Virus record (IMG/VR): IMGVR_UViG_3300037963_005232
Location: 1-33,413 of that record
Length of the DNA: 33,413 nt
Strand: one strand, 5' to 3'
Origin: a virus
The translations under genes were made by a program, and so were the position numbers. Below the pieces are notes generated by a model. It made no database searches, was not told the origin of the DNA, and saw only the letters and a list, made by a program, of their open reading frames with translations. Shown here piece by piece: positions 1 through 33,413 of this stretch. Numbering within the stretch: the stretch's first letter is position 1; every line of letters begins with the position of its first letter.

Positions 1-345
1 GGTGTCGCGGCAGCGCGGGGGGTGCGAGACGCGGATCGCGCTCACGCGGTTGCGTGGGGTCGCTGTTGAGTTCACGGGAGATAAGCGGGACTTATGTATA
101 CGGCGGTATCGCGTAGCGGGCGCGTATCACTTCTGTCGCGGGCGCGTGCCGCGTCGCTCACTCAGGTCTCCGAGCGCACACGAGCGAACGAATCGCGGAG
201 CGCGTTCGCAGTGCGCGTTGGATCGCGTCTCATCGCGTCGCTCTCTCACGTCACTCGCGCTACTCCTGTTACCCCAGCGAAACGCGAGCTCGGCGACTTC
301 GCGTAGCGAATCGCGCTCGCTGAGCGGACGCAGCGTCACAGGTAA
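1..345. other. GC-rich, CpG-dense structured non-coding block
   Basis: No convincing gene is seen here. Open frames exist on both strands but translate to Arg/Ser-rich strings unlike every other protein in the window. The DNA is dense in short self-complementary words built on TCGCG/CGCGA. The word TCGCGTAGCG occurs twice (109-118 and 299-308), ATCGCGCT occurs twice (35-42 and 310-317), and GCGAACG (184-190) is the exact inverted partner of CGTTCGC (203-209). Composition changes abruptly near 346-380, with an eight-T run at 360-367. A replication or packaging site, a structured RNA, or acquired DNA are all possible; the sequence does not decide. Confidence 0.5.
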
Positions 346-432
346 ACCCCGAGCCAATCTTTTTTTTGTTTGACCGGTAGTCGAACTTGCGAGGGGTGTT
401 TGATGTATTGGGCGCGGCGCAACATTTTTCAG

Positions 433-579
433 AACTTTCCCGCGAGGGCCAATCTCTAGGAAAAAGGTTTCCCCAGGACACGTTTTCCATTTTTTTCGAC
501 CTTGATTTTGACTCCCTATTCAAATGTGTTAAAAATTTTCCAAAAAATTCTTTTGCGGTACTCTCCCGCGAGGCCCAAT
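433..579. repeat. Pair of direct repeats, core CCCGCGAGG..CCAAT
   Basis: Copy one lies at 433-455 and copy two at about 559-581. Both read CT(T/C)TCCCGCGAGG followed by GCCAAT or CCCAAT, so they differ at only a few positions over about 19 bases. They are about 126 bp apart and flank the promoter-like sequence at 508-535. The spacing and GC-rich core within an A/T-rich leader suggest protein-binding sites or an origin iteron pair, but two copies are few. Confidence 0.5.
508..535 (+). promoter_or_regulatory. Possible sigma70-type promoter
   Basis: TTGACT (508-513) is followed after 16 bases by TAAAAA (530-535), close to bacterial -35 and -10 boxes. It lies about 110 bp upstream of the start at 645 and between two direct repeat copies. 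In A/T-rich DNA such matches also arise by chance. Confidence 0.3.
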
Positions 580-616
580 TTGCCGGAATTGAGGTAATTC
601 AATCTCAATAGACTGG

Positions 617-633
617 TCTTACGAGATGTAAGA
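617..633 (+). promoter_or_regulatory. Small hairpin just before the first large gene
   Basis: TCTTAC (617-622) and GTAAGA (628-633) are perfect inverted partners around a 5-base loop. The hairpin ends 11 bases before the ATG at 645, so in the mRNA it would sit next to the ribosome-binding region. It has no T-run and is not a terminator. Confidence 0.35.
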
Positions 634-644
634 TTTAGCAGGCA

Positions 645-2789
645 ATGGTTGTCGCAATCGGCGGGTTTCGCGACATGGGCGACCCCAATGACCCACGTCG
701 ACGTCGTGGTGCAGCACCGCAAGCAGCAAATATTCCAGGACTGCCGCAAGGTGACCGCGAGATCATGCGGCGCGAAGGTGACAGCATGGTCTACTACAGC
801 CCCGAAGCAGGGTTGTCGATTGAAGCTTCACGCCGAGCAAGAGGTCGTGATCCCGGCAAGCAACGTATAAGAGATAAGCAAATCACTGATGAACTCGACA
901 GGATGGCAATGGCTGAGGCTGTCGCCTCTAGTGATCCAGAAATTGCCCGTCGCTTCTTTAGCGATCAACTCGGACAAGGCGAATTAGACGTCAATTTGAC
1001 GTCGAGGGCGGCTGAATTAGCAGCAGTTATGCCTGAAATCGGCCCAAGGGGGGCGCTAAAGATTGCTGCTGCAGAGTTCGAGGCAGGGTCACCGGTAACC
1101 AGGCGCTCGCCAAGGGAGGTAAATCGACGTATTTCGCAGGAAATGGTCGACAAAATTGGCGAAATGACAGAAATGAGGGAGTTATTGCCAGAAATCAATC
1201 GCTTAGAGCGTGAAGCAGCGACTGAAGCTTCCCTTATGGGCAAAGACGCGGCACAGACAATGGAGCCGGGGCAATACAAAACCCTCCTTAGGGCTCTGAA
1301 ACGCCGAGATGAGGCCGCCAGAAGGGTAGATAGCCGGGTTGGCGCAGTTCTATCAGACACAACCCCAGCAGAAAACGCAGCAATATCGCAGGAAATCGGT
1401 GCTCGTGGTCGGATGGGCAAAAAGAACAATCCATATGCGCAGCAGCGAGCGCAAAAACCGGTCGAAGAGGCCTATGAAGTACCTGTTCTGGTGGCTCCTG
1501 TCATAGGAGAGAGGCAAGGCACTCCTCAATCACCAATTCTCTGGAATAAGGACGCTCGAAAGTTACCGTATTTCGATACCAGAAAGGTTCAAGTTGCCAA
1601 GTTGAACCCTCAAATGATTGTTCCAGTTGAGGTCGCTAGCGCGCTGGGACTCACCAACATGGTTGAGGAGCCGAACGAACGCGACTTGCAAGGCGTAAAC
1701 GTGCCCGCCACAGAGCGAACTTATATCGCTGGAGCCGGTAGAGGCGAACCGACAAGTTTCGTGCCTGGCTTTACCGATCGCGACGATCCGGCCTCGAACT
1801 ACACGCCAGCAGATATCACGCTAAGTCAAGCGGTCCAGCAAATTGAGTTTGAAGGTAGGCCGAAAATCACGACCATGCGCTACGGCGAAGACGTCAGAGA
1901 GGATAGCCAAGGCCGACTATTTACTGGTAATGGGGTTCAGGTTTTCCCGATGCAAAACCAGCCAGCTGGCTTTGCCGAAAAAGGTTTAATCGAGGTTCGC
2001 GTTGGCAGCCCCAACATGCTGTCTAACGAGGCCATGAATCGTTTAGCGCAACTGTTTTCAGGAATGCCTGGAATGGAGGGCTATCAGGTTCTGATGACCA
2101 ACCCCTTGGAAGATCCGACGATCAACCAAGCTCAGAATCGTTTGCTCCAGATGGCGATCGACGCGGAAATCCTGGCCGGAGCGAGCAAGTCAGACACCGG
2201 GGATATGGGAGCAGATCCGACCCGCAAACCCACTTATCAAATGATCCGGGCTTTGAAGGCAGGTAAGGGGCTGCCTCCTACAGACCAAGAGCTTGGCAAT
2301 GTAGACATCTTGAGTCGATTGACCGGTGACGACTACAACGAAGCCATTACTGGAATTCTCCGATCTAGCGATATCAACCCTGCTGTCAAAGAACTAAGAA
2401 CTAAATACCGGCAACTTGAAGGCGAAGGAGTCAACCCCAAACACTTCGATAGATACGCCAAGGCCTTGGGTCAAAGGGAGCGAGTTCCGACTGAGCGAGA
2501 GCGCGAGGAGATGGAAGCCGTGAGAGAGCAGTATCGAGCATTGCCCGACTTTGCAAATCAAGAGGAGCTCGACGCCCTGACAGGTCTACGACATACCAGG
2601 CAAGACCGAGCCGTTGACTTTGCGGCTATACGACAAGCCACTATTCAAGCAGCATCAAATATTCCGCAAGCAGCGGTCGCGAATTCCGTTGATCAGTCTC
2701 AGCTGAACGCTCCTGCGAGCCCGGTCAACAAGTTTGTCGAAGAGCGGAAGCAGCAAATCATCAACAAGTTCCGAGGAATCAACCGATGA
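645..2789 (+). CDS. Large virion-associated protein of unknown function (714 aa)
   Basis: I do not recognise a family. The protein is soluble, rich in charged residues and Ala/Gln/Arg, with long predicted helical stretches (about residues 70-250 and 590-714) and no membrane segment or signal peptide. The middle (about 280-480) is richer in Val/Pro/Gly and may be a beta-containing domain. It opens a run of closely spaced genes that continues to the terminase, so an internal virion or ejected protein is the likeliest role; this is inference from position and composition. The start is uncertain: ATG 645 follows AGCAGG only two bases upstream, and in-frame ATG 675 has no clear Shine-Dalgarno. The stop overlaps the next start by four bases. 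Confidence 0.8.
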   Translation: MVVAIGGFRDMGDPNDPRRRRGAAPQAANIPGLPQGDREIMRREGDSMVYYSPEAGLSIEASRRARGRDPGKQRIRDKQITDELDRMAMAEAVASSDPEIARRFFSDQLGQGELDVNLTSRAAELAAVMPEIGPRGALKIAAAEFEAGSPVTRRSPREVNRRISQEMVDKIGEMTEMRELLPEINRLEREAATEASLMGKDAAQTMEPGQYKTLLRALKRRDEAARRVDSRVGAVLSDTTPAENAAISQEIGARGRMGKKNNPYAQQRAQKPVEEAYEVPVLVAPVIGERQGTPQSPILWNKDARKLPYFDTRKVQVAKLNPQMIVPVEVASALGLTNMVEEPNERDLQGVNVPATERTYIAGAGRGEPTSFVPGFTDRDDPASNYTPADITLSQAVQQIEFEGRPKITTMRYGEDVREDSQGRLFTGNGVQVFPMQNQPAGFAEKGLIEVRVGSPNMLSNEAMNRLAQLFSGMPGMEGYQVLMTNPLEDPTINQAQNRLLQMAIDAEILAGASKSDTGDMGADPTRKPTYQMIRALKAGKGLPPTDQELGNVDILSRLTGDDYNEAITGILRSSDINPAVKELRTKYRQLEGEGVNPKHFDRYAKALGQRERVPTEREREEMEAVREQYRALPDFANQEELDALTGLRHTRQDRAVDFAAIRQATIQAASNIPQAAVANSVDQSQLNAPASPVNKFVEERKQQIINKFRGINR

Positions 2790-3022
2790 GCAAGAAAAGA
2801 GAGAAGGCCAAAGGCCTCGCCCAAGCATTCAAGAAGATGAGCAAGCCCGCCAGCAAAGGCGGAACTGGCGGTACTTTTACTGCTGCTGCAACTAAGGCAG
2901 GCTATGGCGATTCGCCAGAAGAGCGTAAAAAGTTCGCCAATGAAGTGCTTGCCAATAAAGATGACTATTCAGACAAAATGGTCAAGAAGGCGAACTTCTA
3001 CAAAAACATAATCTCGAAATAG
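2786..3022 (+). CDS. Small Lys-rich protein of unknown function (78 aa)
   Basis: A short, strongly basic protein: the first 25 residues hold many Lys and Arg, followed by a Gly/Thr patch (GGTGGTFTAAA) and a charged, helical C-terminus with further lysines. No family is recognised. Its ATG overlaps the stop of the 714-aa gene in an ATGA arrangement, so translation is probably coupled. The basic character would suit DNA or RNA binding inside the capsid, but nothing proves this. Confidence 0.75.
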   Translation: MSKKREKAKGLAQAFKKMSKPASKGGTGGTFTAAATKAGYGDSPEERKKFANEVLANKDDYSDKMVKKANFYKNIISK

Positions 3023-3058
3023 CAATAGCTAATATTGATGTAATTAGCGGATAGTCGT

Positions 3059-3424
3059 GTGGCGGCGAGTTCTTGGAGAACTTGGCAGGATCGAACTCCT
3101 GGCTTCAAGATCATGGATCGAGGTGCGGACTCATTGGCTCGTGTGCTTGACATGGCCATTCAGAGTAAAAGTGATCGCGAAGAAACATCTGCTGGAGCAT
3201 TTGGTTATGAAGAGGGGTCGCCTCAGAAGGCAAAGTCACGGCGATTCGGTGGCGATGTCTTTCTGACCGAAGGCGAATTCGGATCGATTACGAATGATCG
3301 GAATAACAAGCCAGCTCAGGACTCATTAATGATGTGGGCAGGACAGTGGTCCAGTGGTCCATTCGGGTTGGGTGTTCCAGGAGCCCCGCCATCTGAAGGC
3401 GAACAACCACCTATGAACGCTTAA
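3059..3424 (+). CDS. Small protein of unknown function (121 aa)
   Basis: The N-terminal part (about 1-45) is a predicted amphipathic helix with the words TPGFKIMDRGADSL and RVLDMAIQ. The C-terminus is Gly/Pro/Ser-rich and probably disordered. No known domain is visible. The start is uncertain: GTG 3059 has no good Shine-Dalgarno, and ATG 3113 in the same frame would give 103 aa. It lies 36 bp after the previous gene and only two bases before the next ATG, consistent with one transcript. Function unknown; probably a virion component by context. Confidence 0.6.
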   Translation: MAASSWRTWQDRTPGFKIMDRGADSLARVLDMAIQSKSDREETSAGAFGYEEGSPQKAKSRRFGGDVFLTEGEFGSITNDRNNKPAQDSLMMWAGQWSSGPFGLGVPGAPPSEGEQPPMNA

Positions 3425-3426
3425 AA

Positions 3427-3972
3427 ATGGTAATGCGGTTTGCGGGAACACAGCTTGCGGGAAAACTTCTCCCAGCACTAAAACAAATCCTGGTTCCAAC
3501 CAACGAAGCGGGCAAAATCGCTTACGGGCAGCTGGCGGCTCGTTATGCGCCTGATGTGTTGTATTCAGGCTTGAGCGCCACAATGCTTCCGCAGGGAGCT
3601 ACCGGACTAGAACGCGCAGGTGTCGCGGCTGAAGATCTTGGCATTGGCCTAACTGCATCCGTCCTCGGCCAGGTCCTGGGCGGTACTGCCGCAAACAAAC
3701 TGCGATTTGCTAAGAAACCGCTTGGGCCAGAGGGTAAAGCGATGGCTGCAACCTTGGGCGACGTGATGGTCGGCGCACCAGTAAACATGTTTGCGCCCCG
3801 CCCAGTGTTCGAGGGCGCTTTGAATCGAATCACTGAGGATCAGTACAAAAAAGCCCAGGAACAAGAAGCGGCTCAAGCCCAGGCCATGCAGCAGATGTCT
3901 GAAGGCCAGGCTCAGCAAGAGTTGATTGCATTACTGCTTAGCGCAGGTGCTACGGGAGGAAAGCTTCTCTAA
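3427..3972 (+). CDS. Ala/Gly-rich putative inner virion protein (181 aa)
   Basis: No family is recognised by name. About residues 40-95 contain two hydrophobic Gly/Ala-rich helices separated by a short polar loop (GLERAGVAAED, about 60-70), a pattern shared with the genes at 6206 and 9185. The C-terminal third (about 137-168) is a Gln/Ala/Glu-rich helix likely to form a coiled coil. Such alternation of membrane-active and soluble helices is common in phage ejection proteins, so that role is proposed as inference. The start is ATG 3427 or ATG 3433; neither has a Shine-Dalgarno. The stop overlaps the next ATG by one base (TAATG). Confidence 0.75.
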   Translation: MVMRFAGTQLAGKLLPALKQILVPTNEAGKIAYGQLAARYAPDVLYSGLSATMLPQGATGLERAGVAAEDLGIGLTASVLGQVLGGTAANKLRFAKKPLGPEGKAMAATLGDVMVGAPVNMFAPRPVFEGALNRITEDQYKKAQEQEAAQAQAMQQMSEGQAQQELIALLLSAGATGGKLL

Positions 3973-5324
3973 TGGCTCAATTACCCGACAATCCGACTCT
4001 CGAAGAACTAGGAAAAATATTTACGCAAGCCTTCAAAGCATCTGGCAAGAGCTACGAAGACTTTCAGCAGCAAAAATATAATTATCAAGCTGATAGGCCT
4101 CCAGTTGCACAGATGTTCGCGGCATCGCCGGTTGCTGCTGTAACCAGGCAAATTCTCCCGGAGAAGGCCGGGGATACCAAGCTAGGCAAGCTCATTGCCG
4201 ATCTCGTGCCCGAGAGGTACAGGAAAAAAGTCGAGGGTATTGGCTTAGGCGGCTATCCAGCCGAGGCGTTGGCTGAGTTTTCTGCGGAGCGTGCTAAAGA
4301 CCCAGAGCTGCGAGAGAGATCGGTTGAAGTCGGCAAAATTCCACTAGGACCTGATGGCTTTGAAGCCCCAGCAGGCGCAGGTAATTACCGAGCAAAAGCG
4401 GCTCAAGCAGCAGGTGTTGTCGCAGCGGATTTAGCCAGCGACGGCATGCGCAATATCTGGTGGTTCCTGAACGCGCCTCAAGCCATTGCCCAGGTGGCAA
4501 TGTTCCAGGGGATCAACGAGGCAACGAAAAGGCAGCAGGAAGAAGCACCAGTGGGACTGGGCCAGGCCAAATTCAGGGGGCAGGCGCCGGTCATCAGGAA
4601 TAGAAACCTGCGCATGGCAGCAGCGGCACCTGCCTGGATTGCAGCATCGATGGGCGTCGGAAACTTCATGCGACAGCCTGGATATAAAGCAGTGCTGCCA
4701 AGCGAAGACGATCCAACGCAAACCTCGAATCCAGCAGGGGAACTGGCAAGTCGGTACTTCCTGGGACGATCTGGAGCATTGCTCCCTTACGACGAGTTCC
4801 GAAAGGAACGGCCTGATGTGAGCCGACAGGAGTACAACGCCTACAAGAATTACCTGTTCTCCGGCATGTCACCACTGAAGGCAACGATCGAGGGGCCTCA
4901 AGGACCAGAGGTCACATTCATGGGTAAGAGCATCCCCTTGGCGACCGGTCTCCTGCCGATGGCCGCAGCCGTTGTTGGCGCTCGGCGTGGAGTGAAGCGT
5001 GGCATGACCAAGGTCGCGTCGAAAAGATTAAACAAAGAGCAAGGCTCTGGCAGCTACAAGGATGAATTAAATCAGAGCCAAACGATCAAGGCAATGGAAG
5101 AAGACCGCAGAAATAACCCCGACTCAGTCATCTCAGATGCAGAACTGGCAAAGGAGAAAAAGCTTTTGCGGGACATGATTGATAACAATGAAAACACTGT
5201 TGCCAAATCAATCATTGCCAACACCAGCGCTTATACAGGTGGAGCTGCGCTGTCTGGATACGTTTTAGAATCGCTAAGACGGGCTCTGAAGGGGCGCGCT
5301 CCAGCAACTGAAGAAGAGCCGTAA
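3972..5324 (+). CDS. Putative inner virion/ejection protein with hydrophobic helices (450 aa)
   Basis: No known domain is recognised. Hydrophobic stretches occur near residues 140-185 (Ala-rich, with IWWFLNAPQ), 215-235 (Ala/Trp-rich) and 325-345 (LATGLLPMAAAVVGA). The last of these is followed by the very basic ARRGVKRGMTKVASKR, then a charged helical region, and another Ala/Gly helix near 415-435. Membrane-active segments scattered through a large soluble protein, with no signal peptide, fit a protein that enters the host envelope during DNA delivery; this is inference. It is translationally coupled to the gene before it (TAATG) and ends three bases before the next ATG. Confidence 0.8.
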   Translation: MAQLPDNPTLEELGKIFTQAFKASGKSYEDFQQQKYNYQADRPPVAQMFAASPVAAVTRQILPEKAGDTKLGKLIADLVPERYRKKVEGIGLGGYPAEALAEFSAERAKDPELRERSVEVGKIPLGPDGFEAPAGAGNYRAKAAQAAGVVAADLASDGMRNIWWFLNAPQAIAQVAMFQGINEATKRQQEEAPVGLGQAKFRGQAPVIRNRNLRMAAAAPAWIAASMGVGNFMRQPGYKAVLPSEDDPTQTSNPAGELASRYFLGRSGALLPYDEFRKERPDVSRQEYNAYKNYLFSGMSPLKATIEGPQGPEVTFMGKSIPLATGLLPMAAAVVGARRGVKRGMTKVASKRLNKEQGSGSYKDELNQSQTIKAMEEDRRNNPDSVISDAELAKEKKLLRDMIDNNENTVAKSIIANTSAYTGGAALSGYVLESLRRALKGRAPATEEEP

Positions 5325-5327
5325 GAA

Positions 5328-5690
5328 ATGTCATTCGGAACGACACAAGGACAAAACCTGCTTGGTGGGCTTTCGGCTGCTAATTACGGAGGTGATTCAA
5401 GGCTGGGCGAAGCCTATTTACGGGGCAGAACTTATCTCGAAAATGCGCGAGCAAATATAGAGATGGAAGAGGCAGGGCTGAAGGCTCGCCAGGGTGGTCA
5501 AGAGAAATCAGGACCAGATTTCTTGGGCCTAGGTCTTGACCTCTTGGGCGGCATCGGAAGAAGCATCTTAAGGAGCGGAGGCGGAAGTGGGAGTGGCGGT
5601 TACGGCGATTTTGCTAAAGCACCTAAGGGGCTTGATACGAGCAACTACACCGGCTTCTTTGAACCAGGCTCATTCACATTCTTTAATTAG
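5328..5690 (+). CDS. Gly-rich small protein of unknown function (120 aa)
   Basis: The N-terminal half has Ala/Arg/Glu helices (about 20-60). The middle (about 63-80) is an amphipathic Leu/Gly segment (FLGLGLDLLGGIGRSI), followed by a Gly/Ser linker and a C-terminus ending in FTFFN. It resembles the next protein in architecture: a helical part joined to a Gly-rich hydrophobic part. No family is recognised. It sits in the tight run of small genes upstream of the terminase. Confidence that it is a gene is good; function is unknown. Confidence 0.7.
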   Translation: MSFGTTQGQNLLGGLSAANYGGDSRLGEAYLRGRTYLENARANIEMEEAGLKARQGGQEKSGPDFLGLGLDLLGGIGRSILRSGGGSGSGGYGDFAKAPKGLDTSNYTGFFEPGSFTFFN

Positions 5691-5694
5691 ATAA

Positions 5695-6153
5695 ATGCCA
5701 TTCAGAATGGATCCGCTTGATTACTTCTACGCCTCTAGCGGCCTTGATAAAAAAGAGCGTAACGGAGGAACCTTTTTCCAGGAGAGTTCTTTTACGTCGC
5801 CAACTGAGGATATGTTTGGCGCGGCTCGAAACTATAGAGCCACTATTGGAAAGCCAATGGATTTTGGCAGCAATGACTTTTCGATGAGCACAAGCGCCAG
5901 AGACTCCATTCTTGGGTCAATGGGAGCGCAGCAAGCCGCCGAAATTGGAGCTGCTACAGGCGCACTAGGAGCAATCGCTGGGCGCAAAGCCGCAAAAGAA
6001 AGAGCAGAAATGTACGAGAAAATGGCAAAGAGGAGTCAACCCAAAAAGTCGGGCAGCGGCGGCATATTCAGCAAAGTCCTGGGAACCGCTGCGTCCTTTA
6101 TTCCGGGCGTTGGGCCAGCTGTTGGCGGAATTATTAGTGGCTTAGGTTTTTGA
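5695..6153 (+). CDS. Small protein with glycine-zipper-like C-terminus (152 aa)
   Basis: Residues about 85-105 form an Ala/Gly helix and 106-120 a basic charged helix (KAAKERAEMYEKMAKR). The last 30 residues carry spaced glycines and small residues (FIPGVGPAVGGIISGLGF) typical of glycine-zipper membrane segments. No enzyme motif is visible. Glycine-zipper tails of this kind can insert into membranes, so a role in DNA delivery through the host envelope is plausible but unproven. It starts four bases after the previous stop. A 52-bp gap with a possible promoter-like word follows, the largest gap in this gene run. Confidence 0.72.
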   Translation: MPFRMDPLDYFYASSGLDKKERNGGTFFQESSFTSPTEDMFGAARNYRATIGKPMDFGSNDFSMSTSARDSILGSMGAQQAAEIGAATGALGAIAGRKAAKERAEMYEKMAKRSQPKKSGSGGIFSKVLGTAASFIPGVGPAVGGIISGLGF

Positions 6154-6166
6154 ATATTTGAACTCT

Positions 6167-6172
6167 TAGAAT
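6167..6172 (+). promoter_or_regulatory. TAGAAT word upstream of a gene (candidate -10)
   Basis: TAGAAT at 6167-6172 differs by one base from TATAAT and lies 33 bp before the ATG at 6206 in the only sizeable gap of this gene run. The same word precedes the genes at 11331, 23267 and 28896. No convincing -35 box is present, so this is a weak call. Confidence 0.25.
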
Positions 6173-6205
6173 AAATTCAAAGGTTTTGTTGTAGTCAGGA
6201 AAAAC

Positions 6206-6949
6206 ATGCAAAGCGTTCCCAGGCGCGTTCGCGGACCCCTCCCTAGCAATACCTTCACCAGGAAGGCCGCTGCCGATGATCCGGGCATGCTCGAATCATT
6301 AATGGCCTCGATAGGTGGCTACGACCGAAAGCAGATGGGTAAAGCCTTCATGTCTGGCAAGGCAGGAAGCCCAGGCTTTATGAATAGGGCAGCTGCCTTT
6401 GCTGGAAGAAACAAGGTGCCTCTAGCGGGCGCGGCTCTGCTGGCATCTGCATTGGGCGCGGCGGGTGAATTCGATGGAGAAGGATTAGGCACCGACACTT
6501 CGCAAGCGACCGGGCGCTTCCTCGCTGACCTTGCGACTACTGGCGGCTTGGCAGCCCTTGGCACTGTTATCGCTCCCGGCGTTGGCACAGTCGCTCTTCC
6601 TCTAGTCGCATCCATGCTGGGCGTGCAGAGTGGCGCTGGACAGGCAGGCGCAAACATCGGTGAAGGTATTTATAACGCGATTACTGGCACTGAAGGGGAT
6701 AAGCAAAGAAAGGATTACGCCAAAAACGAGAGATTGAAAACACAATTAGCGATGGAACGGTTGAGTCAGGTGCTTCCGTTGCAGGAGAAGTTTGCAGAGA
6801 TGGCTGATGCCCGTGCCATTAACATGGCGCGCCAGAACATGATTAATCAGCGCGATTACAACTTCGGCAACACTCTGGATGCTGCAACACTACTTGGCCA
6901 GCAGAACTTCGCCAACCAGCTTCTGATGAATCAACAGACTCTGTACTGA
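6206..6949 (+). CDS. Putative inner virion protein with two Gly/Ala hydrophobic helices (247 aa)
   Basis: After a basic N-terminus, residues about 68-86 form one hydrophobic helix (LAGAALLASALGAAG). An acidic loop (about 87-100) and a longer Gly/Ala/Val helix pair (about 104-140, including VIAPGVGTVALPLVASML) follow. The C-terminal half is polar, with Gln/Asn-rich helices. The helix-acidic loop-helix pattern recurs at 3427 and 9185. The start is supported by AGGA six bases upstream. The stop overlaps the next ATG by one base (TGATG). The family is unknown; an ejection or pore-forming role is inferred from hydrophobicity and context only. Confidence 0.75.
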   Translation: MQSVPRRVRGPLPSNTFTRKAAADDPGMLESLMASIGGYDRKQMGKAFMSGKAGSPGFMNRAAAFAGRNKVPLAGAALLASALGAAGEFDGEGLGTDTSQATGRFLADLATTGGLAALGTVIAPGVGTVALPLVASMLGVQSGAGQAGANIGEGIYNAITGTEGDKQRKDYAKNERLKTQLAMERLSQVLPLQEKFAEMADARAINMARQNMINQRDYNFGNTLDAATLLGQQNFANQLLMNQQTLY

Positions 6950-7578
6950 TGGCATTCAATATTTACCGATCTGCCATAAGGCCAGACAACAGCGGAACCA
7001 TGGACTTCATGGACAATGTGGATTTCCGCAATGTCAAAAGCACTGCTGCAACAAACGCAATGCAGCAAGCTTTAATGGCAGATTTTGCGATGAGATCATC
7101 AATGGCCAAGCAGGCTTTGAATGAGATGGGTGCTACAACTCGCGATCAAATGCTTCTGGACTATTACACAGAGCGCGACGATAAAAACAGGGAGGCAAAC
7201 AAGAAGACAAACAAGACGGCAGCACTGCTGAGCCTGCTGGCTGGCGGCGGAATGAAGCTCCCTGACCTTGGTTCCAAGGGCCGAGATCCTCGGGCCGAGT
7301 TGATTGCTAACCAGAACTTCCAGATTGGCAATAAATCCAGGCAGGACAGTCAATCGTTGCTGGTTCCTGATCTCATGTATAAGGAAGCCCACAAGAGCCT
7401 TAACGCCGGTAGAGGGCCAAGCAGCTCAGGGCAAGTAAGCCTGCCAGCGAACCAGGTTCAGGTGCAGCAACCAGCTAAACTTGAGTCAGCCACAGTCGCT
7501 CCAAACACTGCAAGTGCGACAGCGCTGAACACATTTTTCCAGGACATGTACAAGCAGTTCTTGAGGGAGAAAAAATGA
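6949..7578 (+). CDS. Soluble virion-associated protein of unknown function (209 aa)
   Basis: A polar protein with a helical N-terminal half (about 25-85, Met/Ala/Gln-rich), a Lys/Asn-rich patch (REANKKTNKT near 82-91) and a short hydrophobic Leu/Gly stretch near 93-100. A Ser/Pro/Gln-rich, probably disordered region (about 145-190) precedes a final amphipathic helix ending FFQDMYKQFLREKK. No family is recognised. It is coupled at both ends: TGATG with the previous gene and ATGA with the next. Probably part of the same particle sub-assembly as its neighbours. Confidence 0.72.
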   Translation: MAFNIYRSAIRPDNSGTMDFMDNVDFRNVKSTAATNAMQQALMADFAMRSSMAKQALNEMGATTRDQMLLDYYTERDDKNREANKKTNKTAALLSLLAGGGMKLPDLGSKGRDPRAELIANQNFQIGNKSRQDSQSLLVPDLMYKEAHKSLNAGRGPSSSGQVSLPANQVQVQQPAKLESATVAPNTASATALNTFFQDMYKQFLREKK

Positions 7579-8096
7579 ACGATTTTTCTGAGTTTTTTAG
7601 TAATTACGTCCTGGCTGGCAAAGACGAAAAGGAGCAGAAAGAGCGCTTCAATCAGTCGATGGCACAGATCCAGGAAATGGCTGACGATGCCAGATCAAGG
7701 TCTCAGACCACGCCTGAGCAGCGGAGAATAAATCAGGACATTGAGATCGAGGGCGCCGAAAAGACACTCCCTCTGATCGAGCAGTTAAACACAAGCCTCC
7801 AGCGGACTGGAGTAGAAGATTTTAGCCAAAGGCAAGACGTTCGCAGTGACGCTCGCTCACGAGCTGAAAGTGAATACGTCGTCAATTCACTGAGACTGTC
7901 AGACCCTTTCCTGAAGGAATCGCAAGCCAGGCGCATACAAGACAGCGATACTTACAACAAGCTGATTGACAATCGTGCCAAAGATGATGCAGCAGCGCGG
8001 TCCCTTCAGGGTAAAGGGCTGGATCTATATGGCAGAGGCCAGGTCATGGACCTAGCCAGGAGCCTTGCGCTCGGAGCAGCAATTCTCTTCAGTTAG
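7575..8096 (+). CDS. Charged helical protein of unknown function (173 aa)
   Basis: Almost entirely predicted helix, rich in Glu, Arg, Gln, Asp and Ser, with coiled-coil character across about residues 15-140. The short C-terminus (MDLARSLALGAAILFS) is hydrophobic and could be a membrane anchor or packing helix. No family is recognised. Its ATG overlaps the previous stop in ATGA form, indicating coupling. Four bases separate its stop from the ATG of the following repeat protein. A structural role in the particle is likely from context. Confidence 0.72.
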   Translation: MNDFSEFFSNYVLAGKDEKEQKERFNQSMAQIQEMADDARSRSQTTPEQRRINQDIEIEGAEKTLPLIEQLNTSLQRTGVEDFSQRQDVRSDARSRAESEYVVNSLRLSDPFLKESQARRIQDSDTYNKLIDNRAKDDAAARSLQGKGLDLYGRGQVMDLARSLALGAAILFS

Positions 8097-8100
8097 AACT

Positions 8101-8676
8101 ATGAGTAGCGCAGCATGGACACCGGCCACCCTTGCGGGTGACTTGTACACCTCAGGGATGAGCGGTCTTAGTCAGGCCGTTGACAAGTGGAAAGACAACG
8201 AAGCGATTGGTGGACTCGTCGCGGGGTCGATGATCGACAACTACACGACCCGTGCGAACATGGGTTCGGAGCTGTTGTACAACCAGGCAATGGCCAGCCA
8301 TCTGGGGGACCTCCAGACGCAGCTGGAAGGAACCAGAACAGCTAACCAGGCCCAGCTCATGGGCGTCGAGGGCCGGATCGCGAAAGACCTCATCAATGCT
8401 CAGGGACAGCAGCAGATCCTTGGCATTAGAGAAACTGGTGCACAGCAGCGCGAGAATATTGGCGCACAGGGTGCTCAGGATCGCCTCAACATTGGTGCAC
8501 AGGGTGCTCAGGATCGCATGAGCCTGAGGACGAAGGGCTCCGAGGATCGCAAGGGAATCGTCACGGCTGGCCAGCAAGAAAGGCTCAACATTGGCAAGCG
8601 TTACCAAGAAGAGCGTGGCATGCGAGCTGACGCCCGTGGAGCAATCCGCTCGCTCGGCGCTCGCTTCTTCGGCTAA
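8101..8676 (+). CDS. Virion protein with short tandem helical repeats (191 aa)
   Basis: Residues about 100-170 consist of imperfect 11-residue repeats of the form IGAQGAQDRLN, with a Gln/Glu-Arg pair in each unit. They probably form a long amphipathic helix or coiled coil. Two units are nearly identical at DNA level (8464-8484 and 8497-8517, 33-bp period). Repeats of this kind are familiar to me from structural proteins of marine cyanophages and pelagiphages, but I cannot name an orthologue. ATG 8101 is chosen because an upstream in-frame ATG (8065) would run 32 bases into the previous gene. The stop overlaps the next ATG (TAATG). Confidence 0.75.
   Translation: MSSAAWTPATLAGDLYTSGMSGLSQAVDKWKDNEAIGGLVAGSMIDNYTTRANMGSELLYNQAMASHLGDLQTQLEGTRTANQAQLMGVEGRIAKDLINAQGQQQILGIRETGAQQRENIGAQGAQDRLNIGAQGAQDRMSLRTKGSEDRKGIVTAGQQERLNIGKRYQEERGMRADARGAIRSLGARFFG
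8464..8517. repeat. 33-bp-period tandem DNA repeat inside a virion gene
   Basis: The 21-base unit at 8464-8484 recurs exactly at 8497-8517. Each encodes part of an 11-residue helical repeat. Weaker diverged copies continue on both sides at protein level only, so these two are likely the most recent duplication. Confidence 0.75.
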
Positions 8677-9185
8677 TGGCAAAACCCGCTGAGGGCCAGA
8701 TTCAGGATTTCCTAGCTGCGCTCGACAACGCTCATCGCGAGGGCTTTTTGGCCTACGCCGAAAACACCTACTCGGTCTACGAGGTCTGGCTTTATGCCTG
8801 CGTCCTCGGCTACCAGGGCACATTCCCGGCGCTGGAGAAATGGATTCAGAGCACCTTCCCGAAATTGAATCGGCGAGAAATCATGCTCGCTGAGATCGTC
8901 AAGCTCGAAGGAGATATCGACTATCTACGGCAGCAAGTCCAGGCGGATCTGATCAAAGCTGATGCAGCGGCGACTCGTATTGCTCACCTGTCGAAAGAGC
9001 TGCGTGGTCATGTCATGGATGTCGACAAGCTGACCAAAAGCCTTGATCGCAGGGGGCTGGTGATGTCTGGCGCTGACAAGGTGATGCGTGACTTGCGCAT
9101 GATCTTCAAATCATCAGAGGAAGTTATGCCTGCACTTGAGTTGGCATTCGAATCCATCTGGGCGGACCTTTGCGAAGAGAAGTAA
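8676..9185 (+). CDS. Coiled-coil protein, possible small terminase subunit (169 aa)
   Basis: Residues about 8-60 form a compact helical domain with conserved-looking aromatics (YSVYEVWLYACVLGYQGTF, then LEKWIQSTFP). Residues 70-120 form a coiled coil, and a second helical part ends near 169. A DNA-binding head followed by a coiled-coil oligomerisation region, located one gene before the large terminase, is the layout of many small terminase subunits; that assignment is inference from size, layout and position, not a recognised match. Its ATG and stop each overlap the neighbouring genes by one base (TAATG), so it is co-translated with them. Confidence 0.7.
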   Translation: MAKPAEGQIQDFLAALDNAHREGFLAYAENTYSVYEVWLYACVLGYQGTFPALEKWIQSTFPKLNRREIMLAEIVKLEGDIDYLRQQVQADLIKADAAATRIAHLSKELRGHVMDVDKLTKSLDRRGLVMSGADKVMRDLRMIFKSSEEVMPALELAFESIWADLCEEK

Positions 9186-9706
9186 TGGCCTCAATCAACA
9201 AGCCAATCAAACAGATGCTCGCAGATCCGCGAGTCAATATCCCGGCCACCATGCTTGCCCAGGCAGGTTTATCGGCCTACGGAAACACATTGGAAGAGAA
9301 CCAGTACGAAAAAGGCGATGGCCGGTTAATCCTTGAATCAATCATGGCCGCACTTGGCGGTGGTGCTGGAGCGGTTGCTTCAAGAAGGATTGGACGTGTC
9401 GCTCCAGAAGTAATCCGCGCGACCGTTCCCGATCGCAATCGGGTAATGATTCGCAGAGCGCTTGCTAATAATCCAGAGATTGACAGGCTTCGTCAAGCAG
9501 CGCCAGCACTCACCGCAGTCCTCGCTTCAGGTGCTGGCGCAGGTTTCGCAGGTGGTGTTCTGGCTCCATTTATCGCAAGCAACTTAAATGCTCTAGGGGT
9601 CCCTTCAATGTCTGGCCGCCAGCAGGACTATTACGAAGAAGATCAACCTGCGATGTCCCAACAAGAGCTCGCCGCAATCGCGCAAGCAATAGCTGACGCA
9701 AGCTAA
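9185..9706 (+). CDS. Ala/Gly-rich hydrophobic protein, putative inner virion component (173 aa)
   Basis: Two hydrophobic segments flank polar parts. The first (about 15-62) reads as a helix, an acidic loop (LEENQYEKGDG) and a Gly/Ala helix (IMAALGGGAGAVA). The second (about 105-135) is a Gly/Ala-rich segment with VLASGAGAGFAGGVLAPF. The C-terminus is acidic and Gln/Ala-rich. This matches the helix-loop-helix pattern of the genes at 3427 and 6206. ATG 9185 overlaps the preceding stop by one base and is preferred over an in-frame ATG 15 bases earlier. An 82-bp gap follows before the terminase. Confidence 0.72.
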   Translation: MASINKPIKQMLADPRVNIPATMLAQAGLSAYGNTLEENQYEKGDGRLILESIMAALGGGAGAVASRRIGRVAPEVIRATVPDRNRVMIRRALANNPEIDRLRQAAPALTAVLASGAGAGFAGGVLAPFIASNLNALGVPSMSGRQQDYYEEDQPAMSQQELAAIAQAIADAS

Positions 9707-9788
9707 GGATTTAAGGGAGAAAATTTCTGACAACTAAAAACGGCTGATCCCTAGGGGGCTGCCTATTAAAACTGGATAGATTCGCGAT
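9707..9788 (+). promoter_or_regulatory. Gap before the terminase; possible control region
   Basis: This 82-bp gap is one of the few spaces among the plus-strand genes. It holds the palindrome CCCTAGGG (9749-9756) and an A/T-rich stretch (CTATTAAAAC, about 9763-9772). There is no U-run terminator. No clear Shine-Dalgarno precedes the terminase ATG at 9789. A promoter for the packaging genes is plausible but not demonstrated. Confidence 0.3.
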
Positions 9789-11321
9789 ATGGCAGGAAGC
9801 TCGATCTCTCAGGCAAAGTTGCGGTCTGCCAAGAACGCAGCAAAGGCCATTGTCAAGAAACAGGTAGAAGTCGAGCTGCCTGAATATGTCACCAAGGCGC
9901 GAAAGAACTTCGGCTACTTCTGTGAGCTGATGGGCAAGAAGCCAGCCCGTCATATGCGCGAGTGGCACAAGGTCTTTCTGACTGGTCAAAGCAATGACCA
10001 TCTGCTGGATATTGCTGGGCCAAACACTTGCCTGCTCAGTCCGCGAGGCTCAGCCAAATCCACCGTACTGGGATTACTGCTTGGCTGGCTGATTGGTAGG
10101 CATGCTCTCGAAAAGAAGCTGCTTCGGATTCTCTATGTTTCATACAACGTCGACGTCGCTCGGAACAAAAGCGCAGCGATCAAGAACCTGATCTGCTCCA
10201 AGGAGTATCAGGAGATTTTTCCCTGTGTGCGCCTTTCCAAGATGCGTACCTCGGACGAACTGTGGAGCATTGACTGGGACTTTGCTGAAGTCGATGTCCG
10301 AGGCGAGGACGCATTCACCGTGGCCTGCGCTGGCCTGAAAGGAACGATCACCTCGAAGCGATCCAGTTTGATCGTGGTGGATGACGCCATCAAGAGTGCA
10401 GCAAGCATTGCCAACCCGGATATCCGCCGGGAGATGGAGACGAACTGGACGAACGTCATCGTGCCAACCATGTTCCAGGGAGCTCGCGCCATTGCGCTGG
10501 GAACTCGGTTTCACTTCGACGATCTGTTCGCAACGATCTTCACCGAGAAGAAGGGTTGGAAGTGCATTACTCAGTCAGCGCTGCACTACGACGATGACGG
10601 CAGGCCCAAGTCTTATTGGCCTGACATGTGGTCAGCGAAATACCTGCTGAAACTCCAGGCAGATGATCGCGTGGCATTCAGCTACCAGTACCTGAACCAA
10701 CCAGTCAGGTCAAAAGAGTTGGGCATCTCGCCAGAGCTGTTTGTCAAAGGTGAGGTGCCAGATGTGTATGACACGGTCGGAGTGGGCATTGATCTGTCAG
10801 CTGGAATGACAGAGCGCAATGACTGGACCGTTTTCACCCTGGCTGGGCGGGTTGACGACAAGGTTTATGTCATCGACTACCGGCGCATGCGCTCGATGGG
10901 AAACATCGACAAGATCGAGGCGCTTTGCGAGTTACTGGTCGAATGGAACCTGCTTGAGGTCAATGACGAGGGGCATTACTTCAAGTCGATGTCACCGGTC
11001 GTCATTTGGCCAGAAGTCGTCGCCTATCAGAAAAGCTTTGAGGGCGACATGAAGCGGATCCTCTTCAATGAATGGCAGCTCTACAACCTCTCCATTAGCC
11101 CTGTAAAGGGTTTCCGTGGCGACAAGCTGGCTAGGTTGAGAGGAATTATGGGGCTCTTTGAGCACAAGAAAATTATTTTCAATAAATACCGTGATTTTAG
11201 TTGCATGGTCGATGAGATCGTCAACTTCGGACACTCGCCTCACGATGACTGTGCCGACTCATTGAATATCGTGGTACAAGGCCTTATGCGTCGTGGAAGT
11301 CCTCAGATTGAGTGGAACTAA
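9789..11321 (+). CDS. terL: Terminase large subunit (DNA-packaging ATPase/nuclease, 510 aa)
   Basis: This motor pumps viral DNA into the procapsid through the portal and cuts the concatemer. The N-terminal ATPase has a Walker A loop SPRGSAKST (84-92), a Walker B strand ending in two aspartates (LIVVDDA, D198/D199) and a coupling motif ALGTRFH (236-242). The C-terminal RNase H-like nuclease shows D335 in GVGIDLSAG, a second acidic site near D345, and the terminal acidic cluster HSPHDDCAD (482-490), the three acidic positions expected in the family. Length is normal for TerL. It lies directly before the portal gene with nine bases between them. Confidence in function is very high. Confidence 0.96.
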   Translation: MAGSSISQAKLRSAKNAAKAIVKKQVEVELPEYVTKARKNFGYFCELMGKKPARHMREWHKVFLTGQSNDHLLDIAGPNTCLLSPRGSAKSTVLGLLLGWLIGRHALEKKLLRILYVSYNVDVARNKSAAIKNLICSKEYQEIFPCVRLSKMRTSDELWSIDWDFAEVDVRGEDAFTVACAGLKGTITSKRSSLIVVDDAIKSAASIANPDIRREMETNWTNVIVPTMFQGARAIALGTRFHFDDLFATIFTEKKGWKCITQSALHYDDDGRPKSYWPDMWSAKYLLKLQADDRVAFSYQYLNQPVRSKELGISPELFVKGEVPDVYDTVGVGIDLSAGMTERNDWTVFTLAGRVDDKVYVIDYRRMRSMGNIDKIEALCELLVEWNLLEVNDEGHYFKSMSPVVIWPEVVAYQKSFEGDMKRILFNEWQLYNLSISPVKGFRGDKLARLRGIMGLFEHKKIIFNKYRDFSCMVDEIVNFGHSPHDDCADSLNIVVQGLMRRGSPQIEWN

Positions 11322-11323
11322 AA

Positions 11324-11329
11324 TAGAAT
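11324..11329 (+). promoter_or_regulatory. TAGAAT word immediately before the portal start
   Basis: TAGAAT lies one base before the portal ATG (11331), in the nine-base gap after the terminase stop. If it were a -10 box, transcription would start inside the portal gene, so it may instead be a chance word or serve another purpose. It is listed because the same word precedes three other genes. Confidence 0.15.
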
Positions 11330-11330
11330 T

Positions 11331-13553
11331 ATGAGCCAGTCAACTCAAGACCGTTTCCGTCGCATTCTCGAAGCAGCTCGCAAGCGAGATGGCGGTGCAA
11401 ATACCGACACGATGATCGTGAACAGTCATCTGTCGCAGATGAAATTGTTCATGTTGCGCCAGGGATTGGAGTTTTATCCAGGGCAGGATACATTCGGATT
11501 CCGAAAACAATTCCTCACTCAAGTCATTGAGGAGAACGAAATTGACACCCGTCTTGAGGGAATCGTTGATGATTTTCTGATTGACGGGAAAGGGCTCTTT
11601 TACTTCAGGCCTGTCCGGGATACATACCGGATCATGTGGTTCAGCGCAGATAACTATCGCGCGTTCTATGACTCAATCGGAGAACTGGAAGAGATTGAGC
11701 TGATCTACTCTTTCTCTGTCAGGCAGAACTCTGCCGCACCAGTTGGGCCAAGCGAGGGCGAAGGCTCACTGCGTTACGTCAAGCTGCGTGTGCGCAAGGA
11801 CGAGATCAAGGAAACGATCACCAGCGAAAAGCCATCGTTCGACCAGAGCGCGCCAACGATGGCGTTCGCAGTCAACAAGACCAGAACGCTGACGAACAGC
11901 CTGGGGTTCATCCCTGCTGTTGAGTGCTTCAACAACATGCGTTCCACCGGTATGGACGCAACCGGCGAGTTCAACTGGCTGGCAGAGCAGATCGTGACCC
12001 ATGACGATCTGGTCAAAAACATCCGCACCAATATTCACTTTTTCGGCAACCCGACTCTGCTGTCCAGTCGACCGAAGCACGACCTGGTCGAAACCGGTGA
12101 TGACGGCGACAGCATGCGCCCCACGATCAGCTCTCAAGCTGGTTTCTATGCGGCGAATCGTCCGTCGACTCGTGTCAGTTCACCGCTAGGAGGCTCGGGC
12201 AGCGGCGGATTCAAAGTGCCGCGAATCATCGCCAATATCGAGGCAACTGACCGTGCTGCGTACATCACGCCTGACGCAGTCTCTGGCGACCAAAACCTGT
12301 ACGCGAGGCAGTATCGAGAAGAGATCCGCACGGCACTTGGCGGCGTTGACGAGCTGGGCATCACCGCAGGCGCTACCGCCTACGAGATCAAGAGCTTGTA
12401 CGGGAGAGCTGCAACGACTGCATCAAGACGTTGCAGAGGCTTGTTGACCTATGGCCTGTGCAAATTATTTGCACTGATTATTTATAACGAAGAAAAGATC
12501 TTCAAAGAATCATTTGCAGCTGCAATTGGCCTGGATAGGCCTATGGCTCCAATGCGGGAAGACTTCCCAGTTTCTGCGGATTACGGAGCAGCAGCAGCTG
12601 AATTTGATCAGATTATGAAAGAGTACGAGGGAACTCTTTCTCAAGAGATCGGCCAAGCAGTGCAAAGTCGACAGCTTCCACCTGGAACTGTCGGACTTAT
12701 ACCCGATGGAGACAGAAGAGTTGAGTGGAGATGGAAAGGTCCCGTCTTCGAGGATGGTACAGAGGATATACTTAATTCAAGTATTGTCGTTCGTAACCTC
12801 CAAGAGCTCGGCGTTAATTCGATCGAAGCTCTGCGTTACCTCTTCCCAGATAAAACTGATGAAGAAAGAAGCGCAATGCTCAGTGGCTATCCATTCCGAA
12901 TGGCCCAAGCCACCCAGCAAAGTATTGGGACATTCCTGACGCTCGTCGAAAACATGCGTCAGATCCCGCATCCGCAAGCACCCGACTTACCGATGCTCGC
13001 GGATCCAAAACTGGATCTCACTCCGTACATTTATCGCGCGCTTGATTTCCTTAAGCGTGAGCTGACTTATGCAGGACAGTACAACGATGTCACAGGCGGC
13101 GGCGATCCCGCAGGCCTCGATCCCATCGAGCGCGCCCGCGCCGACGCAGGCTTACCAATCAGCGCCGGCCCAGAGCGCCCCAGCTTCGTACCAGACAGCT
13201 TCGGTGCCGCAGCAGGTGGACCCGACGCCTTACCAGCAGGCACCGGCGGCACCCCAGGCCAACCCATGGCAGCAGGCGTTCGAGCGTCTCAGCGACAGCT
13301 TGAGCGCGACGCGGAACTCCCAACCGCAGGCAGCCTACTCAACGCCGACCCCACAGGCAGCCCCTCCGCAGGCATGGCAGGGTTCGGCTCCGGCGCAGTA
13401 CCAGGCAGCGCCTTCAACTTCGGGGCTGCAGACCTCAATTCCCCAAGCAACGCAGGCGTTCTCCCCACAGACACAGGCGCCCAGCTACAGCAACGAGCAG
13501 ATCGCACCCGCGAGCGACGAGTATCTCGCCAGCGTAAGCAACGAAAGTCTTGA
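11331..13553 (+). CDS. Portal (head-tail connector) protein with a long C-terminal extension (740 aa)
   Basis: The portal forms the ring at one capsid vertex through which DNA passes, and docks the terminase. Identification rests on size, position straight after terL and before the scaffold, and an overall layout fitting phage portals: an alpha/beta wing region (about 60-330), a Gln/Arg-rich long helix region (about 335-400) and a C-terminal crown. The folded part appears to end near residue 580. The last 161 residues are Gly/Ala/Pro-rich low complexity ending in a very basic tail (TRERRVSRQRKQRKS), and they are encoded in the same DNA as the scaffold N-terminus in another frame. The function is well supported by context; the extension is unusual. 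Confidence 0.88.
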   Translation: MSQSTQDRFRRILEAARKRDGGANTDTMIVNSHLSQMKLFMLRQGLEFYPGQDTFGFRKQFLTQVIEENEIDTRLEGIVDDFLIDGKGLFYFRPVRDTYRIMWFSADNYRAFYDSIGELEEIELIYSFSVRQNSAAPVGPSEGEGSLRYVKLRVRKDEIKETITSEKPSFDQSAPTMAFAVNKTRTLTNSLGFIPAVECFNNMRSTGMDATGEFNWLAEQIVTHDDLVKNIRTNIHFFGNPTLLSSRPKHDLVETGDDGDSMRPTISSQAGFYAANRPSTRVSSPLGGSGSGGFKVPRIIANIEATDRAAYITPDAVSGDQNLYARQYREEIRTALGGVDELGITAGATAYEIKSLYGRAATTASRRCRGLLTYGLCKLFALIIYNEEKIFKESFAAAIGLDRPMAPMREDFPVSADYGAAAAEFDQIMKEYEGTLSQEIGQAVQSRQLPPGTVGLIPDGDRRVEWRWKGPVFEDGTEDILNSSIVVRNLQELGVNSIEALRYLFPDKTDEERSAMLSGYPFRMAQATQQSIGTFLTLVENMRQIPHPQAPDLPMLADPKLDLTPYIYRALDFLKRELTYAGQYNDVTGGGDPAGLDPIERARADAGLPISAGPERPSFVPDSFGAAAGGPDALPAGTGGTPGQPMAAGVRASQRQLERDAELPTAGSLLNADPTGSPSAGMAGFGSGAVPGSAFNFGAADLNSPSNAGVLPTDTGAQLQQRADRTRERRVSRQRKQRKS

Positions 13554-14067
13554 AGTTCTTGAGCACTTCGGTGCTGAAGCCCCGGCTCTCCTTAATCGCT
13601 ACTCCTGTGTAGTCGAAGATGCTCTGTTGGCTCAGGCTCAGCAGACCGCTGAGACCATGCAAAAACTCGAAGAGCTTGGAGTTTCCCTCGATTCTGCAAA
13701 AGCAGTGATCGAGGCTGCAGCAGAGGACAACGCTGCGTACCACGTCATGCTGACCAACCCTGACATGTTGGCTGCATACGTGAACGACTTCTTCGGTCCT
13801 GAAGGTCCTTACCCCCAGGAGACTCCCGAAGATCGCCTCGCTGCAGAAGTTGCCGCTAGCACTCAGCAGTTCCAGGCACCGGCTCCCGCCTATCAGCGTC
13901 CAGAGATCGACATGCCCCAGCCTGGTGTGCAAGCACCACAGGGTGGCGACGACTTCTGGTCCACCTTCTCCGCGATGAGCGATCGGAATCCATCCGCCGC
14001 TTGGCAGATGTTGGCCCAGGCAGGCCCCGACGCACTGCGCAGCAAGATCCTGGTTTCTGAGGGGTGA
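13069..14067 (+). CDS. Capsid scaffolding protein (332 aa)
   Basis: Scaffolding proteins guide capsid shell assembly and then leave. The first about 155 residues are a Pro/Gln/Ala-rich disordered arm. The conserved-looking core (about 155-275) is acidic and helical, starting NESLEVLEHFGAEAPALL and containing VVEDALLAQ and FFGPEGPYPQETPEDRLAAEV, a pattern I associate with cyanophage and pelagiphage scaffold proteins. The helical C-terminus may bind capsid protein. The first 161 codons overlap the portal gene out of frame. The start is ATG 13069 or ATG 13087; the latter has AGGA ten bases upstream. It is followed two bases later by the Hli gene. Confidence 0.85.
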   Translation: MQDSTTMSQAAAIPQASIPSSAPAPTQAYQSAPAQSAPASYQTASVPQQVDPTPYQQAPAAPQANPWQQAFERLSDSLSATRNSQPQAAYSTPTPQAAPPQAWQGSAPAQYQAAPSTSGLQTSIPQATQAFSPQTQAPSYSNEQIAPASDEYLASVSNESLEVLEHFGAEAPALLNRYSCVVEDALLAQAQQTAETMQKLEELGVSLDSAKAVIEAAAEDNAAYHVMLTNPDMLAAYVNDFFGPEGPYPQETPEDRLAAEVAASTQQFQAPAPAYQRPEIDMPQPGVQAPQGGDDFWSTFSAMSDRNPSAAWQMLAQAGPDALRSKILVSEG

Positions 14068-14069
14068 TC

Positions 14070-14189
14070 ATGTCTGACTTCATGACTAAAGCAGCTGAAC
14101 TGCTGAACGGTCGCGTCGCAATGCTCGGCGTCATCGCAGCACTCGGTGCGTATGCAGTCACTGGCCAGATCATCCCTGGCATCTGGTAA
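14070..14189 (+). CDS. hli: High-light-inducible (Hli) protein, photosynthesis auxiliary gene (39 aa)
   Basis: The protein is one transmembrane helix with the LHC-superfamily chlorophyll-binding motif: E10, N13, G14, R15, A17, M18 and G20 in ELLNGRVAMLG. It ends GQIIPGIW as in many cyanobacterial and cyanophage Hlips. Hlips bind chlorophyll in thylakoid membranes and protect photosystem II; phage copies are thought to help keep photosynthesis running during infection. The Shine-Dalgarno (GAGGGG, six bases before ATG) is among the strongest here, implying high translation. The gene follows the scaffold stop by two bases and is closed by a terminator, so it appears to be co-transcribed with capsid-assembly genes. 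It is too short for most gene finders but the motif is unmistakable. Confidence 0.95.
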   Translation: MSDFMTKAAELLNGRVAMLGVIAALGAYAVTGQIIPGIW

Positions 14190-14212
14190 TCGCTCGTAAC
14201 TCAACTGTTTAT

Positions 14213-14235
14213 GGCCCCGATTACTGGGGCCTTTT
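14213..14235 (+). terminator. Rho-independent terminator after the Hli gene
   Basis: GGCCCC (14213-14218) pairs perfectly with GGGGCC (14226-14231) around a 7-base loop, followed directly by TTTT. It closes the terL-portal-scaffold-hli run. The next start codon (14239) lies only three bases beyond the T-run. Confidence 0.85.
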
Positions 14236-14238
14236 CCT

Positions 14239-14553
14239 ATGAATTATCCCGGATCTCTGCCCCAGAATCAGGACATCAACCCTGCAATGATGCAGAAAGA
14301 GCAAGCTGTTCAGCAGGTTGCTCAAAACCAGGAAATGCTATCCGAGACAATGGATACGCAAAAAATAAACGCCATTATGGAAGAGGGGCGTCGTGCGATG
14401 CGTCGTCAGGATTCGGCGGAACATAAAGGTGAAGCATTGATGCATTACGTCGCTAATGGCATCAAAGCGGCATCACCTTCTGGAGGCGCCGGTGCGCTCG
14501 CAGTGCAAGAACGTGGCGGTGCTATGGAAATCGCTAAGAGACTCTTCGGCTGA
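14239..14553 (+). CDS. Small Gln/Met-rich protein of unknown function (104 aa)
   Basis: A polar, helical protein: residues about 15-60 are rich in Gln, Met, Glu and Asn and probably form a coiled coil. A Gly/Ala/Ser linker (about 78-90) and a short C-terminal helix ending AKRLFG follow. No family is recognised. It starts three bases after the T-run of the terminator and has no Shine-Dalgarno, so its expression probably depends on readthrough. It lies between the capsid-assembly genes and the endolysin. Function unknown. Confidence 0.65.
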   Translation: MNYPGSLPQNQDINPAMMQKEQAVQQVAQNQEMLSETMDTQKINAIMEEGRRAMRRQDSAEHKGEALMHYVANGIKAASPSGGAGALAVQERGGAMEIAKRLFG

Positions 14554-14591
14554 TCTCGTCGTTAGGATTTAAGCCGAGCTGATATCAATTT

Positions 14592-14858
14592 GTGCGGCTT
14601 GCTGGCAGCGACGAAGTATTTGATCAGCTGTCAGCATCAGCACAGAATACTGATGTTCAACACGTAGAGAACGTGATTGAGCAGATAGAGATTTTGCGTG
14701 CCAGGGGCATGGGTGATCAAGCTGCTATTCAGCATGGCTTGAACATTTGGGCTGGCAACGAAGAAGAGGTATCAGCCAATCCGCGATTTGCAGCTATTTA
14801 TGGTGACGTACCAATTAGCCCTCCAGGCAACAATAGCCCTGGCGATACCTCTGATTGA
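14592..14858 (+). CDS. Small acidic protein of unknown function overlapping the endolysin start (88 aa)
   Basis: A GTG-started frame encoding an acidic, mostly helical protein (about residues 8-50) with a Pro/Gly/Ser-rich C-terminus. No family is recognised. The last 71 bases overlap the endolysin frame. The start is weakly supported: no clear Shine-Dalgarno precedes GTG 14592. Coding is favoured by balanced amino-acid composition and by filling an otherwise empty gap between two genes. There is no membrane segment, so it is not an obvious holin. Confidence 0.5.
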   Translation: MRLAGSDEVFDQLSASAQNTDVQHVENVIEQIEILRARGMGDQAAIQHGLNIWAGNEEEVSANPRFAAIYGDVPISPPGNNSPGDTSD

Positions 14859-15984
14859 GGGGTTTGAGGGTGTAGAGACTAATGCTTATGTAGATAACGT
14901 CGGGGTGCCCACTATTTGCGCCGGGATGACGAAATACCCGGACGGGAGCCCTGTGCGGATAGGGGATAAATGCAGTCGCCCTGTGTGCAGGGCATACCTG
15001 CAGACAATGATCGAAGAAATTTATATTCCGAAGCTCATGAACATCCCTGGCTGGGAGCGTCTGGGCAAATGCAGGAGAGCGGCACTGGTTTCCTTTGCTT
15101 GGAACCTTGGCCCTAATTTTTATGGAAGAGACGGCTTCGAGTCGATCTCAGAAGTTCTTCGAGCTGGGGCTAAAAATCCCGAGGAGTATAGGAGAATGCC
15201 CGAAGCACTCAGTCTGTACACCAAGGCAAAAGGTGTAGAACTTGAGGGTCTAAAAATTCGTCGCGCCGAAGAGGGGCGCGTGTGGTCTAGGGAAGATGAC
15301 GGAGAAATGATTTTCAGCTGTAGCATCGCTACCTTCTTGCAGAAAGCACCGATTAGCAGTCGATACCTTTCGAGCGAAGGTCGTCAAGGAATTGAACCTG
15401 GGGAGACAATTGAAGTCGTTGCAGCCGACTCTCTCCCGGCAAGCCCCTATCAATGGATAACGATCAAAGGCTCGGGCGAACGGTGGACTGTCTATCAGCC
15501 TCACTGGCTCGTCAAGGCGGAAGGAGAAGAAATCGAACCAGTAGAAGGCGAGCCAATTGATTGGTCCAATTTCAATCAACGAATCAGCAAGTATTTGACC
15601 GTTGGCGAAGTACTTCAGTGGGACTCACGCAGAAGGCCTAACAACGGATCAAAAGAAGAAGAGGAGATCATCTCCCTAGCTAAACAGTTCGACCTCATCA
15701 GAGAGGCGTGGGGCGGCCCCATAGGAGTTACCAGTGGTTACAGGCCTGATGCAGTCAACAGAGAAGTAGGGGGAGCGGCTGCCTCTTATCACATTCGCGG
15801 CATGGCTCTGGATATCTATCCAGTTGGCGAGAGCTGCTCGACATTTCACAAATGGCTTAGCAGGCGTTGGACAGGGGGTCTTGGCGACGGCTGCCACCAG
15901 GGTTTCGTGCACATCGATACCAGAGACGAAGGTCGTTTTTCGCCGAGGGCAGATGGACGACCTTGCTGCATATGGTCCTACTGA
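14788..15984 (+). CDS. Two-enzyme endolysin: GH24 lysozyme plus M15-type peptidase (398 aa)
   Basis: It degrades host peptidoglycan at lysis. The N-terminal domain (about 15-170) is a GH24 muramidase: E27 in GFEG, D36 in YVD and T42 in PTICAG have exactly the 9- and 15-residue spacing of the T4 lysozyme E11-D20-T26 triad, and LEGLKIRRAEEGRVW (152-166) matches the family's closing motif. A linker region (about 178-245) looks like a small beta barrel, perhaps SH3-like wall binding. The C-terminal domain (about 260-398) is an M15-type zinc peptidase with H335 and D342 in SYHIRGMALDI and H375 in FVHID. There is no clear signal peptide, so a holin is presumably needed. The start is ATG 14788 or 14800. 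Confidence 0.92.
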   Translation: MQLFMVTYQLALQATIALAIPLIEGFEGVETNAYVDNVGVPTICAGMTKYPDGSPVRIGDKCSRPVCRAYLQTMIEEIYIPKLMNIPGWERLGKCRRAALVSFAWNLGPNFYGRDGFESISEVLRAGAKNPEEYRRMPEALSLYTKAKGVELEGLKIRRAEEGRVWSREDDGEMIFSCSIATFLQKAPISSRYLSSEGRQGIEPGETIEVVAADSLPASPYQWITIKGSGERWTVYQPHWLVKAEGEEIEPVEGEPIDWSNFNQRISKYLTVGEVLQWDSRRRPNNGSKEEEEIISLAKQFDLIREAWGGPIGVTSGYRPDAVNREVGGAAASYHIRGMALDIYPVGESCSTFHKWLSRRWTGGLGDGCHQGFVHIDTRDEGRFSPRADGRPCCIWSY

Positions 15985-16192
15985 GATGGACGACCAAAGA
16001 GGTGAAGCCAAATTCATGATTGAGCTCACTTCCGATGAGATCAAGCAGTTGGCTGAAAGCGTTGAATTTCATATCGCCAAGTGGCCTGGCTACCCCGCCG
16101 CAGAGAGGGACGAGCAGATCAGGCTCTTGGATCTAAGGATGATCCTGAGGATGCTGATGATGGAAGTCTCCTTCCACAGGGGTAAGGACTAA
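15953..16192 (+). CDS. Small acidic protein of unknown function after the endolysin (79 aa)
   Basis: A short, charged helical protein (about 23-75) with Met-rich RMILRMLMMEV near the C-terminus. No family is recognised and no membrane segment is obvious. ATG 15953 is chosen because GAGGG stands seven bases upstream, although it overlaps the endolysin end by 32 bases. ATG 15986, just after the endolysin stop, is an alternative. Its stop codon overlaps the stop of the facing minus-strand gene by four bases (CTAA). Being next to the endolysin it could help lysis, but nothing in the sequence shows this. Confidence 0.68.
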   Translation: MDDLAAYGPTEMDDQRGEAKFMIELTSDEIKQLAESVEFHIAKWPGYPAAERDEQIRLLDLRMILRMLMMEVSFHRGKD

Positions 16193-16503
16193 TCGCGCTG
16201 TCGCCAGTCGTCGGGCCTGTCTTGGCGAAACCAGGCAGCAATCTCCTCGTCCGAGCCGAAGCCAATTTGATTGGTCGGATCAGGGTCGCCGATATCCATC
16301 GCATTGAGGAAATCATCGAGCCCGCCTGGCGGCATCTCGGGATTGTTGGCATGACGTCGAGCCTTGCGAAGCATCTCACTGGCGCTTCGATTGGCTTTGG
16401 CGAGCTTGCCGGCCCAGATCATGTCGTCGAGCTTGACCTCCTCGCCAGAAGCAATGCGCTTACAAATGAACTCAAGGCGAAGGCGATATTGAGTCGACAA
16501 CAT
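16189..16503 (-). CDS. Conserved small phage protein of unknown function (104 aa)
   Basis: A helical, charged protein. The N-terminal half (RLRLEFICKRIASGEEVKLDD, split across about residues 7-27, then DMIWAGKLAKANRSASEML) and the C-terminal end (AAWFRQDRPDDWRQRD) resemble small proteins I recall from marine phage structural regions, but no function is established to my knowledge. It is the last gene of the inverted block; its stop overlaps that of the facing gene. It lies 21 bp beyond the previous minus-strand gene. Probably a particle-assembly component, by context only. Confidence 0.78.
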   Translation of the reverse strand: MLSTQYRLRLEFICKRIASGEEVKLDDMIWAGKLAKANRSASEMLRKARRHANNPEMPPGGLDDFLNAMDIGDPDPTNQIGFGSDEEIAAWFRQDRPDDWRQRD

Positions 16504-16524
16504 GCTTCGATCTGCAAAAAACGA

Positions 16525-16656
16525 TTAACGACCCTGGCCGCGATACTTCTTCCTGCCGGGCTTTGGGCGACTGTGCTGCCCTGAGCCCTGGGTTGTCTTT
16601 TTCTTGACCGGCTCAATGTATGAACCGCCCATGAGGCTTTTCTTGATCTTGGCCAT
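16525..16656 (-). CDS. Tiny very basic protein ending KKYRGQGR (43 aa)
   Basis: This 44-codon frame starts with an ATG that shares one base with the stop of the upstream gene (TGATG on the minus strand). It encodes a peptide with about one third Lys/Arg: it begins MAKIKKSLMGG and ends RKKYRGQGR. Small basic proteins with a YRGQG-type ending recur in marine phage genomes as I remember them, usually beside virion genes; no role is known to me. Strong charge suggests nucleic-acid or lipid contact. The coupling and the tidy fit between two real genes argue that it is translated. Confidence 0.72.
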   Translation of the reverse strand: MAKIKKSLMGGSYIEPVKKKTTQGSGQHSRPKPGRKKYRGQGR

Positions 16657-17078
16657 CAGACAACACGCACGGCCATTGCGCCGATGTTGAACTGGACTGT
16701 GTCACCGGTTTCGACATCCACGCTTGATGTCAGTGATCCAGAAGCAAGGAAGTTGCCCCCGGTCTGGGCATCCCAGACACCGAAATGAGTGACGGTGATG
16801 GAAGATGAGTTGTTTGCAGAGGTTGTCAACTGCACAACACTGCTATTGGTGACCTCAAAACCACCACCAGAGGCGGAACCGACAGAGCCGAGAGCTGAGC
16901 TAGCAATCTGGGTGCGGTTTGAAGAATTGGTGATTGAGCTAGTTACATCACCATTTGTCCCCGCAGTTCCAGGATCTGCCGAATGCAGAGTGATATAGAC
17001 ATTCGAGAGCGCAGCAGGAAAAGTAGAGCCTTTAACCCAGCTCAGGACTTGCGTCGCAAAATATTGCGAGAATGCCAT
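16656..17078 (-). CDS. Beta-rich virion/tail accessory protein (140 aa)
   Basis: The N-terminus is a short helix ending in VLSWVKGSTFPAAL. Then come alternating beta strands rich in Ser, Thr, Val and Gly, with VYITLHSADPGTAG near residues 27-40 and THFGVWDAQTGG near 96-108. This layout matches small phage structural proteins often annotated as tail-fibre or head-associated (Gp80-like); I assign it by resemblance, without certainty on position in the particle. It is preceded on its strand by AGAGAAG before the ATG. It is the partner of the other beta-rich genes in the inverted block. Confidence 0.75.
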   Translation of the reverse strand: MAFSQYFATQVLSWVKGSTFPAALSNVYITLHSADPGTAGTNGDVTSSITNSSNRTQIASSALGSVGSASGGGFEVTNSSVVQLTTSANNSSSITVTHFGVWDAQTGGNFLASGSLTSSVDVETGDTVQFNIGAMAVRVV

Positions 17079-17124
17079 GGACTTCTCTTATTAGGTGAAA
17101 AATAAACGGCCCTTGTTACTAGGG

Positions 17125-18774
17125 TTAGCCGTACCCGGAGGAAGGCGTTGCACTCAGGGTAGCCACATTGGCGTTGCTAACTATTGCTGCACCAACAATT
17201 CTGTGCGTGTGCTTGAGTCTTCCGGTAGGCAGTAATCGTCCGATTGCGACACCACCCATTTTCACTAATGCGCCTTGAGTAGCAGAAGTCAACACCGCTG
17301 CACCAGCTGGTGTTTTGATGTCTTCCTGAAGAGGCAGAGCCCCAGAAAGAGGAGCAGTGAGTAGAGCTTGTCCTCGTGGCTTTACGAGTGAGAATCGACC
17401 GGATAGCGATGCACTCAGCATCGCGGAGCCATCAAGGCTGACATACCTAATGACTTGTATCGAGACATGATATGGGATGCTTTGCCAGGAACTACCGCTG
17501 ATAGTGAAGTAATAAACTCCTTTGGGTAAAGGTTCTAGAAACTCTTTTGAGTCCGTGCCGACTATTTCATTTTTATAGGCAAAGCCAAAGTCATTGACCT
17601 TGACCGGCTTTTTATTGGAATCCAGTATGCCAACACTGATTTGATTATCTGTAAAACGATTGACCGCTTTTTTGCGAATCAAGAGATCGGCATCACCAAG
17701 AGTTTCAATCTTGAAGTACAAAGTCTGGGTGCCGCTCGCAGCGCCAATGGCTCCAGTGAATTCGCCAAGGAAGTTGTCGACTGCGCCCAGGTCTCTGGAC
17801 TTGCTGACCGAATTGAACTGGACCCGCTCTAGCCTGAGGAAGGAGGGAGAGGTCTTGTCACTGCCTCCCACCCTGCCTTTCGCAGGAGTGAATAAGCCTG
17901 TGTCAAGTGGAGAGATGACTTCATTTTTGAAGCCAACCTGCCCTCCCGCGAAGGAAGTCGCTGACGTGGTGACGGTGTCGATCAGCGCTTTGCGCGGGAA
18001 TAGGTTGAATTCAAGCTCGTAATCTTTACTGCCAATTGGCAGCTTCGAGATCTTGCGCAGGTCACTGCCGTCAACCGCTGGAGTGCTGGCTGAAGAGCCC
18101 ATCCCAGAGTGATTGGCGCAATAGTAATAGAGGTCTGGAGCACCAACGGCGACAGTAATTCTGGTGAAAGCCCCAGCATTGCCTGGTACGCCACTGGTAG
18201 TGACACCAGTTACATACTCTGAGCCGCCACCATGAGTGCCGTTGCTTGTGGTCGAAAAGCGAAGAGGATGATTGTTGTTACTGCCGTCTGACTGGTCGAA
18301 GGTGTATGTCCCGCCTTCCGAGAGAGCGAGAACAGCCTGTTGAACGCCATCGACAAAGTATTTATTGCCAGAGCCCGTGCTGACAACAGAGATTCGATAA
18401 GTTCTTTCTGAGAGGGTTGTGTCGAAATCGCCGCCATCCACACCAAGTCGGTGACCAAATGGGAACGAGACGGACGACGTCCCAACAGCGAAACTCTCGG
18501 TTTGTCCTACAAGCTTTAGAGCTCGCTTGAGCAAGCCATCGCCGAAGCTCGTGACGTATCCCTGAGAGTCGACGTCTTGGTAGAAGCCAAGCGAAAAGTC
18601 AACCGACTGCCCAGCCGAGCTGAACGATTGGGTATTGGCGGAATAAATCCGTATGTAATTTGTGAGCGCACGCGGGAATTCAATCGCGAATGCGCCCCGA
18701 TTGACTCGGAGGGTAGCCGTTAGCAGGCCGGCAGCTGGCGTCCCTAGCGAGAACGATCCACTATCCGCTTGCAT
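17125..18774 (-). CDS. Fibre-like virion protein with a cupredoxin-like domain (549 aa)
   Basis: A beta-rich protein with no signal peptide. Residues about 125-230 form a domain resembling a cupredoxin: it opens KYFVDGVQQ, has TYTFDQSDGS and NNNHPLRFS, then a Gly-rich hairpin and LYYYCANHSGMG. H169, C219, H222 and M225 are in the order of a type-1 copper site (His, then Cys-x2-His-x2-Met), slightly tighter than in plastocyanin. The rest is strand- and Gly/Ser-rich, with LSASLSG/LLTAPLSGALP-like repeats near the C-terminus. Similar domains occur in cyanophage and marine phage fibre proteins as I recall. The ATG is supported by GAGGT four bases upstream. Copper binding is a prediction, not shown. 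Confidence 0.82.
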   Translation of the reverse strand: MQADSGSFSLGTPAAGLLTATLRVNRGAFAIEFPRALTNYIRIYSANTQSFSSAGQSVDFSLGFYQDVDSQGYVTSFGDGLLKRALKLVGQTESFAVGTSSVSFPFGHRLGVDGGDFDTTLSERTYRISVVSTGSGNKYFVDGVQQAVLALSEGGTYTFDQSDGSNNNHPLRFSTTSNGTHGGGSEYVTGVTTSGVPGNAGAFTRITVAVGAPDLYYYCANHSGMGSSASTPAVDGSDLRKISKLPIGSKDYELEFNLFPRKALIDTVTTSATSFAGGQVGFKNEVISPLDTGLFTPAKGRVGGSDKTSPSFLRLERVQFNSVSKSRDLGAVDNFLGEFTGAIGAASGTQTLYFKIETLGDADLLIRKKAVNRFTDNQISVGILDSNKKPVKVNDFGFAYKNEIVGTDSKEFLEPLPKGVYYFTISGSSWQSIPYHVSIQVIRYVSLDGSAMLSASLSGRFSLVKPRGQALLTAPLSGALPLQEDIKTPAGAAVLTSATQGALVKMGGVAIGRLLPTGRLKHTHRIVGAAIVSNANVATLSATPSSGYG

Positions 18775-18793
18775 GCTTACCTCAAGCGGTGGG

Positions 18794-19234
18794 TCATGCC
18801 AACGTCAGTGCGCCTGATGACTGGTCAAAGTCGATGGTCAAGCTCTCGCCATTGTTCAGAGTGAGAGCAGATCCGTAATCGAAGTAACCGATCAATGGGT
18901 CAGCGGGACTGGTTGGTGTGTCGTTGTAGAGATAGATATATCGGAACGGCCCGACCGTCCCGCTCGAGGTCAACGTCAGATCAGCAAGCGTCAATCTATA
19001 TGTTCCTGAAGTCTGGGCAGAGGTAGATGTAGTGACGCTTCTAGAGCTAAGCCCTGTGTAACTAATTTGAGTGACGTTTGCGAGAACGCAAGTTGTGGTC
19101 GCTCCTGTAGGAGGTGTTGACTCGGCAGAAGGAGCGGTATTGCTAAGCGCAACAACGAGTTGATTACTGCCAAGATTGTGGACGCCTTCGCTGAGATGCT
19201 CAACGAAGCCGTTCAGTTTATTAAAGACAGCCAT
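18794..19234 (-). CDS. Conserved phage structural protein, MAVFNKLN family (146 aa)
   Basis: A soluble beta-rich protein. It begins MAVFNKLNGFVEHL with VHNLGSNQLVVALSNTAP, and its last third has GPFRYIYLYNDTPTSPADPL, GYFDYGS and LTIDFDQSSGALTLA. I recognise this overall sequence type from many tailed-phage genomes, where it lies among tail or neck genes; its exact place in the particle is not known to me. It lies 19 bp upstream of the cupredoxin-like fibre gene on the same strand, consistent with co-expression. A weak GGA sits directly before the ATG. Confidence 0.8.
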   Translation of the reverse strand: MAVFNKLNGFVEHLSEGVHNLGSNQLVVALSNTAPSAESTPPTGATTTCVLANVTQISYTGLSSRSVTTSTSAQTSGTYRLTLADLTLTSSGTVGPFRYIYLYNDTPTSPADPLIGYFDYGSALTLNNGESLTIDFDQSSGALTLA

Positions 19235-19283
19235 TCCGCTGCAGCTTGGTTATGAAGCCAGTCTAAGGAAAAAGAATATGGTT

Positions 19284-19496
19284 TTATACTTCGTAGATTT
19301 TGCATTCTGGATCAGATGGGTGCTCATCACAGAAATCCAAAAACTTTTGACGCAGTCGTGAGTCCTCTGTTACTGCAGAAGGTTTCGGCTTGGAATCTTC
19401 AATCGGAGCAAAAAAGATACCACCCTCAGGCTGCTTAGCAGGCTCTGGCTTTTTGATGGGGCAAAAACCATCAACGCAGCCATTCTCGTCAATCAT
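19284..19496 (-). CDS. Small Cys- and Pro-rich acidic protein (70 aa)
   Basis: The protein starts MIDENGCVDGFCP, a Cys-x4-Cys pair, and holds two more cysteines near the C-terminus (FCDEHPSDPEC). The centre is Lys/Pro/Glu-rich and probably disordered. The four cysteines could bind a metal or form disulphides; sequence alone does not decide. A Shine-Dalgarno-like GGAAGA lies five bases before the ATG, which supports the start. I recall similar short Cys-containing proteins next to fibre genes in cyanophages but know no function. Confidence 0.7.
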   Translation of the reverse strand: MIDENGCVDGFCPIKKPEPAKQPEGGIFFAPIEDSKPKPSAVTEDSRLRQKFLDFCDEHPSDPECKIYEV

Positions 19497-19665
19497 TTTT
19501 ATCTTCCGTTTTGCTGTGATTGTAAAAAGTCAGGCGCTTCCTCACAAGGGCCAGTTGCAAGGAAGATCGGTTACCAGCCAGTTGAAACTGCAAAAACCCT
19601 GGCTCCTGACGTCAGAACGCCTCTGACGCAGTTCTTCTTCGAGGCTCGTTAATCCTATCGAGTGA
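19497..19665. other. Gap with hairpin inside the inverted block
   Basis: No convincing gene is seen. CGTCAGA (19610-19616) and TCTGACG (19622-19628) form a perfect 7-bp hairpin with a 5-base loop. There is no T-run on either strand, so it is not a standard terminator. It lies just downstream of the second LAGLIDADG gene and may mark the edge of that insertion, separate the two transcripts, or be an RNA-processing site. Confidence 0.35.
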
Positions 19666-20253
19666 TTAAGTCAACGCTGGGACACGGACAAAGGTCTTGC
19701 GCATCGTCTTATGAATATGCGGTCTAATGCTGTTGATCAAATGTTTAGTGCTATCCCGGTCGAACTGAATCCCATAACACTTGTCTTGGCGAGAAATCAA
19801 AGTGCATGGAAATCCATTGGAGTTGCACCAGTCAGCAATTACATGATTGTCGTTTGTGCTCAATCGAGTTCGCAGCTTGCCCAGGCGACCAACCACTCGC
19901 CCTCGATCTGACCAAAGCGCAGTAAGACCCTCGATACCGCAAATGCTCATCACCTGCGGCGTGATGATCTTCTTGTCTCTTGGATACATCAGTGCATAAG
20001 CCCTGTGCAGATCTTCACCACGGACGCGCAAACGAGTTTTGTCGTAGAAGCCATCAGTAGGGATCACATCCCAGAAGTACTCCAACGGCCCTGAGTGCGC
20101 GAGGCGCAGCTGTTTGAGCTGGTAGTTGAGATAGACCTTCTCGGTCTCAGGCCGAACGATCTGCAGCCAGGGGCGTCTTCGACTTCCCAGCAGGCTGATG
20201 CTGCCCACCCCCAAGCAGTAGCTCAGTGCGCGCTGAACGAATATCGCTGACAT
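19666..20253 (-). CDS. Degenerate LAGLIDADG-type protein, probably catalytically dead (195 aa)
   Basis: The layout is that of LAGLIDADG_2-type homing endonucleases: a first motif helix (about 9-22, ALSYCLGVGSISLL), a beta saddle, the words ALMYPRDKKIITPQ (87-100), a second motif helix (109-120, GLTALWSDRGRV) and a family-like ending IRPHIHKTMRKTF (176-188). The acidic residue before the conserved Gly is Val in motif one (GVGS) and Arg in motif two (DRG), so neither catalytic acid is kept. The start is fixed by a strong AGGAG nine bases before ATG 20253, although this overlaps the upstream gene by 107 bases. A DNA-binding or maturase-like role, or decay, are the alternatives. Confidence 0.75.
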   Translation of the reverse strand: MSAIFVQRALSYCLGVGSISLLGSRRRPWLQIVRPETEKVYLNYQLKQLRLAHSGPLEYFWDVIPTDGFYDKTRLRVRGEDLHRAYALMYPRDKKIITPQVMSICGIEGLTALWSDRGRVVGRLGKLRTRLSTNDNHVIADWCNSNGFPCTLISRQDKCYGIQFDRDSTKHLINSIRPHIHKTMRKTFVRVPALT

Positions 20254-20947
20254 CAGGTATATCTCCTGTAAATAAATGAAGACGACTCGGTGGCGCGTAC
20301 TCAATCAATGACTGCTGAATCTTGACTGCTTCTGGCGCGGTGAAATAGAGGCGAGGCTTGTGTCTGTACTCCTTAAGTTCAGCGCTTGCGCCAGTCAGCA
20401 TCGCAAGCCAGTTCTGGAGTCTTGAAGCTTCCGCCCAAGTGTTACCAACCCTGGTTAATTGGGCCTCCCTGCTCTTGGTATCAATGCGAGCCCCCTCGGC
20501 CCAGCACCAGGCCGCAGCCTTGGCACCAAGTAAATCCAAAGTGGGCTGAGTGATAGCCCTTTCCCCTGCTGGATAGAGCAGGTTATAAACGGCCCTCAGC
20601 TTGTTAGTTGACACTCGGAACCGAAGTACTGTTGTCCGCTTACCGTTCTCTCTCGCTGACCCCTTGTAGGGAGTGATTTGCGCTTTTGTCGGAAAGAATT
20701 GTCTGAACTCGTTGACTTTGTCCTCCAGAAAAGCAGATGACTTCACGCCTGCCGTGAGTGTCATTTGGATGTATCCACCTGCTGGACTGCGATATGGCAC
20801 AAGACTGCCATCCACTAAAAGCAAGCCCAGGAGCCCCCTGACGTCCGTTGCGTCCAAAAAGTGTTCCCTATGCGTTCTTCTTATATTAAGACGGAGCACA
20901 CAATCTGTGTGCTGTATAAACCCTTCAGCTGAGGAATCTCGATCCAT
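20147..20947 (-). CDS. LAGLIDADG-type homing endonuclease-like protein (266 aa from ATG 20947)
   Basis: Two LAGLIDADG-like helices are visible: RGLLGLLLVDGS (37-48, acidic D46) and AAAWCWAEGARI (144-155, acidic E151), each with an acid before Gly. Between them are the saddle strands and LLYPAGERAITQPTLDLLG, as in LAGLIDADG_2 enzymes. Such proteins cut one long DNA site and spread their gene by repair; no intron is evident, so this would be free-standing. The start is uncertain: ATG 20947 lacks a Shine-Dalgarno, while TTG 20857 has GGGA seven bases upstream and would begin six residues before motif one. The C-terminal 50 residues are low complexity and overlap the next gene. Confidence 0.78.
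   Translation of the reverse strand: MDRDSSAEGFIQHTDCVLRLNIRRTHREHFLDATDVRGLLGLLLVDGSLVPYRSPAGGYIQMTLTAGVKSSAFLEDKVNEFRQFFPTKAQITPYKGSARENGKRTTVLRFRVSTNKLRAVYNLLYPAGERAITQPTLDLLGAKAAAWCWAEGARIDTKSREAQLTRVGNTWAEASRLQNWLAMLTGASAELKEYRHKPRLYFTAPEAVKIQQSLIEYAPPSRLHLFTGDIPDVSDIRSARTELLLGGGQHQPAGKSKTPLAADRSA
20895..20920 (+). promoter_or_regulatory. Hairpin and TATAAA box upstream of the capsid gene
   Basis: AGCACACA (20895-20902) and TGTGTGCT (20906-20913) form a perfect 8-bp inverted repeat with a 3-base gap. TATAAA (20915-20920) follows, 25 bases before the capsid ATG. The TATAAA word resembles late-promoter cores of T4-type phages, and the inverted repeat could be an operator or mRNA 5-prime stem. 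No -35 box is evident. It lies in DNA that the opposite-strand gene may also use. Confidence 0.45.
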
Positions 20948-22079
20948 GTGGATTGATAATGATTTTCCCAAGCTGCTAGGTGCCGAACTCTATCGGCCCC
21001 ATCCCGGTTACATCATCGAGATGGCGGTAGAGCCCGTGGTTGTTCACGATTTCGCTAAGCAACCCGGTCAAACTGTTCAGCTCGATCGCTACCGCTTCTG
21101 GGGCAATCCTGGTAATAAGGATTCCCGAGAGCGCACAGCTGATCAAACACTGGGCACTGCATCTAGCCGCTCTATTGTTAAAGATAAGGTTCTGGTGAAC
21201 CTTAAGGAGTACACGGGTCCTGCGGATCCGGCCGACGCTACTTCGCCCAGCACCTTCAAGGTTGCGCGCGAAACTCTGCTGACCGCTCAGCGTTTGCTGC
21301 TTGATACCGGCAACCTGAATGTCTTCCACCAAAGCATTGGTTCTCTGACCCTGCTGGATGACTACCGCCGCTGGCGTGACCGCGTCTTCGCTGACGAGCT
21401 GTTCAAGGCTGAAGCGAATGGCGAAGCCTCTGATTCTCAGGGTGGCTACTACTACCCGCTCAGCAAGGCAAAGGCAGCGTCTGCACCCTTCCTGACTTAC
21501 TCTGCTACTGAGTCAGCGAAGTTTGACGTCAAGACCGACCTGCTTCAGGTGGTCAAGGACATGCGCAAGCGCAATGTCCCGACATTCGCCGATGGTTATT
21601 ACCGTTGCATCGCAGATCCCACTGCAATGATGCACTTGAGGCAAAACGATGCCTTTAGAGAAATCGCGCGATATGCCGGCAACGGTATGGTCAACCCCCT
21701 GCAACCTGAGCAGGCTCCCAACGCCAACTTCTTCTATGGCATGGGTCCCGCTTACGGACAAGCAGGTTTCGTAGCTGGTCAGCCTGTAATGCCAACGGGA
21801 TTCCTATTTGAGGGAGTTCGTTGGTTTGAGTCCACCAACCTGGCTGAGAAGAGCCTTGAAGTTTCGATTAACAGCAGTCAGCAGGTTTACACCGCTGCAC
21901 CCATGCTGTTCTTCGGCCCTCAGGCAGTCGGCGTAGGCATCGGCGGAAACAATGCCCAGATCCTGCTTAACAATAATGACGACTTTAGTCGCTTCATTAT
22001 TATGATCTGGTCTCTCTTTGCTGGTTTTGAAGTGCTTAATCGCGACTTCATTACCGTTGCTTACTCATTCGTATTCTGA
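20946..22079 (+). CDS. Major capsid protein (377 aa)
   Basis: This is the best candidate for the shell subunit. Length suits an HK97-fold capsid protein, and it stands directly before a decoration-like gene. The words LYRPHPGY, DRYRFWGNPG, GTASSRSIVKDKVLVNLKEY, DDYRRWRDRVF and the C-terminal GFEVLNRDFITVAYSFVF have the look of capsid proteins of marine podovirus-like phages as I recall them; family assignment is by resemblance and context. ATG 20946 is preferred because GAGGAAT lies about 11 bases upstream; an upstream extension in frame would run through the promoter region and a minus-strand gene. No cleavage or protease gene is seen nearby. Confidence 0.87.
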   Translation: MWIDNDFPKLLGAELYRPHPGYIIEMAVEPVVVHDFAKQPGQTVQLDRYRFWGNPGNKDSRERTADQTLGTASSRSIVKDKVLVNLKEYTGPADPADATSPSTFKVARETLLTAQRLLLDTGNLNVFHQSIGSLTLLDDYRRWRDRVFADELFKAEANGEASDSQGGYYYPLSKAKAASAPFLTYSATESAKFDVKTDLLQVVKDMRKRNVPTFADGYYRCIADPTAMMHLRQNDAFREIARYAGNGMVNPLQPEQAPNANFFYGMGPAYGQAGFVAGQPVMPTGFLFEGVRWFESTNLAEKSLEVSINSSQQVYTAAPMLFFGPQAVGVGIGGNNAQILLNNNDDFSRFIIMIWSLFAGFEVLNRDFITVAYSFVF

Positions 22080-22095
22080 GGGAGGTAAGTAACCA

Positions 22096-22737
22096 ATGTC
22101 TAAGAGAATTTTTCCTGGTAACTTTGTTACCAATCTGAGTAGCTACCAGGGTCAGTGCGTTATTGCAGTCCCCGGTAGGCAGTACTACCACAAGATCGGC
22201 TACGCACTTGTCGACTCAACTGGCGGTACGTCTTTCGACGTGATCATCCCCAGCCCCGACAAGCGCGATGACGACAAGCCTCGGGCAAACATCACCGGGC
22301 TGGTAGTGCCAGATGGTGCAACCGTTTACTCCCTCGGCTTGCGCGTGACTGACAACCGCAAGGAGAAGGACAAGGGCGATGCCGCTTCTGGCCTGGTTGG
22401 CACCAACACCAACCGTCTGAAGCTTGCAACTGCTGTGAACTCCACCGCTGGCGGTGTGATCTCCAGCTCTGCGCTCGGAACCAACTCAGCAAGCCTGGCT
22501 GTCGCTTCAACCACCGTTGCCCCAGGCACTGGTCGTTTTAGCGCTGCTGGTACTGCTGTGAGCGGAGCAAAGACCCTCAAGGTCTTCGTTACCGACAGCA
22601 CCGGTGCATCCGCTGGCTCTGCCCTGACCTCCACGGCCACTGGCGGCAGCTACATCATCTGCGAAGTCTCCTACTACCTGGATGACGACGTAGCCACAAC
22701 TGATGACACAATCCTGCCTTATCTGACTGAGTCCTGA
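22096..22737 (+). CDS. Putative capsid decoration/structural protein (213 aa)
   Basis: A beta-rich protein with a Thr/Ala/Ser/Gly-rich middle (about 115-185) and an acidic end. It begins MSKRIFPGNFVTNLSSYQGQ and contains KIGYALVDSTGGTSFDVIIPSP. No enzyme motif is present. Location straight after the major capsid protein, within the same transcript and closed by a terminator, fits a decoration or minor capsid protein; the role is inferred. The Shine-Dalgarno GGGAGGT, about nine bases upstream, is among the strongest here and implies abundant product. Confidence 0.78.
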   Translation: MSKRIFPGNFVTNLSSYQGQCVIAVPGRQYYHKIGYALVDSTGGTSFDVIIPSPDKRDDDKPRANITGLVVPDGATVYSLGLRVTDNRKEKDKGDAASGLVGTNTNRLKLATAVNSTAGGVISSSALGTNSASLAVASTTVAPGTGRFSAAGTAVSGAKTLKVFVTDSTGASAGSALTSTATGGSYIICEVSYYLDDDVATTDDTILPYLTES

Positions 22738-22758
22738 TACGGCGATTGTTTCCCTAGG

Positions 22759-22795
22759 ATGAGGGCTATTGGGTGACCATAGCCCTCATTTTTTT
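22759..22795 (+). terminator. Strong rho-independent terminator after the capsid genes
   Basis: An 11-bp perfect stem, ATGAGGGCTAT (22759-22769) with ATAGCCCTCAT (22779-22789), has a 9-base loop and is followed by six more T. It is the best terminator in the window and ends the capsid transcript. The next start codon (22802) is only six bases past the T-run. Confidence 0.92.
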
Positions 22796-22801
22796 GTACA
22801 T

Positions 22802-23233
22802 ATGGCTCTGTACCAGAACACTAAAACTGGCCAGCTTGTTGAATTCATTGGCTACCACGACAAGGAGTGGGCAATGGTCAAGAATTCAAGCGGTCAAGTT
22901 GCTTACGTTGCCTTGAATGATCTTGAGAGCTATGAGGCAAACAAAGGTAGAACGGGTACAGTCCCTCAGCCTCAGTCAGCTGAAGTAGAGGTTGACGAAG
23001 ACAAAATGCCCGAAACCATTATTCCGGCTGACACTCGTCTGAACCTCAATGCTGCGACAGCTGAAGCTATTGCCAAGCATGTCAAAGGCATCGGATATGC
23101 CACAGCGAAGAAGATTATTGAACTTCGACTCTCCCTGCCTGGCGAGCGTTTCAAGAGCTTCGATCAGCTCAAGAAGATTGGGCGTGTGGATTGGGACGAA
23201 GTAATCGCTGCAGACCTAACTTACATTGCTTGA
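22802..23233 (+). CDS. Helix-hairpin-helix protein of the capsid/connector region (143 aa)
   Basis: Residues 1-45 form a small beta domain (LVEFIGYHDKEWAMVKNSSG) followed by an acidic linker. The C-terminal region (about 79-135) is a ComEA-like double helix-hairpin-helix: it begins RLNLNAATAEAIAKHV, has the hairpin KGIGYATAKKI (95-105), then FKSFDQLKKIGRVDWDEVI. Such domains bind DNA backbone without sequence preference. Within a structural region it may contact packaged DNA or the portal; this is inference. ATG 22802 is chosen because an earlier in-frame start would lie inside the terminator. No Shine-Dalgarno is visible. Confidence 0.82.
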   Translation: MALYQNTKTGQLVEFIGYHDKEWAMVKNSSGQVAYVALNDLESYEANKGRTGTVPQPQSAEVEVDEDKMPETIIPADTRLNLNAATAEAIAKHVKGIGYATAKKIIELRLSLPGERFKSFDQLKKIGRVDWDEVIAADLTYIA

Positions 23234-23239
23234 TTCTCA

Positions 23240-23245
23240 TAGAAT
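23240..23245 (+). promoter_or_regulatory. TAGAAT word upstream of the connector-like gene
   Basis: TAGAAT lies 21 bp before the ATG at 23267, in the 33-bp gap after the helix-hairpin-helix gene. It is one base from TATAAT and matches the words before 6206, 11331 and 28896. No clear -35 box accompanies it. Confidence 0.25.
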
Positions 23246-23266
23246 TAGATCAGGTCGCTGATTATC

Positions 23267-23752
23267 ATGGAGCTCAACGACTTCGATAAAAGCCGTTGTC
23301 GCTTCCATTTGGGGTACAACGTAGGAGCAAATCTTCCGGCAGGCGATATCGCCAGGCTGGAAGAAGCTTTGGCAAGGATCCCGGATAGCTATTTCTATTC
23401 GAGAATCCTTGAACACATTGAGCGGTGCGATAAAGCCTTCAAGGTTTCGCAGATCTTCAGGGTTGAAGACCAGCCGCAGCCCAGTCGCGTTGAGCGAATT
23501 ACTGGTGACACGGATCGAGCGATCTTCCAGTCCGAGCCGCTTAAGGCCTCAAAGGACTATTGGGAGGTCTATTTAAGAGAGACCGACCTCTTAGCTCAAA
23601 CGCTTTATGTAGCGAATTATCGCCGCGATGAGGTTCGTCGTTATGCATACGACAGAGCTGGAGCTGAATACATCATGGGCGTCCCTGGCCCAGCAGACAC
23701 AGCGGTCGGCACTCGAATTTTGCAGGCCCAAGGCGCAATGAACTGGAGGTAA
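23267..23752 (+). CDS. Putative head-tail connector/adaptor protein (161 aa)
   Basis: A helical soluble protein with the words RCRFHLGYNVGANLPAGD, RIPDSYFYSRILEHIERCD and LYVANYRRDEVRRY, ending in GPADTAVGTRIL. I recall this pattern from conserved proteins downstream of the capsid gene in marine phages. Size, helical character and position between capsid genes and tail genes fit a head-tail adaptor; that role is inferred, not proven. There is a 33-bp gap before it and a strong ribosome-binding site for the next gene directly after it. Confidence 0.72.
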   Translation: MELNDFDKSRCRFHLGYNVGANLPAGDIARLEEALARIPDSYFYSRILEHIERCDKAFKVSQIFRVEDQPQPSRVERITGDTDRAIFQSEPLKASKDYWEVYLRETDLLAQTLYVANYRRDEVRRYAYDRAGAEYIMGVPGPADTAVGTRILQAQGAMNWR

Positions 23753-23755
23753 TCA

Positions 23756-24748
23756 ATGGCTCAAGGTCAATGGGTGACAGTCCCAGGCAACCTGACTCAA
23801 TCAGGAAAGCCTGAACGTCGCTATCAAATGAAGAGCGGCCAATACAGGACTACTGAGCCACGTAGTGCTGAGTGGTACGACGAGATGTATGTCAAACCCA
23901 CTAGCAATGCGGTCGGAGGCATCCGTGATTTTTTAGGGGGCCTTGCGATTGTCAAAGGGGCAATGAATCCGGACCCGACACCGAAGCCGCAACAGAAAGG
24001 TCCAACCTCTTTTGCAGATGCCCTAGTAGGTACTCCATTCGTACTAAATGGCGTCCTTGGGTTCAAGAACCAGGACGGTAATTTTCAAGCCAGAGGCGAC
24101 ATGGAAGGGCCTGTCGATGGATTAACGATTGATGAATCCTCTCTCCCATCTCAGGAGAATCCGCTGGGTCCAGAGCAACCCAGAAGCACAGGTCTTTCCG
24201 ATGACGCGGACGTTCGTCAGTCCGCACTGGATGCGATGCGTCAGCAATACGCTCCAAGCACTGGCATCTATGACACCGATGCTGGCAAAGCAATGCTTGC
24301 CATGGCTCAGCAGAACCAACTGTCTGGCGAAGGCAATCTTGCTGACTACTACGGCGCTCAGCAAAAAGTCGGTGCTGGCCTGAGCGACGAAATCATCGGT
24401 GCCATGGGTTACGAAGGTCCTATGGCCGAATGGGCGAAAGCTAACCCAGCGTTGGCGATGCGCGAATACAACAAGAAGTTCGCCAATTCATACGAAGGCT
24501 CAGGCCCTGGCGATGAAGCCATTCAGCAAGCGATGGATCAGGGTCAGTTCTTCCCTTCACAAGGGAGTCCTAATCCGCTGGGAACAACAGGCCAGCCTCG
24601 TGAAGCAAACACCCAGGCAACCAGTGCCATGCAGAACACGATGTCCCAAAAAGCATCAGAAGCTGGCCTGCAAGGTAAGTCAATGCTGATGGCCTTATTG
24701 AACAAGATGGAAGCTGACAACATGAAAAGAATGGGAGCCCAGCGATGA
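23756..24748 (+). CDS. Large disordered virion protein of unknown function (330 aa)
   Basis: A polar protein rich in Gly, Ala, Gln, Pro and Met with little predicted structure. There is a short hydrophobic region near 58-68 (FLGGLAIVKGA), Gln/Ala-rich helices in the C-terminal half and a Lys/Met helix at the end. It begins MAQGQWVTVPGNLTQSG. No family is recognised. The start is fixed by GGAGGT five to six bases upstream. The stop overlaps the next ATG (ATGA), giving translational coupling. Context places it among tail or neck components. Confidence 0.72.
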   Translation: MAQGQWVTVPGNLTQSGKPERRYQMKSGQYRTTEPRSAEWYDEMYVKPTSNAVGGIRDFLGGLAIVKGAMNPDPTPKPQQKGPTSFADALVGTPFVLNGVLGFKNQDGNFQARGDMEGPVDGLTIDESSLPSQENPLGPEQPRSTGLSDDADVRQSALDAMRQQYAPSTGIYDTDAGKAMLAMAQQNQLSGEGNLADYYGAQQKVGAGLSDEIIGAMGYEGPMAEWAKANPALAMREYNKKFANSYEGSGPGDEAIQQAMDQGQFFPSQGSPNPLGTTGQPREANTQATSAMQNTMSQKASEAGLQGKSMLMALLNKMEADNMKRMGAQR

Positions 24749-25212
24749 CTAAGCCCTCACATTCCAACGAAGACTTTTATAAGCACCGTAGGGGTCCCAA
24801 ACGTGCCACTCGGATGAACGACTGGTACGAAGATACAACAGGTCATCGCGAGACGAAAAACTTTTTCAGCGCGACGCCAAATGGTGTACCTAACAACCCT
24901 AATAATTTTCAGTCCTTCACGCCTGCAAGCAGCCACTTCGCTCCTAGCGGGCAACCCGATGGTGATGTTGTCTTCCGCCGTAATCCTTACGGTGATGGCG
25001 AGCAGATAGTTGAACAAGATTTGCCAGTTGCCTCGAGACCAACTCAGCAGGGCAAGTACTTCAACAATGCCCCAACTGATCCGAAATTAGACCGCCCTAA
25101 TTTCATGCAAAGCCCTGGCCCCGCGACTGGCATGAGTACGAGCTTCAGTGGCTTTGGTAAAGGCCCTGGCCGCAACATCAAACGCCGTACTGATAGCAAG
25201 AAAGCTCAGTAA
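24745..25212 (+). CDS. Basic, Asn/Pro/Gly-rich protein of unknown function (155 aa)
   Basis: The N-terminus is basic (YKHRRGPKRATRMNDWY). The middle is Asn/Phe/Pro-rich and the end is strongly basic (GRNIKRRTDSKKAQ). No regular secondary structure or family is obvious; probably a flexible protein that binds nucleic acid or another virion subunit. Its ATG overlaps the preceding stop. The stop is followed by a 24-base gap holding a good Shine-Dalgarno for the next gene. Function unknown. Confidence 0.68.
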   Translation: MTKPSHSNEDFYKHRRGPKRATRMNDWYEDTTGHRETKNFFSATPNGVPNNPNNFQSFTPASSHFAPSGQPDGDVVFRRNPYGDGEQIVEQDLPVASRPTQQGKYFNNAPTDPKLDRPNFMQSPGPATGMSTSFSGFGKGPGRNIKRRTDSKKAQ

Positions 25213-25236
25213 GATTAGTTAAACAGGAGTTGTAAA

Positions 25237-25773
25237 TTGGCAACCAGTAGTTCTAACAAAATGCCGCTGCTGGTTGACAGGCCGCTGCATTCCTTTGCAT
25301 CGGTCGGCGGCGCAGCTGCCTTGACCGATGCCACGAATTTAAACACTCCAAGTGGTGGAGGCTGTGTACTGCTAGTTGACTGCCTAAGTAACGACGGTGC
25401 GGTGGTTGACAGTTTATCGATCATTGCGAATGAAGCCAGTACAACTGCCTCTAAGGTGCTTGCCTTCCTGAGTATTGCAACGGCGCCAGCCTCGATTACA
25501 TCGGCCAACACAGTCTGCGTTGCAAGCGCGACAATCTCTTCTTCGGCTATTGGTGATCGCACCAATATCTCACTACCAGCATTAAGCGTTCCTGTCCCGA
25601 ACCTTGCGGGGCCAGCCGCAACAACCACGACTTTTGCCTCAGAGCTGGATAAGAAAAATACCGGTCTATATGTACCTTCAGGTGCTGTCCTCTACGTCGG
25701 GGTGAGTGCAGCTTTGACAGCGCCTAGTTCTGCTACTCGAGTCAACGTCTTTGCTCAGGGAGGTTTCTTCTGA
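25237..25773 (+). CDS. Beta-rich virion structural protein, TTG start (178 aa)
   Basis: A Ser/Thr/Ala/Val-rich beta protein without enzyme motifs; it begins MATSSSNKMPLLVDRPLHSF and ends TRVNVFAQGGFF. I recall similar proteins in cyanophage structural regions without assigned function. The start is decided by AGGAG (25225-25229), seven bases before TTG 25237; the first ATG (25261) has no such site. The stop shares one base with the next ATG (TGATG). A tail or capsid-surface role is the likely reading. Confidence 0.75.
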   Translation: MATSSSNKMPLLVDRPLHSFASVGGAAALTDATNLNTPSGGGCVLLVDCLSNDGAVVDSLSIIANEASTTASKVLAFLSIATAPASITSANTVCVASATISSSAIGDRTNISLPALSVPVPNLAGPAATTTTFASELDKKNTGLYVPSGAVLYVGVSAALTAPSSATRVNVFAQGGFF

Positions 25774-26570
25774 TGAATTATGAGCAACTCATTAATGAGT
25801 TTTATCAGAATTACCTAGGCCGAGCGCCAGACGAAGAGGGCCGGAAAGGCTACTTGGCCCAGATGCAAGGCGGGCGCAATCCCTATGAGATTGCCTACGA
25901 AATCCAGGGCTCAGATGAAGGCAGGGCGTACAAGGCAAGGCAGGCGTTTGATAATCAGCGAGCAATTGATGTTGCTAATACGAAGGCAAGAGATATTCAA
26001 GCTAAATACGATCAAGCGGCAGGTGAACGAGATAAGCTCCAAGAGAGAATCGGTGGCTATGAAGGTCGCATCAAAGGTTTTGAAGACGATATTGAGGATT
26101 ACAAGGAAAGACAAATTCAGCTTGCAGGGCAATACCAAACTGCCCTAGGGCAGGTTCAGGATTGGACGACTAAGGCCGGCGAGTACCAGCGCGCTGCGTC
26201 TGACTGGGAAAATCAATTCCAGTCGAAATCTGCTGAATACCAAGCTGCCAGACAGGAGGCCGAACGCTATCGCAACGAGGCAGTAGGTCGTCAGCTGGCT
26301 GGGCTTCGCAGCGGTTCAACTATTGGCGGTTCAAACGCTGGTGGAGCTGAAAGAGGAAGTCTTGCTTCAGGCGGGACCGGATACCGGTCAGCCGACGACA
26401 AGGCTGTTCAAATCGAGAAGAATATCCAAGCAGAAAGCGGCGCACTGTCACGCAAAGGCCCAGTCGTTGAGCGAATAGCCCGAGCTGAGCCACGCAGAGC
26501 AGCATCATCTGGTGGAGGCCAGGCTCCTCCAACTCAATCATCCAGTTACTACGCAAGTCGTTTTAGGTAA
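25773..26570 (+). CDS. DUF4214-like domain plus coiled coil, paralogue A (265 aa)
   Basis: Residues about 4-50 match the DUF4214 pattern: a Leu/Tyr helix, YLGRAPDEEGRKGYL, then an Ala/Gly turn and a Ser-Asp-Glu-Gly helix. The domain is common in secreted and surface proteins. A long coiled coil follows (about 65-180), then a Gly/Ser linker, the motif LSRKGPVVER (about 225-234) and the ending YYASRFR. The next gene has the same coiled coil, motif and ending but a different N-terminal domain. The start shares a base with the previous stop. It may be a tail spike or adaptor; the role is not established. Confidence 0.78.
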   Translation: MNYEQLINEFYQNYLGRAPDEEGRKGYLAQMQGGRNPYEIAYEIQGSDEGRAYKARQAFDNQRAIDVANTKARDIQAKYDQAAGERDKLQERIGGYEGRIKGFEDDIEDYKERQIQLAGQYQTALGQVQDWTTKAGEYQRAASDWENQFQSKSAEYQAARQEAERYRNEAVGRQLAGLRSGSTIGGSNAGGAERGSLASGGTGYRSADDKAVQIEKNIQAESGALSRKGPVVERIARAEPRRAASSGGGQAPPTQSSSYYASRFR

Positions 26571-27316
26571 TGTCGATACTCCACCAGTTCCGAGGCGATC
26601 AAGGAGGCTTCGGACTCAAGTCATACCAAAGAGCCCGAGCTGCTGGCCTAAACCCCAAGCAGATTGCTGCTGCAATTGGCCCCTCTGGAATGCCAATGGG
26701 CTGGAGGGCTAGGGATGCAATTATCAGGGATACCGCTTACCAGGCTGAAGGTCTTAAGCAACAGAGAAATGCAGCACAGGACGAAGCTGCGAAATTGCGC
26801 GGTGAGTATGAGGGGCGAATCCGAGACTTTGAGAGTCGGCTGGAAGACTACAAGGGCCAAGTCAGCACGCTGACCGATCAGTACCAGGGAGCTCTCCAGC
26901 AGTCCCAGGAATACCAGCAATCAGCCGCAGACTTTGAAGACAAGTTCAACCGGCGAACAACTGAGTTTGAGGCAGCGAGACAAGAAGCCAATCGCTACCG
27001 AGAGGAAGCAGTCGGACAGCAACTGCGAGCGATCCGATCAGGCGCGACAACGGGAGGTCGCCAGCAGACTACAAGCGGAATTGCCGATCTAAGTGGAGGT
27101 GATGCCAGGTTCCAAGACTCGGGTGACGACAGTGCAATCACAAAAGCGGCAAAAGCAGAAGGTGGTTTGACCGACAGCGTCTTGAGTCGCAAAGGCCCGG
27201 TAGTCGAACGCATGCAAACAGCACAGCGCCGTCAAACAGCTCCGAGTGGAGCTCCATCGGCTGGACTCTCTAGCGGTAGAGGAGCTGCCGGTTATTACGC
27301 CTCAAGGTTCCGTTGA
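26570..27316 (+). CDS. Coiled-coil paralogue B with a different N-terminal domain (248 aa)
   Basis: The first about 55 residues (MSILHQFRGDQGGFGLKSY, then ARAAGLNPKQIAAAIGPSGM) form a small helical domain unlike that of the preceding gene; it may be helix-turn-helix-like. From about residue 56 the protein follows paralogue A: a coiled coil with DFESRLEDYKGQVS and ARQEANRYREEAVGQQL, then LSRKGPVVERMQTAQ and the ending GYYASRFR. The two genes are coupled by TAATG and probably assemble together. The stop overlaps a tiny membrane-peptide frame. Function unknown. Confidence 0.78.
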   Translation: MSILHQFRGDQGGFGLKSYQRARAAGLNPKQIAAAIGPSGMPMGWRARDAIIRDTAYQAEGLKQQRNAAQDEAAKLRGEYEGRIRDFESRLEDYKGQVSTLTDQYQGALQQSQEYQQSAADFEDKFNRRTTEFEAARQEANRYREEAVGQQLRAIRSGATTGGRQQTTSGIADLSGGDARFQDSGDDSAITKAAKAEGGLTDSVLSRKGPVVERMQTAQRRQTAPSGAPSAGLSSGRGAAGYYASRFR

Positions 27317-27423
27317 TGTTGGTTATCGCAAGCACTGTGTTGATGGCATCAGTCACGGTCTTCTTCGCGCACCTCTGGGACTGCCGACCAGCGTCATCGC
27401 GGCATAGAAAAAACCATGGCTAA
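27316..27423 (+). CDS. Tiny predicted membrane peptide (35 aa)
   Basis: The frame starts at an ATG sharing one base with the preceding stop (TGATG) and ends eight bases inside the next gene. It encodes a hydrophobic segment, residues 2-20 (LVIASTVLMASVTVFFAHL), then a Trp/Asp/Cys junction and a basic tail (RPASSRHRKNHG). The layout is a single N-terminal transmembrane helix with a positive C-terminal tail, as in some small phage holin-like or superinfection proteins. Its fit in the 99-bp space between two real genes supports it. No homologue is recognised. Confidence 0.5.
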   Translation: MLVIASTVLMASVTVFFAHLWDCRPASSRHRKNHG

Positions 27424-28858
27424 GGGTCTGGGCTCCTTTGGTCGGAATTTCAAGTTCTCGTCCGTCAAGAAGCCAGTACCGCAAAAGGCCAAGGGTTTGT
27501 ACCCCAGCGCCGGGACAGGAGCGGGTGAGTACGGATCCGTTCAGTTCCCTACTGTCATTGAGCAGTACAACCGAGAGTCCGACTACAAGCGATGGAAGCT
27601 TGGCCAGGAGTACTACTTCGGCAAAGGGCGCACCTGGGGAGACAGGCAGTTCAACATCCTGGCCAGGTTCCTTAACCAGAACCCATCCTCGACTGCTGAC
27701 GAAATCGAGACGACAGGAAGCCGAGAGGTTGTCACGCTGTTCCCTAGTGCAACAAGCCCGGAGAACGCTTGGTATGTAGCCACCAGGGTTAGGGGGAGCT
27801 TTTTATTCCCCCAGGCAATCCAGTCCTCTGCATTGACTTACAACCAATCTGATCCAGACCCCAGCAACCACACGATCACCTACAACGTCACGGGCATCTA
27901 CAACGCTCAACAGCTAGGTATCTACAACGTCTGCATCGGCGACCAATTCGAGGACTCGGCTTCTGGACCAAGCTTTCCAGACGATCTGGTTAGGCAAGAC
28001 ACTGACGCAGTTGCCTTCACGCTGATTGCCGTCTCCACGGCGAGCATGACGATGACATTTGACTTGTCGAAACCTCACCGACGAGTCAACCGTAATGGGA
28101 ATATCTACTGGAAGAAAGAGAAATATGACCCTGATGATCCGACCGTTCCAGTTCTGAAATGGAAGGATGATGGCTCGAAGTATCTGGCATCATCGTTCAC
28201 ATTCTTCTGTTGTTGCCCTGATTGCCTGGGAGGAGCAGTCGCGAACCTGGATACCGTTCAGTCAAAAGCGACTCTCGACACATTCCCTCTGCCCAACGCA
28301 AACAGAAGTGTCATCAGTGCCTGGGAGAGCGAAGGCGTCGGCTACTACCGGCAGTGGCGGTCTCTCGCTAGTCGCAAGGATCAACGTCGCGAGTGCAAAC
28401 ACATTCACGCACAGCGATGGGCATGCGGCGTCCCATGGCTTGAGCCTGATGACTATCCCACAGCATCCGAAAGGGATGTACTGGAATTCATGGCTTCAGC
28501 CGAGAAAGCCTTGGACCCCGAGGAGTATTTGAGATACTTCAGAAATCGCCGGTTGAGCTTCGATCGTTTTGTGCTGACAATTGCCGAATCAGCAGGACTG
28601 ACTCTTTTCCCAGGCGGTGATGTCCGCGAGAACATTAGGCCGAGCAATTTGCCGATGCTCTGGAACGACCGAATTGAACCACTTGCTTCCTGGTGCAGAA
28701 ACAATGATTGGTGGATGGAACGAGGTACTCAGAACTTAAAGTGCTTCAACGCAACAACACAGCAATTTCAAGACACAGTGCCAAAAGGTGGTGTGGATTA
28801 TCCGATCCTTGAGTTCCTATCGGATACAGCACCAACTACGCCAAAGATAGTTCCTTAA
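27416..28858 (+). CDS. Tail protein with a SWIM-like Cys/His cluster (480 aa)
   Basis: A large soluble protein without signal peptide. Residues about 1-45 are basic and Gly/Pro-rich, and a beta-rich middle includes FLFPQAIQSSALTY. A Cys/His cluster comprises C265, C267 and C270 in FFCCCPDC, and C327, H329, H331 and C337 in ECKHIHAQRWAC. The spacing CxC...CxH is that of SWIM-type zinc fingers. A helical C-terminal region follows. Similar Cys-cluster proteins precede tail-fibre genes in marine phages as I recall. Metal binding is predicted only. It probably forms part of the tail or fibre attachment. Confidence 0.72.
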   Translation: MAKGLGSFGRNFKFSSVKKPVPQKAKGLYPSAGTGAGEYGSVQFPTVIEQYNRESDYKRWKLGQEYYFGKGRTWGDRQFNILARFLNQNPSSTADEIETTGSREVVTLFPSATSPENAWYVATRVRGSFLFPQAIQSSALTYNQSDPDPSNHTITYNVTGIYNAQQLGIYNVCIGDQFEDSASGPSFPDDLVRQDTDAVAFTLIAVSTASMTMTFDLSKPHRRVNRNGNIYWKKEKYDPDDPTVPVLKWKDDGSKYLASSFTFFCCCPDCLGGAVANLDTVQSKATLDTFPLPNANRSVISAWESEGVGYYRQWRSLASRKDQRRECKHIHAQRWACGVPWLEPDDYPTASERDVLEFMASAEKALDPEEYLRYFRNRRLSFDRFVLTIAESAGLTLFPGGDVRENIRPSNLPMLWNDRIEPLASWCRNNDWWMERGTQNLKCFNATTQQFQDTVPKGGVDYPILEFLSDTAPTTPKIVP

Positions 28859-28864
28859 GCCATT

Positions 28865-28870
28865 TAGAAT
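28865..28870 (+). promoter_or_regulatory. TAGAAT word upstream of the fibre genes
   Basis: TAGAAT lies 25 bp before the GTG start at 28896, in a 37-bp gap that also holds GAGGAGG (28875-28881). It is the fourth TAGAAT before a gene in this window. No -35 box is clear, so the promoter call is tentative. Confidence 0.25.
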
Positions 28871-28895
28871 ACGCGAGGAGGCAATAACATAAGCC

Positions 28896-29456
28896 GTGGC
28901 AACTGAGCCTCTTAATCCTCGCGTTCAACCTCTTTTTGGAGGTCGGTACGCAGAAAATACATCAGGCATTATTGCCGCAATTAATGCATGCATTGACGCT
29001 GCTGGAGGCACCGTGACGACATATCCCTCCAATACAGCTGGAATCATTCAGGCATTGATTGATCTTGAAGCAGCGATCAGCGGCACTTCTGGTAATTCGT
29101 CGATCGTCCCAGCAACCTCAGGCGAAGCGCTGGCTGAAGGTGATGTTGTCTACGTGAAGGCCTCGGACGGCAAGATTTACAAGGCCACAAACGCAGCTAC
29201 TTTCGAGCGGGCCAATGCTTTAGGCATGGTCAAAGAGACAGTGTCCGCAGCTGATCAACCGGTAAAGATTGTGGTGCGTGGCCCATGCGACGGATACACG
29301 GGGTTGACCATCGGGTCTGAATACTTCCTGGGTCTTGATGGAGCGATTACGACTACCGCCCCAAGTGGCGGAGGCTTGTATTCAGTCCAGGTAGGCACAG
29401 CAGTCTCGGCCACAAAGCTTGATGTCCACCCTGTAACTCCAGCGCTGACTACCTGA
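28896..29456 (+). CDS. Tail-fibre-associated protein, GTG start (186 aa)
   Basis: The N-terminus is helical (about 20-65, Ala/Ile-rich). The C-terminal two thirds are beta-rich, with EGDVVYVKASDGKIYKATN, IVVRGPCDGYTGLTIGSEYF and a closing GLYSVQVGTAVSATKLDV, typical of small modules attached to phage fibres. GTG 28896 is the first possible start after an in-frame stop (28890). GAGGAGG lies 14 bases upstream, further than usual. The stop overlaps the next ATG by one base. The fibre role is inferred from these motifs and neighbours. Confidence 0.75.
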   Translation: MATEPLNPRVQPLFGGRYAENTSGIIAAINACIDAAGGTVTTYPSNTAGIIQALIDLEAAISGTSGNSSIVPATSGEALAEGDVVYVKASDGKIYKATNAATFERANALGMVKETVSAADQPVKIVVRGPCDGYTGLTIGSEYFLGLDGAITTTAPSGGGLYSVQVGTAVSATKLDVHPVTPALTT

Positions 29457-30622
29457 TGAATCGTTTCGCACTCGTTTTAGTCAATGGCGTTGTGCAAGAA
29501 ATGCCGATCAATGATCGGATTGAGCACAGTGCGAATATCCCCCGGCAGGCAAATGCCCCGAGTCCTGCGGTCTCTGGTGATCAATGGTTTGACACCAGCA
29601 CCTCCCGCTTCATGCTGTATGACGGCTCGCAGTGGACAACGGTTGGTGGTGATAACGCATCAGCTATCGCCACGGCGAACCAGGCTCTAGCTGCAACGGC
29701 TGATGTCTACAAAGAAGTAGCCAATGTCGCGGCGATTTCAGCCAGTCCCGCCAACGGCGACAAGATCGAGCTTCTCGATTCAACAGGGGTTCAAAGTTTT
29801 AGCCCGCTTAGCGGCCTGCCTTCTGGATTTGTAGGTGCGTCAAACCTACTGGTGAGGCTTGAATACAACAGCAGCGGCAGTAGTTGGGAGTTTCGCAGCT
29901 TTGCAGCAAAAGACCCAGATGGTCGATATGTAAAGAACGCAGCGAATTACACGCTGACGCTACCGGCTAGTTCTGGTTCAAACGGCAACGTCCTGAAGAC
30001 TGATGGCAGTGGCAATGCATCGTGGGGTTCTGCGGATGTAGTTGCCGACACGACACCGCAACTTGGTGGTGATTTGGACTGTAACGCTAATAATATTACC
30101 GGTACAGTTCTAATAACTGGCAGCACACCCTCTTTAAGGGGAACTGGTGCGAGTGGGTCTGCGTCATTGTCAAACTATGGGACTGATACAAGTAGTGTCG
30201 ACAGCAGGCTGGAGCTGCAGCCAGAGAAATTAGAGCTTTACTTTGGCAGTGAGCACTATCTAGATATTGGCAGCGCCTCTGGATCGCAGGACCTGCGGAT
30301 CATGAAGGATGGGAGTGGCATTGGTTTTTATGGGGGCAGCGCAAGTAACTATCTGACGATTCGTCCACCAGCCACATTTACTACAACTACATACGTTTTA
30401 CCGGCAGCAGATGGCTCAGCCGGTCAGGCCATTATCACTGATGGAAATGGTGTTCTTTCATTCGGAAATGTCGGCGGGCAGTTCGTTGAGACTCCCCAGA
30501 CATTGACCGAAAACAAAGTGATTGCAGCCAATATCAACGCATCGTGCAATGGGCCAATAGCGCTAGATTCAGGTGTAACAGTGACTGTTGGGTCGAACTC
30601 AAGTCTTGCAATCAGAAACTAA
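29456..30622 (+). CDS. Tail fibre protein (388 aa)
   Basis: The N-terminus (MNRFALVLVNGVVQEMPIND) precedes a short fibre-attachment module containing GDQWFDTSTSRFMLYDGSQW (about 40-60), a pattern widely seen at the start of cyanophage fibres. The rest is Gly/Ser/Thr/Asn-rich beta repeats (about 160-345) with NGNVLKTDGSGNASWG and AGQAIITDGNGVLSFGN, which in such fibres form trimeric beta shafts. No receptor-binding head can be named. It begins at TGATG with the previous gene and is followed six bases later by the next fibre gene. Confidence 0.82.
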   Translation: MNRFALVLVNGVVQEMPINDRIEHSANIPRQANAPSPAVSGDQWFDTSTSRFMLYDGSQWTTVGGDNASAIATANQALAATADVYKEVANVAAISASPANGDKIELLDSTGVQSFSPLSGLPSGFVGASNLLVRLEYNSSGSSWEFRSFAAKDPDGRYVKNAANYTLTLPASSGSNGNVLKTDGSGNASWGSADVVADTTPQLGGDLDCNANNITGTVLITGSTPSLRGTGASGSASLSNYGTDTSSVDSRLELQPEKLELYFGSEHYLDIGSASGSQDLRIMKDGSGIGFYGGSASNYLTIRPPATFTTTTYVLPAADGSAGQAIITDGNGVLSFGNVGGQFVETPQTLTENKVIAANINASCNGPIALDSGVTVTVGSNSSLAIRN

Positions 30623-30628
30623 TTAATC

Positions 30629-31135
30629 ATGGCTTACGGAAAGATCAAGGCAGACACTCTGACCTTCGACAACTCTGGTACAGATAGCGACATTGCAGTA
30701 AGCGGGATCCCAACAGCGGCTCAGCTAAATGCAAAAGCCAATACGTCTGACATTGGGTCGACAATTCAAGCGTTCGACGCAGATACGGCGAAAACTGATG
30801 TCGCCCAAAGTTATACGGCTGCGCAGCGCGGAGCGATTACGACACTGACCCCAGGAGCAACTGTGACTCCGGACTTTGCTGTATCAAATAATTTTTCATT
30901 AACTCTTGGACAGGCGACAACAATTGCAAACCCGACAAATTTAGTCGCTGGTCAATCAGGTTCAATCTTTCTTGTCCAAGGCGGCACAGCCTACACGGGC
31001 CAGTGGGGAAGTTCATGGGATTTCGCTGGCGGGACAGCACCGACACTAAGCGCGGCTAACAAAGTAGATCGAGTGGATTACATCGTGAGATCCGGTACAT
31101 CAATCCACGCGGTCTTTACTGGAGACTATTCATGA
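30629..31135 (+). CDS. Tail fibre distal-module protein (168 aa)
   Basis: After an N-terminal segment starting MAYGKIKADTLTFDNSG, the C-terminal half (about 65-168) carries TPDFAVSNNFSLTLGQATTI, NLVAGQSGSIFLVQGG and VDRVDYIVRSGTSIHAVF. This resembles a beta-rich module that ends many marine phage fibres. As a separate gene it may add a tip to the fibre encoded just upstream. The stop overlaps the start of the last gene (ATGA), so the fibre set is translationally coupled. Receptor and stoichiometry are unknown. Confidence 0.8.
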   Translation: MAYGKIKADTLTFDNSGTDSDIAVSGIPTAAQLNAKANTSDIGSTIQAFDADTAKTDVAQSYTAAQRGAITTLTPGATVTPDFAVSNNFSLTLGQATTIANPTNLVAGQSGSIFLVQGGTAYTGQWGSSWDFAGGTAPTLSAANKVDRVDYIVRSGTSIHAVFTGDYS

Positions 31136-33413
31136 GCGTAATTAATACCAGTGCACTTGCTGGCGCTTCCGGCCAGGCGGCAGGTGGTGGCTACAAGGTT
31201 GAACGTAGTCTGAGGTTTAATGATGCTGACGACACATCGCTCAGTTTCACTCCGTCATCTGCAGGAAACCGCAAAACGTGGACATTGTCTTCTTGGGTAA
31301 AGCTGAGCAACGATGACTATGGAAACCTTTTTGCAAATTTGGTCGACAATAACAATGGACTTTACGTCTATTGGCAAAGCGAACGTTTGTACATAAGTGA
31401 TTACAATACATCGGGTGGAGCGGGATTATATACAACTCGTGTATTTCGTGATTACTCAAGTTGGTATCACATCGTAATTGCAATGGACTCTACTCAGGCT
31501 ACAGCGTCTGACAGAGTAAAGCTCTACATCAATGGTGTGCAGCAAACATTAGCTGGTTCTCAACCAAGCCAAGATGTTGAGGGTAGATGGAACGCCGCAC
31601 AAACCCACTATATCGGTCAGCAAAGCAATAATGTTACTGACTATAACTTAGACGGCTACTTAGCAGATGTACACTTCGTCGACGGTCAAGCTCTAGCTGC
31701 ATCTGACTTCGGAGAATACGACGACAACAACGTATGGCAACCGAAGAAGTACGACGGTACTTACGGTAATAACGGTTGGAAACTTGATTTCTCTGACAAC
31801 AGCTCTGACAGTGCGTTAGGTACTGATAGCAGTGGTAATGGGAATAATTGGACGGTTAATAACCTTACTGCTGGTATAAACAGTATCTCTAGCCCTAACA
31901 GCCCTGGATGGGCTAGCGCAGGTTCGAACTGGTCGGTAAGTAATTCAAACCAAGACGCCGATTACAGCGGTAGCAGCTCTTACTCGACCCAGTTAGCAAC
32001 CGCGCTCTCTAATAACACTACTTATCATTTTTTCCTTGAGCAGTATGCAGGCTCAGGCGATAGTTATGGTGGTTGGTTCTTTTCTACTGATAGTTCTGAA
32101 GGTGGAACAGTGCCTAATGAATTAAATGACAACACACTGGGTATGCGTGTTGGTCACAGCACTATCGGAGCACATGGGTCTTATGCAACTGCAAACGGCG
32201 TATCTAGTGGCCAAAGTGCTCTTTCTGGCTTTAGTAGCATTGAGGCAAACGCTAGCGGTGGCGCTGCAACTACTACTGAGTTTGTAATTAATACTTCAGT
32301 TGATAAGGTTTGGGTAAGACCAGTAGGAGGAAGCTGGATTGGCGGTGGCGATCCGTCCAATACATCAAGTACAGCATCTTTCAACATAGTCAGTGATAGT
32401 ACTCAGTACTTTGCGTATATAGCTTATGCCAGCGGTACATACGCCAAATTTAAAACAAGCGTTGGCGATGCATCAACTATAGACTGCCTCCGCGATTCCC
32501 CAACCAACGGCGACACGGCAAACGACACTGGTGCGGGGGGGCAACTCAATGGAAATTATTGTACGTTCAATCCTTTAGGTGTTAATGGCGTCGGCAGTAC
32601 GCAATACACTTACTCTGATGGAAACTTAGTCGCTAATAACGTAACTGGTGCTTATGGCTATGCTACCGGAACTATCTATGCTAAATCGGGGAAATGGTAT
32701 GCTGAATTTGTGCCTGGAACAGGCTTAGATACTATTTATGATTACATCGGAATTACTGCTGCAAATTCAAATAGAATTTATCCTGGGGAAGTAGATAATG
32801 GATATTGGTACAAAGGCAATGGTAATAAAGTAAGCAATGCTGGCTATATAGGTACTTCCTATGGCGCTACTTACGCAGCAGGAGACGTTATTGGTGTTGC
32901 TCTTGATCTTGACAATTATACTGTCACTTTCTATAAAAACGGTGTAAGTCAAGGTGTAGCATTTACAGGATTAGATTCCAGTACATCGTGGACATTTTCA
33001 GTAGGTGATTATGCCAGTGGAACTACAGCAGTTACTTTTACAGCAAACTTTGGCCAACGCCCCTTCGCCTACCCTTTGAGTGGCTACAAGTGTTTAAACA
33101 CCGCGTCATTGCCGACCCCAACGATTGAGGACCCGAGTAAGCATTTTGATATTAAGTTGTGGACCGGTAACGGGAGCACTCAAAACATAACTGGTTACAG
33201 CTTTTCTCCAGACCTTGTATGGACTAAACGAAGAGACAACTCAGGTTTCCATGCTTTGTTTGATCCTATTAGAGATGTGCATAACGCACTTAAAAGTAAT
33301 TCAGCAAACGGCACTCATACCGATAATGGGCTTCTCACTGCGTTTAATAGCGATGGTTTCAGTATAGGTAGCGCAGGCGACATTAACGGCAATAACAACA
33401 CATACGTTGGTTG
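31132..33413 (+). CDS. Large fibre/adhesin with LamG-like and SPRY-like domains, cut off by the window end (760+ aa)
   Basis: The frame is open from ATG 31132 to the last base, so the C-terminus is missing. After MSVINTSALAGASGQ, residues about 26-220 look like a LamG/concanavalin-A-like lectin domain (SLRFNDADDTSLSF, WYHIVIAMDST, LYINGVQQ, GYLADVHFVDG). The middle is Ser/Asn/Gly-rich. Residues about 517-643 are SPRY-like (KWYAEFVPGTG, DVIGVALDLDNYTVTFYKNG, FTANFGQRPF). Then comes a module with KLWTGNGSTQNITGYSFSPDLVWTK. The architecture fits a surface-glycan-binding adhesin of marine phages. Third-position A/T is higher than in upstream genes. Confidence 0.88.
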   Translation, partial: MSVINTSALAGASGQAAGGGYKVERSLRFNDADDTSLSFTPSSAGNRKTWTLSSWVKLSNDDYGNLFANLVDNNNGLYVYWQSERLYISDYNTSGGAGLYTTRVFRDYSSWYHIVIAMDSTQATASDRVKLYINGVQQTLAGSQPSQDVEGRWNAAQTHYIGQQSNNVTDYNLDGYLADVHFVDGQALAASDFGEYDDNNVWQPKKYDGTYGNNGWKLDFSDNSSDSALGTDSSGNGNNWTVNNLTAGINSISSPNSPGWASAGSNWSVSNSNQDADYSGSSSYSTQLATALSNNTTYHFFLEQYAGSGDSYGGWFFSTDSSEGGTVPNELNDNTLGMRVGHSTIGAHGSYATANGVSSGQSALSGFSSIEANASGGAATTTEFVINTSVDKVWVRPVGGSWIGGGDPSNTSSTASFNIVSDSTQYFAYIAYASGTYAKFKTSVGDASTIDCLRDSPTNGDTANDTGAGGQLNGNYCTFNPLGVNGVGSTQYTYSDGNLVANNVTGAYGYATGTIYAKSGKWYAEFVPGTGLDTIYDYIGITAANSNRIYPGEVDNGYWYKGNGNKVSNAGYIGTSYGATYAAGDVIGVALDLDNYTVTFYKNGVSQGVAFTGLDSSTSWTFSVGDYASGTTAVTFTANFGQRPFAYPLSGYKCLNTASLPTPTIEDPSKHFDIKLWTGNGSTQNITGYSFSPDLVWTKRRDNSGFHALFDPIRDVHNALKSNSANGTHTDNGLLTAFNSDGFSIGSAGDINGNNNTYVG

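Follow-up and report, generated by a model that had tools for sequence, protein, structure and literature searches.

The question raised by this locus is whether the end of one phage gene can also be the beginning of the next in a different reading frame, with both products made. The locus lies in a 33.4-kb virus record (the window, meaning the whole stretch of 33,413 nt that was analysed), which is a fragment of an S-EIV1-like cyanophage. The reading developed here is that one stretch of mRNA is very probably translated in two frames, yielding the C-terminal tail of a portal protein and, from an internal start, the N-terminal half of a scaffold protein, a reading drawn from comparison of related genomes. 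The genes concerned are as follows.

9789-11321, + strand: terminase large subunit (TerL; phrog_38, E 3e-72)
11331-13553, + strand: likely portal protein gene, 740 aa, ATG start (phrog_20475, 'virion structural protein'), downstream of TerL
13069-13553, + strand: dual-coding overlap, 485 nt, covering residues 580-740 of the portal and 1-161 of the scaffold; present in every intact relative and marked by phase-specific substitution and by dNN, dSN and dNS
13069-14067, + strand: probable scaffold protein gene, 332 aa, ATG start, in the +1 frame relative to the portal gene; relatives have the same-strand order portal-scaffold-MCP
20946-22079, + strand: major capsid protein (MCP), counted from the aligned Met; the ORF opens at 20673

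The first-pass annotation had described an out-of-frame overlap of 485 bases without a stop in either frame, low complexity in both shared tails, and conserved cores lying just outside the overlap. The two ORFs confirm the first of these statements and composition bears out the second: portal residues 580-740 are rich in A, G, P and R and end in a basic stretch (RERRVSRQRKQRKS), and scaffold residues 1-161 are rich in A, Q, S and P (pI 4.05). The third statement stands only in part, because the cores are there but conservation is not confined to them; both tails hold motifs conserved across clades (NPW..AF....L in the scaffold protein, G.SMA.G and P.PG in the portal protein).

The closest match to the TerL, portal and MCP of the window is Synechococcus phage S-EIV1, the only record in the phage collection that matches the window's portal or MCP, and the S-EIV1-like lineage is united by homologous TerL, portal, scaffold and MCP, the scaffold homolog being present in the S-EIV1 clade as well. 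A scan of viral contigs yielded 80 relatives. Among approximately 73 window-type contigs, the overlap is kept wherever the portal gene is complete and intact, and the +1 frame stays free of stops from some 470-550 nt ahead of the portal stop until about 510-600 nt past it, or as far as the contig reaches. A second scan yielded S-EIV1-type contigs, of which about 70 were analysed; all keep the overlap, with lengths of 554-641 nt, and in the isolate S-EIV1 (KJ410740) it is 554 nt. A third clade (L167-L170), found by a scan of genome contigs, has an overlap of 491-527 nt and a GTG scaffold start, with portals approximately 49-50% identical to that of the window; between the three clades, portals are 45-50% identical. 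The genome bins that contain the phage contigs L163-L171 carry the labels Euryarchaeota, Crocinitomicaceae, Rhodobacteraceae, Blastopirellula and others, probably through contamination during binning.

The assignment of functions to the two proteins depends on several indirect lines. Foldseek with the portal model returned T7-type portals as all nine top matches (E 0.06-0.32, from a low-confidence model), and the portal homolog of S-EIV1 has a weak match to the phrog_64 portal family (E 0.08). The scaffold candidate is an acidic protein (pI 4.05), disordered plus helical, and its gene sits between those of the portal and the MCP and on their strand (order TerL-portal-scaffold-MCP), as would be expected of a scaffold-type protein. 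PDB sequence profiles gave no match for either protein, and no family or solved-structure match was obtained for the scaffold candidate. The AlphaFold models have low confidence (mean pLDDT 55 and 43); that of the scaffold protein has a helical C-terminal half and only one other helix, at residues 66-79, and that of the portal protein is too poor to interpret. The names portal and scaffold, proposed in the first-pass annotation, are likely to be correct, with indirect support from weak homology, the order of the genes and physicochemical properties. Among the alternatives, the one with most remaining weight, albeit with a chance much smaller than that of a scaffold, is that the downstream protein is some other virion or assembly protein, as might be supposed from its lack of family or solved-structure matches and from the position of the window's MCP gene approximately 6.9 kb beyond it. 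However, in S-EIV1 the MCP gene (L002:9323-10474, 68% identical to that of the window) is two genes past the scaffold gene with one small gene between, the gene for this protein comes after the portal gene, on the same strand, in every relative, and the acidity and disordered-plus-helical character of the protein are typical of scaffolds.

The neighbourhood of these genes has features of its own. Directly 3' of the scaffold gene, within the head module, is a high-light-inducible (hli) gene of 39 aa (14070-14190), and an endolysin ORF at 14788-15984 combines a phage-lysozyme domain with a peptidase M15 domain. In some relatives the MCP gene is in two to five or more pieces: L184 and L186 (records of L041 and L068), in which Rfam finds group I introns, and L185 (record of L034), in which none is above threshold.

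If the downstream gene is translated, its ribosomes must enter the second frame either by initiating within the portal gene or by shifting from the portal frame. The following features bear on this choice.

13052-13061, + strand: weak purine-rich Shine-Dalgarno-like stretch, with a putative role in the window clade; a strong AAGGAG is at the same place in the S-EIV1 and GTG clades
13063-13065, + strand: scaffold-frame TGA, two codons ahead of the start, with a stop at the same position in 57/66 relatives
13069-13071, + strand: scaffold start codon, within portal codons TAT-GCA in 62/66 window-clade and 61/61 S-EIV1-clade sequences

The remaining four of the 66 window-clade sequences have TAC AGT, which creates a GTG start at the next position. 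In S-EIV1-type loci the series CAA AAG GAG ATG AGT/C TAT GCA is invariant (61/61), so that AAG GAG encodes Lys-Glu at the Shine-Dalgarno site in every one of them, versus usage elsewhere in this type of AAG for 33% of Lys and GAG for 32% of Glu; the third clade has AAGGAG ahead of its GTG start. The second frame has a dedicated initiation signal of its own, and the codon choices indicate that the scaffold start, together with a perfect Shine-Dalgarno sequence in the two other clades, is maintained by way of the portal's synonymous codons. Programmed +1 frameshifting from the portal frame would be compatible with the geometry, inasmuch as an out-of-frame overlap leaves room for a shift inside it. 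This mechanism is improbable: most window-clade relatives have a scaffold-frame TGA or other stop just before the start, the invariant AAGGAG with ATG or GTG in two other clades indicates internal initiation, and a shift inside the overlap would miss the conserved MQD N-terminus. The combination of the TGA with the conserved start and Shine-Dalgarno sequence makes internal initiation the best reading, and scaffold translation most likely begins in this way rather than by frameshift.

A further alternative is that only one of the frames is translated and the other is open incidentally, owing to low-complexity, stop-poor composition. An open +1 frame is weak evidence by itself, being only modestly unlikely by chance: given the portal codons, the mean probability of a single open +1 frame of such length is about 0.03-0.12 per sequence by codon permutation, and some relatives carry other long stop-free +1 runs. 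The comparison of substitutions is more informative. In 31 independent pairs of the window clade, mutations were split by their effects in both frames. Variability at portal codon positions 1, 2 and 3 is.090,.045 and.365 in the portal-only part and.324,.099 and.053 in the scaffold-only part, so the most variable position is the third codon position of the portal upstream of the overlap and that of the scaffold downstream; within the overlap, the values are low and flattened (.153,.070 and.127). Rates in the window-clade overlap are dNN.084, dSN.148, dNS.204 and dSS.74, and portal dS outside the overlap is.72; the near equality of the last two implies that mutation is not suppressed in the overlap. 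The ratios are.57 (.51-.63) for portal dNN/dSN and.41 (.37-.46) for scaffold dNN/dNS in the window clade, compared to.69 (.60-.78) and.30 (.27-.34) in 30 pairs of the S-EIV1 clade, for which dSN/dSS is.14 and dNS/dSS is.32. Across both clades, dSN and dNS are 0.14-0.32 of dSS in the overlap, the dSS estimates deriving from small numbers of sites (88 and 130). Of 112 gaps in the overlap, 96 are multiples of three. The position-specific comparison of relatives proposed in the first-pass annotation thus came out, in the two clades where it was run, with both frames constrained, and these rates indicate that there is purifying selection on both, changes affecting only the scaffold being purged more strongly than those affecting only the portal. 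With dSN and dNS both several-fold below dSS, a start codon and Shine-Dalgarno sequence kept through synonymous codons, and motifs conserved across clades in both frames, an incidentally open frame is very improbable. The functional overlap of two head-assembly genes that had been suggested is upheld by the selection tests in two clades, by conservation in the third, and by conservation of the start codon and Shine-Dalgarno sequence.

Spurious lengthening of the portal by an indel from sequencing or assembly, considered at the outset as an alternative, has next to no chance of being the explanation and is already refuted by comparative data. The one sign that the GC-rich stretch is open to misassembly is the near-identical contig L022. 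An error could not arise repeatedly in about 150 independent contigs as well as in the isolate genome of S-EIV1; these share the arrangement despite divergent sequence, and dNS/dSS of about.28-.32 indicates that the portal frame is itself selected. L022, the sole exception to conservation of the overlap, is otherwise nearly identical to the window but has a 56-nt deletion, aligning to 13091-13146, which disrupts both frames and has the appearance of either a misassembly or a defective variant; in no other relative does the portal frame terminate shortly after residue 580. By this convergence of independent contigs, the overlap is judged to be real and not a sequencing artefact.

The constraint at this locus extends upstream of the overlap, further into the portal gene.

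12739-13068, + strand: reduced synonymous change and conserved RNA structure, within the portal gene, 5' of the scaffold start
12841-12865, + strand: conserved RNA hairpin with one strongly compensatory pair, both sides of which are changed in 19/30 sequences
12936-12962, + strand: conserved 7-bp RNA hairpin with double changes at three pairs

Over the approximately 330 nt leading up to the scaffold start, synonymous change is down approximately 2-3 fold; this holds for both clades and for almost every pair. The folding energy of this region is below that of synonymous-codon permutations (mean z -3.0 for 26 representatives, versus -0.28 for a control region; about -1.9 in local 120-nt windows). 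RNAalifold with counting of pairs gave 97.4% of cells paired and 51 double changes, compared to 21.8 +/- 4.0 in shuffles, the double changes being concentrated in the two hairpins. Compensatory changes in the fold are few in the S-EIV1 clade; one common fold across all clades was not recovered, and an Rfam scan gave no credible match. Two other causes of the reduced synonymous change were rejected: a third hidden ORF, as no frame stays open there, and recombination, as nearly all pairs show the reduction and change that is synonymous in both frames is normal in the adjacent overlap. The pattern of substitution and folding points to a conserved RNA structure that is probably tied to scaffold expression.

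Under dual translation with an internal scaffold start, ribosomes on the portal cistron would read through to 13553 and other ribosomes would start at 13069 to make the scaffold protein, the disordered N-terminal half of which would be encoded over the disordered C-terminal tail of the portal. The upstream RNA structure may tune translation of the scaffold, for instance through a link to translation of the portal; one transcript could then supply each head with few copies of the portal and many of the scaffold. Both tails may be flexible interaction arms in procapsid assembly. A broader proposal, offered tentatively and with somewhat less than even expectation, is that the overlap and the structured region of about 330 nt form one coding-plus-regulatory module, in which a cis-acting RNA couples scaffold to portal translation and sets the stoichiometry of head assembly across the lineage.

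With respect to origin, the first-pass annotation had suggested overprinting of one tail on the other. Such an origin is plausible, but its direction is not given by these genomes: the overlap is already in all three clades, codon-usage scores do not separate the frames in one clade and lean slightly towards an older portal frame in the other, and no outgroup portal without the overlap was found among the relatives examined. The distribution of the overlap over the three clades places it before their split.

The same overlap is present in the reference genome of Synechococcus phage S-EIV1 (KJ410740), in which the GenBank scaffold is a 3' fragment only (AHV82225.1, L002 8327-8728 = KJ410740 59863-60264) that lacks the overlapped half. 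Likewise, of the S-EIV1 MCP (KJ410740 60859-62010) only the C-terminal part is annotated (AHV82228.1), with an opposite-strand ORF (AHV82227.1) annotated over the remainder. Gene callers suppress such overlaps, as this genome illustrates, and the comparison corrects the annotation of scaffold and MCP in an abundant cyanophage lineage. A literature search of incomplete coverage, which did not extend to the S-EIV1 paper, found no description of a portal-scaffold overlap, and there is hardly any record of long out-of-frame overlaps between head genes in tailed dsDNA phages; the hundreds of natural variants available here allow direct tests of dual-frame constraint, of origin by overprinting and of RNA control over the ratio of portal to scaffold.

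Viruses with long dual-coding overlaps are already known. In the Rz/Rz1 pair of lambda-like phages, which are small lysis proteins with one gene nested or nearly nested in the other, a tailed dsDNA phage likewise encodes two members of a single pathway in different frames of the same DNA, with an internal start, and one product is Pro-rich; here, the genes are two probable head-assembly genes that overlap end to start over 0.5-0.64 kb. The scaffold Nu3 of lambda is also made from an internal start within an upstream head gene, C, but it is read in the same frame as C and has its sequence in common with it, whereas portal and scaffold are unrelated proteins read in different frames. Microviridae such as phiX174 have long same-strand, out-of-frame dual coding in small ssDNA genomes, as opposed to dsDNA genomes of approximately 80 kb. 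Among annotated viral overlaps in general, 84% are under 50 nt and those in the +1 frame have a median length of 14 nt (interquartile range 8-26) (PMC7017920, PMC8903798); the portal-scaffold overlap is likewise same-strand and +1, but is 485-641 nt long and conserved in a large lineage.
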